A stretch of DNA of 64,000 nt, taken from NCBI RefSeq assembly GCF_028622115.1, contig NZ_CP097263.1, positions 3,658,001 to 3,722,000 of the forward strand. Direction: 5' to 3'. Positions 1 through 64,000 of the stretch are shown piece after piece. Source of the stretch: Kutzneria chonburiensis (lineage in GTDB: Bacteria; Actinomycetota; Actinomycetes; Mycobacteriales; Pseudonocardiaceae). The notes beneath the pieces were generated by a model. The model searched no databases, was not told the DNA's origin, and saw only the letters and a program-made list of their open reading frames with translations. The position numbers and the translations under genes were made by a program. Each line of letters starts with the position of its first letter. The first letter of the stretch is position 1.

Positions 1-53
1 TGCCACCGCCGCGCCATGACGGACCCTGTACGGAACTCGAGGGGTGCATCTCG

Positions 54-1280
54 ATGCGTGTACTTGTTCTGGGCGGAGACGGCTTCTGCGGTTGGCCGAC
101 GGCCCTTCACCTGTCCGACAACGGCCATGACGTCACCATTCTCGACAACCTGAGCCGGCGGGCCATCGACCTGGAACTCGAGGTCGACTCGCTGACCCCG
201 ATCCGCCCGCTGGGCGAGCGGTTACGGGTGTGGCGCCAGCTTTCCGGGCGGGACATCGGTTTCATCCGCCTCGACCTCGCCACGGAATACGACCGCCTGG
301 TGTCCGTGTTGACGAGACTCCGGCCGGATGCCGTGGTGCACTTCGCCGAACAGCGGGCCGCGCCGTACTCGATGCGGTCCACCGGGGCCAAGCGCTACAC
401 CGTCGACAACAACGTGCGGGCGACGCACAACCTGCTGACCGCGCTGGTCACGACCGGCGGCGAGACCGCGCTGGTGCACCTGGGGACCATGGGCGTGTAC
501 GGCTACGGCTGGTCCGGCTCGGCCCCGATCCCCGAGGGCTACCTCACCGTCAAGGTGCCGACCCCCGACGGCGACCTCGACCGCGAGATCCTGCACCCGG
601 CCAACCCGGGCTCGGTCTACCACCTGACGAAGACGTTGGACCAGCTCATGTTCGCCTTCTACGCGAACAACGACGGGCTGCGCGTGACCGACCTGCACCA
701 GGGCATCGTGTGGGGCACGCAGACGCCGCAGACCGCCCGTGACGAGCGGCTGGTCAACCGCTTCGACTACGACGGCGACTACGGCACCGTGTTGAACCGG
801 TTCCTGATGCAGGCGGCCATCGGCCACCCGCTGACCGTGCACGGCACCGGCGGGCAGACCCGTGCGTTCATCCACCTCCGGGACACCGTGCGGTGTATAG
901 AGATCGCGCTGAACAACCCGCCCGAGCCCGGGGCCAAGCCGACGGTGTTCAACCAGATCACCGAGACGCACCGGGTCCGCGACCTGGCCGACCTGGTCAG
1001 CGCCATGACCGGGGTCGAGGTGGCCAACCTGCCCAATCCGCGGCAGGAAGCGGTGGAGAACGACCTGGTCGTGCGCAACGACCGGTTCCTCGCGCTCGGC
1101 CTCAAGCCGACGACCCTGTCCGAGGGTTTGCTGGAGGAGTGCACGGACATCGCGGTCCGGTACGCCGACCGTGTCGACCCGTCGAAGATCGTCTGCCGGT
1201 CGGTGTGGCGCGAGGGCATGGCCGTCGCACCCGATCTGCTGACCGAACTTCCGGTGCGGCAGCCGGTGGCGGTCGACTGA
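54..1280 (+). CDS. NAD-dependent epimerase/dehydratase, UDP-sulfoquinovose synthase (SqdB/SQD1)-like
   Basis: A 408-residue extended short-chain dehydrogenase. The Rossmann motif GGDGFCGW lies at residues 7-14; the catalytic set is Thr145 (in HLGTMGVYG) with Tyr189 and Lys193 (YHLTK). The spacing and the following DLHQGIVWG segment are those of SQD1/SqdB, which makes UDP-sulfoquinovose from UDP-glucose and sulfite. A GAGGGG ribosome site precedes ATG 54. The stop overlaps the start of the HlyD-like gene (TGATG), so the gene leads an operon with a membrane polysaccharide synthase. A glycan precursor role is well supported; the exact sugar, sulfonated or simply epimerised, is inference. Confidence 0.8.
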   Translation: MRVLVLGGDGFCGWPTALHLSDNGHDVTILDNLSRRAIDLELEVDSLTPIRPLGERLRVWRQLSGRDIGFIRLDLATEYDRLVSVLTRLRPDAVVHFAEQRAAPYSMRSTGAKRYTVDNNVRATHNLLTALVTTGGETALVHLGTMGVYGYGWSGSAPIPEGYLTVKVPTPDGDLDREILHPANPGSVYHLTKTLDQLMFAFYANNDGLRVTDLHQGIVWGTQTPQTARDERLVNRFDYDGDYGTVLNRFLMQAAIGHPLTVHGTGGQTRAFIHLRDTVRCIEIALNNPPEPGAKPTVFNQITETHRVRDLADLVSAMTGVEVANLPNPRQEAVENDLVVRNDRFLALGLKPTTLSEGLLEECTDIAVRYADRVDPSKIVCRSVWREGMAVAPDLLTELPVRQPVAVD

Positions 1281-2608
1281 TGGCCCGCGGCCAGGCCCGG
1301 GTCCGCGGCATGAACGCGGCGGCCGACCTCTCCCCTTTGGTGCGCAAGGAGTTCCCGCACTCGTCGGTCCGGCAGCTGTTGGTCGCGGTGGCCATTCTGT
1401 CCGGGGGCTCGGTCCTGGCGTACTTCACCTACACCGATGTCTCGGCCCGCAGCAGCTTCGTCGGCGCGGTGCAGCCCGAGCAGTCGCTCAACCTGGACTT
1501 CACCCAGACCGGCCGGATCCAGGACGTCATGGTGCGGGCCGGTGAACACGTCAAGAAGGGCCAGCCGCTGGCCACCCAGGACCAGGCCGTGGCCAAGGCC
1601 ACGCTGGCCGACGCCAAGGCGGTTCTCGTTGCGGCACAGGCGAAGCTGGCCGCTTTGCAGTCGCCGGCGTTGACCGACACGGCCAAGCAGAACCTGGACC
1701 TCCAGGTGGCCAAGGCGAACGCACAGCTGGCCGGCGCGCAGAAGGCGTCGGGCGACGCGGCCGTGACGGCGAATGCCGAAGTGGCCCAGGCACAACAGGC
1801 CGTCACGGACGCACAGTCCACATACGACAGTGACAACAGCCAGTACAACTCGGTGTGCGCCACCAACGCGGACGCGGACAAGACATACTGCGCGAATCTC
1901 CAGGCGCAGGTGCGCAAGGACGCGTCGGCCATCAGCACGGCCAACGCGAACCTGACCCACACCAAGGCATCCACGGCCCAGCTGCGGGACACGGCCCTGA
2001 ATGCCGTGACGGCCGCACAGTCCACTGTGGCCATTACCCAGAACCAGCGCGCGGCCGCCGGGGAACCGGCGTCTCCGGCCGATCTGTTCGCCGCCCAGTC
2101 ATCGGTGGCGTCCGCGCAGTCCGACGTCGACCAGGCCCAGCACACCCTCGATCAGCTCACGCTGACCTCCCCCATCGACGGTGTGATCGCCAACGTCGGC
2201 GGCGTGCCCGGCGAGCTCGACGGCACCACCGGGGTGCACGGGTTCGCCGGGCCACAATCCATGCAGCCGGCCCAGGCGCCGGCGTTCAGCCTGTTCCCGC
2301 CGGCCGCCGGCACCGACTCCACGCAGAATCCGGGCACCGCCAACCAGCACCCGCTGGTCACGCTGGTCAGCTCGGAAAGCGACGCGGTGGCCCAGGTCGC
2401 CGAGTCGGCCATGCCGAAGCTCAAGCCGGGCACCAAGGCTCGCGTAACGGTGAATGCGTTACGACAGACCGTGGACGGCACCGTGGACCAGGTCATCCCG
2501 ATGCCGATCGACCAGTCCGGCTCGGTGGAGTACGGGGTGCGGCTGACCGTGGCGAACTGGCCCGAGGGCACGACGCCCGGCATGAGCCTGAGCGTGGTCT
2601 TCCCATGA
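1280..2608 (+). CDS. HlyD-family membrane-anchored adaptor (biotin-lipoyl/coiled-coil)
   Basis: About 442 residues. A short basic N-terminus is followed by one membrane segment (about residues 31-50), a lipoyl half-motif (GRIQDVMVRAGEHVKKGQPLA), a long Ala/Gln-rich coiled-coil hairpin (about 110-300), the second lipoyl half (LTLTSPIDGVI) and a beta-barrel domain. This is the membrane-fusion layout. No ABC or RND partner is adjacent; the next gene is a GT2 synthase, so the protein may help export a polysaccharide, much as Alg44-type subunits do. Start ATG 1280 overlaps the previous stop; a second ATG at 1310 is possible. The 3' end overlaps the GT2 start by 4 bp. Confidence 0.8.
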   Translation: MARGQARVRGMNAAADLSPLVRKEFPHSSVRQLLVAVAILSGGSVLAYFTYTDVSARSSFVGAVQPEQSLNLDFTQTGRIQDVMVRAGEHVKKGQPLATQDQAVAKATLADAKAVLVAAQAKLAALQSPALTDTAKQNLDLQVAKANAQLAGAQKASGDAAVTANAEVAQAQQAVTDAQSTYDSDNSQYNSVCATNADADKTYCANLQAQVRKDASAISTANANLTHTKASTAQLRDTALNAVTAAQSTVAITQNQRAAAGEPASPADLFAAQSSVASAQSDVDQAQHTLDQLTLTSPIDGVIANVGGVPGELDGTTGVHGFAGPQSMQPAQAPAFSLFPPAAGTDSTQNPGTANQHPLVTLVSSESDAVAQVAESAMPKLKPGTKARVTVNALRQTVDGTVDQVIPMPIDQSGSVEYGVRLTVANWPEGTTPGMSLSVVFP

Positions 2609-4575
2609 TTCGCTGGGCGGGCCTTGCCCTGTTGGTGCTGAACATCGCGTTGCTCGCGGTGCTGGTCGTGCATGCCTTGCGCCGCAAGTACGACGACTCC
2701 GACCGCGGCGTCGGCAACGTGGTGCGGCTGCCCAAGCCGCACCCGCCGTCGCTGCGGCGGGTCGCCGCGTTCGTGGTGATCTGTCTGGGCGGAAGCCTGG
2801 TGCTGAACAGCATCCGCACTCCCGATCTGTCCACTTCGTACAGGTGGGCGATCGGACGCGCTGTCACGGCGGTGGTGCCGCTGCCCGGTGTCGTCGCGAG
2901 CTACGTGACCCAACTGCGGCCGGTGATCCCGATCAGCTTCCTCGCCTTCACGGTGGCGCTGGCGCTGTGTGTACGGGCCAGTCCGTTGCGGCGCTTGCTG
3001 ATCGTGCTGCACGCCCCGCTGGCGATCTTCGCGTCGCTCACCGCGGACACCGCGCTCGGCGTGGTCGGCATCGAGTTCACCCTGCCGCTGGGACCTTTCC
3101 CGTTGGTCAGTATCCTCATGCACTACGGCATCGCGTACGTGATGGCGATGCGCCTGGCACTCACCACGTATCTGCTGCCACGGCCGACACAGGTGCCGAT
3201 CCGGCGCACCGGCGACACGTTCGACACCGTGATCACCATCGTGTCGATGGCCGCGGTGTCGGTGTTGGTCGCTGCCGGCGCGGCCTACGTCGTCAGCCTC
3301 ATCGGCGACGACCCGATGGCGTACACCTTCCTGCTGCTGGCCATTCCGGTCTATCTCAAGTTCGGCCTCTACATCATGTTGTCCGTCCTGCGCGTGGTCG
3401 GCCGGCGCCGGCTGCCGCAGCCGGGGCCGAACCCGCCGCCGGTCGACGTGATCGGGCCGGCGTTCAACGAGGAGACCAACATCGTCGCCTGGGTGCGCAG
3501 CGTCGACCGGGCCGCCGCGGCCTACGGCGGCCCGGTGCACCTGATCCTCTGCGATGACGGCTCCACCGACGACACCCGACGACTGGCCGAGGAGGCGATG
3601 GCGCGTGCGACCGCCTTACAGGGCACGGTGATCGCCGGTTCCCACACCGGCAAGGCAACCGCCCTCAACCTGGCGCTGACGCGGTGCACCGCGGACTACG
3701 TGGTGCGCCACGACACCGACTGCGAGCTGCATCCGAACGTGTTGCGGTTCAGCATTCCCTGGTTCCAGGCCGATCCGCGGATCGGCCTGGTCGGGGCGTT
3801 CATGCTGCCCAAGTTCCCGTTCCACACCTGGGTCGACCGGATGCGCTCGCTCGAACTGGCCGCCGGCTTCGGCCTGCCCCGGCTGGCCTACGCGGTCGTC
3901 GACATGCAGCCGTGCGTGCCCGGCAACTACACGGCGGTGCGGCGCACCGCGGCGCTGGAGATCGGCGGCTGGCCGGAGGGCATGCTCGGCGAGGACATCG
4001 ACTTCACGTGCAGCCTCGCCCGCATCGGCTACCGCGCGGTGTACGACCGGCGCGTCTGGGCCTACGAGGACGTGCCGGAATCGTTGGCGCAGCTGCGATT
4101 GCAGCGACGACGGTGGAGCCAGGGCTCGATCTACAACTTCGCCCGGTTCGTGCCGCCGGCCGCCGGCTCGGCCGGCCCCCGCTTCTGGTTCGCCGAGTTC
4201 TTCAAGGGCGCCCGGCGGATCGTGCAGCCGATGCAGTTCGCCGCCTACCTGTTCGCCTTGCCGGCAGCGGTGTTCGAGCCCGACAACCGGCAGAACCTGA
4301 TCCGCCTGCTGGCGTTTTTCGTGCTGGCCAAGCTACCCATGCTGGTGGTGACGGTCTGCGCGCTGTGCTACCGCCGGCTGTGGCGGTCGCTGCTGTGGTG
4401 GCCGCTGTTCCTCGGTTTCGTGATCGTCAAGCGGCTGGCCAACCTGGAAGCGTTGCTGCTGCTGCGAACCCGCCCGGTGCGGCCGGTGTGGCGCACCGCC
4501 CGCCGTGCGGTCCCCAACCCCGACATCGCCTGGCCGGTGCTCACGCCGCGCTACCTGACGAATGGAGATTCGTGA
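2605..4575 (+). CDS. Membrane glycosyltransferase family 2, processive polysaccharide synthase type
   Basis: About 656 residues. Several membrane segments lie in the N-terminal 260 residues, then a GT-A domain with CDDGS (about 316-320), HDTD (369-372), GEDID (462-466) and QRRRW (500-504), then further C-terminal membrane helices. The D,D,D,QxxRW set is that of processive synthases such as hyaluronan, cellulose and poly-GlcNAc synthases. The start overlaps the HlyD-like stop by 4 bp (ATGA) and the end overlaps the next GTG start, so all four genes are probably translationally coupled. The product is probably a linear exopolysaccharide; which sugar cannot be read from the sequence. The extended N-terminal membrane region is longer than in plain hyaluronan synthases. 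Confidence 0.85.
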   Translation: MIRWAGLALLVLNIALLAVLVVHALRRKYDDSDRGVGNVVRLPKPHPPSLRRVAAFVVICLGGSLVLNSIRTPDLSTSYRWAIGRAVTAVVPLPGVVASYVTQLRPVIPISFLAFTVALALCVRASPLRRLLIVLHAPLAIFASLTADTALGVVGIEFTLPLGPFPLVSILMHYGIAYVMAMRLALTTYLLPRPTQVPIRRTGDTFDTVITIVSMAAVSVLVAAGAAYVVSLIGDDPMAYTFLLLAIPVYLKFGLYIMLSVLRVVGRRRLPQPGPNPPPVDVIGPAFNEETNIVAWVRSVDRAAAAYGGPVHLILCDDGSTDDTRRLAEEAMARATALQGTVIAGSHTGKATALNLALTRCTADYVVRHDTDCELHPNVLRFSIPWFQADPRIGLVGAFMLPKFPFHTWVDRMRSLELAAGFGLPRLAYAVVDMQPCVPGNYTAVRRTAALEIGGWPEGMLGEDIDFTCSLARIGYRAVYDRRVWAYEDVPESLAQLRLQRRRWSQGSIYNFARFVPPAAGSAGPRFWFAEFFKGARRIVQPMQFAAYLFALPAAVFEPDNRQNLIRLLAFFVLAKLPMLVVTVCALCYRRLWRSLLWWPLFLGFVIVKRLANLEALLLLRTRPVRPVWRTARRAVPNPDIAWPVLTPRYLTNGDS

Positions 4576-6062
4576 ACCGACTGCATCGCCTGATCGTTGC
4601 AGCCGTTGCCCTCACCGGCGCCTGCGCCGCCACGGCTGCACCACAGGTCAACGACTCCTGGCAGACGGTCGCCGCCGACGACACCGTCATCACCAACCCG
4701 ACGCCCCACCTGACCGACAGCCAGCTCGGCTTCCTGCGCGAGGTCGGCCAGCGGACCTGGCGGCTGCTGTCCGGTCCCGGCGTTGATCCGGCGACCAGCC
4801 TGCCGCTGGCCAGCGTGCTGCTGGCCGGCCGGCCCGCCGGCACGGTCGAGCTCGCGCCGGCCACGGCCGACCAGCAGTACACCAATCCGGCGCTGATCGG
4901 CAACTACCTGACGGCCATCGCGGCGGCCAAGGACCTCGGTCTCGACGACCACGCCCAGGACAAAGCCGCGGCCGTGCTGGCCCGGATCCAGAAGCTGGCC
5001 AAGTACAACGGTTTCCTGTTCCGCTGGTACAGCACGACCACCGGGCAGGCCATCGAGGCGCCGCGCGGCCGTCCGATCAAGAACGGCTACGTGTCCACTG
5101 TGGACAACGCTTGGCTGGCCCAGGGCATGGTGACCGCCGGGCAGGCGTTCCCGGCGCTGACCGCCGGCTTCCAGGCGCTGCTGGACGCCATGCAGTGGGA
5201 CTTCCTGTACAACGCCGGCGGAAACGTGCTGTACAACGGATTCCAGGTCGGCGGCACCTACTCCGACTCGACCTACGACAACATGTACTCCGGTCCCCGC
5301 ATCGCCGACTACATCGCCATCGGCAGCGGCAAGGTGCCCGGACACCTGTGGTGGGGCCTGGCCCGTACGCCGCCGGCCGACCACCGGCAGCGGCAGGTGC
5401 CGGCCGGCCAGAACCGGACGTACAGCGATCCTCAGGACGGTCAGCCGTACACCATCTTCGAGGGCCACTACGTCTACGACCGGATCAAGTTCGTGCCGAC
5501 CTTCGGCGGCAGCATGTACCAGGCGCTGGCGCCGGCCATGGTGGTGCCGGAGCAGGCCCTCGCCCCGCAGAGCCTGGGCATGAACAACCGGAACACCGCG
5601 CTGGCCCAGGGCGCGTACGGCCAGTACGGCGCCAAGACCACGGTTTTCGGCTGGTCCGCGGCCACCTCGCCGACCGGAAATCAGCGCTACACCAACTACG
5701 GGGCGACCGAGCTGGCCATCAACCAGGGCGCGGTGCCGGACGACGTGATCACGCCGTCGGCCGCCTTCCTGGCCGTGCCGATCATCCCCGAGCAGGCCTT
5801 CGACAACATCAGCCAGCTGATCACCCGCTACCCGATGATCTACAACCAGTACGGGCTGCTGGACGCGGTCGAGGCGGCCACCGGCACACTGGCGCCGCGG
5901 TTCATGGCCATCAGCCAGACCGCGATCATGATGGCCGTCGACAACGCGGTGAACCAGGACCGGTTGCAGGGCTACTTCGCCGCCGGCCCGTACGCCAAGC
6001 TGCTGTTCCCGTACCTGTCCATGGAGCGGTACTCGATCCACGGACTGGTCGGTCCGGGCTGA
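4572..6062 (+). CDS. Secreted glucoamylase/DUF3131-like (alpha/alpha)6-barrel protein
   Basis: About 496 residues. The GTG start at 4572 has GGAGA just upstream and gives a clean signal peptide (hydrophobic run to ATAAP, about residue 23). The mature part resembles the family around Pfam Glycoamylase/DUF3131: TNPALIGNYLTAIAAAKDLGL, then GFLFRWYSTTTGQ, STVDNAWLAQGM, and a later FGWSAATSPTG/YGATELAINQG region matching the family's WGYSPS.../YG.DG pattern. It lies last in the polysaccharide operon, so it may trim or release the polymer outside the cell. Family placement is by motif recall; substrate specificity (for example beta-1,2-glucan, as in GH144 relatives) is unproven. Confidence 0.65.
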   Translation: MNRLHRLIVAAVALTGACAATAAPQVNDSWQTVAADDTVITNPTPHLTDSQLGFLREVGQRTWRLLSGPGVDPATSLPLASVLLAGRPAGTVELAPATADQQYTNPALIGNYLTAIAAAKDLGLDDHAQDKAAAVLARIQKLAKYNGFLFRWYSTTTGQAIEAPRGRPIKNGYVSTVDNAWLAQGMVTAGQAFPALTAGFQALLDAMQWDFLYNAGGNVLYNGFQVGGTYSDSTYDNMYSGPRIADYIAIGSGKVPGHLWWGLARTPPADHRQRQVPAGQNRTYSDPQDGQPYTIFEGHYVYDRIKFVPTFGGSMYQALAPAMVVPEQALAPQSLGMNNRNTALAQGAYGQYGAKTTVFGWSAATSPTGNQRYTNYGATELAINQGAVPDDVITPSAAFLAVPIIPEQAFDNISQLITRYPMIYNQYGLLDAVEAATGTLAPRFMAISQTAIMMAVDNAVNQDRLQGYFAAGPYAKLLFPYLSMERYSIHGLVGPG

Positions 6063-6079
6063 CCGGTACGCTCCCGCCC

Positions 6080-6571
6080 ATGGATTCTCTGGCCAGGGCG
6101 GCGGCGGAGCGCGAGGAGTACGACAAGGTCGTGGTCCGCACCCATTTCGGCGACGACGAGGCGTGGCAGGCGGTGCTCGCGCTGGCCGCGGAGTCGTGGG
6201 GCGACGACGAGGACGCCGACGAGGAGGGCTTCGAGTCGACCACCTACCCGGTGGACGACCCGACTCTGGCCGGCGCGTCGATCGAGGCGCTGCGCGACAC
6301 CCTGGCCTCGATCGACGAGTACCTCTCGGTGGTGTTCATCGCCGACGAGGAGACCATGCGCCACCCACTGCACCCGCTGCTGGCGGTGAACCTGGACGAC
6401 GAGCCCAACTACCTCGACAAGGAGGAGTCGGTGTTCGGCCGCCAGTTCCGGATCGTGCCGCGCCAGGCCTCGGGTCTGCACGTCAACCTGACGCTGGCCA
6501 ACATGGACTACACGGATTGGGCCGACACGGCCAAGAACTCCGCGGACGGCGTGTTCACCGAGTTCCCCTAA
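6080..6571 (+). CDS. Small acidic protein, DUF6924-like
   Basis: 163 residues, very acidic (runs such as WGDDEDADEEGFES), with VVVRTHFGDDEAWQAVL at the N-terminus, a central VVFIADEETM and C-terminal LHVNLTLANMDYTDWA. This resembles a family of actinobacterial proteins of unknown function annotated DUF6924. There is no signal peptide or membrane segment. It sits 17 bp after the polysaccharide operon and could be cotranscribed, but nothing links it functionally. It converges with the aldo/keto reductase, with only 16 bp between the stops. Confidence 0.6.
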   Translation: MDSLARAAAEREEYDKVVVRTHFGDDEAWQAVLALAAESWGDDEDADEEGFESTTYPVDDPTLAGASIEALRDTLASIDEYLSVVFIADEETMRHPLHPLLAVNLDDEPNYLDKEESVFGRQFRIVPRQASGLHVNLTLANMDYTDWADTAKNSADGVFTEFP

Positions 6572-6587
6572 TCGACCAGGGCCGGCT

Positions 6588-7541
6588 CTAGGCCCCGGGA
6601 TTAATGGCCGTCACCAACTCGGCCCGCTGCTCAGGCGTGAGCGCCAGGTCGACGGCCGCGAGCATGGGCTTGAGGTGCTCCTCGGAACGCGGCCCGACCA
6701 CCGCCGCCGTCACGCCGGGGTCGGTCAGCACCCAGGCCAGGGCCAGCGTGGTCAGCGGAACGCCGTAGCCGTCGGCGATCTCGGTCAGCCGGGGCAGCGC
6801 CTGGAAAGCGCTGTCCAGACTCAGGTCGGTCAGCTCCGGCGGCCGCAGCGCCATCCGGGAGCCGGCCGCGTAGGGCTGGCCGGCGCGGTGCTTGCCGGTC
6901 AGCAGGCCGCCGGCCAGCGGGCTGTAGGCCGAGAAGCCGACGCCCTCGGCGGCGCAGACCGGCCACAGCTCGGCCTGCGCCTGGCGGTCGAACAGGTTGT
7001 ATCCATTTTGGACGTTGACCGGGCGGCCGGCGGTCGTGGCCGCCGAGAGCTGGGCGGCGGTGACGTTGCTGACCCCGTACGCGCCGATCTTGCCGGCTTC
7101 GACCAGCTCTTCGAACGCGCCGATGGTCTCCTCGATCGGCACCGTCTCGTCGGGACCGTGAGCCAGGTAGAGCGCCACCCGCTCCACACCCAGCCGCTTG
7201 AGGCTGGCGTCGATCTGACCGCGGATGTGGTCCCGGGACAGGCCGCTGCCGGCGTCCGTGGGCCCACCGACCTTGGTTGTAACGGCAATGGCGTTACTTG
7301 CCCGGCGATCGGCCAGCCACTCCCCGATCCACTGCTCGGAGAGGCCGCCGGCGTAGGCATTGGCCGTGTCGAACATGGTGATGCCGCCGGCCCGCGCGGC
7401 GTCCATGATCTCGAAGGCCGCGTCGCGGCTGTCGCCCTTGCCCCGGAACTGTTTCGGGGACCCGATGCCGCCGAAATTTCCACAGCCGAGAATCAGCGCC
7501 GGCACCTGTGGTCCGGCGGCCCCCAACGTCTCGTAGCGCAT
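6588..7541 (-). CDS. Aldo/keto reductase
   Basis: 317 residues from the ATG at 7541 (MRYETLG); an upstream in-frame ATG at 7580 would add 13 residues but lies in the operator region. The AKR catalytic tetrad is visible: Asp58 and Tyr63 (FDTANAY), Lys90 (TTKVGG) and His128 (LYLAHGPDE). The C-terminal AVVGPRSEEHL segment binds NADP(H). It is likely an NADPH-dependent carbonyl reductase of the YajO/auxin-induced type. The gene is transcribed away from the GntR gene across a palindromic operator, so that regulator may control it. Physiological substrate unknown. Confidence 0.85.
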   Translation of the reverse strand: MRYETLGAAGPQVPALILGCGNFGGIGSPKQFRGKGDSRDAAFEIMDAARAGGITMFDTANAYAGGLSEQWIGEWLADRRASNAIAVTTKVGGPTDAGSGLSRDHIRGQIDASLKRLGVERVALYLAHGPDETVPIEETIGAFEELVEAGKIGAYGVSNVTAAQLSAATTAGRPVNVQNGYNLFDRQAQAELWPVCAAEGVGFSAYSPLAGGLLTGKHRAGQPYAAGSRMALRPPELTDLSLDSAFQALPRLTEIADGYGVPLTTLALAWVLTDPGVTAAVVGPRSEEHLKPMLAAVDLALTPEQRAELVTAINPGA

Positions 7542-7577
7542 ACCAATACCGTACCCAGCCCTTGACGATGGATTGAG

Positions 7578-7596
7578 CAAGTGATTTAGTCACTTG
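7578..7596. promoter_or_regulatory. Operator-like palindrome for the GntR/FCD regulator
   Basis: Perfect 7-bp inverted repeat CAAGTGA-TTTAG-TCACTTG in the 73-bp gap between the divergent aldo/keto reductase and GntR genes. Size and dyad symmetry suit a FadR/GntR dimer. The site ends 18 bp before the GntR start, consistent with autoregulation. The sequence is direct observation; assignment to this regulator is inference. Confidence 0.6.
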
Positions 7597-7614
7597 GACC
7601 GAAGGGAGTGCCGC

Positions 7615-8301
7615 ATGTCACAGGCGCCACAGGCCGGCGGTCTGTCCGACCGGCTGGTCGACGGGCTGTTGGACCTGATCAGCGAGGGTGCACTGGCCCC
7701 GGGCGACAGCCTGCCCACCGTGCGCGAGCTGGCCACCAGATTCGCCGTGACGACACCGACCATTCGGGAAGCGCTGCGCCGACTTCAGACCACCGACGCC
7801 GTCCGGATGCGCCACGGCTCGGGTATCTACGTCGGCGACGGCATCCACCGCATGCTGCTGCCCAACCCGAACTCCACGCCGCTCAAGGACGAGCACATCG
7901 TCCAGCTGGTCGAGGCCAGGCTGACCATCGAGCCCGGCATCGCCGCGCTGGCCGCGGTCAACCGGACCGTCGACGACGTGGAGCGGCTGGCCCGCGCGGT
8001 CGACACGGCCAAGCGGGCGCCCGACGACAACCGGCCCAAGCTCAACTTCCACCGTGAACTGGCCGCCGCCTCCGGCAACCAGGTCCTGTTCGAGGTGGTC
8101 GACTCGCTGCTGTCGGCGAGAAGCCGGGAACAGCGGGCCCTGCGGGCCCAGATCGAGAACCGCGTCCGCGACTACGAGCAGCACGTGGCGATCTTCCTGG
8201 CCGTCGAGGCCGGCAACGCCGAACTGGCCCGCCGGCTGACCGAGCAGCACCTGCACGACCTGCGCACCACCGTCACCGATCACCTGGGGACCCCCGAATG
8301 A
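7615..8301 (+). CDS. GntR-family regulator, FadR/FCD subfamily
   Basis: 228 residues from ATG 7615, which has GAAGGGAG 5-10 bases upstream; an in-frame TTG at 7594 lies within the palindrome and is less likely. The winged helix (about residues 10-75) has the GntR signature ...LPTVRELATRFAVTTPTIREALRRL...GSGIYV; an all-helical FCD effector domain (about 90-220) follows, with metal/ligand residues such as the His in NFHRELA. Such proteins usually sense a carboxylic or amino-acid-like metabolite and repress adjacent catabolic genes. The stop overlaps the creatininase-family start (ATGA), so it is part of the operon it probably controls. Confidence 0.9.
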   Translation: MSQAPQAGGLSDRLVDGLLDLISEGALAPGDSLPTVRELATRFAVTTPTIREALRRLQTTDAVRMRHGSGIYVGDGIHRMLLPNPNSTPLKDEHIVQLVEARLTIEPGIAALAAVNRTVDDVERLARAVDTAKRAPDDNRPKLNFHRELAAASGNQVLFEVVDSLLSARSREQRALRAQIENRVRDYEQHVAIFLAVEAGNAELARRLTEQHLHDLRTTVTDHLGTPE

Positions 8302-9125
8302 CCTTCCTACCCCGAACGCACCGGCTGGCCGACCTGACGTGGCCCGAGATCGACGAGCTCCGGCCGCACGCGCCGGTCGCGATCGTGCCGCTGGGCGCCA
8401 CCGAGCAGCACGGGCACGGCATGGCCCAGCGGGTGGACACCGCCCGCGCCGAGGCCGTCGCCGACATGGTCGCCCGCCGGATGGCCCCCAAAGTCGTTGT
8501 CACGCCGACGATCCCGGTCGGCATGTCCGAGCACCACATGGCCTTCCCGGGCACGCTCACGCTGTCCCCGGTGACGCTCCAGCAGGTCGTCGTCGAGCTG
8601 GTGACCAGCCTGCACCGGCACGGCTGGCGGCGCATCTTCGTGCTGACCGGCCACGGCGGCAACAACTCCGCCATCGACGTGGCGGTGTCCCGGCTGCGGG
8701 CCGAGCTCACCGACACGCACATCGCGTGGAGCGGTGTCACCCCCGTCGTGTCCGATGTGGTCAAACAGCACGCCGACAGCCCGGTACGCGGGCATTCCTG
8801 CGAGATCGAGACCTCGCAGGCCCTCTACGTCGACCCGGACCTGGTGCGACCCGACCGGCTCGTGCGCGGCAGCGCCACCCTGGACGACCTCGACCCGGCC
8901 GGGCGGCTGGCCCGCTCGCACGCCGGCATCCACTTCCCCCAGGCGTACAACGCCCTCAGCCCGACCGGCAACCTGGGCGATCCGCGCCTGGCCACCGCCG
9001 AGCTCGGCGCGTTACTGGTCGACACCGTCGTCGACCGCATCTGCGGCTTCCTGACCGGCCTGATCGGCCTGCCGGACCGCAGCCCGGCCCCGCCACCCGC
9101 ACAGATAGCACTGGAGACCTCATGA
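8298..9125 (+). CDS. Creatininase-family amidohydrolase
   Basis: 275 residues. Metal-ligand motifs of creatinine amidohydrolase/creatininase enzymes: Glu36 and His38 (GATEQHGHG), Asp47 (RVDTAR), His119 (TGHGGNN) and Glu169 (HSCEIETS). These bind two metal ions and open or deformylate small amides; relatives include creatininase, FAPy deformylase and MftE. The start overlaps the GntR stop and the end overlaps the solute-binding lipoprotein start. Context suggests hydrolysis of a small nitrogenous compound imported by the transporter that follows. The actual substrate is not shown by the sequence. Confidence 0.85.
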   Translation: MTFLPRTHRLADLTWPEIDELRPHAPVAIVPLGATEQHGHGMAQRVDTARAEAVADMVARRMAPKVVVTPTIPVGMSEHHMAFPGTLTLSPVTLQQVVVELVTSLHRHGWRRIFVLTGHGGNNSAIDVAVSRLRAELTDTHIAWSGVTPVVSDVVKQHADSPVRGHSCEIETSQALYVDPDLVRPDRLVRGSATLDDLDPAGRLARSHAGIHFPQAYNALSPTGNLGDPRLATAELGALLVDTVVDRICGFLTGLIGLPDRSPAPPPAQIALETS

Positions 9126-9973
9126 CCGCCGCCCCGACCCGACGCCGTATCGGAGTGGCCGCCGTCGCGCTCGCCGCCGGGATGTCCCTCGCGGCCTGCG
9201 GAGGCGCCGACGCCGGCTCCGACGCCAACTCGCTCGGCACCATCGACGCCGGCACCATCTCGTTCGCCTTCCGCTCGGACGACAAGCCGACCTCGTTCGT
9301 GGACAACGGAAAGCCCGCCGGCTTCCTGATCGAGCTGACGCAGGCCATGGCCGCGAAGATGAAGGTGACGCCGAAGTACACGGCCACCGACTTCGCCTCC
9401 ATGCTGCCCAACATCCGCAACCACAAGTACGACTCGGCCGCCTTCGGCACGCTGGCCACCGACGCCCGCAAGCAGGTCACCGACTTCACCTCGCCGGTGT
9501 CCTTCGGCGAGGCGAAGATGGTCAGCCGCAAGGACGCCGCGCTGTCCACTGTGGACGCCTCGGCCGGTAAGACGGTCGCGATCACCCGCGGCAGCGAGCT
9601 GATTCCCTTGCTCAAGGCCAAGGTGCCGACGGTGACCGTCAAGGAGTTCCCGAACATCGCGGCCAGCGCCAACGCGCTGACCGCCGGGCAGGTCGACGGA
9701 CTGTTCACCGGCGAGACCACCGCGCTGGACCTGGTGACCAAGCACCCGGACTACACCGCGTCGCCGTCCATCACCAGCGGCCAGACCGCCCTGCCGGTGG
9801 CCAAGGACAAGCCGAACCTGCGCAAGGCGCTGGACGACGCGCTCAAGTCGGTGATCGCCGACGGCACGTACACCAAGCTGTTCGACAAGTGGAATCCCCA
9901 GGGCGTGGCCATTCCGGCCGACATGATCGCCTTCTACCCCGGCCTGCAGCAGCGCCCGGGCGCGGGGTCCTGA
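9122..9973 (+). CDS. ABC transporter substrate-binding lipoprotein, polar amino acid type
   Basis: 283 residues. The Tat-like RRR plus hydrophobic signal ends in lipobox LAAC (Cys about 28), so it is probably a lipoprotein. The mature part follows family 3 solute-binding proteins: ISFAFRSDDKPTSFVDNGKPAGFLIELTQAMAAKM, then FASMLPNIRNHKYDSAAFGTLATDARK, then TVAITRGSE, ending DGTYTKLFDKWN. It would capture an amino acid or similar ligand for the permease and ATPase downstream. The start overlaps the creatininase-family stop by 4 bp. Confidence 0.9.
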   Translation: MTAAPTRRRIGVAAVALAAGMSLAACGGADAGSDANSLGTIDAGTISFAFRSDDKPTSFVDNGKPAGFLIELTQAMAAKMKVTPKYTATDFASMLPNIRNHKYDSAAFGTLATDARKQVTDFTSPVSFGEAKMVSRKDAALSTVDASAGKTVAITRGSELIPLLKAKVPTVTVKEFPNIAASANALTAGQVDGLFTGETTALDLVTKHPDYTASPSITSGQTALPVAKDKPNLRKALDDALKSVIADGTYTKLFDKWNPQGVAIPADMIAFYPGLQQRPGAGS

Positions 9974-9977
9974 CGCC

Positions 9978-10718
9978 ATGGACGGCATCCAGCACGTTCT
10001 CGACACGTTCTTCGACCTGCCGCTGATCCTCAGCACGCTGCCGACGCTGCTGAAGGAGGGCCTGCTCAACACGCTGTTCCTGACCGTGTTGGCCAGCGTC
10101 ATCGGTCTGGTCGTGGGCGTCTTCCTGGCCAGCGGCCTGATGTCGCGGCACCTGCTGCTGCGGCTGCCCTGCCGCTGGTACGTGGATGTCCTGCGCGGTC
10201 TGCCGCACATCCTGTCCATCTACCTGATCGGGCAGGGCCTGCCGCTGGCCGGCCTGAACGTGTTCGGCAGCTGGACCTACGGCTACGCCGCGCTGGCCAT
10301 CGGGCTGATGGAGGGCGCGTACATGGCCGAGATCTTCCGGTCCGGCTTCCAGAGCGTGGAGAAGGGCATCGTGGAGGCGGCCCGCAGCCTCGGCCTCTCC
10401 CGGGCCAGGACCATGCGGCTGATCGTCATCCCGATCGGGTTCCGGCGGGTGCTGCCCGCGCTGACCGGGCAGTTCATCCTGGTCATCAAGAGCACCGCCC
10501 TGGTCTACCTGCTGGGGCTGGCCACCGGGCAGCGGGAGATGTTCGCCATCGCCCAGGACACGTCCAGCAACAACGCCTCGCTGTCCCCGCTGGTGGCGGC
10601 CGGCCTGTTCTACCTCGTGATCACCGTGCCGCTGACCTACGCCGTGAACGCGTGGGACCGGCGGATGCGTGAGGGCCGCCCGGTCGCCGCCCTGCCGCCC
10701 GTGGAGGCAGCCGCATGA
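9978..10718 (+). CDS. ABC transporter permease, HisM/GlnP type
   Basis: 246 residues with about five membrane helices and the BPD_transp_1 EAA loop (EAARSLGLSRARTMRLIVIPIGFRRVLPAL, about residues 135-164). The N-terminal LLNTLFLTVLASVIGLVVG is typical of polar amino acid permeases. It probably works as a homodimer with the ATPase whose start overlaps its end by 4 bp. It begins 4 bp after the binding protein stop. Confidence 0.9.
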   Translation: MDGIQHVLDTFFDLPLILSTLPTLLKEGLLNTLFLTVLASVIGLVVGVFLASGLMSRHLLLRLPCRWYVDVLRGLPHILSIYLIGQGLPLAGLNVFGSWTYGYAALAIGLMEGAYMAEIFRSGFQSVEKGIVEAARSLGLSRARTMRLIVIPIGFRRVLPALTGQFILVIKSTALVYLLGLATGQREMFAIAQDTSSNNASLSPLVAAGLFYLVITVPLTYAVNAWDRRMREGRPVAALPPVEAAA

Positions 10719-11464
10719 CCACCATGACGCGCGCCGGCACGGCCGTGCGCTTCGAGCACATCGACAAGAGCTTCGGACAGAACCAGGTGCTGCACGACAT
10801 CGTGCTGGAAGCGCCGGGCGGCGCCACCACGTGCATCGTCGGGCCGTCCGGCTCGGGCAAGTCCACGCTGCTGCGGTGCGCGAACCTGTTGGAGGTGCCC
10901 ACTTCCGGCCGGATCCTGATCGGCGACGACGCGATCACCGACCCCGGCGCGGACGTGGACCGCATCCGCACCCGGGTGGGCATGGTGTTCCAGAACTTCC
11001 ACCTGTTCCCGCACCACACCGTGCTGAACAACGTGACCCTTGCGCAGCAACGGGTTCTCGGTCGCACGCGGGACGAGGCCGTGCAGGTGGCGCGCAAGCA
11101 CCTTGACGCGGTCGGACTGTCCCGTTTGGAGGATCGACGGCCGGAGCAGCTGTCCGGCGGTCAGCAGCAGCGGGTGGCCATCGCCCGGGCGCTGGCCATG
11201 GATCCCGAGGTGATGCTGTTCGACGAGGCCACCTCGGCCCTCGACCCCGAGCTGGTGAAGGGGGTCCTCGCGGTAATGCGCGATCTCGCGGACCGCGGCA
11301 TGACGATGATCGTGGTCACGCACGAGATGCGGTTCGCGCGTGAAGTGGCGCAGCAGGTGGTGTTCCTCGACCAGGGACGCCTGCTGGAGGCCGCCCGTCC
11401 CGCCGAGTTCTTCGACACCCCCAGCTCCGACCGGCTCCGGTCCTTCCTGAAGCAGGTGCTGTGA
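10715..11464 (+). CDS. ABC transporter ATP-binding protein, GlnQ type
   Basis: 249 residues with Walker A GPSGSGKST (43-51), Q-loop VFQNFHLFPHHTVLNNV, signature LSGGQQQR, Walker B VMLFDEATSALDPE and the switch His in VVTHEM. This is the importer ATPase of the amino-acid-type system. The overlap with the permease and with the secreted esterase (TGATG) supports one polycistronic unit from 7615 to 12417. Confidence 0.95.
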   Translation: MTTMTRAGTAVRFEHIDKSFGQNQVLHDIVLEAPGGATTCIVGPSGSGKSTLLRCANLLEVPTSGRILIGDDAITDPGADVDRIRTRVGMVFQNFHLFPHHTVLNNVTLAQQRVLGRTRDEAVQVARKHLDAVGLSRLEDRRPEQLSGGQQQRVAIARALAMDPEVMLFDEATSALDPELVKGVLAVMRDLADRGMTMIVVTHEMRFAREVAQQVVFLDQGRLLEAARPAEFFDTPSSDRLRSFLKQVL

Positions 11465-12417
11465 TGAGAGTGCTCCCGCTCGCCGCCGTCGTGGCCGCGG
11501 TCGCCGCTGTGCTCACGCCGGCCGCGGCTTCCGCCACGCCGTCCGTGCGCAACTACCCCATCCTGTCCGCCGGCTGCCTGTCCCGCAGCGCGCCCGCAAC
11601 CGGCGTGACCACGCATGAGACCGTGACGTCCGGAGGCCTTGAGCGGGAGTACCTGCTGCACCTGCCGGCCAGTTACGAGCCGCACCACCCGACGCCGCTG
11701 ATCATGGCCTTCCACGGCCGCAAGGGCGATGGCACGGACATCGAGGCCTTCTCCGGCATCGACAATCTGGACGCCATCGCCGTGTATCCAGTGGGGGCCA
11801 AGGGCGAGGCCGACCAGCGGGCCTGGCAGAGCGCGCCGTACGCGGCCGCGGGCGTCGACGACGTCAAGTTCGTCAGCGACCTGCTGGACAAGCTCCAGGC
11901 CACGCTGTGCGTCAACCCGAACCGGATCTACGCCACCGGCAAGTCCAACGGCGCCGGCTTCGTGTCGCTGCTGGCCTGCCAGCTTCCCTTCCGTATCGCC
12001 GCTTTCGGCACGATCGCCGGCGCCTTCTACCCCGGCACCACCGTCGGCTGCGACACCAGCGCCCCCGCGCCGATCGTCGACTTCCACGGCACCGCCGACC
12101 CGACGATCAAGTACGACGGCGACGTCAGCCACGGTGTGGCCACTCCGCCGCTGATGGACTGGGCCCAGAACTGGGCCACGCACAACCACTGTGCCACTGG
12201 GCCCGAACAGACGGCCATCGGCACCGACGTGCTCCAGTTCTCGTGGAACGGCTGCCAGCAGCACGCCAACGTGACGCACTACCGCATCATCGGCGCCGGC
12301 CACACGTGGCCCGGTGAGCTGGTGGACAGCGGCCCCGGGTCGGCCACCCAGACCATCAAGGCCACCCAGGTGATCTGGGACTTCTTCAGCACCCACCCGC
12401 TGACCGCCCACCTGTGA
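11464..12417 (+). CDS. Secreted alpha/beta-hydrolase, feruloyl esterase/PHB depolymerase-like (LpqC type)
   Basis: 317 residues with a signal peptide (to ASA, about residue 24). The esterase fold has a nucleophile elbow GKSNG (Ser161), acid Asp212 (FHGTADPTIKYDG) and His280 (GAGHTWPG), the usual triad of CE1-like/PHB-depolymerase-type carboxylesterases. Several paired Cys (AGCLS, LCVN, ACQL, VGC, HNHC, NGC) suggest disulfides in a secreted enzyme. Start ATG 11464 overlaps the ATPase stop; an extra GTG directly before it would add one residue. It may release an ester-linked compound that the operon then imports (inference). A strong hairpin follows the stop. Confidence 0.85.
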   Translation: MRVLPLAAVVAAVAAVLTPAAASATPSVRNYPILSAGCLSRSAPATGVTTHETVTSGGLEREYLLHLPASYEPHHPTPLIMAFHGRKGDGTDIEAFSGIDNLDAIAVYPVGAKGEADQRAWQSAPYAAAGVDDVKFVSDLLDKLQATLCVNPNRIYATGKSNGAGFVSLLACQLPFRIAAFGTIAGAFYPGTTVGCDTSAPAPIVDFHGTADPTIKYDGDVSHGVATPPLMDWAQNWATHNHCATGPEQTAIGTDVLQFSWNGCQQHANVTHYRIIGAGHTWPGELVDSGPGSATQTIKATQVIWDFFSTHPLTAHL

Positions 12418-12422
12418 CCGGG

Positions 12423-12451
12423 TGCTCGCCCCTCGCCGGGAGGGGCGAGCA
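12423..12451 (+). terminator. Factor-independent-like terminator hairpin after the esterase operon
   Basis: 11-bp perfect stem, TGCTCGCCCCT pairing with AGGGGCGAGCA around a 7-base loop, 6 bases after the esterase stop. There is no real T-run (TCCCTTGTC follows), as is common in high-GC actinobacteria. Confidence 0.7.
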
Positions 12452-12532
12452 TCCCTTGTCTTCACCCGGTAGCATTGCCGGTGCACCGACCTCGTTCCGC
12501 CGACCGCCGGGCAGCTCCTTGGGGGCTCCTGC

Positions 12533-14242
12533 ATGGCTTTCGGACGAGCGCTGACCAGTTCTCCGGTGTTGTTGCCGGACGACGCCACCGTGCCGATTCC
12601 GGTGGCTACGCGGGGGTTTGTACGGATTCGGGTGGCACTGGCGGCGATCGGCCTGCTGGCCGGCGGCATCTACGCCTGGGGCATCACGGTCCGGCCGGTG
12701 CACAACTACTACGCCTCGGCCGTCCGGAGCATGGCCGGCAGCTGGCGGGCGTTCGTGTTCGGCGGGTTCGACCCGCAGGGCTCGATCAGCATCGACAAGA
12801 TCCCGGGCGCGTTCTGGCTCCAGGCGCTGTCGGTGAAGGCGTTCGGCTTCCACGACTGGTCGGTGGCGCTGCCGTCGGTGCTGGAAGCCGTGGCGACGGT
12901 GTTGGTGCTGTACAAGGTGGTCTGCCGTTGGTCCGGCCCAGCCGCGGGGCTGCTGGCGGCGCTGGTGATGGCGTTGACGCCGATCGCCGCGGCGTTGGCC
13001 AAGGCGCAGATCGCCGACACGTTGTTGACGCTGCTGCTGGTGTGCGCGGCCGGGGCGTGGCAGAAGAGCGTGCTGGACGACAAGCCGTTGTGGCCGTGTG
13101 CGGTGTGGGTCGGGCTGGCCTTCCACGTGAAGATGGTGCAGGCCTGGCTGGTGCTGCCGGTGTTCGTCATCGGCTATCTGCTGTTCGCGCGGCGGCGGCG
13201 GTTCGGCCGGCTGGCGGTGGCCGGCGTGGTGACTCTGGCGGTGTCGTCGGTCTGGGTGGTCATCACCTTGCTGACACCGGTGGCCGACCGCCCGTACATC
13301 GATGCGACCACGGACAACAACCCGTTGAGCATGGTCCTCGGCTACAACGCGGCGAGCCGTTTCCGCGGCGGCAACGGCTGGCGGGACCTGCTGTCGGAGC
13401 ACACGTTCGTGCAGATCGGCTGGATGTATCCGATTTGTCTGCTGGCGGTCTTGCTCGGTCTGCGCTGGACCCGTGACCGCACCGGGTACGCGATGTGGGG
13501 CCTGTGGTTGGCGGTGCACATGCTGGCTTTCGGATTGGGCCAGTTCCGGCACGCCTACTACGTGATCGTGCTGGCCCCGGCGGTCGCCGCGCTGACCGGG
13601 GCCGGGTTGATGCTGTTCTGGCGTGAACGAGCTCGCCGTCCTTGGCTGCTCCCCACTGTGTTGCTGGCCACCGCCGGCTGGGCCCTGGCACTCCCCCACC
13701 GTTCGCTCACCGCCGCCATCACCGTGCTCACCATGATCGCCGTGTTGGCGCTGCTCGCCGCCCGTACCTCACGCCTGGCCGCTCTGGGCGCGGTGATCGG
13801 TCTTGTCGCGGTATTGATCACCCCCGCCGCCTGGACCTTCTCCACCGACGTGAAGGTGTCCCGGGCCAACGCCGCCAACCCCGCGGTGGACGCCAAGCCC
13901 CGCAAGCCCCACCTTTTGTCCAAAGAGGACCGTGAGCTGCTGGACTTCGTGCAGCGCGGCAGCGGAAACGCCCGGTACGTGCTCGCCGTCGACGGCGCCG
14001 GGCCCGCCGCCACCCTCATCTCCCAGGCCGGCGCCAGCGTGCTGCCCATGGGTGGTTTCAGCGCCAAGACGCCGTTCCCTTCGGCCGCGCAGTTCCGGGT
14101 GTTGATCTCCAGTGGGCAGCTCCGGTACGTCCAGGGCAAGGCCTCGAAGCCGGCCCGCACCGCCGCCCAGACCAACGTCGACTGGGCCGCCGAGCACTGT
14201 CGAGAAGTGCGCGCTCACCTGTACGACTGCGCCGGCCGGTAG
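12533..14242 (+). CDS. ArnT/PMT-like membrane glycosyltransferase (GT39/GT83 type)
   Basis: 569 residues with about 11-12 membrane helices. The first extracytoplasmic loop has HNYYASAVRSMAGSWRAFVFGGFDPQGSISIDKIPGAFWLQAL, the pattern of polyprenyl-phosphate-sugar transferases in actinobacteria (Asp-containing loop 1 and a PHVKMVQAWLVLP-like segment). A soluble C-terminal domain begins near residue 440. Such enzymes move a sugar from a lipid-phosphate donor to a cell-envelope acceptor outside the membrane. It stands alone after a terminator, with its own start ATG 12533. Donor and acceptor unknown. Confidence 0.8.
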   Translation: MAFGRALTSSPVLLPDDATVPIPVATRGFVRIRVALAAIGLLAGGIYAWGITVRPVHNYYASAVRSMAGSWRAFVFGGFDPQGSISIDKIPGAFWLQALSVKAFGFHDWSVALPSVLEAVATVLVLYKVVCRWSGPAAGLLAALVMALTPIAAALAKAQIADTLLTLLLVCAAGAWQKSVLDDKPLWPCAVWVGLAFHVKMVQAWLVLPVFVIGYLLFARRRRFGRLAVAGVVTLAVSSVWVVITLLTPVADRPYIDATTDNNPLSMVLGYNAASRFRGGNGWRDLLSEHTFVQIGWMYPICLLAVLLGLRWTRDRTGYAMWGLWLAVHMLAFGLGQFRHAYYVIVLAPAVAALTGAGLMLFWRERARRPWLLPTVLLATAGWALALPHRSLTAAITVLTMIAVLALLAARTSRLAALGAVIGLVAVLITPAAWTFSTDVKVSRANAANPAVDAKPRKPHLLSKEDRELLDFVQRGSGNARYVLAVDGAGPAATLISQAGASVLPMGGFSAKTPFPSAAQFRVLISSGQLRYVQGKASKPARTAAQTNVDWAAEHCREVRAHLYDCAGR

Positions 14243-14243
14243 T

Positions 14244-14261
14244 CCGGAGAGCGCTCTCCGG
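14244..14261. repeat. 18-bp perfect palindrome containing GGAGAGCGCTCTCC
   Basis: CCGGAGAGCGCTCTCCGG begins 2 bases after the glycosyltransferase stop and 37 bases before the acyl-CoA dehydrogenase start. The same 14-bp core recurs inside genes at 19187-19200, 54213-54226 and 57868-57881, with single-mismatch copies at 55522, 55782 and 63120. It could act as a terminator here, but its recurrence suggests an iterated genomic motif. Confidence 0.75.
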
Positions 14262-14297
14262 CGTACGGTGGTCGGCGTTCCGAGCACCGGGAGGTCT

Positions 14298-15449
14298 GTG
14301 TTGGACAGCGCGGAGCAGGCGATCGTCGACACCGTCCACGACTTCGTCGACCGGGACGTGCGGCCCGTCGCACGGCAGTTGGAGCATGAGAACACGTATC
14401 CCGAGGCGTTGATCGAGCAGATGAAACGGCTCGGCGTGTTCGGGCTTGCCATCCCCGATGAGTTCGGCGGTGCCGCCGTGTCCGCGCCGTGCTTCGCGCT
14501 CGTCACCGAGGAGCTCGCCCGCGGCTGGATGAGCCTCGCCGGCGCGATGGGCGGGCACACCGTCGTCGCCAAACTTCTGCTCCAGCACGGAACCCCGTCG
14601 CAGCAACGCCGTTACCTGCCACGCATGGCCACCGGTGAACTCCGCGCCGCCATGGCTCTCACCGAGCCCGACGGCGGCTCCGACCTCCAGGCCCTGCGCA
14701 CCGTCGCCCGCCGCGACGGGGACTCCTACATCGTCAACGGCAGCAAGACGTGGATCACCAACGCCCGCCGCGCCGGCCTCGTCGCCGTGCTGTGCAAGAC
14801 AGATCCTCAGGCCGATCCGCCACACCACGGCATCAGTGTCCTGCTCATGGAGAAGGTTCCCGGCTTCACCATCTCCCGTGATCTACCCAAGCTGGGTTAC
14901 AAGGGCGTCGAGAGCTGCGAACTGTCCTTTCAGGACTGTCGCGTGCCTGTTTCGTCTCTACTGGGCGGCATGGAGGGTTCCGGCTTCTCCCAGATGATGC
15001 AGGGCTTGGAACTCGGCCGCATCCAGGTCGCCGCCCGGGCCACCGGCGTCGCCCGCGCCGCCTTCGACGACGCTTTTTCTTATGCCCAGCAACGCCATTC
15101 CTTCGGCAAACCCATCTGGCAGCACCAGGCCGTCGGCCACCTCCTCGCCGACATGGCCACCCGCCTGACCGCCGCCCGCCAGCTCCTCCTCCATGCCGCC
15201 ACCCTCTACGACTCCGGCCAGCGCTCCGATCTCGAGGCCGGCATGGCCAAGCTCTTCTGCTCCGAGACCGCCATGACCATCGCCCTCGACGCCCTCCGCA
15301 TCCACGGCGGCCATGGCTACTCCACCGAGTTCGACGTCGAGCGCTACTTCCGCGACGCCCCATTGATGATCGTCGGCGAGGGCACCAACGAGATCCAGCG
15401 CGACATCATCACCCGCCAACTGATCCGCCGCCGCGGCCTGTCCGGCTGA
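14298..15449 (+). CDS. Acyl-CoA dehydrogenase
   Basis: About 383 residues. The start is GTG 14298 or the next codon TTG 14301; GGGAGG lies 3 and 6 bases upstream respectively, so TTG is a real alternative. Family features: DEFGGAAVS, substrate/FAD segment MALTEPDGGSDLQALRT, WITNARRAG, and the C-terminal motif ALRIHGGHGYSTEFDVERYFRDAPLMIVGEGTNEIQRDII. The Glu in VGEGTNEIQ is at the place of the catalytic base of short/medium-chain enzymes. It probably oxidises a short or branched acyl-CoA. No ETF or thiolase genes are adjacent. Confidence 0.9.
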   Translation: MLDSAEQAIVDTVHDFVDRDVRPVARQLEHENTYPEALIEQMKRLGVFGLAIPDEFGGAAVSAPCFALVTEELARGWMSLAGAMGGHTVVAKLLLQHGTPSQQRRYLPRMATGELRAAMALTEPDGGSDLQALRTVARRDGDSYIVNGSKTWITNARRAGLVAVLCKTDPQADPPHHGISVLLMEKVPGFTISRDLPKLGYKGVESCELSFQDCRVPVSSLLGGMEGSGFSQMMQGLELGRIQVAARATGVARAAFDDAFSYAQQRHSFGKPIWQHQAVGHLLADMATRLTAARQLLLHAATLYDSGQRSDLEAGMAKLFCSETAMTIALDALRIHGGHGYSTEFDVERYFRDAPLMIVGEGTNEIQRDIITRQLIRRRGLSG

Positions 15450-15578
15450 ACGACCCACGCTGCCCCGACCACTGCGAGCGTGCAGACGCGCGCCAACGGA
15501 TTTCCTCGGCGCGCGGGCGGCATTCCCCGCTGCACCCGGGCCGGCGACCTCGCCGCCTCCGACATCGGTCGCGGCGCG

Positions 15579-16349
15579 TCACATGACCGGGTTGAGGCCG
15601 CCGTCGATGATGATGTCCGCGCCGGTCAGGTTGCCGACCCGGCCGCTGGCCAGGAACGCGACCAGGTCGCCGAACTCCTCGGGCCGGGTGAACCGGCCGG
15701 TTGGCGCGTCCGCCGCCGCCGTGGCCGCCACTGCTTGGGGGTCACCGTCCGCGCCGGCGACCGTCGCGGCCACGCCGCCCTTGCCCAGCCACAGGTCCGT
15801 CGAGACCGGGCCAGGGCTGACCGTGTTCACCCGTACGCCCTGCGGCCCCAACTCCCGGGCCAGCGCCTTGAAGGTGCTCAGGCAGGCCGCTTTGGCCGCG
15901 CTGTAGTCGACCACCGTCGGCGTCGGCAGGGTTGCGTTGATCGAGGTCACGGTGACGATCGAACCCGCCCGTTCGATCAGCGACGGCAGCGCCGCCCTGG
16001 TCGTGCGGATCGCCGACATCAGGTCCAGGTTGAACGTCGCCAGCCACTCATCGTCGGTCACCTCGGCAAAACCGTTCAACCGGGGGTGCACCAGCCCGAC
16101 GTTGTTGACCAGGATGTCGATCCCGCCGACCCGTTCGATCGCCTCGTCCACCACCCCCGCCGCGCCCTCCACGGTCGCGAGGTCGACCGCCACCGTCTCC
16201 ACCGGCAGCTCCGCCAACTCCCCGCCCACGTTCCGGGCGGCCGCCACCACCCGCACCCCTTCGTCGACCAGCGCGCGCACCACCGCCAGCCCGATCCCCC
16301 GGCTCGCCCCCGTGACCAGCGCCGTCTTGCCCCGCAGCTGAAGATCCAT
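15579..16349 (-). CDS. Short-chain dehydrogenase/reductase
   Basis: 256 residues from ATG 16349 (MDLQLRGKTALVTGASRGIG), chosen because GGGAG lies 8 bases upstream. Classical SDR: TGASRGIG (about 12-19), NNVG, Ser (VTSINA) with YSAAK (Tyr/Lys) and C-terminal GADIIIDGG. It converges with the acyl-CoA dehydrogenase across about 130 bp in which I see no gene. Probably an NAD(P)-dependent alcohol/ketone oxidoreductase; substrate unknown. Confidence 0.85.
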   Translation of the reverse strand: MDLQLRGKTALVTGASRGIGLAVVRALVDEGVRVVAAARNVGGELAELPVETVAVDLATVEGAAGVVDEAIERVGGIDILVNNVGLVHPRLNGFAEVTDDEWLATFNLDLMSAIRTTRAALPSLIERAGSIVTVTSINATLPTPTVVDYSAAKAACLSTFKALARELGPQGVRVNTVSPGPVSTDLWLGKGGVAATVAGADGDPQAVAATAAADAPTGRFTRPEEFGDLVAFLASGRVGNLTGADIIIDGGLNPVM

Positions 16350-16395
16350 CGCCAGCACTCCCGTCATCCGGCCCCCAGCGTGGCATGATCCACCA

Positions 16396-17163
16396 GTGGA
16401 CCGCACATCGGACGAACGGGAGTTCTTGGCAACACTGATAATCGGCGACATCGTCGAAGGCACGGTGGTGCCCGATGATCGCCGCGAGGCAGCCGTCGTG
16501 CTGGACGGCTTCCCCGCCCGGCCATTGGCGTGGGTGGGCGCACTGGACCTTTCTTGGCAGCGACGCCGGGTCCTTGAGGTCGGTGAGCGGATCATCGCCG
16601 AGGTGATGCGCGTAGATCTCGACCGCGGCGTGCAGCTTTCCACCGCCGCCACCGAGAACCCGGAGCTCTGGGCGTTTCTGAAGGCCCGCCAGGCCGGCGA
16701 GGTCCTGACCGGCACCGTGGCGGCAATCGAGCCGTTCGGCGTGTTCGTCGCCCTGGACGACGGTCCCCCACACCCGATCTATCCCGGCGTCGGTTTCGTC
16801 ACCCATCCCGAGCTGGCCTGGGGCCGCATCGAGGCGACGACCGATGTGGTGCAGGTCGGCCAGCGCGTGCAGGGCGAGTTCCTAGTCTTCGACACGTACA
16901 ACGGCGAGGCCCGGCTGTCACTGAAGGCGCTCGAGCCAAACCCCTTCCTCGACCTCACGGTCGGCCAGGAATTCCTGGGCAGGGTCACAAAAGTGTTGCC
17001 ACTAGGGGTGTTCGTGGCGATCAGGGACCGCGTCGAGGGGCTGGTCCGTGATCTCGACCCGATGCCGGCGGTCGGCGATGAGATCCAGGTGACCGTCGTG
17101 GCGGTCGACCTGTCGAAGGTGCTGCTCAGACCGACAGCATCTTCTGGATTGCTTGACGAGTGA
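16396..17163 (+). CDS. S1 RNA-binding domain protein (three S1-like repeats)
   Basis: 255 residues from GTG 16396. Three S1-type units begin near residues 15 (GDIVEGTVV), 100 (GEVLTGTVAAIEPFGVFVAL) and 185 (GQEFLGRVTKVLPLGVFVAI); the second and third have the classic GxFGVFV pattern. It is shorter than ribosomal protein S1 and resembles small S1-motif proteins of actinobacteria. A role in RNA binding or translation is inferred. It is divergent from the SDR; its 3' end overlaps the small HTH gene on the other strand by 38 bp. Confidence 0.75.
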   Translation: MDRTSDEREFLATLIIGDIVEGTVVPDDRREAAVVLDGFPARPLAWVGALDLSWQRRRVLEVGERIIAEVMRVDLDRGVQLSTAATENPELWAFLKARQAGEVLTGTVAAIEPFGVFVALDDGPPHPIYPGVGFVTHPELAWGRIEATTDVVQVGQRVQGEFLVFDTYNGEARLSLKALEPNPFLDLTVGQEFLGRVTKVLPLGVFVAIRDRVEGLVRDLDPMPAVGDEIQVTVVAVDLSKVLLRPTASSGLLDE

Positions 17164-17326
17164 CGCCCAGCTCGCGGGCGATGTCGGACTGGGTGACGCC
17201 CTGAGCGATCAGAGACTGCATGAGCTCCCGGCGCTCGGCGGCGAACTGCTGGGCCAGGCGGGCGTGGTGGATGGCCTGGGCACGGACTTCCTTGATGCGG
17301 TCGTAGGTTTCGCGGTGTGGGTCCAT
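17126..17326 (-). CDS. Small helix-turn-helix protein (66 aa)
   Basis: 66 residues from ATG 17326 (MDPHRETYDRIKEV). A long N-terminal helix rich in Ala/Arg/Gln is followed by a C-terminal HTH, GVTQSDIARELGVTRQAIQKML, like sigma-region-4 or MerR-type recognition helices. An upstream ATG at 17356 would start inside the 40-bp palindrome and is less likely. The palindrome ends 10 bp before this start, which suggests autoregulation. The 3' end is antisense to the end of the S1-protein gene. I do not recognise a named family. Confidence 0.65.
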   Translation of the reverse strand: MDPHRETYDRIKEVRAQAIHHARLAQQFAAERRELMQSLIAQGVTQSDIARELGVTRQAIQKMLSV

Positions 17327-17335
17327 GACACCAGC

Positions 17336-17375
17336 GTGACAACAGGGGGTTGACATGTCAACCCCCTGTTGTCAC
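17336..17375. repeat. 40-bp perfect palindrome upstream of the small HTH gene
   Basis: The arm GTGACAACAGGGGGTTGACA (17336-17355) is followed with no loop by its exact reverse complement (17356-17375). TTGACA hexamers face outward on both strands near the centre. It lies between the stop of the flavin hydroxylase (17386) and the start of the HTH gene (17326), both on the minus strand. It could be an operator or a terminator; no T-run follows. Confidence 0.8.
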
Positions 17376-17385
17376 AGCGGATGCT

Positions 17386-18678
17386 CTACGCCTGAAGGAC
17401 AATCCCGTCGGGGCGGATCACGGCGGCGCGGGCCTTCCCCTGACGCAGCCAATCGGCGAGCCGAGGATGCGACTCGGCGGTCACGACGGTGATCCGGTCA
17501 GGCATGAAGCCAGGGCACAGGGTTCCGGCCAAGCTGCGACTAAATCGAGGCCGTAGCACGAGTTCCGAGCGGCGCAGGGCCGGGGTTTCGCTGCTGAGCA
17601 CCCGATTCCTCAGCCCCGGCACCAGATGCAGGCGCGGCATCAGGACGCGCCGAAGCAGGTTGCCGACCTCGCCGCCCTCGGTCATCGCGGCACCGAGCAG
17701 CTTGGCCAGGCGGATCATCGTCCGAACATGCGGCCGTCGCTCGATCTGGTACGTGTCGAGCACCGAGGCCGGCAACTCTCCCTTGTGGACGGCGGCGAGC
17801 TTCCAGGCCAGGTTGGCCGCGTCGCGCAGGCCCGCGCCGAGTCCCTGGCCGATGAACGGCGGCGTCAGGTGGGCGGCGTCGCCGAGCAGGAAAACCCGGT
17901 TGTCACGCCACTTGTCGGCGATCTGGGCCCGGAAGGTGTACTCGGCCACCCGCCGCAGGCTCAGGTCCTCGACCGTTGTCCACGGCGCGATCAAGGGCCG
18001 CAACCGGTCCAGATCCCGGTAGTCGTCGGCGGTCTCGCCGTCACGGAGCCGGAATTCCCAGCGGTAGCGGGACCGGCCGACGCGCATGTACGTTGCCGCG
18101 CGGCGCGTGTCGCAGACCTGGTGCACGCCGTCCCACTGCCCCAGATCCGCGTTGCTGTCGATGTCCACGACCAGCCACCGTTGCGCGAAGCCGAGATCCT
18201 GCATGCGAGCGCCGATTGCCTTGCGCACGAAGCTGTTCGCGCCGTCGCAGCCGAGCACGTAGTCAGCCCGTTCTCCGTTGACGCGGACGTGATCACCGTG
18301 CTGGGTGATCTCCGTGACCTCGACGCCGTGGACCACCGTGACTTTCTTATGCAGCAAGCGTTCCAGATCCGGCTGGTCGAACATATTGGCCTCGGGAAAG
18401 CCGTGCCGGCCGGCTGCCGAGGAGCGGCGGAACTCGGCCAACACGCGCAGATTCGCGTCGAGCAGCCGCAAACCCTGACCTGGCCACGAAATCGACGCGA
18501 AGTCGACGCCGACGGAGTTCAAGATCGCATGGGCCTCGTCGTCCAGATGCACGGCCCGAGGCTGCTCGTGCGGCGCTGGCCGGCGGTCCAGCACGAGGCA
18601 GTCGACGCCGCGCCGGGCGAGCAGCGCTGCGACGGTCAGGCCCGTCGGCCCCGCCCCGACCACCACGACCGGCGCCAT
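17386..18678 (-). CDS. FAD-dependent aromatic hydroxylase (MhpA/PheA-like group A monooxygenase)
   Basis: 430 residues. FAD-binding GAGPTGL (about 7-13), the ribose motif DRRPAPHEQPRAVHLDDEA, the NAD(P)H-linked DG motif VLGCDGANSFVRKAIG, and FLLGDAAHLTPPFIGQGLGAGLRDAANLAWKL. The DDEA/MDQPDLERLL pattern is close to 3-(3-hydroxyphenyl)propionate hydroxylases, though it is somewhat short (those are over 500 aa, with a C-terminal thioredoxin-like domain mostly missing here). It starts 1 bp after the TetR stop, so the two are one unit. Probably hydroxylates a phenolic or polyketide ring; substrate unknown. Confidence 0.85.
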   Translation of the reverse strand: MAPVVVVGAGPTGLTVAALLARRGVDCLVLDRRPAPHEQPRAVHLDDEAHAILNSVGVDFASISWPGQGLRLLDANLRVLAEFRRSSAAGRHGFPEANMFDQPDLERLLHKKVTVVHGVEVTEITQHGDHVRVNGERADYVLGCDGANSFVRKAIGARMQDLGFAQRWLVVDIDSNADLGQWDGVHQVCDTRRAATYMRVGRSRYRWEFRLRDGETADDYRDLDRLRPLIAPWTTVEDLSLRRVAEYTFRAQIADKWRDNRVFLLGDAAHLTPPFIGQGLGAGLRDAANLAWKLAAVHKGELPASVLDTYQIERRPHVRTMIRLAKLLGAAMTEGGEVGNLLRRVLMPRLHLVPGLRNRVLSSETPALRRSELVLRPRFSRSLAGTLCPGFMPDRITVVTAESHPRLADWLRQGKARAAVIRPDGIVLQA

Positions 18679-18679
18679 G

Positions 18680-19240
18680 TCAGAGGCCCGGCCAGCCGCG
18701 CTTGAGATGCTCGAACGCGATGTCCAGCGCGGCCGGGGCGTCCTCGGCGGTGCCAGCCAGGTCGGGGATCTCCAGCACGTAGCGGGCGACCAGCCGCAGC
18801 GACACGTCGGCCTCGCGCCCGGTCTCGGCCGCGATCACCTCGGCCAACGCGGCCTCGTTGTCCGTCCACATGCGACGGGCGTAGGCCCGCAAAGCCGGCG
18901 TGTTGGCCACGAGTTCGACGACGGGCCGTGTCTCCGGGTCGGCTTCGAAAGGACCGCGGGTCGCGAGGAAGTCCCGTAGCGCGTCGAGGACCGACCGGTC
19001 GCCGCGTTCCCTCACGGCCGCCGTCAGCGACCGGCCGCGCTCCTCACCGTCGCCGAGGACCAGTGCCTCCTTGCCCGCCGGGAAGTGCGCGAACAGGGTC
19101 GACACGGCTGTGTCGGCCGCCTCGGCGATCTCCGCCACCGTCACCTTGTCGAAGCCGCGAGCCAGGAACAGCCGCGTGGCCGCGTCGGAGAGCGCTCTCC
19201 GGGTGGCCTCTTTCTTGCGTTCGCGCCGCCCCTGCGTCAT
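18680..19240 (-). CDS. TetR-family regulator
   Basis: 186 residues. The N-terminal HTH (about 10-55) has the TetR pattern RRALSDAATRLFLARGFDKVTVAEIAEAADTAVSTLFAHFPAGKEAL. It leads the flavin hydroxylase with a 1-bp gap and is divergent from the SDR at 19305; an imperfect inverted repeat lies at 19274-19311. Codons 11-16 contain the iterated palindrome GGAGAGCGCTCTCC, using the rare Arg codon AGA. The ligand is probably a substrate or product of the hydroxylase. Confidence 0.9.
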   Translation of the reverse strand: MTQGRRERKKEATRRALSDAATRLFLARGFDKVTVAEIAEAADTAVSTLFAHFPAGKEALVLGDGEERGRSLTAAVRERGDRSVLDALRDFLATRGPFEADPETRPVVELVANTPALRAYARRMWTDNEAALAEVIAAETGREADVSLRLVARYVLEIPDLAGTAEDAPAALDIAFEHLKRGWPGL

Positions 19241-19273
19241 GCCGTCACCGTACCTGCGGTCGAAGCGATTGCA

Positions 19274-19311
19274 AAGTCGGAGTCACTCTGATTACGGTGT
19301 GACTATGACTT
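19274..19311. promoter_or_regulatory. Candidate TetR operator overlapping the SDR start
   Basis: Imperfect inverted repeat AAGTCGGAGTCAC (19274-19286) and GTGACTATGACTT (19299-19311), 10 of 13 pairs matching, 12-bp spacer. It spans the gap between the divergent TetR and SDR genes and covers the SDR start codon at 19305, so bound protein would block transcription or initiation of the SDR. Confidence 0.45.
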
Positions 19312-20144
19312 GGAACGTGCATCAACCGCCGCGGGCCGACGGCCGGACCGTGCTGGTCACCGGGGCCAACGCCGGCATCGGCTTCTTCGTCGCCCAACAG
19401 CTGGCCGGCGCCGGCGCGACCGTCGTGCTGGGCTGCCGCTCACGGGCGAAGGCCGAGGCGGCCATGACCGCCATCCGCACCAGCCACCCCTTGGCGTCGC
19501 TGAGTTTTCTGCCGCTGGACCTGGGCGACCTGTCGTCACTGGCGACCGACAGCCTGACTACACGCCTCGACGCAGTGGTGCTGAACGCCGGCATGCTGAT
19601 CGAGGGCCGCGATCCGGACGAGCGGACGTTCGCCGTCAACCACCTGGGTCACTTCGCCCTCACGGCATTGCTCGCGCCACACCTCTCCCCCGGCGTTCGG
19701 ATCGTGACGACCGGCAGTTTCGTGGCCAGAACAGCCACGTTCAACGAGCATGAACACGACGGCAAGCGGGCCTACGCCGGGTCCAAGCTGGCCCAGATGC
19801 TGTTCGGCGTCGAACTGGCCCGACGCGGCGTGTTCAGCGTGGTCAACCATCCCGGCGGGGCGCTCGACTCCCTCACCCCACCCAACCGCCCGGGGCTCCG
19901 CCCGCAGCGCCTTCTGTTGCAGGGCAAGGACTCCGGCGCGTGGCCGGCCGTTCGCTGCGTGCTCGATCCCGACGTCCGCAGCGGTCAGCTCTGGGGTCCC
20001 CGCATGTTCGGCCTGCGTGGCATCCCACGGGAAGAACCCGTTCGCGGCATCCTCGCCGACACCGACCTGGCCGCTGCCGTGTGGGAGCGCAGCGTCGAGC
20101 TCACCGGCCTCGACCCGTCAGCGGCCCTTCTTCGGCGGCAGTGA
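19305..20144 (+). CDS. Short-chain dehydrogenase/reductase (retinol-dehydrogenase-like)
   Basis: 279 residues from ATG 19305. TGANAGIG near residue 20, LNAG, the NHLGHF motif of the retinol dehydrogenase/WWOX-like SDR group, a Ser-containing TTGSF, and the shortened active-site motif YAGSK (Tyr/Lys). Divergent from the TetR gene. The C-terminal 27 bp overlap the TfoX-like gene tail to tail. Substrate unknown. Confidence 0.85.
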   Translation: MTWNVHQPPRADGRTVLVTGANAGIGFFVAQQLAGAGATVVLGCRSRAKAEAAMTAIRTSHPLASLSFLPLDLGDLSSLATDSLTTRLDAVVLNAGMLIEGRDPDERTFAVNHLGHFALTALLAPHLSPGVRIVTTGSFVARTATFNEHEHDGKRAYAGSKLAQMLFGVELARRGVFSVVNHPGGALDSLTPPNRPGLRPQRLLLQGKDSGAWPAVRCVLDPDVRSGQLWGPRMFGLRGIPREEPVRGILADTDLAAAVWERSVELTGLDPSAALLRRQ

Positions 20145-20444
20145 CTTGGCGTAGCCCACGCCGCGCCACACCCACTCGGCCAGCTCCTCGTCGTTCTCCA
20201 CCGTCACGTGCAGCCAGCCGGTCATCTCCCGGCCGCGCATCACCATCGGCTCCACCCCGTCGCCGAGCAGGCTGTCGCCTTCGGCCGGGTCGACCCGCAC
20301 CAGCAGGCCGCCCTGCCCGCTCGCCGCCACCGACATGTTCCCGTTGACCAGGAACGCCAGACCGCCGAACATCGCCTTCTCCACGACGATCTCGGTCGCC
20401 ACCAACTCGCGGATCCGCTCGGCCAGCTCGGTGTCATAGGCCAT
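20118..20444 (-). CDS. TfoX/Sxy N-terminal domain protein
   Basis: 108 residues. MAYDTELAERIRELVATEIVVEKAMFGGLAFLVNGNMSVAA is the TfoX N-terminal pattern (MFGG.AF..NG.M); the rest completes a single alpha/beta domain with PKKGR at the end. Standalone versions are common in actinobacteria and are not known competence regulators. Overlaps the SDR 3' end by 27 bp on the opposite strand. Confidence 0.85.
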   Translation of the reverse strand: MAYDTELAERIRELVATEIVVEKAMFGGLAFLVNGNMSVAASGQGGLLVRVDPAEGDSLLGDGVEPMVMRGREMTGWLHVTVENDEELAEWVWRGVGYAKSLPPKKGR

Positions 20445-20516
20445 GCGCGGGATTATCGGCCCCGGATCCGGCCGTCGCCACCTAGAGTCGAGGTGTCACC
20501 GGACGGGGAGGACCAG

Positions 20517-20594
20517 GTGCGAAGAACACGCCAGTGGGACCGGGACAACCAGCCGCCGCGGGCGCCGTGGAACGAGGTCGCTGCCGGGTTGTGA
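20517..20594 (+). other. Interrupted 5' part of the phosphatase-like gene (in-frame TGA)
   Basis: GTG 20517 has an excellent ribosome site (GGGGAGGA, 20505-20512) and encodes 25 residues ending PWNEVAAGL, then TGA at 20592-20594, immediately followed in the same frame by ATG 20595 (MGGHEW). Homologues as I recall them read NEV.PGLWMGGH, so the TGA replaces a Trp TGG codon. Either a nonsense mutation or a sequencing substitution; TGAATG could permit restart. Confidence 0.6.
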
Positions 20595-21026
20595 ATGGGC
20601 GGGCACGAGTGGATCGACGAGCACGGTGAGCTGCAATCCGCCGCCGTGACCGACCAGTTCGACGTCGTGATCAGCCTGTTCACCCGGCCGGGCCACGGCC
20701 CTTCGCCGGACCGACTGCACGTCGTGCACGAGATTCCCGACGCGGCGCTGCTGCCGGCGCAGATCGACCGCGTGGCGGAGCTGGCGGCATGGGCGGCGGC
20801 GCAGCTGCGGGCTGGACGGACGGTGCTGGTCCGCTGCCGTGCCGAGCTCAACCGATCGGGCCTCGTGACCGCCCAGACGCTGATCGAACTGGGCGACGAT
20901 CCGCGCATGGCGATCGAGCGGGTGCGACGGGCCCGGTCCGAGTCGGCGCTGAACAACACGATCTTCGTCGACTACCTGACCACCGGGCTGAGCGTCTCGT
21001 CCCTGCTCAGCGGCCTGGACGTCTAG
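20595..21026 (+). CDS. Tyrosine/dual-specificity-phosphatase-like protein (N-terminus cut by a stop)
   Basis: 143 residues from ATG 20595. The P-loop CRAELNRSG keeps the CX5R signature of cysteine phosphatases (Cys81, Arg87), but the usual His before Cys is Arg and the usual Gly at +3 is Glu, which may reduce activity. An aspartate in EIPDAAL may be the general acid. The natural start is probably GTG 20517; the stop at 20592 separates the first 25 codons. The last base pairs CTAG are shared with the stop of the S9 peptidase on the other strand. Protein-phosphatase activity is inferred. Confidence 0.65.
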   Translation: MGGHEWIDEHGELQSAAVTDQFDVVISLFTRPGHGPSPDRLHVVHEIPDAALLPAQIDRVAELAAWAAAQLRAGRTVLVRCRAELNRSGLVTAQTLIELGDDPRMAIERVRRARSESALNNTIFVDYLTTGLSVSSLLSGLDV

Positions 21027-22738
21027 AGCCAGCGGGCGAACCAGGCGCGGGTGCGGTGCAGCACGTCGAGGCGATGGGCGCGCTCGACGAACGAGTGACC
21101 CTCACGGGCGTAGACGACGAACTCGTGCTCGACGCCGTAATGCCGCAGGGCGCGGTGGAAGTATTCGGACTGGGCGAGCGGGACGTTGGTGTCCTCGGCT
21201 CCGTGCAGGATGAGCACGGGTGTACGGACGGACGAGGCGTAGGAGATCGGGCTGAGCTCGTCATGCCGGTGCGGGCCCACGCCCTCCCAACCGGTGCTGC
21301 CACCGAGCGCGGCCTCGTAGCGGCCTTCCTCGCCGCTGCCGACGAGCATGCCCCAGTCGGTGACACCGGCCCCCATCAGGGCGGCGGCGAAGCGATCGGT
21401 GTGCCCGACGGCCCAGGCGGCCAGGAAGCCGCCATGGCTCCAACCGGCGATGCCGAGCCGTTGGGCATCGGCGACGCCGTCGGCGATCAGCAGGTCGATG
21501 CCGGTGAGGATGTCTGTCCACTCCTCCTGTCCAACCGCACTGGACACCGCGAAGGCGAACTCGTGGCCATGTCCCATGCCGCCGCGCGGATTGGGCAGGA
21601 ACACGGCGTAGCCGGCCAGCGCGAGCCACTGCCCGGACGGGAACCAGTGCAGTGCGAACCGGTCGGCGTTCCGGTCGTACGGCCCGCCGTGTGGCAGGGT
21701 GACCAGCGGAAACGGGCCATCGCCGGTCGGCGGCAAGATCAGTAGGCCGTCCAGTTCGAGGCCGTCGGACGCCTGGTAGGACAGCCGGGTCTGGGTGCCC
21801 CAGGTGATGTCACGGGTCCAGGGCCGGAGGTCGGTGACGCGAACTCCGTTGAGGTGCACGTCCGGCGGCTCGTAGGCGGTGCTCACGACGGCGGCCAGCG
21901 ATCCGCCGCCGATGCTGACCTCCTTGACCAGGCCGGTGCTCCGGGAGACCAGGCCTGTTGACAGCCGTTGAACAGACGTGTCCAGTCCCTCGGCGACGAC
22001 CATGATCGGATCGCCGTCCTCGGCCTGGACGAGTTCGAACGGACAGGCGGCCATCCCCTCGGTCAGGTTGCCGTCGACCACGTCGTACACGGCAGCACCG
22101 GACTGGAGGCTGGGCGGCGTCGACGCGAGGTAGGCGATCCGCCACGTGCCGGCCTTGCGCCACACGGGCGAATGCGCGCCGACCACCGCCGGCCCGAGGT
22201 CCTGTACTCCGCCGTTCAGGTCGACGATGTGCAGCTCCGGTTCGAGCCGCCCGGGATCGATCTCGTGACTGGACCAGGTGAGCACGGCCAGCGGCCCGCC
22301 GCCGGGCTGTTGCGTGACGGCATCGACGTGCCGATTCCCGTACAGCACACGGATTCCACGAGCATCGGCGATACGCAGGCGAGACGGCCGCGGGCCGCGG
22401 ACGTCGATGTCGCCGGGCGGCGCGTCAGCGGCGATGAACAGCACACCGTCGGCCAGCGGCAGATGATCGTCGATGCCGGCATCCCAGCTCAGCACCACGC
22501 TGGCAGCACCCGACAACTCGACCCGGTGCAGCGACGTCTCCGAGACCACGTACACCGACCGCGAATCCGGAGCCCACCGCGGATTCCCGCCATCAGACAG
22601 CTTTCTCGGCGCGACGCCGACGCCGGCCAGCCACACTCCGCCGGCCGGCCGCAGCTCGTACGCCACCCAGCGCCCGTCCGGCGACACCCGGACGGCGGCG
22701 GCGTCGAAGGCGTCCACGATCATCTCGGCGGTCAGCAC
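21023..22738 (-). CDS. S9-family serine peptidase (prolyl oligopeptidase/acylaminoacyl peptidase type)
   Basis: About 571 residues from GTG 22738 (VLTAEMIVDAFDAAAVRVSPDGRWVAYEL), chosen because S9 proteins usually begin this way; ATG 22723 is an alternative. An N-terminal beta-propeller (SPDGRWVAY, PRWAPDSRSVYVV, SHEIDPG repeats) precedes a C-terminal alpha/beta-hydrolase with nucleophile GWSHGG, acid in LHGAEDTNVPL and His in REGHSFVERAHR. No signal peptide: a cytoplasmic peptide hydrolase. The stop is shared with the phosphatase-like gene (CTAG). Confidence 0.85.
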   Translation of the reverse strand: MLTAEMIVDAFDAAAVRVSPDGRWVAYELRPAGGVWLAGVGVAPRKLSDGGNPRWAPDSRSVYVVSETSLHRVELSGAASVVLSWDAGIDDHLPLADGVLFIAADAPPGDIDVRGPRPSRLRIADARGIRVLYGNRHVDAVTQQPGGGPLAVLTWSSHEIDPGRLEPELHIVDLNGGVQDLGPAVVGAHSPVWRKAGTWRIAYLASTPPSLQSGAAVYDVVDGNLTEGMAACPFELVQAEDGDPIMVVAEGLDTSVQRLSTGLVSRSTGLVKEVSIGGGSLAAVVSTAYEPPDVHLNGVRVTDLRPWTRDITWGTQTRLSYQASDGLELDGLLILPPTGDGPFPLVTLPHGGPYDRNADRFALHWFPSGQWLALAGYAVFLPNPRGGMGHGHEFAFAVSSAVGQEEWTDILTGIDLLIADGVADAQRLGIAGWSHGGFLAAWAVGHTDRFAAALMGAGVTDWGMLVGSGEEGRYEAALGGSTGWEGVGPHRHDELSPISYASSVRTPVLILHGAEDTNVPLAQSEYFHRALRHYGVEHEFVVYAREGHSFVERAHRLDVLHRTRAWFARWL

Positions 22739-22842
22739 GACCGCTGACACTAGCCGGAATTCGTTGGCCCCCAGGACGTGCGGCACCGATGCCCATCGTT
22801 CGGTGGATTTCGCCGCCAGCACGGTGTTGGTTGATTACCAGT

Positions 22843-23583
22843 ATGGGCTTGGGGGACAGCGGTTGGTCGATCACGCAGGTGACGCCACCGGTCGGATGGT
22901 GGGTGCCGGCAGTGACCGGCATGCTCGCCGTGGCCGCCAGCGCGACAGCCGTGCTGCCGCGCGTGGTGCGGTCACGACGCCTGAGGACGGGGCTCAACCT
23001 GCTCAACGTGGTGAGCACAGCGGCTCACGAAGCCGGACATGCGCTGGCCAGCTGCCTGACCGGCGGTGGGGTGTGGGTCATCCGGGTGCACACGCCGGAC
23101 TCCGGCGTCACCTACACCTGGTACACATCACGGTTGTCCTCGATCGTCACGACCTTGGCCGGCTACGCGCTGCCCCCGCTGGCCGGGCTCGGTGCCGCCA
23201 CGCTGCTGGCCCGTGGCCATGCCCCGATGCTGCTGGCGCTGACCCTCGCGGCCGTGCTGCTGATACTGGTCGTCACCCGCGACCTGATCACGTTGGCCAG
23301 CGTGGTCGCCATCGGGGCGGTGGCGGGACTGTCGCTGTACTGGGGCCCGATCTGGTTGCAGCAGTGGGTCGCCTACGGCGAGACGTGGCTGCTGCTGTTC
23401 GGCGAGGGCTTCGGGGTGCTGGCGATCGCGCTCAACCGCGTCCGCGGCGGCTTCGGCGACCAGTCCGACGACGCCGCCCATCTGGCGCAGGACACGCACA
23501 TACCCGGCGTGGTGTGGATCGCGGGCTGGCTCGGGTTGAGCGGCTGGGTGCTGTGGCACGGGGTTCCGATGCTCTTGACCTGA
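22843..23583 (+). CDS. M50-like membrane metalloprotease
   Basis: 246 residues from ATG 22843. The zinc motif HEAGH lies at the end of a membrane segment (NVVSTAAHEAGHALASCLTGG), followed by about four hydrophobic helices. This matches the actinobacterial M50B-like family. A second ligand Asp may lie in the DQSDDAAH region but is not certain. Divergent from the S9 peptidase. Substrate unknown. Confidence 0.75.
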   Translation: MGLGDSGWSITQVTPPVGWWVPAVTGMLAVAASATAVLPRVVRSRRLRTGLNLLNVVSTAAHEAGHALASCLTGGGVWVIRVHTPDSGVTYTWYTSRLSSIVTTLAGYALPPLAGLGAATLLARGHAPMLLALTLAAVLLILVVTRDLITLASVVAIGAVAGLSLYWGPIWLQQWVAYGETWLLLFGEGFGVLAIALNRVRGGFGDQSDDAAHLAQDTHIPGVVWIAGWLGLSGWVLWHGVPMLLT

Positions 23584-23661
23584 CGCCAGCCGGAAATCCG
23601 TTGAAACAAGCCGACTTTCGGCCCCTTGTGGGCGGAATACGCGGTTTCTAGCGTCGGCCGG

Positions 23662-25920
23662 GTGTTGAGACGAATCCTCATCGCCGGCATGGTGTCGGCG
23701 CTGGCCGTGTTACCGCTGCCCGTCGTGGCGCAGGCGGACACGGCCGCCGCGACGGTGGTGCCGATCCGGGTGACGGGCGACCCGGCGAAGCGCTTCAACC
23801 TGGTGATCCTCGGCGACGGCTACACCGCCGCGGACATGCCCAAGTTCCGGGCGGACGTGGACAAGCACATGAACGTGCTGTTCACGATCGAGCCGTACAA
23901 GTCGTACCGCAACTACATGAACGTGTACTCGGTGGAGATCCCGTCGCCGGACTCGGGCGTGAGCTGCGATCCGGACCTGACCTCGCCGAAGAAGAACACA
24001 CCGCTGCACATGGCGTTCTGGTCGGGCTGCGACCCGCAGGGCGTGCAGCGGGCGCTGGAGCTGGACGAGAACGCGGCCACGCCGTACGCCGACCTGGTGG
24101 CCGGCACGACGGCGGCGAACCGGCAGATTCTGGCCATCGCCAACAGCACGACCTACGGCGGCGTCGGCGGCTCGTACGCGACGGCCTCCGGTGGCAACGC
24201 GATGTCGTCGCTGATCACGCCGCATGAGCTGGGCCATTCGCTGGGCGGACTTCAGGACGAGTACGACTACTACGCCCGCGGCGTGCGCGGTGGCGCGTAC
24301 AGCGGCGGGGAGCCGAGCTCGGTGCACCACACCACGCTGACCGAGCAGCAGATGACGCAGCAGCAGAAGAAGTGGTGGCGCTGGCTGGGCGAGCCGAGCG
24401 AGGCCGGCGGCACCATCGGCCGCACCGAGTCGGGCATGTACAGCAGCACCGGCATCTGGCGGCCGAGCGCGCACTCGATCATGAAGACGCTGGGCTACTA
24501 CTACGACCAGGTCGGCCGCGAGGACATGGTCAGGTCGATCTCGGCCAAGACCAGCATCGTGCAGGACGCCACCGCGACGACCAAGACCGTCGGCGCCGAC
24601 CGGGTGCTGTGGATCACCCCGATGCACCCGAACAGCCACCAGCTGACGATCACATGGAGCCTGGACGGGCAGGCCCTCAAGGCAGCCGGCCAGCAGCTCG
24701 ACCTGCGGCAGCTGAACCTCAAGGCGGGCAAGCACAAGGTGGCGGCGACCGTCGTCGACCCGACGGACTACGTTCGTGACCCGGCGATCCGGCAGGCGCT
24801 GACCACAACCCGCACCTGGAACGTCGACACCACGGTCAGGACGACGCCGACCAGCACCCCGCTCGACTTCACCGACACCACGGAAACCGACCGCCCGGTC
24901 GGCGCGGACGAGGTCGTGTTCGCGGACACCACGCACCCGGTGAACCAGGTCGTGCCGGTCCGCTGGGCGCTCGACGGCCAGGCGCTGCCGACCACGGCCA
25001 ACGACGTGGACCTCAAGGGCCTCAAGCTGACCGGCTCGCACACGATCACCGCGACGGTCGGCGGCAAGACCCGCAGCTGGACGGTCGACGGCACGGCCCC
25101 GTCCACCGACTACAAGCTGTCGAACTCGCTGCTCACCGTGCGGAAGGCCGACGGGACCAGCGAGTACGTCTACAATGGACCGTTCACCATGAAGCTGACC
25201 GCGGCCGACGACCGCACCGGCTCCCTGGTCAGCGAGTTCCGCACGGACGGCGACGGCTGGTTCAACTACTTCGGCTGGCCGACCGACTCCAGCCAGCCGT
25301 GGCACTTCACACCCGGCGGCACCGAGATCGACCATTTGGTCTACGGCAAGCTGGGCAAGCCGCGACTGTCCCCTTGGGACGATGCGACGCCGAGCTACGG
25401 CCAGCACACCATCGAGTACCGCACGACGGACGCGGCCGGCAACACCGCGTCGGCCAAGAGCTTCCAGGTGAACCTGCTGCCGGCGCCGCCGGCCTGCACG
25501 ACCACGATCACCGGCCGGCACGACGGCGCGCTGATCATCCGTGACGGCGTGACGTGCCTCGATCACGCCCAGGTCAGCGGGGCCATCGTGGTGCAGCCGG
25601 GCGCTTCGCTGGTCGCCACCGGTTCGACGATCACCGGCGGCCTGAGCGCAACCGGGGCGAACGCCGTGGAACTGTTGGACACCACCGTGCACGGGGCCGC
25701 GAGCATCGTCGGCACCACGCAGGACGTGACCGTCGTCGGCGGCTCGATCAGCGGCACGTTGGCCTTGTCCGGCAACCACACCGGATCGCGCCAGCCGGTC
25801 GTCGCCGGCCTCGCGGTCACGGGTGCGTTGACCTGCGCCGGGAACTTCCCCGCCCCGAACGACATCGCCGCGCCGAACACCGTGCGCGGCGGGGCGATCG
25901 GGCAGTGCGCAGGCCTGTAG
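23662..25920 (+). CDS. Secreted M64 (IgA peptidase-like) metalloprotease with C-terminal beta domains
   Basis: About 752 residues from GTG 23662 (signal peptide RRILIAGMVSALAVLPLPVVAQA); the next codon TTG, or an ATG at 23626, are alternatives. M64 features: LVILGDGYTAADM (about 40-52), zinc motif HELGHSLGGLQDEYDYY and a downstream IMKTLGYYYDQVGRE. After the peptidase (about residue 315) come two Ig-like segments with WALDGQALP repeats, an OmpL47-like TDAAGNTAS segment and a terminal right-handed repeat region (SGAIVVQPGASL, TGGLSATGANAVEL, SGTLALSGNHTG). Likely an extracellular protease. Confidence 0.85.
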   Translation: MLRRILIAGMVSALAVLPLPVVAQADTAAATVVPIRVTGDPAKRFNLVILGDGYTAADMPKFRADVDKHMNVLFTIEPYKSYRNYMNVYSVEIPSPDSGVSCDPDLTSPKKNTPLHMAFWSGCDPQGVQRALELDENAATPYADLVAGTTAANRQILAIANSTTYGGVGGSYATASGGNAMSSLITPHELGHSLGGLQDEYDYYARGVRGGAYSGGEPSSVHHTTLTEQQMTQQQKKWWRWLGEPSEAGGTIGRTESGMYSSTGIWRPSAHSIMKTLGYYYDQVGREDMVRSISAKTSIVQDATATTKTVGADRVLWITPMHPNSHQLTITWSLDGQALKAAGQQLDLRQLNLKAGKHKVAATVVDPTDYVRDPAIRQALTTTRTWNVDTTVRTTPTSTPLDFTDTTETDRPVGADEVVFADTTHPVNQVVPVRWALDGQALPTTANDVDLKGLKLTGSHTITATVGGKTRSWTVDGTAPSTDYKLSNSLLTVRKADGTSEYVYNGPFTMKLTAADDRTGSLVSEFRTDGDGWFNYFGWPTDSSQPWHFTPGGTEIDHLVYGKLGKPRLSPWDDATPSYGQHTIEYRTTDAAGNTASAKSFQVNLLPAPPACTTTITGRHDGALIIRDGVTCLDHAQVSGAIVVQPGASLVATGSTITGGLSATGANAVELLDTTVHGAASIVGTTQDVTVVGGSISGTLALSGNHTGSRQPVVAGLAVTGALTCAGNFPAPNDIAAPNTVRGGAIGQCAGL

Positions 25921-25963
25921 GCCATGGGCGCGCGTCCTCGTCCATGCGGGCATAATCCCCCGC

Positions 25964-26257
25964 ATGGACGAGGCGCTGCACGAACGAATGCGGGAAGCGG
26001 TCAAGGACGTGCCGGCCGGGCGGGTGTCGACGTACGGCGACATCGCCGCCATGGCCGGCGCGCCCAGCCCGCGCATGGTCGGCGCGCTGCTCTCCGAGGA
26101 CGGCCACGACCTGCCGTGGCACCGCATCCTGCGGGCCAACGGCACGCCCGCGCCGCACATCGCCGAAGAACAGCTGGCGCGGCTGCGGGCCGAGGGGGTG
26201 CTCGCCGACGGCCAGCGGGTCAACCTGAAGAAGTACCGCTGGCAGCCGGAGAGCTAG
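25964..26257 (+). CDS. Alkyltransferase-like protein (MGMT fold, Cys replaced by Trp)
   Basis: 97 residues. Ada/MGMT C-terminal DNA-binding fold: VPAGRVSTYGDIAAMAGAPSPRMVGALL supplies the HTH and arginine finger. The active-site PCHR motif reads PWHRIL, Trp replacing the alkyl-accepting Cys, as in ATL proteins, which bind O6-alkylguanine and recruit nucleotide excision repair. Converges with the universal stress protein gene. Confidence 0.9.
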   Translation: MDEALHERMREAVKDVPAGRVSTYGDIAAMAGAPSPRMVGALLSEDGHDLPWHRILRANGTPAPHIAEEQLARLRAEGVLADGQRVNLKKYRWQPES

Positions 26258-26287
26258 GCCATATGCTCCGCCAGTTCCCGGTAGCCG

Positions 26288-26818
26288 TCAGCCGCCGTGG
26301 CCGACGAGATCGTTCACGGCGCGTTTACGGCGCAGCAACCGTGGCAGCACACCGTGATACATCTGTTGGGCCAGTGGAGAAGGCGGCACCAGGAGCACCG
26401 TGCACTGCGCGTGGGCGGCGCAGTACCTCGGCACCGACGGAATCAGGGCGCGGCGCAACCAGTTGCGCCGTCCCGCCCCGACCACCAGCAGGTCGTTCTC
26501 GCTCTCCGCGATGCACATCAACGCCTTGCCCGCGTCGGCCCGCACCGCCACCTGCTGCACATCGACATCGTCAGGGATACCGCCCAGTGCCTCGTCCCAC
26601 GCTCTGGCCAGCCGCTCCCAAGCGCCCCGCTCCCACAACTGCTTGAGCTGCACATCGAGTGTGCGCCGGTAGGCGGCCTCGCCACCGGGCGCGCTCCACG
26701 CGATCACCGCGACGAGCGGGACCGCGCGCATCCGCGCCTCGGTCACCGCCCGCCGCAACGCCTGCAAGCTGCCGACCGAGCCGTCGACACCGACGACGAC
26801 CCGTCGAACACCATCCAT
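26288..26818 (-). CDS. Universal stress protein (UspA) domain protein
   Basis: 176 residues from ATG 26818 (MDGVRRVVVGVDGSVGSLQALR). One UspA domain: VVVGVDGS at the N-terminus and DLLVVGAGRRNWLRRALIPSVPRYCAAHAQCTVLLV at residues 118-152. The ATP motif GxxGR...GS is only partly kept (GAGRR...PSV), so ATP binding is uncertain. A basic C-terminal tail of 25 residues (PRLLRRKRA) is unusual. No direct partner nearby. Confidence 0.8.
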   Translation of the reverse strand: MDGVRRVVVGVDGSVGSLQALRRAVTEARMRAVPLVAVIAWSAPGGEAAYRRTLDVQLKQLWERGAWERLARAWDEALGGIPDDVDVQQVAVRADAGKALMCIAESENDLLVVGAGRRNWLRRALIPSVPRYCAAHAQCTVLLVPPSPLAQQMYHGVLPRLLRRKRAVNDLVGHGG

Positions 26819-26887
26819 CCGGGCAATGGTAGTCACCCGGCGCAAGTGCACCGGTCACCCGAACGAGTTCTTGACGCTGTGTTGAAT

Positions 26888-26908
26888 GGCCCTGCCTCCG
26901 GCGGGGCC
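26888..26908 (-). terminator. Hairpin after nrdB
   Basis: On the minus strand GGCCCCGCC-GGA-GGCAGGGCC forms a 9-bp stem with one mismatch, 14 bases after the nrdB stop. No T-run. A plausible end of the nrdAB transcript. Confidence 0.5.
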
Positions 26909-26921
26909 GAGCGATTTCTGC

Positions 26922-27950
26922 CTAGAAGTCCTCGTCGAAGCTCACCGTTCCCGTGACTGCCACCTGGTAGGCGGACACGCGGCGCTCGAAGAAGTTGGAC
27001 AGCTCCTGCACGTCCTGCAACTCCATGAAACCGAACGGGTTCTTGGCGTTGAACTCCGGGGCCAGGCCCAGCGCGGCCAGCCGCCGGTCGGCGACGTGCT
27101 CCAGGTAGGACCGCATGTCCGCCAACGACAAACCGGCCACACCCTGGGTCAACAGGTCCTCGGCGAACTTGGTCTCGGCGTCGACGGCCTCGCGCAGCAT
27201 CTGCCGGACCTGGTCGTGTAGCGCGTCGTCGAACAGGTCCGGTTCCTCGCGTCGAACGGTGTCCACCACGTCGAACGCGAACGCCATGTGCATGGACTCG
27301 TCGCGGAACACCCAGTTGGTGCCGGACGCCAGCCCGTTGAGCAGGCCGCGCGAACGCAGGAAGTACACGTAGGCGAAGGCGCCGTAGAAGAACAGGCCCT
27401 CGATGCAGGCGGCGAAGCAGATCAGGTTGAGCAGGAACGTGCGCCGGTCCGCCTTGCTGTGCAAGCGATCCAGCTGCCCGATGGAGTCCATCCACTTGTA
27501 GCAGAACTCGGCCTTGTCGCGGATGGACGGGATGTTCTCGACCGCCGCGAACGCCTCGGCCCGCTCGGTCTCGTCGGGCAGGTAGGTGTCCAGCAGCGTC
27601 AAGTAGAACTGAACATGCACGGCCTCCTCGAACAGCTGCCGCGACAGGTACAGCCGGGCCTCCGGCGCGTTGACGTGCTCGTACAGGTTGAGCACCAGGT
27701 TGTTGGCGACGATGGTGTCGCCGGTGGCGAAGAACGCGACCAGCCGGTTGATCAGGTGCTGCTCGGCCGGCGTCAGCTTCTTCAGGTCGGCCAGGTCGGA
27801 GTGCAGGTCGACCTCCTCGACCGTCCACGTGTTCTTGATGGCGTCCCGAAAACGCTCGTAGAACAGCGGATAGCGCATGGGGCGCAAGGTCAGGTCCATG
27901 CCCGGGTCGAGCAAAGCCTGCTGACGGGTGGTGTTCTCAAGGGCGGTCAC
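26922..27950 (-). CDS. nrdB: Class I ribonucleoside-diphosphate reductase, beta subunit
   Basis: 342 residues. Diiron and radical residues of class I R2: Glu109 and His112 (FEEAVH), radical Tyr116 four residues after His112 (HVQFY), Glu in CIEGLFFYG and Glu/His in RDESMHMAF. The Tyr is kept, so it is not the Phe-type (class Ic) protein. C-terminal VSFDEDF is the tail that docks on the alpha subunit. Overlaps nrdA by 4 bp and shares its riboswitch control. Supplies the tyrosyl radical for dNTP synthesis. Confidence 0.95.
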   Translation of the reverse strand: MTALENTTRQQALLDPGMDLTLRPMRYPLFYERFRDAIKNTWTVEEVDLHSDLADLKKLTPAEQHLINRLVAFFATGDTIVANNLVLNLYEHVNAPEARLYLSRQLFEEAVHVQFYLTLLDTYLPDETERAEAFAAVENIPSIRDKAEFCYKWMDSIGQLDRLHSKADRRTFLLNLICFAACIEGLFFYGAFAYVYFLRSRGLLNGLASGTNWVFRDESMHMAFAFDVVDTVRREEPDLFDDALHDQVRQMLREAVDAETKFAEDLLTQGVAGLSLADMRSYLEHVADRRLAALGLAPEFNAKNPFGFMELQDVQELSNFFERRVSAYQVAVTGTVSFDEDF

Positions 27951-30277
27951 TGGCAGGCCTCACACGATTCGGGGTTCTCGAGAGAGCAGGCGACGGCGTC
28001 GACAGCGGGCACGGTGGCCTGCTGGATGCGCGTCGCCGGGCGGGAGCGCAGGTAGTAGGTGGTCTTCAGCCCGGCTTTCCAGGCGTACAGGTACATCGAG
28101 GAGAGCTTGCCGATGGTCGGCGAGGCGACGAACAGGTTCAGCGACTGGCTCTGGTCGATGTACGGGCCACGGGCGGCGGCCAGCTCGATCAGCGCCTTCT
28201 GCGGCAGTTCCCACGCGGTGCGGAACAGCGACCGGCTGGCCTCGGGCAGCCCGGCCAGCGCCTGCGCCGAGCCGTCGTCCCGCTTGAGCTGGGCCCGGGT
28301 GGCGGCGTTCCACAGCCCGTGCTGCTTCAGCTCGGCGACGAGATAGGTGTTGACCTGCAAGAACTCCCCGGACAAGGTCTCGCGCTTGAACACGTTCGAC
28401 ACCTGGGGCTCGATGCACTCGTAGCAGCCGGCGATGGACGCGATGGTCGCGGTCGGCGCGATGGCGACCAGCAGCGAGTTGCGCAGGCCGCTCTCGGCGA
28501 CGCGCTCCCGCAGCGTGGCCCAGCGCTCGGTCTGCGTCGGCGTCACGCCCCACAGGTCGGGCTGGAGGTCGCCGCGCGCCGCGCGAGTCTGGTTGTACGC
28601 CGGGTGTGCACCGGCGCTGGCCGCGAGATCGGCCGAGGTCTCCAGCGCCGTCAGGTAGATCTCCTCGGCGATCCGGGTGGACAGCTCCTTGGCTGCCGCC
28701 GAGTCGAAGTCGAGGCGCAGCTTGAAGAACACGTCCTGCAGGCCCATCACGCCCAGCCCGACCGGCCGCCAGCGCGGGTTGGACCGCCCGGCCGGCTCGG
28801 TCGGGTAGTAGTTGATGTCGATCACACGGTCCAGGAACGTGACCGCGGTGCGGACGGTCTCCCGCAGCCGGTTCCAGTCCATGCTGTCGCCGGCCACGTG
28901 CGCACCCAGGTTGACCGAGCCGAGGTTGCACACCGCGGTCTCGGCGTCGCTGGTGACCTCGAGGATCTCCGTGCAGAGATTGGACAGGTGCACCACGTTG
29001 GCCGGTTCGGCGGTCTGGTTGCAGGTGCGGTTGGCGGTGTCCTTGAAGGTCATCCAGCCGTTGCCGGTCTGGGCCAGCGTGCGCATCATCTTGCCGTACA
29101 GGTCGCGCGCCTTGACCGTGCGCACGGCCCGGCCGGCCTGTTCAGCGGCACTGTACGCGAGTGTGAACGCCTCGCCCCACAGGTCCGGCAGCTCAGGCGT
29201 CTCGTCCGGGTCGAACAGCGACCACTCGCCGTCGGCCTCGACCCGGCGCATGAACTCGTCCGGGATCCAGTTGGCGATGTTCAGGTTGTGCGTGCGGCGC
29301 GCGTCCTCGCCGGTGTTGTCGCGCAGCTCGAGGAACTCCTCGATGTCCGGGTGCCACGTCTCCAGGTAGACGCAGGCCGCGCCCTTGCGCCGGCCGCCCT
29401 GGTTGACTGCTGCCACCGAGGCGTCCAGCGTGCGCAGCCACGGCACGATGCCGTTGGAATGGCCGTTGGTGCCCCGGATCAGCGCGCCGCGGGACCGAAC
29501 CCGGGACCACTGCACGCCGATGCCGCCTGCGAACTTGGACAGCTGCGCCACCTGCGCGTACCGCTCGTAGATCGACTCGAGCTCGTCGCGCGGCGAGTCC
29601 AGCAGGTAGCACGAGGACATCTGGGTGTGCCGTGTACCCGAGTTGAACAGGGTTGGTGAACTGGGCAGGTAGGCGAGCGAGGACATCAGGCGGTAGAAGC
29701 GGATCGCCTCGGCCGCGGTGTGCGACAGACCGCAGGCCACGCGCAGCAGCCAGTACTGCGGGCGCTCCACTACCGCGCGGGAGTTGGGGTGGCGCAACAG
29801 GTAGCGGTCGTACACCGTGCGCAGGCCGAAGTACTCGAAGCGGCGGTCCGCGTCCGGGTCGATCGCGTCGTCCAGCTTGCGGGCGTGGGTGGCCACGAAC
29901 GTGGCTGTCTCGTCGCCGATCAGGCCCTCGCGGTGCCCGAGCGCCACACTCTGGCTGAACGAGTGGATGCCCTGGCCGCGGACTTCCTTGTCGATGTACG
30001 CCGCCAGCAGCTGCGCCGCCAGCTTGGAGTACTCCGGCTCCTCCGACACCAGCTCGGCCGCGGTCTGGATGGACAGCCGGTCCAGCTCCTCGGTCGTCGC
30101 CCCGTCGTACAGGCCGTTGATCGTCTTGGTGGCGACCCGCAGCGGGTCCACCTCGGCCAGCCCGACCGCGCAGCGGCCGACCGCCTTGACAATCTTGTTC
30201 ACGTCCACGGTCTCGACCGCGCCGCTGCGTTTCCGCACCCGCATCGTCGGGTGGGAATCCCGCACGACTGTCTCCAC
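27947..30277 (-). CDS. nrdA: Class I ribonucleoside-diphosphate reductase, alpha subunit
   Basis: About 776 residues. The GTG start at 30277 is chosen for GAGGAG 9 bases upstream; longer forms lack a site. ATP-cone at residues 12-100 (VRKRSGAVETVDVNKIVKAV...), then the barrel with substrate loops SSPTLFNSGTRHTQMSSCYLLD, NLCTEILE (the Asn/Cys/Glu active site) and PTATIASIAGCYECIEPQ; C-terminal redox pair SCEACQ. It makes deoxyribonucleotides with NrdB. A cobalamin riboswitch lies in its 5' leader, so it should be shut down when B12 is ample, presumably because a B12-dependent class II enzyme exists elsewhere. Confidence 0.95.
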   Translation of the reverse strand: METVVRDSHPTMRVRKRSGAVETVDVNKIVKAVGRCAVGLAEVDPLRVATKTINGLYDGATTEELDRLSIQTAAELVSEEPEYSKLAAQLLAAYIDKEVRGQGIHSFSQSVALGHREGLIGDETATFVATHARKLDDAIDPDADRRFEYFGLRTVYDRYLLRHPNSRAVVERPQYWLLRVACGLSHTAAEAIRFYRLMSSLAYLPSSPTLFNSGTRHTQMSSCYLLDSPRDELESIYERYAQVAQLSKFAGGIGVQWSRVRSRGALIRGTNGHSNGIVPWLRTLDASVAAVNQGGRRKGAACVYLETWHPDIEEFLELRDNTGEDARRTHNLNIANWIPDEFMRRVEADGEWSLFDPDETPELPDLWGEAFTLAYSAAEQAGRAVRTVKARDLYGKMMRTLAQTGNGWMTFKDTANRTCNQTAEPANVVHLSNLCTEILEVTSDAETAVCNLGSVNLGAHVAGDSMDWNRLRETVRTAVTFLDRVIDINYYPTEPAGRSNPRWRPVGLGVMGLQDVFFKLRLDFDSAAAKELSTRIAEEIYLTALETSADLAASAGAHPAYNQTRAARGDLQPDLWGVTPTQTERWATLRERVAESGLRNSLLVAIAPTATIASIAGCYECIEPQVSNVFKRETLSGEFLQVNTYLVAELKQHGLWNAATRAQLKRDDGSAQALAGLPEASRSLFRTAWELPQKALIELAAARGPYIDQSQSLNLFVASPTIGKLSSMYLYAWKAGLKTTYYLRSRPATRIQQATVPAVDAVACSLENPESCEACQ

Positions 30278-30403
30278 AGTCCCTGACTCCTCGCACGCTG
30301 TGGGCCCTGGGCGCGAGGACGGCGCCGGCATGCGCCGGTGACGGTCCCCACGCCCTCCCTCGGGGCCTGGACACGAGCCCGTTCACGGTGCGAACGGGCG
30401 AGC

Positions 30404-30565
30404 GGGCAGGTCTTCGGACTTACGGGCATGCCGGTCGGCACCTACTGGCCGTCGCTTCCCGGACCTCTGGGTCCAGTGCTTCGTGACGGCGGTCGTTCCC
30501 GTTCACCGCTGCGGGGCAGTCCCGGATTCGCACCGGGTTCCCTCTTACGACGACCGCCCTGGCGG
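30404..30565 (-). promoter_or_regulatory. Cobalamin (B12) riboswitch controlling nrdAB
   Basis: On the minus strand: GTAAGAGGGAA, then GGTGCGAATCCGGGACTGCC and CCGCAGCGGT (core 30505-30542), a GGCGACGGCCAGTAG-like arm, and a perfect B12 box AGTCCGAAGACCTGCC at 30404-30422. It is followed by an 8-bp hairpin GCCCGTTC/GAACGGGC (30377-30399) that may be the expression platform. A B12 riboswitch before class I nrdAB is known from Streptomyces. Confidence 0.95.
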
Positions 30566-30589
30566 GACGGCCGAACCAGCTCGGTGAGC

Positions 30590-30617
30590 ACAATACATGG
30601 ACGACGATCAGTCGCAA
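30590..30617 (-). promoter_or_regulatory. Promoter for the riboswitch-nrdAB transcript
   Basis: Minus strand TTGCGA (30612-30617), 16-bp spacer, TATTGT (30590-30595), placing transcription start about 30583, just upstream of the riboswitch and 24 bases past the aminotransferase stop. Sequence match only. Confidence 0.5.
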
Positions 30618-30640
30618 GCACCCACATCTTGTGTCGCGTG

Positions 30641-31924
30641 TCAGATGCTCCGGATCGCGGCGGCGGCCTTGTCGGCCAGCTCGGCCACCTGCGTGTCGGT
30701 GATGACCAGGGGCGGGCCGAACAGCAGCAGGTCGCCGTTGCGGCCGTCGGCGCAACCGGTCGAGTGGTAGACCAGCAGCCCGACCTCCTTGGCCGCGGCG
30801 ACGACGCGCTCGGCGATCCGCGCGTCACGGGCGAACGGCTGCTTGGTGTCGCGGTCGGCGACGAGCTCGACCGCCTGAAGCAGGCCCATGCCCCGGATGT
30901 CGCCGACGGCCGGGTGATCGGCGAGGCGGTCGTGCAGGGCCTTGGCCAGTTCGCGGCCGCGTTGCTCGGCGGCGGCTGTTAAGTGCCGCTCGCGCATGAC
31001 GTTCAACACGGCTAAACCGGCGGCGGCGCCGACCGGGTGGTGGGAGTAGGTGAAGCCGTGCACGAAAGTGCCGATGGTGTCACGGATCTCGGCGGTGCAG
31101 ACGGCGAGGCCGAGCGGCCAGTAGCCGGCGGCCGCGCCCTTGGCGGTGACGAGGATGTCGGGCCGGATTCCCCAGTGCTCGCAGGCGAACCAGCGACCGG
31201 TGCGGCCGAAGCCGGTCATCACCTCGTCGGCGATCAGCAGCACTCCCCGCTGCCGGCAGATCTCGGCGACCGCCGGCCAGTAGTCGTCCGGCGGCACGCA
31301 GGCGCCGAGTGCCGCGCCGGCAACGGGTTCGGCGATGAACGCGGCGACGTCCTCGGTGATCATCCGATCGAGTCTGGTGGCATGCCAGGCGCCGCAAGCG
31401 TTTGGGTGATTTGGGGCTGGGCAACGGTATTCGTACGGCGAGGAGGTGTGCCAGGCCGCCCCGAGCCACGGCCGATAGGGGTCTCTCAGCGCGGCCCGGC
31501 CGGAAACGTCGAGCGCGCCACGGGAATTGCCGTGGTAGGCGCCCTGCCGGCCGATGATCACGTGCCGGTCCTCGCCGCGGGCGAGATGGTAGGCGCGGGC
31601 CATCTTCAACGCCGTCTCGACCGCCTCGCTGCCGCCGGACACCGGATAGATCCGCGGGTCGTCGAACGGCAGCAACGGCGCCAGGGCGTCGGCGTAGTCG
31701 TCGAGTGCCTTGGAGGCAAAGGCAGTCCCGTGCACGTAGGCGATCCGCCGGGACTGCTCGGCGATGGCATAGGCCACCTCGGGCACGCCGTGCCCGATGG
31801 ACGTGACGACCGCGCCGCCGGAGCCGTCGAGATAGCGCCGACCGTCCACATCGAACACTTCGACCCCCGTTCCCCCGGCCACGCGTGGCAGGCCGGGGGA
31901 ACGGGTGAACACGTGCCGACTCAT
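30641..31924 (-). CDS. Class III aminotransferase (second copy of the operon)
   Basis: 427 residues from ATG 31924, which overlaps the previous gene's stop (ATGA). PLP enzyme fold type I: YPVSGGSEAVETALKMAR, AYHGNSRGALDVSG, the Asp of LIADEVMTGFGRTGRWFACEHW and Lys in ILVTAKGAAAGYWPLG. It transfers an omega- or alpha-amino group to a keto acid; the neighbour with its own semialdehyde dehydrogenase suggests degradation of a diamine or omega-amino acid. Exact substrate unknown. Confidence 0.9.
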   Translation of the reverse strand: MSRHVFTRSPGLPRVAGGTGVEVFDVDGRRYLDGSGGAVVTSIGHGVPEVAYAIAEQSRRIAYVHGTAFASKALDDYADALAPLLPFDDPRIYPVSGGSEAVETALKMARAYHLARGEDRHVIIGRQGAYHGNSRGALDVSGRAALRDPYRPWLGAAWHTSSPYEYRCPAPNHPNACGAWHATRLDRMITEDVAAFIAEPVAGAALGACVPPDDYWPAVAEICRQRGVLLIADEVMTGFGRTGRWFACEHWGIRPDILVTAKGAAAGYWPLGLAVCTAEIRDTIGTFVHGFTYSHHPVGAAAGLAVLNVMRERHLTAAAEQRGRELAKALHDRLADHPAVGDIRGMGLLQAVELVADRDTKQPFARDARIAERVVAAAKEVGLLVYHSTGCADGRNGDLLLFGPPLVITDTQVAELADKAAAAIRSI

Positions 31925-33192
31925 CCGGCGACAGCCTGACCGAACAGCTCCAGCGCCTTGCGCGCCTCCTCGGCCGTGACGACCAGCGGCGGCGACATCC
32001 GGATGCTGCTCTCGCCGCATTCCAGCACCAGCAGGCCAAGCTCGAACGCCCGCTGCTGCACCCGTGCCGCCAGTTCGGCCGTGGCGAACTCGACGCCGAT
32101 CATCAGCCCGACACCACGAACGTCGGTGATCTTGTCCGCGAATCGCCGCCGAAGCTCACGGAGGCCGGTGATCAACTGCTCGCCGATCGTGGAAGCGTTG
32201 TCCAGCAAGCCTTCCTCAGCGATCACCTCGAGCGTGGCCAGGCCGGCCGCGCACGGCACGGGACTGCCGCCATACGTGGAGCCGTGCGCGCCGGCGGACC
32301 ACTTCTCCAGCAGCTCAGCCCGGGCCATGAACGCGCCCAGTGGCAGGCCGGAGGCGATGCCCTTGGCGCTGATCAGCACGTCCGGTCGGACACCGGTGTG
32401 CTCGATCGCCCACAGTTTGCCGGTGCGCCCCATGCCCGACTGCACCTCGTCGGCGACGAGCAGGATCCCGTGCCGGTCACACAGTTCCCGCAGTTTGCGC
32501 AGCCAGCCGTCCGGCGGCACGAGGTAGCCGCCCTCGCCCTGAATCGGTTCGACGAAGATCGCCGCGACCTCGTCGGGCGACACCTGGTGCCGGAACAGCA
32601 GGTTCTCGATGTGCTCGAAGGTCTCGTCGCTGCCGTACGGTGCGTGCAGCACACCGGGCAGCAGCGGGCCAAAGCCCTTGTGGTACTTGGCCTTCGACGC
32701 GGTGAGCGTGACTGCGCCGTAGCTGCGGCCGTGGAACGCGCCGTAGAAGCTGATCACGTACGGGCGGCCGGTGCAGTACCGGACCAGCTTCAGGGCGCCC
32801 TCGACCGCCTCCGCGCCTGAGTTGCTCAGGAACACCCGGACCGGCCCGTCGATCGGGGCGGTGGCGGCCAGCGCCTGGCCCATCCGGGAGTAGATCGGCA
32901 GGTAGAAGTCGCTGGCCGAGTAGTGCAGCAGCTCCTCGCTCTGCCTGTGCACGGCCTCGACCACCTTGGGATGGGCGTGGCCGGTGGAGTTGACGGCGAT
33001 GCCGGCGTTGAAGTCCAGGAACCGGTTGCCGTCCACGTCCTCGATGACGCAGCCGCGACCTCGTTGCGGCACAAGGGGATACGCCCGCGGCAGGGACCGG
33101 CTGGTGACGGCCGCGTCCCGGGCCAGCACCTCACGGGCCATCGGGCCCGGCAGTTCCGTGCGAATGTCCGGTGCGGTGATCATCGTGGTCAT
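31921..33192 (-). CDS. gabT: 4-aminobutyrate aminotransferase-like class III aminotransferase
   Basis: 423 residues. GabT-like features: FLDFNAGIAVNSTGHAHPKVVEAV, FLSNSGAEAVEGALKLVRYCTGRPYVISFYGAFHGRSYGAVTLT, FVEPIQGEGGYLVPP, LVADEVQSGMGRTGKLWAIEH and Lys in LISAKGIASGLPLGAF. Removes the amino group of GABA or a similar omega-amino acid to a semialdehyde, which the dehydrogenase upstream in the same operon could oxidise. The ATG overlaps the dehydrogenase stop by 4 bp. Confidence 0.85.
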   Translation of the reverse strand: MTTMITAPDIRTELPGPMAREVLARDAAVTSRSLPRAYPLVPQRGRGCVIEDVDGNRFLDFNAGIAVNSTGHAHPKVVEAVHRQSEELLHYSASDFYLPIYSRMGQALAATAPIDGPVRVFLSNSGAEAVEGALKLVRYCTGRPYVISFYGAFHGRSYGAVTLTASKAKYHKGFGPLLPGVLHAPYGSDETFEHIENLLFRHQVSPDEVAAIFVEPIQGEGGYLVPPDGWLRKLRELCDRHGILLVADEVQSGMGRTGKLWAIEHTGVRPDVLISAKGIASGLPLGAFMARAELLEKWSAGAHGSTYGGSPVPCAAGLATLEVIAEEGLLDNASTIGEQLITGLRELRRRFADKITDVRGVGLMIGVEFATAELAARVQQRAFELGLLVLECGESSIRMSPPLVVTAEEARKALELFGQAVAG

Positions 33193-34719
33193 CGGCCGAC
33201 CTCCGTCCGGGACTGCTCACGCAGGTACTGCTGCACGTAGTAGCGGCCGCCGCCGGCCTTGCCGGTGCTGCCCGAGCCCTTCCAGCCGCCGAACGGCTGC
33301 ACCCCGGCCAGGCGCCGGTCGTCGCGCCCGCGGCCCGGTTCACGTACACCACACCGGCCTCGATCCGGTCGAGGAAGGCGTCGATCTCCCACTGCTGGCC
33401 GGCGAAAATGCCGGCGGTCAGGCCGAAATCGGTGTCGTTGGCCTGGATGACGGCCTCGTCCAGCGAGTCCACCGGCACGACCGCCACCAACGGCACGAAC
33501 AGCTCCTCGGTCAGCAATCGATCATCCGGCGGCAGATCCGTGACGACTGTCGGCGTCACGTAGTGTCCGTCGGCTCGCCCTTCACTGCGCCGCAACAACT
33601 CTCCCCCGGCCGCGATCTTGCCCACTCGGCGGGCGTGATCGACGGCGTCGGTGAACCGGGCGACCGCGTCCTCGTCGATCACCGGGCCCATGAACACCGA
33701 CCGCTGCGTCGGATCGCCGACCACCACCTCGCCGGCCTTGGCCACCAGCCGGTCCACCAGACCCTGGTACGCCGTCCGTTCGACGTAAACCCTCGAGCAG
33801 GCCGAACACTTCTGCCCGGAGAAGCCGAAAGCCGACCGTGAGATGCCGGCCGCGGCGACGTCCAGATCGGCACCGGCCGTCACGACGGCCGCGTTCTTGC
33901 CGCCCATCTCGCAGATCGCCGGCTTCGGATACCGCTTGGAAAACCTTTGGTACACCGACATTCCCGCCTGGTACGAGCCGGTGAACGTCAACCCGGCGAC
34001 GTCCGGGTGCTCGACCACGGCGTTGCCCACCTGGTCACCGCCGAGCAGCAGGTGCAGCGCGTCGGCCGGGATTCCCGCGTCCCGCAGGCATTCCACCAGC
34101 TTGACCGCGGTGTAGGTGCCCTGCTCGCTGGGCTTGAGAACCACGGTGTTGCCGGCGGCCAGCGCGGCCCCGGCCGGTCCGGCGGCCAGCGCCATCGGGA
34201 AGTTGAACGGGCTGATCACCGCCCACACTCCGTGCGGGCGCAGCACGCTACGGGTGATCTCGTTGGCGGACAGTCGTTCCATCTCGTGCGAGAAGCCGTT
34301 GTTGTCCTCGACCTGCCGGCAGTAGTAGCGGATCAGGTCGGCCGACTCCTCGACGTCACCGAGCGCTTCGAGCCGGTTCTTGCCGACCTCGATCGTCATC
34401 AAAGCGGCCAGCTCACCGGACCGCTCGCTGATCAGGTCGGCGGCGTTTCGCAGCAGGAAACCCTTTCCGGCCAGGGTTTCGACGCCCAGCCCGAGGCGGC
34501 TGCGGCCGTCACGGCTTCGTCCACATCGGACTCGGTGGCGGCGTGGGCGGTGCACAGCACGACCGAGCGATCGCACGGGCTGGTCACGGTGAACGCGGGC
34601 CCGTTGCCCGGGATCGTCGCACCGAGCCAGGACTTCGCGACGCGCAGTCCGTTCTCGTAGGAGGCGTGCAGTTCTTCGTTGTCCGACGTCAAAGTCGCGT
34701 AGGTGACGCGCGTTGTCAC
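33189..34719 (-). pseudogene. Aldehyde dehydrogenase (succinate-/glutamate-semialdehyde type) broken by two frameshifts
   Basis: A full-length ALDH (about 510 residues) can be read only by changing frame twice. From GTG 34719 (AAAGGG 6 bases upstream) the frame VTTRVTYATL...TAAAASGWASKPWPER fails at the GGG run 34461-34463; the next frame gives LLRNAADLISERSGELA..., the Glu motif EMGGKNAAV and the Cys segment GFSGQKCSACSRVYVE; near 33302-33305 (GGGG) it shifts again to VQPFGGWKGSGSTGKAGGGRYYVQQYLREQSRTEVGR, whose stop overlaps gabT. Each break is repaired by one extra G, so sequencing errors are likely. Confidence 0.8.
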
Positions 34720-34786
34720 TTCAAACCCTTTCCGGGCACGGCGAAACACACCTACCGGGAACGGCAGGCGTGGGACGGCAGTGACG

Positions 34787-34852
34787 TCAGAAAGAGGTCC
34801 AGCCGCCGAGCGCGCGCGGCATCAGCAGCATCAGGACGCGGAAGGCACCCAT
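34787..34852 (-). CDS. Possible 21-residue hydrophobic peptide after a riboswitch
   Basis: ATG 34852 with GGAG 7 bases upstream opens MGAFRVLMLLMPRALGGWTSF then TGA. It lies directly after the second cobalamin riboswitch and 67 bp before the aldehyde dehydrogenase. It may be a leader peptide, a small membrane peptide, or the remnant of a lost gene. No family recognised. Confidence 0.35.
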   Translation of the reverse strand: MGAFRVLMLLMPRALGGWTSF

Positions 34853-34892
34853 GTGTCAGCTCCATCCTCGTGGGCCTCACCGTCGAAGCCCA

Positions 34893-34990
34893 CGGGCGGC
34901 AACCTGGCTCTCGACGCCTGGCCGACGTCGAACACAGTGGCGGGACCGCGCCGGAGTCGCACCGGCTTCCCCGCGCCGCGGGCCTTACGC
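34893..34990 (-). promoter_or_regulatory. Cobalamin-type riboswitch (short variant) upstream of the aldehyde dehydrogenase/aminotransferase operon
   Basis: Minus strand core 34933-34972: GGGAAGCCGGTGCGACTCCG continuing GCGCGGTCCCGCCACTGTG, the invariant B12-riboswitch junction sequence, followed by GAGAGCCAGGTTGCC in place of the usual AGACCTGCC box. A 7-bp hairpin CGTGGGC/GCCCACG (34869-34894) follows and could hide the next ribosome site. A TATAAA (34995-35000) may be the -10. I recall such variants mostly before cobalt/cobalamin genes, so its place here is odd. Confidence 0.8.
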
Positions 34991-35063
34991 CTCGTTTATA
35001 GCAGGGCAAACGCCGCCGCGGGACCCCCTGGACGTCGTGTGGCCCCGGTCACCGTCGCGCTTA

Positions 35064-35093
35064 TTGCACCGTTCGTTCTCAACAGACTATCGT
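35064..35093 (+). promoter_or_regulatory. Promoter giving a leaderless SDR transcript
   Basis: TTGCAC (35064-35069), 18-bp spacer, TATCGT (35088-35093). Start would fall at about 35100-35101, the SDR ATG, and no ribosome site precedes that ATG, fitting a leaderless mRNA. Confidence 0.4.
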
Positions 35094-35100
35094 CTTCGGC

Positions 35101-35775
35101 ATGGACTTCACCAAGACCGTTGCCGTAGTGACCGGAGCGAACCGCGGCCTGGGCCGTCACTTCGCCGAGCAGCTCGTCGCCCGTGGCGCCAAGGTGTACG
35201 CCACCGCGCGCCGACCCGAAACCATCGACATCGAGGGCGTCACCCCGCTGCGCCTCGACGTCACCGACCACGCCAGCATCGAGGCCGCCGCCGCGATCGC
35301 GGCCGACGCCACGCTGCTAATCAACAACGCCGGCCTCGGCGGCGGCGGCGAACTGCTGACCACCCCCCTCGACGAGATCCGCGAGCAGCTCGAGGTGCAC
35401 TACATCGGTTCACTGGCCGCCACCCGCGCCTTCGCGCCGGTGATCGAGGCCAACGGCGGCGGCGCCGTGCTGAACGTGGCCTCGGTGCTGTCCTGGGCGC
35501 ACGTCCCCAGCGTCGGCTCGTACTCGGTGGCCAAGGCGGCCGAGTGGGCGATGAGCAATGTGGTGCGCCAGGAGTTGGCGCCCAAGGGCATCACCGTCAC
35601 CGGTCTGCACGTCGGCTACATGGACACCGACATGGCCGCGCACGTGACCAGCGGCAAGTCCGACCCGGCCGAGGTCGCGAGGACGACCCTCGACGCCGTT
35701 GCCAAGGGCGAGGCCGAGGTGCTCTTCGACGAGCTCACCCGGAACGTGAAGGCCGGCCTGAGCGCCGCACTGTAG
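35101..35775 (+). CDS. Short-chain dehydrogenase/reductase
   Basis: 224 residues. TGANRGLG near residue 11, NNAG (LLINNAGLGGGG), catalytic Ser in VASVLSWAH and YSVAK. C-terminal LHVGYMDTDMAAHV is typical of the short CsgA-like SDR group. Followed after 22 bp by a TetR gene on the same strand, probably one transcript, with the TetR protein as likely regulator. Substrate unknown. Confidence 0.85.
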   Translation: MDFTKTVAVVTGANRGLGRHFAEQLVARGAKVYATARRPETIDIEGVTPLRLDVTDHASIEAAAAIAADATLLINNAGLGGGGELLTTPLDEIREQLEVHYIGSLAATRAFAPVIEANGGGAVLNVASVLSWAHVPSVGSYSVAKAAEWAMSNVVRQELAPKGITVTGLHVGYMDTDMAAHVTSGKSDPAEVARTTLDAVAKGEAEVLFDELTRNVKAGLSAAL

Positions 35776-35797
35776 TTCGTGTGAGAGGTTTGTCCCC

Positions 35798-36385
35798 ATG
35801 GTTCGGCACAAGGAGTTCGACCCGGACACGGCCGTCACCGACGCGATGGCCGTGTTCTGGGAACGCGGCTACGAGGCGACGTCGGTACATGACCTGGTCG
35901 AGCGCACCGGCGTCGGCCGGCGCAGCATGTACGACACCTTCGGGGACAAGCACTCGCTCTACCTGCGCGCGCTCGACCGCTACATCGGCGACGTCGAGGC
36001 CGGCTACGAGGAGAAGACTTCCGCCGCCCCCGACGGCCTCAGCGCGATCCGCTCCGCGTTCGATCTCCTGCTCCAATCGCCGGCCGACGACTTTCGGGGA
36101 TGTCTGGTCGTGAACAGCTCGACCGAATTGGGACCTTCGGACGACGAGGTCGCACAACGCTTGAGCCGGCACCAGGACGTGAGCCGCGAGATGCTGTCGG
36201 CACAGATCCGTCGCGGTCGACGCGACGGTTCCGTCACCGACCGTATCGACCCGGAAACCGCCGTCGCGGTGGCGTACAACGCCTGGCTCGGGGTCCGGGT
36301 CCAGGTGCGGGCGCGTACCCCGCGTGACCAGATCCTCCACGATGTGGAAAAACTGTTGTCCCTGCTCAACGGTTCACGGACCTGA
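35798..36385 (+). CDS. TetR-family regulator
   Basis: 195 residues. HTH at about 10-55: FDPDTAVTDAMAVFWERGYEATSVHDLVERTGVGRRSMYDTFGDKHSLYLRAL, the AcrR/NemR-like subgroup with TetR_C-type CLVVNSSTEL (the conserved Cys of this group may sense electrophiles). Together with the SDR it resembles an aldehyde/electrophile-responsive pair (inference). Confidence 0.85.
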   Translation: MVRHKEFDPDTAVTDAMAVFWERGYEATSVHDLVERTGVGRRSMYDTFGDKHSLYLRALDRYIGDVEAGYEEKTSAAPDGLSAIRSAFDLLLQSPADDFRGCLVVNSSTELGPSDDEVAQRLSRHQDVSREMLSAQIRRGRRDGSVTDRIDPETAVAVAYNAWLGVRVQVRARTPRDQILHDVEKLLSLLNGSRT

Positions 36386-36502
36386 ACATTTCGCGTGCCT
36401 GAAGGGTATTGACGGGGCCGCACCGCCTATCCCAAACTGATGGCCCCTGCTCTTCTCGAAGTCGGTATGGCACCGCCGCCAGACCGGAGGAGATTAATAC
36501 CC

Positions 36503-36571
36503 ATGCGCAATACCCCTGCCAGCGTTTCTCGCTGTGACGGGGCGGCCCGAAAACCGTGGGATCCTGCCTGA
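36503..36571 (+). CDS. Possible 22-residue leader peptide before the alginate lyase
   Basis: ATG 36503 is preceded by GGAGGAG (36487-36493) and encodes MRNTPASVSRCDGAARKPWDPA. A hairpin GGGATC/GATCCC (36558-36575) covers its end and stop. It might tune expression of the lyase 48 bp further on. The otherwise empty 36386-36619 gap holds nothing else I can name. Confidence 0.3.
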   Translation: MRNTPASVSRCDGAARKPWDPA

Positions 36572-36619
36572 TCCCCCGGTTCCCTGACGCCGCCACACGT
36601 CCCTGCGAGGAGCCCAAAA

Positions 36620-37396
36620 TTGAACAAGAAGCTCACGGCGAGCGCCCTGACCCTCGCCGCGGCCGGCACCCTGTTCGCCGGCCAGTCCGCCATGGCCGCA
36701 CCGGCCCTGAACACCGGTGTCGCGCCGGGCGGGAATTTCAACCTCTCGGTGTGGTCCCTCCAGGAGCCCGTCGGCTCCCCCGGCTCGCCACGGACGATCA
36801 GCCCCAGCCAGCTGAAAGGGGCCGGCGGGTACCAGGACGCGTACTTCTACACCGACAAGTCCGACGGTTCCATGACCTTCTGGGACCCGGAGAACGGCGT
36901 GCACACGCCCAACTCCAACTTTTCCCGTTCTGAACTCCGTGAGATGAATTCGAGCGGGTCCGCGGCCAGCTGGGGTCTGCCCGGCACGCACAAGCTCAGC
37001 GCCACCGTGAAGGTGACGAAGGTGCCGTCCAGTGTCTGCGTCGGGCAGATCCACGCCAGTGAGGGCAGCGGCACCACCAAGCCGCTGATCGAGCTCTACT
37101 ACCACAGCAATGGCGATATCGTCGCCGGCATCGAGAACGGGCCCGGCGGCGGACAGACCGCCCACTCCATCGGCCACGTCTCGCTGAACACGCAGTGGAG
37201 CTACGTCATCAGCGTCACCGGCGGCAACACCATCAACATCTCCATCAACGGGGCGAACCATTCCTTCGCCATTCCGTCAGGTTGGAAGGGATACCCGCAG
37301 TACTTCAAGGCGGGCGACTACAACCAGTCCGCCAGCAGCAGCTCGACCAATGGCGCGACCGTCCACTTCTACGCGTTGACCGTCTCGCACAGCTGA
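36620..37396 (+). CDS. Secreted alginate lyase, polysaccharide lyase family 7
   Basis: 258 residues from TTG 36620, with GAGGAG 7 bases upstream. Signal peptide ends at AMA (about 26). PL7 signatures are all present: SRSELREM (RxELR substrate strand), CVGQIHASEG (QIH) and YPQYFKAGDYNQS (YFKxGxYxQ). It cleaves guluronate- or mannuronate-linked bonds by beta-elimination, outside the cell. No other alginate genes are near. A strong terminator follows. Confidence 0.95.
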   Translation: MNKKLTASALTLAAAGTLFAGQSAMAAPALNTGVAPGGNFNLSVWSLQEPVGSPGSPRTISPSQLKGAGGYQDAYFYTDKSDGSMTFWDPENGVHTPNSNFSRSELREMNSSGSAASWGLPGTHKLSATVKVTKVPSSVCVGQIHASEGSGTTKPLIELYYHSNGDIVAGIENGPGGGQTAHSIGHVSLNTQWSYVISVTGGNTINISINGANHSFAIPSGWKGYPQYFKAGDYNQSASSSSTNGATVHFYALTVSHS

Positions 37397-37409
37397 GCTT
37401 TTCACGTTT

Positions 37410-37441
37410 CCGGCCCGGCGGGTTCCCCGCCGGGCCGGTTT
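37410..37441 (+). terminator. Rho-independent terminator after the alginate lyase
   Basis: 13-bp perfect GC stem, CCGGCCCGGCGGG with CCCGCCGGGCCGG, 3-base loop, followed by TTT. Starts 14 bases after the stop. Confidence 0.9.
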
Positions 37442-37467
37442 CAGTGCGATCGGCGACCTCGCACCGG

Positions 37468-37947
37468 TCAGCGCTGGGCCATGATGAGGTCCCGGACCGC
37501 GCGGGGATCCTCGATCCCCCGCAGTTCCAGCCGCCTCGGGCCACGGACGAAGCCGACCTCGAACCGCGGTCCGAACCGCACGTTGCCGTGACCGCCGTGA
37601 TCGTCCGCGACCGGCGGCCGCATGGTGCGGAGAAAATCACTGCGCACGCGGGTGACGCCCAGCACCCTGGACTCGACCACCAGCCGCTTGTTCGTCACGG
37701 TGTACGTGGTCGAACGCAGCACGAGCTGGCGCACCACGAGCCGCCCGACCAGCAGGTACAGCCCGACCGCGACAAAGCCCCAGACGATCAGCGGTACCCG
37801 GTCCGGCGGCCAGACGCTGCGAAACACCACGCTGCACCACAGGATCGAGAACGGCACCAGGAAGAAGTCCCCCGCGTCGAAGACGGGATACCGGACCGGC
37901 TTCCCGGTCCACACCACCCGCTCCGACGGAAATAAGTCCGCTGTCAC
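37468..37947 (-). CDS. Membrane protein with bacterial PH-like domain
   Basis: 159 residues. Two membrane helices (about 27-48 and 51-73: FFLVPFSILWCSVVF, LIVWGFVAVGLYLLVG) are followed by a PH-like beta domain with STTYTVTNKRLVVES, RVRSDFLRTM, VRFGPRFEVGFVRGPRRLELRGIEDPRAVRDLI. This layout is common for bPH proteins of unknown function. Not clearly linked to neighbours. Confidence 0.75.
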   Translation of the reverse strand: MTADLFPSERVVWTGKPVRYPVFDAGDFFLVPFSILWCSVVFRSVWPPDRVPLIVWGFVAVGLYLLVGRLVVRQLVLRSTTYTVTNKRLVVESRVLGVTRVRSDFLRTMRPPVADDHGGHGNVRFGPRFEVGFVRGPRRLELRGIEDPRAVRDLIMAQR

Positions 37948-37989
37948 AACGGAAACGATACGACCGCGGCGACCGGCCGTCCTGTGATT

Positions 37990-38181
37990 TCAGCGACCGC
38001 GTTCGGCCAGGGTCTGGCCGCCGGAGCTCCAGAGCTCGGGGTCGACCTCGGTGATCAGCACGCGAATGGACGCGTCCGGCGCGCCGAGGCTGTCCCGGAC
38101 GGCGTTGTGCACGGCCTGGAGGCACTCGCGGAGCTGCTCGCGGGAGCGGCCGGCGGCGACGGAGATGTGGACGATGGGCAT
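37990..38181 (-). CDS. 4-oxalocrotonate tautomerase family protein
   Basis: 63 residues from ATG 38181, the expected length for a 4-OT subunit. Pro1 is present (MPIVHISVAAGRSREQLREC); the usual Arg11 region is RSRE. Catalyses enol-keto conversion of 2-hydroxymuconate in catechol meta-cleavage. The start overlaps the dioxygenase stop by 1 bp (TGATG). Confidence 0.85.
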   Translation of the reverse strand: MPIVHISVAAGRSREQLRECLQAVHNAVRDSLGAPDASIRVLITEVDPELWSSGGQTLAERGR

Positions 38182-39068
38182 CAGCGGGCCGCCAACCCGG
38201 GCAGCTGCGGCTGGGAGGCGCAGCGATTGGTCGGCCCACGCCACATGTCGATGGCGTCCGGCTCGGCCGGGTCGAAGTACCGCACCCGCCAGGCGTTGTC
38301 ATCGTCGATCCGCCGCACGCCGTAAGAGTACTCGTAGGTCAGCCCCTCGGGTCCCTTGAAGTACAGGAACACGGCCCCGGACTGGGGATGCCGGCCGGGG
38401 CCCTGCTCGATCTCGATCCCGTTGTCCTGCAGGAAATGCCAGCTGCGCATGACGTCGTCGATCGAGGAGACCTGGAAGTTCATGTGGCACAGGCCGGGCC
38501 CGGCCCCCTTGAACACGGCCATCTTGTGGTGCACGGGATCGAAGCGCATCAGACACGCGGCGTCGCCGATCCAGTCGGACACCTTCATGTTGAAGTGCTT
38601 GGTCCAGAACCTGTGTGCGGCACGGACATCGGGCGCATCGAGGCAGAGGTGGCCGAACTCGGTGATGCCGGCGGCCCTGGCGAAGTTGACCGGGGTCGGC
38701 ACCTCCTTCTGGTCGACCACGAGCTCGACGACGTTGCCGAACGGGTCCTCGAAGGCGATGAACTCCCGCACGTGCCGGTCGACGGCGGCCGCCTTGTCAC
38801 CACGGGTGACGGTGAAGCCGGCCCGTGACAGCTCGGCCTCGGCGTCGGCCAGCCGGTCCTCGTCGGCCAGGGTGAAGGCGGACGCCAGCACGCCGGCCTC
38901 ACCGGCCACAAAGGACAGACAGTGGTGCCGGTTGTCGGCCCGCAGATAGGCCCGGTCCGCGGTGCGCTCGACCAGTTCGAGGCCGACGATGTCGACCGCG
39001 AAGCCGACGGCGGTCTCCAGGTCCGCGGTGCCGGAGCGGACGTACGCGATGTCCTGGATGGTGATCAC
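38181..39068 (-). CDS. Extradiol ring-cleavage dioxygenase (catechol 2,3-dioxygenase-like, VOC fold)
   Basis: 295 residues with two VOC modules. Iron ligands of the second module: His in TEFGHLCLDAPD (about 140), His in GLCHMNFQV (about 208) and Glu in GLTYEYSYGV (about 258), matching type I extradiol enzymes. Opens a catechol ring next to the hydroxyls. Tautomerase overlaps downstream; divergent from the rest of the pathway over a palindromic operator region. Confidence 0.85.
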   Translation of the reverse strand: MITIQDIAYVRSGTADLETAVGFAVDIVGLELVERTADRAYLRADNRHHCLSFVAGEAGVLASAFTLADEDRLADAEAELSRAGFTVTRGDKAAAVDRHVREFIAFEDPFGNVVELVVDQKEVPTPVNFARAAGITEFGHLCLDAPDVRAAHRFWTKHFNMKVSDWIGDAACLMRFDPVHHKMAVFKGAGPGLCHMNFQVSSIDDVMRSWHFLQDNGIEIEQGPGRHPQSGAVFLYFKGPEGLTYEYSYGVRRIDDDNAWRVRYFDPAEPDAIDMWRGPTNRCASQPQLPGLAAR

Positions 39069-39107
39069 TGCCCCACCTCGCTGTCAGACGGCAATCCTAC
39101 GGTCACA

Positions 39108-39162
39108 ACGCTACAGGTATCGATATACATGTCAATCCTCTGGTTGACAGATATACAGATAC
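39108..39162. promoter_or_regulatory. Divergent promoter/operator of the catechol cluster
   Basis: A 19-bp imperfect inverted repeat, GTATCGATATACATGTCAA (39117-39135) and TTGACAGATATACAGATAC (39144-39162), 15 of 19 pairs matching, 8-bp spacer. Both arms contain TTGACA facing outward. On the minus strand TTGACA (39130-39135), 16 bp, TAGCGT (39108-39113) forms a good promoter for the dioxygenase inside the repeat. The bound regulator is not identified. Confidence 0.6.
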
Positions 39163-39178
39163 AGGTAACCATTGCCTC

Positions 39179-39838
39179 ATGTCGCCAGCCAGCATCGCCG
39201 ATGACCTCACCCGGGCCGGACACGCGCTCGACACCGCCGGGCTGGTCACCGCGTTCGGGCACGTCAGTGCCCGTCTTTCGAACGAAGAGCTGCTCATAAC
39301 GCCGCCCCGACCGCTGGGCGCGCTGACCGGTGGGAAATTCCCGCAACTGTCCATTTGTGCGGAGAACATTCCCGACGACGCGCCCCGTGAAGCGTGGATG
39401 CACACCGCTATTGCCGCCGTCCGCCCGGACGTCGGCGCGATCTGCCGGGCCCAGCCGCCGGCCGTCGCCGCGACCGCCGTGCTCGCCATCCCGCTCGTGC
39501 CGCTGCACGGCCAGGGTTCGCTGCTCGGCGCGATCGTCCCGATCTTCCACAACTCACGCCTGATCCGTGAACCGTCGATCGCCCGCGAACTGGCCGCCGC
39601 GCTCGGCAGCGCCTACGCCCTTGTGCTGCGCGGCAACGGCGCGATCACCGTCGGCGCCACCATCGCCGAGGCCACCGCCCGCATGTGGATCCTCGAGGAG
39701 ACCGCGAAGCTCACGCTCGCCGTCGCCGCCCACGGCCCGATCCGCCCGCTGCCGGCCGAGGAGCAAGCGGCTTGGGCGGCAACAGGTTCCGAACTGCTCA
39801 ATCGCATCTGGCACCACCTGACCGCAGTGTCGCGGTGA
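39179..39838 (+). CDS. Class II aldolase/adducin-family protein with altered zinc site
   Basis: 219 residues. Overall aldolase II fold: GLVTAFGHVSARL, EAWMHTAIAAVRPDVGAI, LRGNGAITVGATIAEATARMWILEETAKL. The usual HxHP zinc pair after the rPDV strand reads RAQP, so two metal ligands are missing; other members of this subfamily act as decarboxylases or lyases of aromatic acids. It leads the plus-strand arm of the catechol cluster; 12 bp to the transporter. Perhaps decarboxylates the imported aromatic acid (inference). Confidence 0.7.
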   Translation: MSPASIADDLTRAGHALDTAGLVTAFGHVSARLSNEELLITPPRPLGALTGGKFPQLSICAENIPDDAPREAWMHTAIAAVRPDVGAICRAQPPAVAATAVLAIPLVPLHGQGSLLGAIVPIFHNSRLIREPSIARELAAALGSAYALVLRGNGAITVGATIAEATARMWILEETAKLTLAVAAHGPIRPLPAEEQAAWAATGSELLNRIWHHLTAVSR

Positions 39839-39850
39839 AAGGACCCCGCC

Positions 39851-41143
39851 ATGCCGAACAGAGTTTCCCGCGGCGCCTTATGGAGCGTCGTCATCCTGTG
39901 CGCCTTCGCCGTCACCTTCGACGGCTACGACCTCGTCGTCTACGGCACGACCGTGCCGTCCCTGCTGGCCGCGTGGCACATCGGCCCGGCCCAGGCCGGC
40001 ACGATCGGCAGCTACGCGCTGATCGGCATGCTGATCGGCGCGCTCCTGGTCGGCACGGTCACCAACCTGATCGGCCGCCGCCGGATCCTCGTGCTCTGCA
40101 TGGTGTGGTTCTCCGTCTGCACGGCGCTGTGCGCGCTCGCCCCGAACCCGGAAGTGTTCGGGCTGCTGAGGTTCATCGCCGGTATCGGGCTCGGCGGCCT
40201 GATGCCGACCGCGGCGGCGCTGGTCGTCGAGTACGCGCCGGCGGGCAAGCACAACCTGACGTACGTGCTGATGCAGTCGGGCTACGCGGTCGGCGGCATT
40301 CTCGCGTCGGCACTGGCGATCTCGGTCATTCCGTCGCTGGGCTGGCAGACGATGTACGTCATCGGCGCGGCTCCGGTGCTGGCGGTGCCGTTCGCGCTGC
40401 GCTGGCTGCCGGAATCGTTGGAATACCTGGTGTTGCGCGGCCGTACCGATGACGCCGCTCGGCTGGCCGCGCGGCTCGGCGTCGAGGTGCCGACGATTTC
40501 CCTGTCGGAGAAGCGGAACTGGCTCGCCGGTCTGCGCGAGCTGGCCGCACCGGGCTTCCGGATGGGCACGATCCTGTTGTGGCTGGCCAGCTTCAGCTCG
40601 CTGCTGATGGTGTACGGCATGAACACCTGGCTGCCGCAGATCATGCGCCAGGCCGACTTCCCGCTCGGCTCGGCGCTGAGCTTCCTGCTGGTGTTCAACC
40701 TGGGCTCGATCATCGGCTCGGCCATCGGCGGCCGCGCGGCCGACATCCTCGGCTCCAAGCCCGTTGTCGCGGTGTCGTTCCTGCTGGCCGTGCTGAGCAT
40801 CGCCCTGCTGGCCACCCGACCGTCCACAGTGGTCATCTATGTGCTGTCCGGTATCGCGGGCTACGGCACCATCGGCACCACCAACCTGATCAACGTGTTC
40901 GTCACCCGCTACTACCCGCCCACGTCCGCTGCGGTCGGCATCGGCTGGTCGCTCGGCGTCGGCCGGCTCGGCGCCATCCTCGGCCCGGTGCTCGGCGGCC
41001 TCGTGCTCGCCTCCGGCGCGAGCTACGTGTGGAACTTCTACCTCTTCGCCGCCGTGGCGGTCATCGGGCTGGTCGCGACCGGACTGGTACCGGTCGCCGG
41101 CCGGCAGCCGGCCGCTGTTCAACTGAGGGAGCAGACATCGTGA
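39851..41143 (+). CDS. MFS transporter, aromatic acid:H+ symporter family
   Basis: 430 residues, 12 predicted membrane helices. The DGYD of TFDGYDLVVYGTTVP in helix 1 and GRRRILVL between helices 2 and 3 are characteristic of the AAHS family (PcaK, BenK, MhpT). Likely imports the aromatic substrate of the pathway. GTG start of the next gene overlaps the stop by 4 bp. Confidence 0.9.
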   Translation: MPNRVSRGALWSVVILCAFAVTFDGYDLVVYGTTVPSLLAAWHIGPAQAGTIGSYALIGMLIGALLVGTVTNLIGRRRILVLCMVWFSVCTALCALAPNPEVFGLLRFIAGIGLGGLMPTAAALVVEYAPAGKHNLTYVLMQSGYAVGGILASALAISVIPSLGWQTMYVIGAAPVLAVPFALRWLPESLEYLVLRGRTDDAARLAARLGVEVPTISLSEKRNWLAGLRELAAPGFRMGTILLWLASFSSLLMVYGMNTWLPQIMRQADFPLGSALSFLLVFNLGSIIGSAIGGRAADILGSKPVVAVSFLLAVLSIALLATRPSTVVIYVLSGIAGYGTIGTTNLINVFVTRYYPPTSAAVGIGWSLGVGRLGAILGPVLGGLVLASGASYVWNFYLFAAVAVIGLVATGLVPVAGRQPAAVQLREQTS

Positions 41144-42564
41144 AGATCCGGCACGTCATCGGCGGGGCGGAGATCGACTCCGCCGATGGCGCCACCTACG
41201 ACGACATCGACCCGTACACGCGGCAAAGCTATGCCACGGTTGCCCGTGCGTCGGCGGCCGACGTGGATCTGGCGGTCGCGGCGGCGCGCAAGGCGTACGA
41301 CGAGGGCCCATGGCCGCGTATGGGTTTCGCCGAGCGGGGCCGTCTGCTGCACAAATTCGCCGACCTGATGGAGGAGCACGCGGCGGAGCTCGGTGAGGCC
41401 GAGGGCCGCGACATGGGCAAGCCCATCGCGGCCGCCGCCTCGCACGACGTGCCGCGTTCGGCCCAGAACTTCCGCTTCTTCGCCGACCATGCCCGGCTGG
41501 CCGTCGCCGAGGCGCTGCCGTCCGACATCGGCATGCACACGTACACGCGGTACGAGTCGGCCGGCGTGGTGGCGGCGGTGTCACCGTGGAACTTCCCGCT
41601 GATGCTGGCCACGTGGAAGATCGCGCCGGCGCTGGCGTGGGGCAACACGGTCGTGTTGAAGCCGGCCGAGGACACCCCGCACTCGGCGGCGATCATCGGC
41701 CGACTGGCGCTGGAGGCCGGCATTCCCGAGGGCGTGCTGAACACCGTGCTGGGCTTTGGCGACGCCGGCGCGGTGTTGACCCGCGATCCGCGCGTCGACC
41801 GGATCACGTTCACCGGCTCGTCGGTGACCGGTCGGGCGATCGCCACGGCGGGTGCGGCGAACCTGACGCCGGTGAGCCTTGAGCTCGGCGGCAAGGGGTC
41901 GAACCTGGTGTTCGACGACGCGAACCTGGATGTGGCCGTCGACTGGTCGATCCGGGCGGCGTTCAGCAACACTGGACAGGTGTGTTTGGCCGGGTCGCGC
42001 TTGTATGTGCAGCGGGGTGTTTACGACGAGTTCCTGTCGCGGTTCGTCGCCGCAGCTGAGGCGATGACACTGGGCGATCCGTCTGATCCGTCGACCGCGA
42101 TCGGGCCTTTGGCGTCGGAGAAGCACCACGACAAGGTCGTCGGGTATTTGGAGCCGGAGAAGACCGGCGGTGCGACAGTCGTGACCGGCGGGCTGGGTGA
42201 GGACTGGTTTGTGCGGCCAACCGTGCTGACGGAGGTGCCGGCCGATGCGCCGGTGCAGCGGGAAGAGGTGTTCGGGCCGATCGTGACGGTCACTCCGTTC
42301 GAGGCGGAGGAGGACGGGGTCCGGCTGGCCAACGACACGCCGTACGGGCTGTCCGCCATGGTGTTCAGTGACGGTCTACACCGGGCGCATCGGGTTGCCG
42401 GGGCGCTGCGCAGCGGCAACGTGTGGGTCAACTGCTTCTTCGTACGCGACCTGCGCGCGCCGTTCGGCGGTGTCGGCGACTCCGGGTGGGGACGGGAAGG
42501 CGGCAACTTCAGCCGGGAGTTCTTCACCGAGCCGAAGACCGTGACCATGCGGATCGACGGCTGA
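41140..42564 (+). CDS. 2-hydroxymuconic semialdehyde dehydrogenase-like aldehyde dehydrogenase
   Basis: 474 residues from GTG 41140, GAGGGAG upstream. ALDH residues: Asn in SPWNFPLMLATWK, catalytic Glu in LELGGKGSNLV and Cys in NTGQVCLAGSRLYV; the C-terminal NCFFVRDLRAPFGGVGDSGWGREGG matches the DmpC/HpaE group (the FVRDLR.PFGG segment). It oxidises the ring-cleavage semialdehyde to an oxalocrotonate-type acid, feeding the tautomerase and decarboxylase. Confidence 0.9.
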   Translation: MKIRHVIGGAEIDSADGATYDDIDPYTRQSYATVARASAADVDLAVAAARKAYDEGPWPRMGFAERGRLLHKFADLMEEHAAELGEAEGRDMGKPIAAAASHDVPRSAQNFRFFADHARLAVAEALPSDIGMHTYTRYESAGVVAAVSPWNFPLMLATWKIAPALAWGNTVVLKPAEDTPHSAAIIGRLALEAGIPEGVLNTVLGFGDAGAVLTRDPRVDRITFTGSSVTGRAIATAGAANLTPVSLELGGKGSNLVFDDANLDVAVDWSIRAAFSNTGQVCLAGSRLYVQRGVYDEFLSRFVAAAEAMTLGDPSDPSTAIGPLASEKHHDKVVGYLEPEKTGGATVVTGGLGEDWFVRPTVLTEVPADAPVQREEVFGPIVTVTPFEAEEDGVRLANDTPYGLSAMVFSDGLHRAHRVAGALRSGNVWVNCFFVRDLRAPFGGVGDSGWGREGGNFSREFFTEPKTVTMRIDG

Positions 42565-42580
42565 CGGTTAGTATCGGATC

Positions 42581-43153
42581 ATGTCCCTACAGCACGCTTT
42601 GTTGGGGGTGCTGGAGGCACGCCCGATGTCCGGCTACGACCTCGTTCGCTTCTTCGACGGCTCCACCGGGTGGATCTGGGCCGCGCCGCAGAGCCAGATC
42701 TATCCCATGCTGCGGCGCATGGAGCAGGCCGGGCTGATCGCGGGCGACGAGGAGGCTCGCGGGCCCCGGTTGACGCGGACGGTGTACTCGGTGACCGAGA
42801 AAGGTCACCGGGAGCTGGCGGTGTGGTTGGGGACGGCCCATGATGCCGCGCCGCCACGGGATCCGTTCATGGTGCAGGCGTTGAACTTCGACACGATCCC
42901 GGCGGAAGAGGCGATGAAGGTGCTGGACGCGTTCATCGCTGAGCAGGAGAAGGCGGCGGCGGAAGCGGAGGCGCATCGGGATCGGTTGCTGCGTAAGGAG
43001 ACTGCGTTGCTGCGGGAGAGGCTGACGCGAAGGGATCCGGCGGAGCATGATCGGATCGCGCGGTTGAAGGCGCATGTGTTTGACGGGATTGCGGCGGTGG
43101 CGCGGGTGCGGGTGGAGTGGGCTCGGGAGGGGCAGAGGTTGTTGGGGGAATAG
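42581..43153 (+). CDS. PadR-family regulator
   Basis: 190 residues. Winged helix MSLQHALLGVLEARPMSGYDLVRFFDGSTGWIWAAPQSQIYPMLRRMEQAGLIAGD (1-60), PadR; then a C-terminal helical domain with AEQEKAAAEAEAHRDRLL coiled coil (Vir-type). PadR proteins often answer phenolic acids, which fits its place 17 bp after the dehydrogenase. Could bind the 39117-39162 operator (inference). Confidence 0.85.
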   Translation: MSLQHALLGVLEARPMSGYDLVRFFDGSTGWIWAAPQSQIYPMLRRMEQAGLIAGDEEARGPRLTRTVYSVTEKGHRELAVWLGTAHDAAPPRDPFMVQALNFDTIPAEEAMKVLDAFIAEQEKAAAEAEAHRDRLLRKETALLRERLTRRDPAEHDRIARLKAHVFDGIAAVARVRVEWAREGQRLLGE

Positions 43154-43173
43154 GGGTTGCGGGAGTTAGGTTT

Positions 43174-43193
43174 GGGGGTTGGGTTGGGTTGGG
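43174..43193 (+). other. G-quadruplex-capable tract
   Basis: Five G, then TT-GGG three times (43174-43193), within a longer G/T stretch 43154-43216 after the PadR stop. Satisfies the four-run G-quadruplex rule with 2-base loops. It lies just outside the left hairpin repeat; the right outer flank has a run of nine C. Confidence 0.5.
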
Positions 43194-43237
43194 TTGGTGC
43201 GGTTTGGGTGGGGGGATTTATTCGGTGTGGTCGCGTG

Positions 43238-43344
43238 GATTTGGTGTGGAGCCTCTGCGCGATGGCCCAAGGGCTAAAAGCGGGCAGGACGAGCCTGCCC
43301 TTGGCCTGTCAATTGTACGCCATCGCGCCCCTCCACACAAAATC
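43238..43344 (+). repeat. Left 107-bp inverted repeat, itself a hairpin
   Basis: Identical to the reverse complement of 44733-44839. Internally self-complementary: GTGTGGAG/CTCCACAC, GCGCGATGG/CCATCGCGC, CCAA/TTGG and GGGCAGG/CCTGCCC around loop ACGAG. The immediate flanks GTCGCGTG (43230-43237) and CACGCGAC (43345-43352) pair too, giving a 123-nt hairpin. Confidence 0.9.
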
Positions 43345-43436
43345 CACGCGACTAGTCGGAGTTGCCGTGTTGCGGTGTGGCGGGAGGAAAGAAAAGCCTT
43401 TCTGCCTGGCGGGATTCACCCGTTAGAGATTCGCGT

Positions 43437-43452
43437 TCGATCTTGTGTTCGA
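43437..43452 (+). promoter_or_regulatory. SOS (LexA) box-like site before the HNH gene
   Basis: TCGATCTTGTGTTCGA matches the actinobacterial/Bacillus-type SOS box TCGAAC-N4-GTTCGA at 11 of 12 positions and lies 14 bp upstream of the ATG. Several 13E12-repeat genes of mycobacteria have such boxes. LexA binding not shown. Confidence 0.6.
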
Positions 43453-43466
43453 GTATTCTCAGAAGT

Positions 43467-44609
43467 ATGGAACTCACCCGCGAGATCGAGAACAGGGAAC
43501 CCACCGGGGCCATGTTCGATCTGGTGGTGGGTGCGGATCCCGCGAGCCTGACCCAAGAACAGTTGGTCAATTTTGTGGGGGTGGCCCGGAAGGTGCGGGC
43601 GGTGTGTGAATGGGCCGAACATGAGGCCCTCAACCACATCGACGACCTGACTGAGTTGGCGATGGCGACGAAGGTCTCGGAGCCGGCGCTGGCCCGGTCC
43701 CAGGAGATCGCCGCTGCCTTGGAGACTCATCCCGCGCTGGCGGAGCGGTTCCGTCGGGGTGAGATCGACCTGGCCCGGTTCGCGGCAGTGTGGGAGCGGA
43801 CCCGCCATCTGTCGGATCCTGCGCAGGTCGCCGAGGTCGACCGGGCCCTGGCTGAGGAGGCCGCTGGGATGACTCGGACTCAGGTGTGTCGCAAGGCCAC
43901 CGCGCTGGTCGCAAAGGCCGATCCGGATGGTTATGAGCAGCGCTGCCACAAGGCCAAAGACGACCGGCAGGTCGGGCTCTCGGCCTTGCCCGACGGCATG
44001 GCCAAACTGGTGTGGATCCTCCCCGCCACTGAAGCCCACCAGCTGTTCCAACAGATCTGCGCCGACGCCAAGTCCCTACCGAAGGACGAGCGCACCACCG
44101 ACCAGAAACGCTCCGATGTGCTCTGGGACCGTCTACGGGGCAAGCACACCAACTGGAACGTGCGGACCTTCGTGACCATCTCGATGGAGACCCTGCTGGG
44201 CCTGACCAATGACCCTGGCCAGCTTGCCGGTTATGGCCCGATCGCGGCCGAGGCGGCCCGCGAACTCGCGATGCACGGCCCCTTCCGGGGACTTCTCCTC
44301 GATGAGTACCAGCAGATCTCCGCGATCAGCACCGACACCTACCGGCCCACGGCGCTGATGAAAGAGACGTCCGTTGCTCGGGCCGGCGGGACCTGCACCG
44401 CCCCCGGCTGCACCCTCCCGATCCAGGAACACGACCACATCACCCCGTGGCCCACAGGCCGCACCCAAGCCACCAACCTGCAAGGGCTCTGCACCTGGCA
44501 CCACCACCGCAAACACGACAACTACACAGTGACTCAGGATTCAGATGGCACCACTCACTGGATCACCCCGGCCGGCCGCCATCACATCACCCGCCCCCTG
44601 CGGCACTAA
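43467..44609 (+). CDS. DUF222 / HNH endonuclease (13E12 repeat family)
   Basis: 380 residues from ATG 43467. The N-terminal helical DUF222 part (about 1-290) is followed by a zinc-type HNH module at 307-350: Cys pair in [12 protein letters not shown], His pair in EHDHITPW, Asn in TNLQGLC, and final His in WHHHRKH; all catalytic positions are kept, so the nuclease is probably active on DNA. The family is multicopy in many actinobacteria. This copy sits alone between inverted hairpin repeats with an SOS-like box upstream, so damage-induced expression and movement are plausible. Confidence 0.9.
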
Positions 44610-44732
44610 CCGGGGAACGGGCACCGGGAAAGGACTTCCCGCAGCCACCACAAAAAGGGTGCAGTGTGGGAGTCAAAACCCAGCCACCGCCATCCCATTC
44701 ACACACCGATCGCCAACTCCCCGAATTGGGTC

Positions 44733-44839
44733 GATTTTGTGTGGAGGGGCGCGATGGCGTACAATTGACAGGCCAAGGGCAGGCTCGTCCTGCCCGCTTT
44801 TAGCCCTTGGGCCATCGCGCAGAGGCTCCACACCAAATC
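44733..44839 (-). repeat. Right 107-bp inverted repeat, itself a hairpin
   Basis: Exact reverse complement of 43238-43344. Flanking bases TGGGTC (44727-44732) and GACCCA (44840-44845) extend the stem but differ from the left copy's flanks, while the next bases outward (CACACCGAA 44846-44854; CAACTCC 44714-44720) match the left copy again. Confidence 0.9.
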
Positions 44840-44895
44840 GACCCACACACCGAAGCCCCCCCCCGGAAACCGCCCAACGCAGGCACCCAACTCTC

Positions 44896-45651
44896 TCACC
44901 CCCACTGCCGAGACAACATCATCGCAGTAGTCCGCAAAGCCGGCACCACCCGCTCCAACTGCATCTTCCCCACCCACCCCGAAACCGACACCGCCGCAAT
45001 AGCCTTCCCCTCAGAGTCGATCACCGGGCAAGCCGCACACACCACCCCATTAGCCGATTCCTCATACTCATGTGCCACCCCATCCGTCCGCACCCGCCGC
45101 AACTCCCGCATCAACACCCCACGCATAACGACTGTCCGACCCGTCACCCGCTCCAACGGCCGCCCCAACACCGCCTCCCGCACTTCCTCCTCCGCATGCG
45201 CCAGCAACGCCTTCCCCACCGCCGTCGCATGCGCCGGCATCCGCCCCCCGATCCTCGACGGCACCGCCGGCGCAGCCCGACTGGTCAGCTTGTCCAGGTA
45301 CACAACATCCGGCGCCTCCAGCACAGCCAGATGCACCGTCTCCCCCGACGCCCGGTGCAGGTCCTCCAAGAACGGCCGCGCAGCATCCCGCAACCCCCGC
45401 TGCCGAGGCACCAACTGCCCCAGCTCGAACACCCGCAACCCGAGCCGCAGCCCACCCTCCCCCACCTCCAGCATCCCCAGCTCCACCAACTGCCCCGCCA
45501 GCCGATGGGCCGTCGGCTTCGCCACCCCCGCCCGACGGGCCAATTCGGACAGTGCCACGCACCGGTCGTCGTCCGGCCGGAACGCCGCCAGCAGGGAAAC
45601 CGCCCGGCCCAGCACCGAATTCTGACCGTCGTCTCGCTGAGTGGAACGCAT
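44896..45651 (-). CDS. IclR-family regulator
   Basis: 251 residues from ATG 45651 (45660 is an alternative). N-terminal [54 protein letters not shown], then the IclR effector domain with [14 protein letters not shown] and [24 protein letters not shown]. Divergent from the hydratase operon with only about 40 bp between starts, so it very likely regulates it in response to an aromatic or ring-cleavage product. Confidence 0.9.
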
Positions 45652-45691
45652 AGCTGGCATCGTGCCACGCCGAACCGCCATCGTCGACCTC

Positions 45692-46492
45692 GTGACCCCC
45701 CAGATCCAGCAAGCCGCCGACCGGCTCCAGGAAGCCATCGACACCGGCAAGCCCTGTGCCCCGGTGCGCGACCTGATCGGCGAGCACGACATCGACGCGG
45801 CCTACGCGGTCCAGGAGATCCTCACCGCCACGAAACAAGCCGCCGGCCACCACATCGTCGGCCGAAAGATCGGCCTCACCTCGGATTCGGTGCGCGGCCA
45901 ACTCGGCGTCTCCCAGCCGGATTTCGGCACGCTGTTCGAGGACATGGGCTACGCCACCGGCGAATCCGTGCCACTCACCCGACTTCTCCAGCCCCGCGTC
46001 GAGGCGGAGATCGCCTTCGTGCTGGACAGGGACATCGACAACCCGCACACCTCCGTCACCGACATCCTTCGCGCCACCGACTTCGTCGTCGCCGCGATCG
46101 AGATCGTGGATTCCCGTGTGGACGGTTGGGACATCCGCATCGCCGACACGGTGGCGGACAACGCCTCCAGCGGCCTCTACACCCTGGGCTGCACACCGTT
46201 TTCCCTCACCGGCCTCGATCTCGCCCAGGTCGGCATGGTGCTGGAGCACGAAGGCGAACCGGTGTCGGTCGGCTCCGGCGCCGCCTGCATGGCCAACCCG
46301 GTGGTGGCGGTGGCCTGGCTGGCCCGGGAACTGGCCCGTCGCGGCAATCCCCTACGAGCGGGCGAAGTGGTGCTCTCAGGCGCCCTCGGCCCCATGGTCC
46401 CGGTCAAGACAGCCGGCGTGTATACCGCGCGGCTCGACGGACTGGGCGAGGTCCAAACCGTGTTCACGAACGACGACGGAGGTGCACGATGA
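45692..46492 (+). CDS. 2-oxopent-4-enoate hydratase (MhpD/DmpE family)
   Basis: 266 residues from GTG 45692 ([15 protein letters not shown]), where relatives begin; GTG 45662 would give a longer form. Fumarylacetoacetase-like hydratase fold: [65 protein letters not shown]. Adds water to 2-oxopent-4-enoate to give 4-hydroxy-2-oxovalerate. Ends in a 4-bp overlap with the acetaldehyde dehydrogenase. Confidence 0.9.
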
Positions 46493-47436
46493 CCGTGGGT
46501 GCGGTCGTGATCGGTTCCGGCAACATCGGCACCGACATGATGTTCAAGATCAAGCGGCTGTCGAGCAGCCTGCACGTGGCCGCGATGGCCGGCATCGACC
46601 CGAATTCCGACGGCCTGGCCCGGGCCAACCGACTCGGTATCGCCACGACCGCGTCCGGAGTGGACGGTCTCGTCGACATGCCGGAGTTCGCCGAGGCCCG
46701 CATCGTCTTCGACGCCACCTCCGCCGGCGCACACAAGCACAACGCGGCCGTCGCCGCCGCGCACGGCAAGCTGATGGTGGACTTGACTCCGGCCGCGGTC
46801 GGCCCGTACGTGGTGCCGCCGGTCAACCTGGACGAACACCTCAGCGCCGACAACGTCAACATGGTCACCTGCGGCGGCCAGGCCACGATCCCCATGGTGG
46901 CAGCGGTTTCCCGCACCACACCCGTCGCGTACGCGGAGATCGTCGCCTCGATCTCCTCGAAGTCGGCCGGCCCCGGCACCCGGGCCAACATCGACGAGTT
47001 CACCGAGACGACGTCGGCGGCCATCCAGACCGTCGGCGGCGCGGCCAAGGGCAAGGCGGTGATCGTCCTCAACCCGGCCGAGCCGCCGCTGGTCATGCGG
47101 GACACGGTGTACTGCCTCATCGAGGACGGCGACCAGACCGCGATCACCGATTCCATCACCAAGATGGTCGCCGAGGTGCAGACCTACGTGCCGGGCTACC
47201 GGCTCAAGCAGGACGTGCAGTTCGACCCGATCTCCGTGCCTCACTTGCCGGCGCTGCGCCGAAAGTTCAACGGCGTCAAGGTTTCGGTGTTCCTCGAGGT
47301 CACCGGGGCCGGCCACTACCTGCCCGCCTACGCGGGCAACCTCGACATCATGACCTCGGCCGCGCTGCGGACCGGCGAGCGCATCGCCGAGCTGCGCGGC
47401 TGGCTGACCGAGCCCGCGGTGGGGAGCATCGCATGA
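46489..47436 (+). CDS. dmpF: Acetaldehyde dehydrogenase (acylating)
   Basis: 315 residues. NAD motif [10 protein letters not shown] near residue 9, catalytic Cys in [12 protein letters not shown] (about 126) and the [31 protein letters not shown]-terminal signature. Converts acetaldehyde to acetyl-CoA. It forms a channelling complex with the aldolase encoded next (4-bp overlap), as in DmpFG. Confidence 0.95.
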
Positions 47437-48443
47437 CCGACGTCTACGTCCAGGACGTGACCCTGCGCGACGGCATGCATGCCATGGCGCACAACTACTC
47501 CGTCGACCAGGTGCGGGAGATCGTCACCGCGCTGGACGCTGCCGGCGTGGCGGCGATCGAGGTGGCGCACGGCGACGGACTGGGCGGTTCCAGCGCCAAC
47601 TACGGGTTCGGCGCGCACACCGACGCCGAGTGGATCACCGCCGCGGCCGAGTCGGTGACGAACGCCAAGCTGACCACGTTGCTGCTGCCGGGCATCGGCA
47701 CGATCGAGGATCTCAAGCACGCCAAGGATCTCGGCGTCACCAGCGTGCGCATCGCCACGCACTGCACGGAAGCCGACATCTCGGCCCAGCACATCACGTG
47801 GGCCCGGGAGAACGGCATGGACGTCGCCGGCTTCCTGATGATGAGCCACCTCAACGAGCCGGCCAAGCTGGCCCAGCAGGCCAAACTGATGGAGTCCTAC
47901 GGCGCGCACTGTGTCTACGTAACGGATTCCGGCGGCCGGCTGACGATGAAGGACGTGGCCGAACGGGTCGACGCCTACAACCAGGTGCTCGAACCGGGCA
48001 CGCAGCTCGGCATCCACGCGCACGAGAACCTGTCGCTGTCGGTGGCCAACAGCGTGACCGCCGTGGAACACGGCGCGTACCGGGTGGATGTCGCGCTGGC
48101 CGGCCAGGGCGCGGGCGCCGGCAACTGCCCGGCCGAGGCTTTCATTGCCGTGGCGGACATTCTCGGCTGGAATCACGGCTGCAACCTGTTCGCCTTGCAG
48201 GACGCGGCCGAGGATCTGGTGCGGCCGCTGCAAAACCGGCCGGTTCGGGTCGACCGTGAGACGCTGACCCTGGGCTACGCCGGCGTGTACTCGAGCTTCC
48301 TGCTGCACGCCGAGCGGGCGGCCGAGCGGTACGGGCTGGACACGCGGGAGATCCTGGTGGAGTTGGGCAAGCGCCGCATGGTCGGCGGGCAGGAGGACAT
48401 GATCGTGGACGTGGCGCTCGACCTGGCCGGGAAGGCATCGTGA
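47433..48443 (+). CDS. dmpG: 4-hydroxy-2-oxovalerate aldolase
   Basis: 336 residues. DmpG motifs: [12 protein letters not shown] (Arg/Asp/His of the active site), [47 protein letters not shown] (metal His pair) and [11 protein letters not shown]. Splits 4-hydroxy-2-oxovalerate to pyruvate and acetaldehyde, passed to the acylating dehydrogenase. Overlaps both neighbours by 4 bp. Confidence 0.95.
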
Positions 48444-49198
48444 CGACCTCGACGGCGCCGCTCGCGGCCCGGCTGCACGACGCCCAGCGCAACGCCGAGG
48501 CGACGCCGCAGCTGCCGGCGGGAATCTCCATCGACGAGGCGTACGAGATCCAGCATGCCGTGCTGGCACAGCGTTTCGCGGCCGGGGAACGGCTGGTCGG
48601 CACCAAGCTCGGCTTCACGAGCCGGGCCAAGATGGTGCAGATGGGCGTCTCCGACATCATCGTCGGCCAGCTCACCGACGCCATGCGCGTCGACGACGGC
48701 GGCGAGGTACGACTGTCCACTTTGGTCCACCCGAGGGTCGAGCCGGAGATCGTGTTCCGGCTCGGACACGATGTCGACCCGGCGGATCCGTTGGCCGACA
48801 TCGTGTCCGCGGTGGACGCGGTCGCGCCGGCGGTCGAGGTCATCGACTCTCGCTACCGGGACTTCAAGTTCAACCTGGCCGACGTGATCGCCGACAACAC
48901 CTCCGGCGGTCTGTTCGCGATCGGCGGCTGGCTGCCGGTCGGCGACGTGGCCAACCGGGCCGTGCGGTTGAGCGTCAACGGCAGGGACGCGCAGTTCGGG
49001 TCGACGGCCGCCATTCTCGGGCATCCGCTCCGGGCGCTGCGGCAGCTGGTCGGCATCGCCGCCAAACAGGGATTCCCGCTGCTCAAAGGCCATGTCATCC
49101 TGGCCGGCGCGGCCACCGCGGCGGTGCCGTTCGGGCCGTCGGTGGTACGGGTCGAGGTGGCCGGGCTCGGCAGCGTCACCGTGCGCGGCGTCGCCTGA
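48440..49198 (+). CDS. 4-oxalocrotonate decarboxylase (DmpH/XylI family)
   Basis: 252 residues from GTG 48440. Same fold as the hydratase but with decarboxylase-type [31 protein letters not shown] and [40 protein letters not shown]. Removes CO2 from 2-oxohex-3-enedioate and usually pairs with the hydratase. Last gene of the lower meta-cleavage operon. Confidence 0.85.
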
Positions 49199-49240
49199 TC
49201 ATCACGGTAGGCTGGTCCCCTCGACGCTTGGGGGGATCAA

Positions 49241-50137
49241 ATGCCGTTGCCTCGTCGCACGCTGCTGTTCGGCGGGCTCGCCGTCGCGCTCGCCGGCTGC
49301 GGCGGCAGCCCGTCGCCCACGGCGCCGTCGTCGACCACCACGTCACCGACGGCCGCGCCGGACGCCGATCTGGCTGCGCTGGAACAGAAGTTCGGCGGGC
49401 GGCTCGGCTTCTACGCGCTCGACACGGGTAGCGGCCGCAGCGTCTCCTACCGGACCGACGAGCGGTTCCTGATGTGCTCCACGCACAAGGTGCTGGTCGT
49501 CGGCGCGATCCTCCAGTTGCGGCAGCAACAATCCGGGTTGCTGGACCGGGTGATCCCGTACGACAAGTCCAAGGTGCTCTCGTACGCCCCGATCACGTCC
49601 CAGCACACCAGCATGAAGGTGTCCGAGTTGTGCGAGGCGACGCTGAAGGTGAGCGACAACACCGCCGACAACCTGCTGATCGACCTGCTCAAGGGCCCGC
49701 AGGCGGTCACGGCCTTCGCCCGCACCCTCGGCGACAACGTCACCCGGCTCGACCGGATCGAGCCCCAGCTCAACGACGGCGCGCCCGGCGACGAGCGCGA
49801 CACCACCAAGCCGCCCGTCTTCGCCTCCGACCTGTACGCCTTGATCGCCGGCGAGGGCCTCGACACCGCCGGGCGGGATCTGCTGGTCAACTGGATGAAA
49901 TCCAGCACCACCGGCCTCGATCTGGTCCGCGCCGGCCTGCCCAAGGACTGGACCGCCGCCGACAAGTCCGGCAGCGGCTCGAAGGGCGAGGCCAACGACG
50001 TCGCCGTGGTCTGGCCGCCGAACCACGCCCCGCTGGTGATCACGGCGTACACCACGCCCAAGGACCCCAAGTCCACCGCCGGCCGCAAGCTCATCGCCGA
50101 CGCCACCGCCATCGCGGTGACGAAGCTGGTGCAGTAG
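49241..50137 (+). CDS. Class A beta-lactamase, lipoprotein form
   Basis: 298 residues. Tat-like PRR signal and lipobox LAGC (Cys20), then a Ser/Thr/Pro-rich linker (22-41). Class A motifs: Ser80-Thr-His-Lys83 (SxxK), SDN 138-140, Glu174 in RIEPQLN, and Lys242-Ser-Gly (KSG, where KTG is usual). Cys79 precedes the nucleophile. Hydrolyses beta-lactams at the outer face of the membrane. Such genes are common in soil actinobacteria; no regulator is adjacent. Confidence 0.95.
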   Translation: MPLPRRTLLFGGLAVALAGCGGSPSPTAPSSTTTSPTAAPDADLAALEQKFGGRLGFYALDTGSGRSVSYRTDERFLMCSTHKVLVVGAILQLRQQQSGLLDRVIPYDKSKVLSYAPITSQHTSMKVSELCEATLKVSDNTADNLLIDLLKGPQAVTAFARTLGDNVTRLDRIEPQLNDGAPGDERDTTKPPVFASDLYALIAGEGLDTAGRDLLVNWMKSSTTGLDLVRAGLPKDWTAADKSGSGSKGEANDVAVVWPPNHAPLVITAYTTPKDPKSTAGRKLIADATAIAVTKLVQ

Positions 50138-50294
50138 AAGGCGGCCGCACGGCGTGCGTTGCGGGCCCGTCAACAGCGCGTAACCGGAATTTCCTTTCAG
50201 CACCGCACTTCTGGCGGTATCCAGGCCCGACACCCGTAGCACGTCCGAGTGGACTTTTCGGCCCGGCACAGCGGGTTGTGGCTTACTGGCAGGC

Positions 50295-51527
50295 ATGTCC
50301 CTGATGTCTCGGCTTCTTGCCCCGAGTGTGTCCGGAGACCCGGCCGAGCTGGCCGCGGCGGTGCTGGCCGACATGCGGTCGGCGCCGTCCGGGGAGCTGG
50401 CGGCGCTGCTCACCGCGGACGGACCGGAACCGCAGGCCCCGCCGAGCCTGGTCTTCCCCACCGAACAGCCGTCAACGCTGGGCATGTCGGCGGCGCGGCT
50501 GCCGCTGCTGCTGGCCGACAAGCCACGGGAGCCGGCGCCGCTGCTGCCGGAGCCGGCGGTGGACGACGACTCCGACGAGGTGCCGGAGCTGTTCTGCCCC
50601 GGACCGGTGCGCGACAACCCGGCGCTCGGCGAGGAGGTCAACGAGCGCATGGTGCAGTGGGCCGGCGAGGTCGGCATCTACGAGGGCCGGCTGGACCACC
50701 TGCGCTCGTGCGGCTTCGGCCGGCTGATCATGCTCACCCATCCCGGCACCGACGACGCCGACCGGCTGCTGGCCGCGGCCAAGGTGGTGGTGGCCGAGTG
50801 GGCCTCCGACGACTACTACCTTGACGAGGAGGAAATGGGCGCGGACCCGGCGATGGCCGCGGCCCGTTTCGGCGTCCTGTACGGCGTCGTGGACCCGGTG
50901 ACACTGCCGCAGCGCTACCGGCACGAGCTGGAGCGGTTCATCAAGGAAGAGCCGATCGCGCTGGCCTTCCGCACCGGCATGGAGCACCTGGCCCAGTACA
51001 CGACCGTGGCGCAGATGGCCCGGTTCCAGCACCAGATGGCCATCCTGTTCCAGGCGCTGGACCAGAACGCCAGCTGGCGGCAGACCGGGCGGCGGCCCGC
51101 GGTGTGGGAGTACTACATGCACCGCTACCACAACAGCTATCTGCCGCCGATGATCCTGGTCGACGCGGTCGCCGGCTACGAGCTGCCGGCGCAGGAGTTC
51201 TACCACCCGCGCCTGCGCCGGGCGTTCTGCATGGCCGGCATGGCCGCCGTGCTGATCAACGACCTGCACTCCATGGACAAGGAGGCCGATGACGACATCA
51301 GCCTGCCGATCGCGCTGATGGAGGAGGAGGGCCTGTCCCGGCAGCAGGCGGTGAAGCGCACGGTCGAGATCCACAACGAGCTGATGCACGGTTTCGTGAC
51401 CGAGGCGGCGGGCATGTACCTGGAGGGAACGCCCATGCTGCAACGGTTCCTGGCCGACACCTGGGCCTGGTGCGGCGGCAGCCGCGAGTGGCACGCCACC
51501 AGTCTTCGTTACCACAAGGGCGAATGA
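50295..51527 (+). CDS. 2-methylisoborneol synthase (terpene cyclase)
   Basis: 410 residues; the first 95 are a Pro/Ala-rich extension typical of this enzyme. Metal-binding Asp-rich motif at 172-173 and 177 (DDYYLDE) and NSE triad NDLHSMDKE at 322-330; the C-terminal RY pair is SLRYHKGE. It cyclises 2-methyl-geranyl diphosphate to 2-MIB, the earthy odour. The methyltransferase that makes its substrate lies convergently at 51621-52469. ATG 50304 is an alternative start. Confidence 0.9.
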   Translation: MSLMSRLLAPSVSGDPAELAAAVLADMRSAPSGELAALLTADGPEPQAPPSLVFPTEQPSTLGMSAARLPLLLADKPREPAPLLPEPAVDDDSDEVPELFCPGPVRDNPALGEEVNERMVQWAGEVGIYEGRLDHLRSCGFGRLIMLTHPGTDDADRLLAAAKVVVAEWASDDYYLDEEEMGADPAMAAARFGVLYGVVDPVTLPQRYRHELERFIKEEPIALAFRTGMEHLAQYTTVAQMARFQHQMAILFQALDQNASWRQTGRRPAVWEYYMHRYHNSYLPPMILVDAVAGYELPAQEFYHPRLRRAFCMAGMAAVLINDLHSMDKEADDDISLPIALMEEEGLSRQQAVKRTVEIHNELMHGFVTEAAGMYLEGTPMLQRFLADTWAWCGGSREWHATSLRYHKGE

Positions 51528-51533
51528 CGGATG

Positions 51534-51565
51534 AGGCCCACACCCCAACGGGGTGTGGGCCTTTT
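51534..51565 (+). terminator. Terminator of the 2-MIB synthase gene
   Basis: AGGCCCACACCCC / GGGGTGTGGGCCT, 13-bp stem, loop AAC, then TTTT read on the plus strand. Confidence 0.9.
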
Positions 51566-51575
51566 CCATGCCTGA

Positions 51576-51604
51576 AGGCCCGTGCCCCGGCGGGGCACGG
51601 GCCT
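51576..51604 (-). terminator. Terminator of the GPP methyltransferase gene
   Basis: AGGCCCGTGCCCC / GGGGCACGGGCCT, 13-bp perfect stem with 3-base loop, 16 bases after the methyltransferase stop on the minus strand. Back to back with the plus-strand terminator. Confidence 0.8.
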
Positions 51605-51620
51605 CGATTCCCTTGCGGGG

Positions 51621-52469
51621 CTAGGCGATACGGTCCGCGGCGATCAGCAGGTAGTGGAAGCTGCCCTCGCGATAGGCCTGAAGGAACGGCGCCTCGACGC
51701 CGGTGGCGACCGAGGAACGCTCACGCAGCTCCCAGTACGGGATGGTGTCGGCGGTCAGGTCGACCACCGCGATCGGCACGAGCTTGTTGGCCGCCATGGC
51801 CTTGAAGTACTCGCTGCGCGGGTGGATGTTGCACGTGTAGTGCTGGTCGATCTGGCTGACCGCCTTGGACCGGCCACCGGTGACGTCGTTGTAGCAACCG
51901 GTGATCGTGACATAGCGGCCGCCGATCTCCAGCTGCCGGGAGTGTTCGGCGAACAGCTGGTGCAGATCGACGTACATGGTGCTCTCGTTGTTCCAGATGG
52001 CCTTGCGGCTGGCGTCCTCGAAGCCGGTGTCGAGCATGTTGCGGAAGTGGTAGCGCACCTTGTCCGAGACGCCGCGGCGGCGGGCCTGCTCGTTGGCGAA
52101 CTCCATCTGGGTCTCGGAGATCGTCACCCCGTCGGCGTAGCAGCCGAACCGCTGGTTGGCCATGATGCTGCTGCCGCCGCGTCCGCAGCCGGCGTCCAGC
52201 ACCGCGTCGTTGGGACCGACATCACCTAGATGGTCGAGCAGGACCTCGGCCTGGGCTGTCTCCAGCCGGTGCATCTCCGCGATCACGGCCTCGTCCGGCC
52301 CGTCCAGCACGGCCGGGTCGTAGGCGCCGAGCCCGTAGTGGTGGTGGTAGAGGCCGTCGACGTCACCGAGCCGCAGGTTGACCGGATCCTTCTCGTTGTT
52401 CCAGTACTCAGCGACGGAACGCTGGTAGTCGCTGCGAAGAACCGGCCGTGCGCGGTGGGTTGTCGTCAT
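51621..52469 (-). CDS. Geranyl diphosphate 2-C-methyltransferase
   Basis: 282 residues from ATG 52469 (GAAGGAG 9 bases upstream). SAM motif VLDAGCGRGGSS, YWNNEKDPVNLRLGDVDGLYHHHYGLG near the N-terminus and WNNESTMYVDLHQLFAEHSRQLEIGGRYVTITGCYND, all diagnostic of GPP C-methyltransferase. Makes 2-methyl-GPP for the cyclase. Facing the synthase gene tail to tail, rather than beside it on one strand as in known Streptomyces clusters. Confidence 0.9.
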   Translation of the reverse strand: MTTTHRARPVLRSDYQRSVAEYWNNEKDPVNLRLGDVDGLYHHHYGLGAYDPAVLDGPDEAVIAEMHRLETAQAEVLLDHLGDVGPNDAVLDAGCGRGGSSIMANQRFGCYADGVTISETQMEFANEQARRRGVSDKVRYHFRNMLDTGFEDASRKAIWNNESTMYVDLHQLFAEHSRQLEIGGRYVTITGCYNDVTGGRSKAVSQIDQHYTCNIHPRSEYFKAMAANKLVPIAVVDLTADTIPYWELRERSSVATGVEAPFLQAYREGSFHYLLIAADRIA

Positions 52470-52932
52470 TGCGCGAGCTCCTTCAACCGTGCGGACGTGC
52501 GCCATCGTTGATCGGTGGCAGAAGAGGACTTCCCGGAGTCGGGCCCGTGGTGGAGAGTCGGACCTGGGTCGACGTCAGCGGGAACCGTGCGGTGGCCGGC
52601 CGGCCCAGCCGAGGCTAGCACCGGTTTTCGCGGCCTCCACAGTCCCTCAACAGGGTGGTGTGCCTGCACTCCGTAGTGGACACGCGCTGCGTAGAACTCG
52701 TTGCTCCGTGCGGGTGATAAGCCCTGACCCGGACGTGCGGCGGTCGATGAGCGTTGCTCCAAAAGGGAAAACCCGCGTCCCCGATCGACTGGTCCGATCA
52801 GTGTGTTGCCGGACAAGGGAAAACCGCGCTGTCGCACCAATGGAGCAAGGGGCATGGCCCGTGCCGACCGACCCCTCCGGCGGCCGGCGCGGGCCATGCG
52901 CCCACAGTGCTCCCATCATCCGATGGAAGCCG
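52470..52932. other. Intergenic region upstream of the methyltransferase, no gene seen
   Basis: 463 bp without a convincing gene. It holds two direct copies of AAGGGAAAACC(C)GCG, at 52763-52777 and 52815-52828, about 52 bp apart, which may be regulator sites for the methyltransferase. Open frames here have no family features and poor codon bias. Confidence 0.5.
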
Positions 52933-54678
52933 TTATCCTCGGTCTTCGACCAGACCGAGGACGACGTCGTCGAGCAGGCTGAGCTCGCGGTCGTGCAGCG
53001 GGTGGTGCCCGAGCAGCAGCGCCTGCACGTACAGCAGCTCGACCGCCCGCCGGACCCGCATGATCTGCCCCTGCCGGGCCTGCCGGGCCAGCTCCCGCAC
53101 GGCGGCGTTGGCGAAGTTGAGGCACAGCTGGGCAGCCGGTGCCGCGGCCACGGGACCGTCCACAATGGACCCGGTGAACTGTCGGCGAACTCGGCAGTCC
53201 TCGCCGGCGATGAAGGTGGCGTGCATCACGGTCGGCGCGAACGCCCGGATCTGCACGCCGACACCGTGGTGGCGCAACGCGCTCTCCGCGAGCCGGACCA
53301 GGTCGGCGACCTCGGCCCGCTCGGCCACGGTCAGGTCGGCGAACGAGTCGACCACCTCGGTCGGGTCCAGCTCGGCGATGTCGCGCTCCGGGCGCAGCCC
53401 GGCCAGCCGGTCCAGCAATGTGGACACATTGGCCGGGCCGCCGTTGACCACGCACCGGCCCTGCGCGGCGGCGATCGGCGCCACCTGGCGGAAATCGTCG
53501 CAGCGGCGCACGAAACGCAGCTCGCCGAAGCGGCGGGCGTGCTCCCCCAGCGTCATCCGGCCGAGCGAGGTGTCAACCGGCAGCCAGTCGGCGAACAGCA
53601 GCAGGCACTGTTCGTCGTGGACGGCCAGCGCGGAGATGCCGGCGTGGTGCACGGCGACGATGCGGGCCAGCCGGGACGGCCACATCCGGGCCAGGTCGGC
53701 GAGGTGGTCCCGGATGCACCGGCCGAGTTGTTCGCGGACGGTGTCCAGCCGCGCGTCCTCGGCGAAGCCGTCACGCGCGGCGTTGGGCTGCAGGCTGTCG
53801 GCGTCGATCACGCAGCGGACGAAGAACGCCCAGTCCGGCAGCAGGCGGTCAGTGGAGTCGGACAGCAGCATTCGACGGAGGTAAACACGGTGGTCCTGAC
53901 GGGCGGCCGGGCTCGGCTCGTAGGGCAGCACGAAGGCCAGGCCGCGGACGCCGTCGGCGTGCAGCGGGATGGCGTCCAGTGGGTCGAGGTCCAGCACGCG
54001 GCGGGCGTATGAGAGAGCGTTTTCCCGCTCCTGGTCCATGGTCAGCGCCGGCAGCTCCCACGGCGGCAGCTCGTCGTTGACCACCGTGGAACCCAGTCGT
54101 ACAGGCAATGGCAGCAGACCGCCGTAGCGATGGGTCAGGCGCAGCACATGGCCGCGGCTGAGCCGGTGCTCGGCGCCGGGCCGGGCCCGCAGGTGCACCT
54201 GGGTACCGGCCGGGAGAGCGCTCTCCACAGGTGAGATGTCGTACGAGCCGTCGGACCGCCCCTGCCAGCGCAGCGCCTTCCCGTCCGGGTCCTTGGCCGA
54301 CCGGGTGGTCACCGTGATCTCGTCGGCGACCAGGAAGCAGGCCAGCAGGCCGATGCCGAACTGGCCGATGTAGTCCCGGTGCGGCGACAGGTCGCCGCGC
54401 TTGGAGCTGCGGCCGATGGTGGCCAGCAGCTCGACCAGCTCGGTGCCGGTCAGGCCGATGCCGTTGTCGGTGATGATCACCTCCGGCGCCCCGTGCGCCG
54501 GCTCGACCACCTCGATCTCGACCGCGCCGGCCACCCCCGGCTCCAGCCGTCGCCGGGCGGCGACCGCGTCCACCGCGTTCTGGAGCAGCTCGCGGATGTA
54601 GACGTCGGGGCTGCGGTAGAGGTGCCGGGACAGCAGGTCGACCAGGCCGCGCAGATCTACCTGGAAGGTCCCGGGCAT
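52933..54678 (-). CDS. HSP90-family chaperone-like protein
   Basis: About 581 residues from ATG 54678 (MPGTFQVDLRGLVDLLSRHLYRSPDVYIRELLQNAVDA). GHKL ATPase motifs: Asn in ELLQNAVDA, DNGIGLTGTELVELLATIGRSSK and IGQFGIGLLACFLVADEITVTTRS, as in HtpG. The middle and C-terminal parts are shorter and diverged (VHHAGISALAVHDEQCLLLFADW). Such short HSP90 forms occur in actinobacteria besides HtpG. No client is suggested by context. A GGAGAGCGCTCTCC motif lies within it. Confidence 0.8.
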   Translation of the reverse strand: MPGTFQVDLRGLVDLLSRHLYRSPDVYIRELLQNAVDAVAARRRLEPGVAGAVEIEVVEPAHGAPEVIITDNGIGLTGTELVELLATIGRSSKRGDLSPHRDYIGQFGIGLLACFLVADEITVTTRSAKDPDGKALRWQGRSDGSYDISPVESALPAGTQVHLRARPGAEHRLSRGHVLRLTHRYGGLLPLPVRLGSTVVNDELPPWELPALTMDQERENALSYARRVLDLDPLDAIPLHADGVRGLAFVLPYEPSPAARQDHRVYLRRMLLSDSTDRLLPDWAFFVRCVIDADSLQPNAARDGFAEDARLDTVREQLGRCIRDHLADLARMWPSRLARIVAVHHAGISALAVHDEQCLLLFADWLPVDTSLGRMTLGEHARRFGELRFVRRCDDFRQVAPIAAAQGRCVVNGGPANVSTLLDRLAGLRPERDIAELDPTEVVDSFADLTVAERAEVADLVRLAESALRHHGVGVQIRAFAPTVMHATFIAGEDCRVRRQFTGSIVDGPVAAAPAAQLCLNFANAAVRELARQARQGQIMRVRRAVELLYVQALLLGHHPLHDRELSLLDDVVLGLVEDRG

Positions 54679-54746
54679 GGTGGGGTACGGGGTGCGCACG
54701 CGCCGATTCTGGGGCGGCGGACCGCTCCCTAACATCGGTGAAACCC

Positions 54747-55310
54747 CTACCCTTGGACGAGTCCTGGCGCCTCGGCCAGCCAGTCGGCCAGCCCGTCGGG
54801 GTTGTCGCGCAGCTCGGGTGACGTCGTCGTGCGGACGATGCCGACGAGCTGGATCGCGTGCAGCCGCACGGCCGGGGTGGGCGCGGTGCCGGCCTCGGCG
54901 GCGAGCTGCTCGACGATCCGGTCCTCGAACTCGGCCCACATCCGCAGCAGGCCCGAGCGCAGCGCCGGGGATTCGCCGTATGCGCGGTGATAGCGCTCCA
55001 GACCGCCGGCGGATTCGCCGGCGGCGGCGATGAGCACGTCGGCCACGGCCCGGGCGGGCGGGACACCCTCGGCGCGGGCGGCGATGCCGGCGACGAGACG
55101 ATCAAGCAACTCGGTGTCGGCGAAGACCAGGTCCTCCTTGGACCGGAAGTAGACGAACAGCGTCTTGACCGAGACGTTGGCCGCGTCGGCGATCTCCGCC
55201 ACGGTCACCTCGTCGTAGCCGCGCTCGGCGAACAGCCGCTCGGCGGCATCGCGGATGCCGCGCCGGGTGATCGCCTTCTTGCGTTCGCGCAGCGACTCCA
55301 TGACCGCCAT
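54747..55310 (-). CDS. TetR-family regulator
   Basis: 187 residues from ATG 55310, 4 bases after AAGGAGG; ATGs at 55313 and 55301 are alternatives. HTH: RRGIRDAAERLFAERGYDEVTVAEIADAANVSVKTLFVYFRSKEDLVFAD. Divergent from the TetX-like monooxygenase with palindromic sites between; likely represses it until a ligand arrives. Confidence 0.9.
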   Translation of the reverse strand: MAVMESLRERKKAITRRGIRDAAERLFAERGYDEVTVAEIADAANVSVKTLFVYFRSKEDLVFADTELLDRLVAGIAARAEGVPPARAVADVLIAAAGESAGGLERYHRAYGESPALRSGLLRMWAEFEDRIVEQLAAEAGTAPTPAVRLHAIQLVGIVRTTTSPELRDNPDGLADWLAEAPGLVQG

Positions 55311-55319
55311 CATACCTCC

Positions 55320-55371
55320 TTGACTCACTAAGGTAAGTCACTTACGTTTTATAGCGAGTTACCTTAGGAGG
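55320..55371. promoter_or_regulatory. TetR operators and promoter of the TetX-like gene
   Basis: CTAAGGTAA (55328-55336) and TTACCTTAG (55359-55367) are a perfect 9-bp inverted repeat with 22-bp spacer; inside it GTAAG-TCA-CTTAC (55333-55345) is a second dyad. Promoter TTGACT (55320-55325), 17 bp, TACGTT (55343-55348) lies within the sites. AGGAGG (55366-55371) serves the ATG at 55376. Confidence 0.6.
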
Positions 55372-55375
55372 CATC

Positions 55376-56503
55376 ATGACCGACATCGCGATCCTCGGCG
55401 CCGGGCCGGCCGGCCTGGCCCTGGCGCGACTGCTGCACCTGCGCGGCATCGCCTGCGCCGTGTACGAGCGCGACGCCGACCGGCGGGCCCGAACCCAGGG
55501 CGGATCGCTGGACCTGGGCTCGGAGAGCGGTCTCCGAACGATCACCGCCTGCGGGTTGACCGAGGAGTTCCGGCGCTACGCGCGGCCCCAGGGCCAGCAC
55601 ACCAACTACTTCGACCGACATGGCACGTTGCTGCTGGAGACGGACGAGCGGGACGAGGGTGAGGCACGACCGGAGATCGACCGCCTGGAGCTGCGGACCA
55701 TGCTGCTGGACTCGCTGCCCGCCGACACCGTGCGCTGGGGCCGCGAAGTCACCGGGGTGTCGAGGGCCGGGAGCCGGTGGCGGATAGCGCTCTCCGACGG
55801 CGATCACGTCGAAGCCGATCTGGTGATCGGCGCCGACGGCATCAACTCGCGGACCCGGCGGCTGGTCACCGACGTGGCCCCGGCCTACACCGGCGTGACA
55901 CTGATCGCCGGTGAGATCGCCCGACCGCGGCCCGGTTCGTGTGCCGCCGAGCTGGTCGGCGAGGGCGCCGGCCTGGCGTTCGCGGCCGACCAGGCGTTTC
56001 TCTTGCAGCGCAACGGCGACGGCTCGATCCAGGTGTACTTCACCCAGCGCCGGGCCGAAGACCCGCGCCGGGCGGTCGGCACCGTGCTGCAGGATCCAGC
56101 GTTCATCCGCGCTGAACTCGACCGTGAACTGGCCGACTGGTCGCCGCGAATCCGAGGAGTGCTCGACGAAGTCGAGATGCCGTTCGTATGGTGGCCGCTG
56201 TACGTCGTGCCGACCCGACAGACCTGGCACGAGCACTCCGGCGTCACGCTGATCGGCGACGCCGCCCACGTGATGCCGCCCTATTCCGGGCAGGGCGTCA
56301 ACATGGGGCTGCTGGACGCGCTGGAGCTTGATGGAGCGCTCTCCGAGCACGCCGATCCGGACGCCGCCATCGCCGCCTACGAGAAGTCGATGCTGGCCCG
56401 GATGGAACCGATCATCGCCGCCACGACCACGTACGAGAACCTCGTGCTGAATCCCGACGGTCCGCAGGCGCTGCTGGACCTCGTGCGGACCGGAGGTCGC
56501 TGA
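55376..56503 (+). CDS. TetX-like FAD-dependent monooxygenase
   Basis: 375 residues. FAD motif ILGAGPAGLALARLL, Arg-rich loop RARTQGGSLDLGSESG (TetX-type GGSLDL), DG motif DLVIGADGINSRTRR and VTLIGDAAHVMPPYSGQGVNMGLLDAL. Closest to the TetX/aromatic-ring hydroxylase group. Whether it acts on tetracyclines or an endogenous ring compound cannot be told. In an operon with the SDR that starts 1 bp after its stop, under the divergent TetR. Confidence 0.85.
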   Translation: MTDIAILGAGPAGLALARLLHLRGIACAVYERDADRRARTQGGSLDLGSESGLRTITACGLTEEFRRYARPQGQHTNYFDRHGTLLLETDERDEGEARPEIDRLELRTMLLDSLPADTVRWGREVTGVSRAGSRWRIALSDGDHVEADLVIGADGINSRTRRLVTDVAPAYTGVTLIAGEIARPRPGSCAAELVGEGAGLAFAADQAFLLQRNGDGSIQVYFTQRRAEDPRRAVGTVLQDPAFIRAELDRELADWSPRIRGVLDEVEMPFVWWPLYVVPTRQTWHEHSGVTLIGDAAHVMPPYSGQGVNMGLLDALELDGALSEHADPDAAIAAYEKSMLARMEPIIAATTTYENLVLNPDGPQALLDLVRTGGR

Positions 56504-56504
56504 C

Positions 56505-57203
56505 ATGGCGCTGGTCGGGAAGACCGCCGTGATCACCGGCGGCTCCAGCGGCATCGGCCTCGCCACCGCGCGGCTCTTCGCCGCGGAAGGGGCCGCGGTC
56601 GTGGTCGTCGGACGAGACGAGGAACGCTTGCGCCGCACCGGTTTCGACTACGTCGTCGCCGATCTCTCGCACGGCGCGGCACAACTGGCCGCCGGCCTGC
56701 ACGATCGGACGGTCGACGTGCTGTTCTGCAACGCGGGCGCCTCGAACGCGCCGGAAGTGTTCGACACCACCGAGAAATCCTTCGACGCGGTCGTGGACGT
56801 GAACCTGAAGAGCGTGTTCTTCACCGTGACCGAGTGCTTCGACCGGCTGGCCGACGGCGCGTCGGTGATCCTCACGTCGTCGGTCGGCTTCCACCGCGGC
56901 TTCAACAGCGATCCGCTCTACAGCGCGGCCAAGGCCGGGGTGCGGACGCTCGGCCGGGGCTTCGCCGCGCAGCCCGAGTTCCTGCGCCGCCGCATCCGGG
57001 TCAACACCATCAGCTACGGCGCGGTGGCGACCCCGATGACGGATCACCCGCTGCTGCGCGAATGGGCCGCGTCGAACGTGCCGATGGGGCGGGTCGCCGA
57101 TCCCGCCGAGGCGGCCGCACCGGCGCTGTTCCTGGCCGGCGCCGGGTCGACGTACATGACGGGGGCGGAGATCGCTGTGGACGGCGGCCTCACCCAACTC
57201 TGA
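56505..57203 (+). CDS. Short-chain dehydrogenase/reductase
   Basis: 232 residues. ITGGSSGIG near residue 10, FCNAG, Ser in LTSSVGF and YSAAK; C-terminal GAEIAVDGG. Starts 1 bp after the TetX-like stop, so probably acts on the same substrate chain. Substrate unknown. Confidence 0.85.
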   Translation: MALVGKTAVITGGSSGIGLATARLFAAEGAAVVVVGRDEERLRRTGFDYVVADLSHGAAQLAAGLHDRTVDVLFCNAGASNAPEVFDTTEKSFDAVVDVNLKSVFFTVTECFDRLADGASVILTSSVGFHRGFNSDPLYSAAKAGVRTLGRGFAAQPEFLRRRIRVNTISYGAVATPMTDHPLLREWAASNVPMGRVADPAEAAAPALFLAGAGSTYMTGAEIAVDGGLTQL

Positions 57204-57224
57204 CGGCTGTGGCAGCCTGGGGGC

Positions 57225-58343
57225 ATGGGCAAGGGGGCGATTCTCGGTTCGGCGGCGTTGGCCGCGGTGTCCACGATCCGCGCGGCGCGCACGGTGGCCG
57301 CGTGGCGGACGGTGGAGCCGTTGCCGGACATGGCGTTGAACAAGGGCAAGGTCAGCGTGGTCATCCCGGTACGGGATGAGGAGCGGACCATCGACGGCTG
57401 CCTGGCGTCGCTGCGCACGCAGCGGCACGGCGACCTGGAGATCGTGGTGGTCGACGACGCGTCGACCGACCGGACCGTCCAGATCGTGCAGGAGCATGTG
57501 GACGCCGATCCGCGGGTGCGGCTGGTCCGCACCGACGGGCCGCCGCCGGGCTGGGCCGGCAAGGTACACGCCATGTACCGAGGCGTGGCCGAGACCAGCG
57601 GCGACTGGCTGCTTTTCGTCGACTCCGACACCGAATCGGCCCCCGACCTGGTCGGCAAGCTGCTGGCCGCGGCCGACCGCGACGACGCCGACCTGATCAC
57701 CACGCCGGGCCGGCCGACCGTGCCGAACAGCGGCTGGTGGCTGCTGCTGGCCCCGACCAACGTGCTGCTGTTCGACGGCGCCAGCCCGGACGGGAGTCGA
57801 GGCAGGGCCGTCGGCATCGGGCACTGCATCCTGGTCAGCCGGGCCGCGTACGACAAGGCCGGCGGTTGGAGAGCGCTCTCCAACGAGCGGGCCGACGACG
57901 TCGCCTTCGCCACCGCCGTGCGCGACGCCGGTGGCCGGACCCGGCTCGTGGACGGGCTGGACTCGCTCACCTCGTCCGGGTTGGACTCCTTCGGCGCGGT
58001 CTGGCGGTCCCAGCGCAAGAGCTGCGTGGCCGGCGGGGCCATGATCGGCGGCCCGGTGGCCGGCGCCGCCGCGCTGGGCTTCGCCGGCCTGCTGCACATC
58101 GGCTACGGCTTCGCACCGATGCTGATGTCCTTACGCGGCAAGGGCTTCTCCCGGCTCGCCGGGCTCGCTGCCTGGGCCGCTCAGTCCGCTGCGCACCGGT
58201 CGTACATGCGGGCCTGCCACATGTCCACCGCCACCTCGGTGCTCGCCCCGGCCGCCAATGCCGCGTTCGGCGTGCTGCTGTTGGACTCCGCGTGGCGCTC
58301 CCTCCGCGGCGGCGACCTGTGGAAAGGTCGCGACATGCGCTAG
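57225..58343 (+). CDS. Glycosyltransferase family 2 with C-terminal membrane segments
   Basis: 372 residues. N-terminal hydrophobic helix, GT-A domain with VSVVIPVRDEERTIDGCLASL, VVDDASTDRT, LLFVDSDTESAPDLV and NERADDVAFATAVRDAGGRT, then two or three hydrophobic helices. Resembles the HpnB/CrtQ-like GT2 group that modifies lipid acceptors. Contains the TTGGAGAGCGCTCTCCAA palindrome (57866-57883), coded with the rare AGA codon. Stop CTAG shared with the convergent gene. Confidence 0.75.
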   Translation: MGKGAILGSAALAAVSTIRAARTVAAWRTVEPLPDMALNKGKVSVVIPVRDEERTIDGCLASLRTQRHGDLEIVVVDDASTDRTVQIVQEHVDADPRVRLVRTDGPPPGWAGKVHAMYRGVAETSGDWLLFVDSDTESAPDLVGKLLAAADRDDADLITTPGRPTVPNSGWWLLLAPTNVLLFDGASPDGSRGRAVGIGHCILVSRAAYDKAGGWRALSNERADDVAFATAVRDAGGRTRLVDGLDSLTSSGLDSFGAVWRSQRKSCVAGGAMIGGPVAGAAALGFAGLLHIGYGFAPMLMSLRGKGFSRLAGLAAWAAQSAAHRSYMRACHMSTATSVLAPAANAAFGVLLLDSAWRSLRGGDLWKGRDMR

Positions 58344-59224
58344 TGCCAGGTGATCAAGCTGTCCATACGGGCCAGCATCTTCGGGATCCGCTTGGCCATG
58401 AGGTTCACCCGCAGCGCGCCGCTGCCGTGCACGTTGTACGTGTTCGGCGGTCCGGGCAGGACCATGAGCAGGCCGCGCAGGTACTCGAAGGCGTCCGAGT
58501 CGGGGTCGTGCGGGTCGGCCAGCCGCACGTCCACCGTCCGCCGCGGCTCGAAGTCCGGCGCGTCCGCCGGCCACCACGAGGCCTCCCGCATCTGGTCCGT
58601 GCCCGGCGACCGGACGTACTGCTCCAACGCCGCCACGTTGTGGAACAGCACGACCTGGTCGAAGTCGCCGAGGAACGCCTGCGCCTCGGGCTCGGTGTCC
58701 CAGAACCCCTTCGGGGCCACCAGCGTCACGCCGCTGCCGGACGGCACCGTCAGCCGCACCGGCTGCACGTGCCGGCCGATCCAGTAGTCGGCGTCCGCAT
58801 ATCCCGGCTGCTCGAAGTCCTCCCGGACCTTGATCAACGCCGCCACCTCGGCCGCGGCGTCCTCCACCGTCGCCGGCTCGCCGAGGCCGCAGCCGTCCAC
58901 CAGCAGCAGGCAGTTCCGCCACAGCTTGGCCGCCACGTGCGGGGCCAGGTTCTGCTTGTCGCGCAGGTAGACGAAATCGGCGTCGACCTGCGGCTCCTCA
59001 GCAGCCAGATCGACGCCGTCAAGCCGGCCTTCGAGGCTGTGCGACTCGCCGGAAGCCAGGAAGTCCGCCAGCCCGCCCCGTGTCGGGAACAGGTGGACAC
59101 CGCGATCAGGGCCGAGCACCCGCACCGAGCCGTCGTCCTCGATCTCCACGATCGTGAGGCCGGACATGTCGTCCAGCGTCACGTACACCAGCCACAGCCC
59201 GGCTTGAAGACCCTCGTCGGTCAC
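58340..59224 (-). CDS. Hypothetical protein, 294 aa
   Basis: Not recognised. Soluble, acidic, no signal peptide. Visible segments: LVYVTLDDMSGLTIVEIEDDGSVRVLGPDRGVHLFPTRGGLADFL at the N-terminus, LLLVDGCGLGEPATVEDAAAEVAALIKVREDF in the middle and a C-terminal NVHGSGALRVNLMAKRIPKML. Codon use is normal for the window and the frame is intact, so a real gene. Convergent with the GT2, divergent from the acetolactate-synthase-like gene. Confidence 0.7.
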   Translation of the reverse strand: MTDEGLQAGLWLVYVTLDDMSGLTIVEIEDDGSVRVLGPDRGVHLFPTRGGLADFLASGESHSLEGRLDGVDLAAEEPQVDADFVYLRDKQNLAPHVAAKLWRNCLLLVDGCGLGEPATVEDAAAEVAALIKVREDFEQPGYADADYWIGRHVQPVRLTVPSGSGVTLVAPKGFWDTEPEAQAFLGDFDQVVLFHNVAALEQYVRSPGTDQMREASWWPADAPDFEPRRTVDVRLADPHDPDSDAFEYLRGLLMVLPGPPNTYNVHGSGALRVNLMAKRIPKMLARMDSLITWH

Positions 59225-59329
59225 CCGTGAATGCTAGGACGGGCCAGGCCCGCGCGTGGTCGGATTACCGAAGTGTGAAAGGGGGCTCACCGGCGGGTTC
59301 TCGGCTCGGCGGAGTGGTAAGCCTGAGGT

Positions 59330-60991
59330 ATGTCCGAGGAGCGTGACGGCCGGACGGCCGCCGATCTGATCGTGGAGTGCCTGCTGGCCGAGGGTGTCGA
59401 GGTCGTGTTCGGCATACCGGGCGAGGAGAACATGCGGCTGACCAACGCGCTGGACGACTCGCCGATCCGGTACGTGCTGACCAGGCATGAGCAGGCGGCG
59501 TCGTTCATGGCCGAGATGTACGGCCGGGTGACGGGCAAGGCCGGCGTGGTGTCGGCGACGTTGGGGCCGGGTGCGATCAACCTGCAACTGGGCGTGGCCG
59601 ACGCGACGACGAACTCGACGCCGCTGGTGGCGTTGTCGGCGCAGGTGGGCCAGTTCCGGGAGTACAAGGAGTCGCACCAGTTCGTCGACCTGGTGAGCCT
59701 GTTCGCACCGATCACGCAGTTCTCGGCCAGCGTGCCGTCGGCCGCCGCGGTGCCGGAGATGCTGCGCCGGGCGTTCAAGACGGCACAGAGCGAGCGGCCG
59801 GGCGCGGTGTACCTGGCGGTGCCGGAAGACGTCGAGGTGGAGGCCGCCCCGCCGACGCTGAAGCCGTTGCCGCTCAACGTGGTGCACCCGGAAGCGCCGT
59901 CGGCCAGCCAGGTCGAGCGGGCGGCGGCCATCCTGCGCGAGGCCAAGAATCCCGTGCTGCTGGCCGGCCACGGCGCGGCTCGCAACCACGCCGGCGCGGC
60001 GCTGGCCCGGTTCGCCGAGCACACCGGCGTGGCCGTCGCGACCACGTTCCACGGCAAGGGAATCCTGCCCGACGACCACCCGAACTCCATGGGCACCATC
60101 GGTTTCATGCGCCGCGACTACGCCAACTTCGGCTTCGACCAGGCCGACGTGATCGTGGCCGTCGGCTACGAGCTCCAGGAGTTCGACCCGGTCAAGATCA
60201 ACCCGGACGGCGACAAGCAGATCATCCACATCCACCGGTTCGCGGCCGAGGTGGACGCGCACTATTCGGTGGCGGTGGGCATCGAGGGCGACATCAGCGC
60301 CTCACTGGACGCCCTGCGTGAGGCGGTGCCGGCCCGGCCGCCGCACACCGGCGCGGCCAAGATCCGCGAGCTGGTCGCCGACGAGCTGGTCCGCGGGCAG
60401 CAGGACGACCGTTTTCCCCTGTCGCCGCAACGTATCGTCGCCGACACCAGGGCCGCGCTCGGCCGGGACGACATCGTCCTGGTCGACACCGGCGCGGTCA
60501 AGATGTGGATGGCCCGCCTGTACCCGACGTACGCGGCCAACACCTGCCTGATCTCCAACGGCTTGTCCACCATGGGTTTCGCGCTGCCCGGCGCGCTCGG
60601 CGTGCACCTGGCCCGGCCCGACCGGCGGGTGCTGGCCGTGACCGGCGACGGCTCGTTCCTCATGCACTCGCAGGAGATCGAGACCGCCGTGCGGGAGCAC
60701 CTGCCGCTGACCGTGCTGGTGTGGGAGGACAGCGGCTACGGCCTGATCGAGTGGAAGATGCGACTGGAGACCGGAAAGGTGTCCAACGTGCGCTTCGCCA
60801 ACCCGGAGATCACCCAGTACGCGGCCAGTTTCGGCGCCACCGGCTACCACGTGACGCAGGCGGCCGATCTGTTGCCCACGCTGCGCAAGGCGTTGGACGA
60901 CGACGGTGTGTCCATCGTCGTCGCGCCCGTCGACTACGCGGAGAACATCAGCCTGACCGATCACCTGGGGGCACTCACCGACCCGCTGTGA
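59330..60991 (+). CDS. alsS: Acetolactate synthase-like ThDP enzyme (catabolic AlsS type)
   Basis: 553 residues, ThDP-enzyme three-domain layout. Catalytic Glu in LTRHEQAASFMAEMYGRVTGK (about residue 55), central domain with LLAGHGAARNHAGAAL, and the ThDP motif GDGSFLMHSQEIETAVREHLPLTVLVWEDSGYGLIEWK (Asp where Asn is usual). No FAD-type long loop typical of anabolic IlvB, and no small regulatory subunit gene follows, so a catabolic enzyme making acetolactate from pyruvate is likely. Ends 7 bp from the convergent E2 gene. Confidence 0.8.
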   Translation: MSEERDGRTAADLIVECLLAEGVEVVFGIPGEENMRLTNALDDSPIRYVLTRHEQAASFMAEMYGRVTGKAGVVSATLGPGAINLQLGVADATTNSTPLVALSAQVGQFREYKESHQFVDLVSLFAPITQFSASVPSAAAVPEMLRRAFKTAQSERPGAVYLAVPEDVEVEAAPPTLKPLPLNVVHPEAPSASQVERAAAILREAKNPVLLAGHGAARNHAGAALARFAEHTGVAVATTFHGKGILPDDHPNSMGTIGFMRRDYANFGFDQADVIVAVGYELQEFDPVKINPDGDKQIIHIHRFAAEVDAHYSVAVGIEGDISASLDALREAVPARPPHTGAAKIRELVADELVRGQQDDRFPLSPQRIVADTRAALGRDDIVLVDTGAVKMWMARLYPTYAANTCLISNGLSTMGFALPGALGVHLARPDRRVLAVTGDGSFLMHSQEIETAVREHLPLTVLVWEDSGYGLIEWKMRLETGKVSNVRFANPEITQYAASFGATGYHVTQAADLLPTLRKALDDDGVSIVVAPVDYAENISLTDHLGALTDPL

Positions 60992-60998
60992 TCGGTGT

Positions 60999-62294
60999 CT
61001 AAGCCACCAGCCGCAACGGCTCCTCCACTGCTGTGACCAGCGCCGCCATCCATTGGGCGGCAAGGGCTCCGTCGATGGCGCGGTGGTCGACGGACAGCAC
61101 CAGCGTGAGCTGAGTGGCCACCTGGAGCTCGCCGTCGACCACCGTCGGGCCGGGCTTGCCCGCCCCGACGGCGAGAATGGCCGACTGCGGCGGGTTGATG
61201 ATCGCCGTGAACTCATCGACGCCGTACATGCCGAGATTGCTCACGGCGATCGTGCCGCCTTCGAGATCCCGTTGCAGCAGGCGGCCTTCGTCGGCCTGTT
61301 GGGCAAAGGTCTTGACCTGGGCGGAGATCGCGCTGAGGGACAGGGCGGAGACGTTGCGCAGCACCGGGGTCACCAGCCCTCGCGCCGAGGCAATGGCCAC
61401 GCCGATGTCCACCGTGTCGTAGCGGCGCATCGCGTCGTCCGTCCAGATCACGTTGGCGTCCGGCACGGCCACGTGGGCCACCGCGACCGCGCGGATGACC
61501 AGGTCGTTGACCGAGATCTTGGCCGGCGACACCGCGTTCAGCTGCCGGCGGAGATCCAGCAGGGCGTCGATACGGGCCGTTCGGCGGACGTAGAAGTGCG
61601 GCACGGTCTGCTTGCTCGCCGTGAGCCGGCTCGCGATCACCGCGCGGACCCGGGAGTGTGGCACCTCGGTGAACCCAGCCCCCGGCCGCTTGGCCGGCGC
61701 AGCGTCGGCCGGGGCAGTGGGCGGCCCGGAGGCCGGTGGGGTTGCTGCTGGCAGGACCGTGGCCGACGGCATTGCGGCCGGCGGCGTTGCGGCGGCGGTG
61801 GCCGCGGCTTCGTATCGGGCGATGGCCGCTTCCACGTCCTTGCGCACGATGCGGCCGTTCGGACCGGTGCCGGCCACCGCTTCCAGCGGAATCCCAGCTT
61901 CCTTCAACAGCTTTCGGGCCAATGGACTGGCGAAGATCCGCGCGGGAGCCGCCGGATCGGCGGCGGTACCGCCCGCGGCCCCTGCGGCCCCCGCCGCTGC
62001 TGTCACCGCTGCCACATTTCCGCCGAGCTCGGCCAGCACGGCCGACACATCCTCTCCCACCGCCCCCAGCACGGCGATGGGCGCGCCAACCTCCACAGTG
62101 GACCCGCCATCCACCAAATGCCGTAGCAGCACGGCGGACGTCTCCGCTTCAACCTCGACCGCCGCCTTGTCGGTCTCCAACACGGCGAGGGCGGCCCCGG
62201 CCTCGAAGGGGCTGTTCTCGGACACGAGCCACTCGGTCAACACGGCCTCGGTGGAGCCGGTGGCGACCTCGGGCACCCGCAACAAGATGGCCAT
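60999..62294 (-). CDS. 2-oxoacid dehydrogenase E2 (dihydrolipoamide acyltransferase)
   Basis: 431 residues from ATG 62294. Lipoyl domain (1-80) with lipoyl Lys in ETDKAAVEVEAE, Ala/Gly-rich linker, E3/E1-binding domain ASPLARKLLKEAGIPLEAVAGTGPNGRIVRKDVEAAI (about 120-155), Pro/Ala linker, catalytic domain with DHRAIDGALAAQW (His/Asp). Its start overlaps the E1 stop (TGATG). Complex type (branched-chain, acetoin or pyruvate) cannot be fixed; acetoin would fit the neighbouring acetolactate enzyme. Confidence 0.9.
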   Translation of the reverse strand: MAILLRVPEVATGSTEAVLTEWLVSENSPFEAGAALAVLETDKAAVEVEAETSAVLLRHLVDGGSTVEVGAPIAVLGAVGEDVSAVLAELGGNVAAVTAAAGAAGAAGGTAADPAAPARIFASPLARKLLKEAGIPLEAVAGTGPNGRIVRKDVEAAIARYEAAATAAATPPAAMPSATVLPAATPPASGPPTAPADAAPAKRPGAGFTEVPHSRVRAVIASRLTASKQTVPHFYVRRTARIDALLDLRRQLNAVSPAKISVNDLVIRAVAVAHVAVPDANVIWTDDAMRRYDTVDIGVAIASARGLVTPVLRNVSALSLSAISAQVKTFAQQADEGRLLQRDLEGGTIAVSNLGMYGVDEFTAIINPPQSAILAVGAGKPGPTVVDGELQVATQLTLVLSVDHRAIDGALAAQWMAALVTAVEEPLRLVA

Positions 62295-64000
62295 CACAGG
62301 CTCCTCAGGGCAGCGACGACCTCTTCGGTCCGCGCGATGGCGGCCCGTTCGAGCACCTTGCTGATGCTGGGCGACGCCTCGCCGCCGGTGACGCGGGCGA
62401 CGGGGGCGTCGAGCCAGTCGAACAGCCGGTGCTGGATCTGGTCGGCCAGCCGACCGCCATAAGACGTGCCGACAGCGCCCTGTTCGACGATGAGCACCCG
62501 GTTGGTCTTGCGCACGCTGCGCTCGATGGTGTCCCAGTCGAGGCTGGCCCAGTCCAACCACCGCAGGTCGATCAGGTCGGCGCTGACGCCGGTCTGGTCC
62601 AGGGCCTCAAGACAGTGCCCGACCATGGACAGATAGCTGATCACCGTCACGTCGTCACCAGCGCGACGCAGTGCGGCCTTGCCGACCGGTAGCCGGTAGT
62701 CGAAGTCCGATACGGGGGCGGTTCCCTTGGTGCCGTACAGGTCCACGTGTTCCAGCACGACCACCGGATCATCAAGGGCCACGGCGGTGTTGAGCAGCCC
62801 GACGTAGTCGAAAGGATTGGACGGCGCGACGACCCGGAGCCCGGGGGCGGTGGTCAACACGCCGGCGGGATCCATGGAGTGCTGGGAGCCGTAGCCGGTG
62901 CCGGCGGCGAGCTTGCTGCGCAGCACGAGCGGCACGCCGCCGTGCCCGCCGAACATGTGCCGCGCCTTGGCGACCTGGTTGAACAGCTGGTCGGCGGCGA
63001 CCCACATGAAGTCGGCGTACATGAACTCGACGACGGGACGGCGGCGGCCGTCGATGGCCATGCCGGCGGCCAGCCCGGTGAAGGCGTTCTCGCTGATCGG
63101 AGTGCCCAGCACCCGGTCGGGAGAGCGCTCTACGGAGGCCTTCGTGGCCCCGTTCGTGCCGCCCTTGAGCCGGTGCACGTCCTCGCCCAGCACCACCACC
63201 CGGGAATCGCTCTCCAACCGGCGGGCCAGCGTGTCGCTGACGACGTCGATGAACCGCCGCTCGGCCAGCTCACCCGAGAAGCCGTCCGCCTCCTCGTAGC
63301 GGCTACCGTCCAGTTCGGACAGATCGCCGCGGATCCCGACGTCGACGAAGGCCGGATCGGGCCAGGCCGACTCCAGAATCGCCCGCCGGTCCGGCGTCAG
63401 GAACGAACCGCCGATCTCGTGCAACACAGCGACGATCTCGTCCCGGAAGGCGTCGATGTCCGATGCGGAAGCCAAGCCACGGCGCTCGACGTGTCGACGC
63501 AGCAGGTCGATCGGATCGCGGTCGCGCCACGCCTGCTCCTCGGCCTTGGTCCGGTAGCCGAAGGCGCTGCCGGGATAAGGGCCGTTCTGGTGGAAGTACC
63601 GGTACAGGTCGGCCTCGATGATCGTCGGGCCGCCGCCGGTCCGCATGTGATCGAGCGCTTCGGTCATGGCCAGGTGCACGGCCAATGGATCCATGCCGTC
63701 GACCCGCCAGCTCGGGATGTTGAACCCGAGCCCGCGGGCGGACAGCCTGGGCTCGGCCGTGGACTCGTCGACGTTGGTCGACACCGCGTAGTGGTTGTTC
63801 TCGATGAAGAAGCACAGCGGTAAACGCCACGCAGCAGCCAGGTTGAACGTCTCCAGCACCGACCCGATGTTCACCGCCCCGTCCCCGAAATACGTAACGG
63901 TGACAGCGTTACTACCGGCGTGGAGCTGGTTCCAGGCAAACCCGGCGGCCTGCGGCACTCCCCGCCGACGATGGCGTTGGTGCCCATCGCCCCGGCCTCA
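62294..64000 (-). CDS. 2-oxoacid dehydrogenase E1, alpha-beta fusion (5' part beyond the window, one frameshift)
   Basis: At least 554 residues. The alpha part has ThDP motif TYFGDGAVNIGSVLETFNLAAAWRLPLCFFIENNHYAV; the beta part starts near residue 230 (RRFIDVVSDTLARRLESDSRVVVLGEDV...) and has PISENAFTGLAAGMAIDG, GYGSQHSMDP and the C-terminal VEQGAVGTSYGG...VTGGEASPSIS. Fusion of both E1 chains is typical of some actinobacterial complexes. At 63960-63963 a GGGG run breaks the frame between TNAIVGG and VPQAAGFAWNQ; one extra G restores it. The start lies beyond the window. Confidence 0.85.

Follow-up and report, generated by a model that had tools for sequence, protein, structure and literature searches.

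Free-standing HNH homing endonuclease genes consist of a nuclease gene alone, whose product cuts a cognate empty site, into which the gene is then copied. In IscB and HEARO systems an HNH enzyme gene lies beside a structured sequence, whose RNA is bound by the HNH protein. REPs are described as short palindromes with a GTAG or GTGG head, and RAYT units as invariably lying between two REPs in inverted orientation (PMC2817692). In M. tuberculosis, REP13E12 loci were placed among the most gene-converted, in a source that describes their members as without defined function (PMC13061034). Phage integration at REP13E12 repeats is mentioned in PMC2323391, and DIVE counts REP13E12 among repetitive elements (PMC10589994).

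Here we describe a unit of about 1.6 kb from a window of 64,000 nucleotides (the whole stretch of Kutzneria chonburiensis DNA that was analysed), consisting of a hairpin, a DUF222/HNH gene, which is the only gene inside, and an inverted hairpin. The host is a soil bacterium, and its genome (G000) was a single contig of 10.41 Mb. The unit resembled REP/RAYT systems in that a single enzyme gene is bracketed by structured palindromes in inverted orientation, an arrangement found in 15 of the 16 G000 units. The dispersal of solo palindromes was a partial likeness, as they were present in some genomes (e.g. G035, from another genus, beside boxed ones) but none was found in G000. As in those systems, enzyme and palindrome varied together (Mantel r 0.83 in 49 units, a correlation for which linkage alone could suffice). 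It differed from them in its enzyme, which is DUF222/HNH where RAYT is a Y1 transposase, in the multicopy state of the units themselves in G000, and in its hairpins, which were about 125 nt long against 20-40 and had a consensus other than that of the GTAG/GTGG-headed short palindromes. The Y1 transposase (PF01797) had no match in G000-G004 and G006, the six Kutzneria genomes tested, nor in G035 and G166, and one match each in G147 and G189 (10 genomes tested). Because this transposase is absent, the unit is not a REP/RAYT or an IS200/IS605 element. The REP/RAYT likeness that had been proposed from the sequence, with an HNH enzyme in place of the Y1 transposase, held for the layout.

Multicopy DUF222/HNH genes are shared with the REP13E12 (13E12) repeats of Mycobacterium. 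However, at 30 DUF222 loci sampled across the class, which were other than the M. tuberculosis copies, neither a hairpin-model match nor an exact inverted pair of at least 25 bases boxing the gene was found. The unit was similar to HNH homing endonuclease genes in that the nuclease is the only gene and copying would proceed by recombination, though it was found at many unrelated sites in one genome and has long hairpin ends. For cutting and copying of the homing kind the signs were indirect, namely the grouping of copies by genome, the near-identity of the left hairpins and the C scar described below. Unlike IscB and HEARO, it possessed two inverted copies of the structured sequence and a DUF222 domain, and its IscB score was far below the cut-off. 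No description of a unit of such build was present among the matches listed from titles and abstract openings of the open-access literature. A search of a plasmid collection returned one record, in which the match was confined to the neighbouring IclR gene.

Structure of the unit and its protein

The left flank (43154..43229), between a PadR gene and the left hairpin, was G+T-rich, that is, C-depleted on the + strand. The left hairpin (43230..43352, + strand, 123 nt) had an outer stem of the GTCGCGTGG type and an asymmetric CCTCT/CC internal loop. It was followed on the same strand by the left spacer (43353..43466, 93.5% mean identity in 15 units), the gene (43467..44609, 380 aa) and the right spacer (44610..44724, 72% mean identity in 15 units). 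The right hairpin (44725..44847, - strand) was an inverted copy with the same core, and its outer stem, of the GGGTCG type, was different but compensated. The right flank (44848..44895) was A+C-rich (C-depleted on the - strand) and reached the convergent IclR gene.

The original prediction had placed perfect inverted copies of 107 bp within 43201..44871, and these were recovered. The arms (43235..43347 and 44730..44842, 113 nt) were inverted and 98% complementary, and their inner 107 nt (43238..43344 and 44733..44839) were identical in inverted orientation. The repeats were also strongly self-pairing, as predicted: folded separately, the two arms gave -46.8 and -42.1 kcal/mol (z -9.5 and -7.7), and none of 200 shuffled sequences folded as well as either.

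The gene between the repeats was a DUF222/HNH gene, as had been read from its translation. The DUF222 domain was detected at E 1.9e-21 (77.1 bits, against a Pfam cut-off of 24.4) and the C-terminal HNH region matched a PHROG HNH family at E 3.6e-8 at best, which together place the product in the DUF222 / 13E12 protein family. The IscB model scored 11.8 bits (E 0.094) against a cut-off of 175, which does not indicate IscB/OMEGA homology, and a PADLOC search gave no match. With 23 relatives as input, AlphaFold gave a weak model (pLDDT 64), which had no match among solved folds at E 0.001, and a sequence search of solved structures returned nothing credible (best E 0.02). DUF222 genes were found in 49 of 60 genomes sampled across the class, often in many copies.

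Copies within Kutzneria

Multiple copies had been predicted, and G000 was found to possess 15 units that have a hairpin on either side, besides a divergent one (77% at the amino acid level) that has the left hairpin only. Internal stops were absent from all 16 genes. The hairpin model gave 62 two-strand matches, representing 31 places (15 pairs and one); all 31 belonged to HNH units and none flanked another gene. No solo hairpin was found in G000 among the 150 of 6413 candidates that were scored with the model, and blastn agreed; the predicted solo hairpins were present in other genera (see below).

The DNA of the unit was matched in five of the seven genomes of the genus, G000 included, and the hairpin model in six, the sixth being G006; G005 had no match. 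Four other Kutzneria genomes possessed subfamilies of their own and a fifth possessed remoter ones, with copy number ranging from 0 in G005 to at least 27 places in G004. All 17 hairpin matches in G006, read by eye, were upstream of a DUF222 match, within about 1.3 kb, and a downstream hairpin was not found in any of the eight units examined; one locus (L329) had two upstream hairpins. A hybrid was seen in G002 (L108), in which the gene and left hairpin were of one subfamily and the right hairpin resembled that of the other, as if the two subfamilies had recombined.

There were 23 DUF222 matches in G000, and the control set beyond the 16 units consisted of five loci. None of the five had a hairpin-model match, so that such hairpins were absent from the other DUF222 genes examined here, a finding that the original prediction had named as unfavourable to it. 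The core itself recurred widely, and its confinement to the one locus, which had been named likewise, did not hold. A second DUF222 family of G000 (L063-L067) comprised five units, which shared 92-96% identity across some 1.4 kb and at which no hairpins were found.

Hairpins beyond the genus

In an alignment of 39 hairpins, two-sided changes that kept the pairing were present at 14 of 38 consensus pairs. The left and right outer stems differed in sequence, each being self-paired, and the apical parts varied between species. Rfam gave no match up to E 1.

Hairpin matches were present in at least 30 of 297 sampled genomes of the family (11 candidates were scored per genome) and in at least 9 of 46 genera, Kutzneria included. 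In G035, seven of the 12 hairpins listed adjoined a DUF222 match and five were solo, the core of solo and boxed hairpins being much alike. A hairpin was present at six of the 15 DUF222 loci fetched from this genome, at one of them on both sides. The tblastn matches at the G035 solos were the hairpin itself, translated in the frame of L280. In G147, from a third genus, inverted hairpins of about 148 nt boxed four of the five DUF222 loci examined, and four other hairpins examined had no DUF222 nearby. G166 had 95 two-strand hairpin matches, no DUF222 (E 1e-6) and no Y1 transposase match.

Empty sites and unit ends

The flank pairs of 12 G000 sites were searched across the genus. At five sites (L036, L037, L038, L040 and L044) at least one relative had the flanks 0-358 bp apart, in line with the empty sites that had been predicted, and further relatives had them up to 731 bp apart. 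The L044 site was closed in G002, with no gap. The interval was 0.85-1.6 kb in relatives at L034 and L041, and 2.0 kb at L043 in G003; L033 was occupied in two relatives, and no flank pair was found in the genus for L032, L039 and L042. No DUF222 or hairpin-model match was found at the 20 site loci fetched (L166-L185), among which were those with the wider intervals.

The ends were judged on the six most similar pairs, two of which end at the hairpin bases. L100 and L102, both from G002, were 97.8% identical over 1565 bp, the identity starting and stopping at the outer hairpin bases between unrelated flanks, and in L109/L112 the ends were at most 10 bp from the hairpin bases. In three G000 pairs the common stretch was 19-31 bp longer on the left and 8-88 bp longer on the right, and the unit may therefore be slightly longer in this genome. 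In L113/L114 identity stopped short on the right. Mobility of the unit is well supported, and the comparison with relatives supports the view that it is gained or lost whole, with ends at or near the hairpin bases. An identical frameshift was present in L100 and L102, so a defective unit was itself copied, either in trans or through conversion.

Inspection of L100/L102 and L044 by eye revealed no target duplication, and no target motif was found. A classical DDE insertion sequence was rejected as an identity for the unit, which contains no transposase gene and has no duplication at the L100/L102 ends.

Homogenisation and selection

For at least four of the 16 G000 sites, a relative also had a unit at the corresponding position (L031, which is the window locus, L033, L035 and L043). 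Fixation of the gene at the window locus in relatives, another finding that had been named as unfavourable, was seen in part: the site was occupied in G002 and G001 and had been in G003, which retained a pair of inverted hairpins, separated by 4.1 kb, together with a fragment from the N-terminal part of the gene; no hairpin was found in G004. In G003 and G004 (L148/L149) about 4.5 kb separated the genes that flank the window locus, most of it enclosed by the hairpins in G003.

When 51 genes were placed in a tree, all 16 from G000 formed one group (100/100), those from G004 (16) and G001 (3) formed one group each, and those from G002 (15) formed two. Left out of the tree were L100, L102 and L116 (frameshift or stop), the fragments L117 and L134, and 16 unit loci (L150-L165). 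The copies grouped by species even at shared sites, and are therefore homogenised within each genome. Identity among the G000 units was 99.4% for left hairpins, 91.6% for genes and 98.3% for right hairpins. Constraint on the fold alone cannot serve as the explanation for identity within genomes, as the apical parts differ between species.

Between G000 and G002, the PadR gene at the window site had a dS of 0.55 and a dN of 0.046, and the unit gene a dS of 0.86 and a dN of 0.25; the IclR comparison was left out owing to a stop and a misaligned stretch. The 15 G000 gene copies had a mean dN of 0.026 and dS of 0.32 (dN/dS 0.08), indicating strong purifying selection.

Loss of cytosine around the units

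Mean composition beside the units was 79% G+T in the left 50 bp and 77% A+C in the right 50 bp. Both fractions exceeded 0.6 in 38 of 40 units, 14 of 54 units having been left out since the pattern missed one or both hairpins. It is these flanks that gave the weaker similarity over 30-40 bp outside the repeats in the original prediction. By a like measure, such flanks were present in one of 102 other intergenic regions and in none of 32 convergent ones. The GC skew of the unit-facing strand faded with distance in G000, G002 and G004, and the change of its sign fell not at the hairpins but in the early part of the gene.

Loss of C was counted in 11 pairs, at 7 sites, in which the relative has the site empty. 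On the toward strand, C lost and gained numbered 350/84 at 0-250 bp, then 562/153, 706/240 (500-1000 bp), 528/315 and 499/341, and in the farther series 871/699, 1138/1018, 1613/1541 and 1368/1229 (7-10.5 kb). The ratio fell from 4.17 at 0-250 bp to 1.05 at 4.5-7 kb, and the decay spanned 1-2 kb on both sides of the unit. At 0-250 bp there were 204 C>G against 40 G>C changes and 116 C>T against 31 T>C, and the ratio was 5.2 where the toward strand was coding and 2.2 where it was template. No clear deaminase motif was found in the mutation context; C>T was highest after A, and C>G after C and T.

At two sites three empty relatives agreed with each other, and here G000 had lost 84 C and gained 15 within 500 bp. 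Farther out than 1 kb, losses and gains numbered 41/36, 95/62 and 128/84, a mild general loss of C. At the window locus, compared with G004, C lost and gained within 500 bp numbered 112/16 in G000, 87/20 in G002 and 58/22 in G001. Beyond 2 kb they numbered 53/57, 50/59 and 78/37, so that some excess persisted in G001. The depleted strands on the two sides are opposite and both run 3' toward the unit, and just these strands would be laid bare if the unit were broken internally and its ends then resected 5'-3'.

At 100-300 bp the inward skew was 0.25 for the four boxed units of G147 and 0.14 for the 15 DUF222 loci of G035; in G006 it was confined to the nearest stretch (0.16 at 0-100 bp, 8 DUF222 loci). 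A skew above 0.1 was present at 7 of 27 loci from other genera and G006. At solo hairpins the value at 100-300 bp was 0.07 in G147 (4), -0.03 in G035 (5) and -0.09 in G166 (5), the G166 solos examined having a mild opposite skew. The flanks of the hairpin-less L063-L067 also had GC skew of the opposite sign.

Two simple causes of the skew were considered and set aside. It is not a property of every DUF222 gene, having exceeded 0.1 at none of 26 class-wide loci as against 12 of 16 G000 units, and the hairpin alone is disfavoured as a cause by the 14 solo loci without an inward scar.

Possible explanations

Since it is repeated, missing in sister species and free of a transposase, the unit seems to be a mobile element of undescribed build. 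We consider the chances evenly balanced that such a transposase-free element is spread and homogenised through nuclease-provoked breaks and recombinational copying. In this reading the HNH protein would be the cutting enzyme, breaking gene-bearing units or their targets. The broken ends would be resected, exposing 3' single strands, and damage to the cytosines of these strands would leave the C>G and C>T scar. Repair would then copy the unit from elsewhere in the genome, and spread would therefore be homing-like, by recombination, with a layout like that of RAYT/REP. The hairpins would most likely be the ends recognised by the protein or by the repair machinery, and the nuclease itself may recognise them, as was originally suggested, to which the strand-specific scar lends indirect support at most. 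That all this amounts to a previously undescribed class of mobile element in bacteria, a transposase-free, hairpin-ended HNH gene with break-driven recombinational spread and homogenisation and a C>G/C>T scar reaching 1-2 kb on both sides, is a tentative proposal, to which we give somewhat less than even credence. The opposite skew of L063-L067 counts against the break-and-resect reading, which leaves it unexplained. Further points against spread by breaks and copying are the hairpins without DUF222 in some genera, the lack of a downstream hairpin in the G006 units examined, the lack of a target duplication or motif, the ends that depart from the hairpin bases in most of the similar pairs, the copying of a frameshifted unit and the change of skew sign inside the gene. 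The scar might also have a separate origin, in target choice, R-loops or converging forks and not in breaks of the unit, which would be compatible with any account of the movement. This is possible but doubtful. The effect was stronger where the toward strand was coding, at least 7 of 15 G000 sites lay between convergent genes (by rough gene calls), and the sign was opposite in the hairpin-less DUF222 family and the G166 solos; yet template strands were affected as well, other convergent intergenic regions lacked such flanks, homologous empty sites had no scar, and at the two sites where the changes could be polarised it was the occupied genome that had changed.

The HNH gene could be a passenger in a non-autonomous element, whose ends, the hairpins, are mobilised by a transposase or recombinase from another locus. 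The many solo hairpins of G166, which lacks DUF222, and those away from DUF222 in G147 would be expected of such an element, as would the copying of the frameshifted unit (L100/L102). We nevertheless hold this to be unlikely, as all 31 hairpins found in G000 sit in HNH units, selection on the 15 gene copies is strong, solo hairpins have no inward scar, and the one transposase family searched, Y1, is absent from G000-G004, G006, G035 and G166. It is improbable that the hairpin works at the RNA level, as a structured leader or guide that the HNH protein binds and that steers cleavage: the second copy is inverted and would be the complement on one transcript, and neither Rfam nor the IscB model gave support, even though a covarying fold immediately precedes the gene in Kutzneria units and in eight G006 units. 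That the genes are a fixed host family, whose hairpins are terminators and which ordinary recombination has duplicated, is hardly credible given the empty sites, the unit copies in unrelated flanks and the range in copy number within one genus, despite the sites shared among species and the strong purifying selection. If spread through nuclease-provoked breaks is the true explanation, a further type of transposase-independent mobile element would be known, the frequent conversion of REP13E12 loci would have a reason, and the genomic scar could serve as a marker of active units elsewhere. The role of DUF222 genes becomes testable in a unit that has well-marked ends, sites where it is missing and a scar of mutations.

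Other palindromic structures

A different palindromic family, GCGAGTCCCGC ... CACACCGAA, was seen by eye in intergenic position at four of the empty sites (L169, L172, L174 and L175). In G035, a different and shorter hairpin (about 93 nt) was found upstream of DUF222 genes at seven loci (L275-L277, L283, L284, L286 and L287). In G147, one locus (L333, 1032-3445) possessed two tandem DUF222 genes within one hairpin box.
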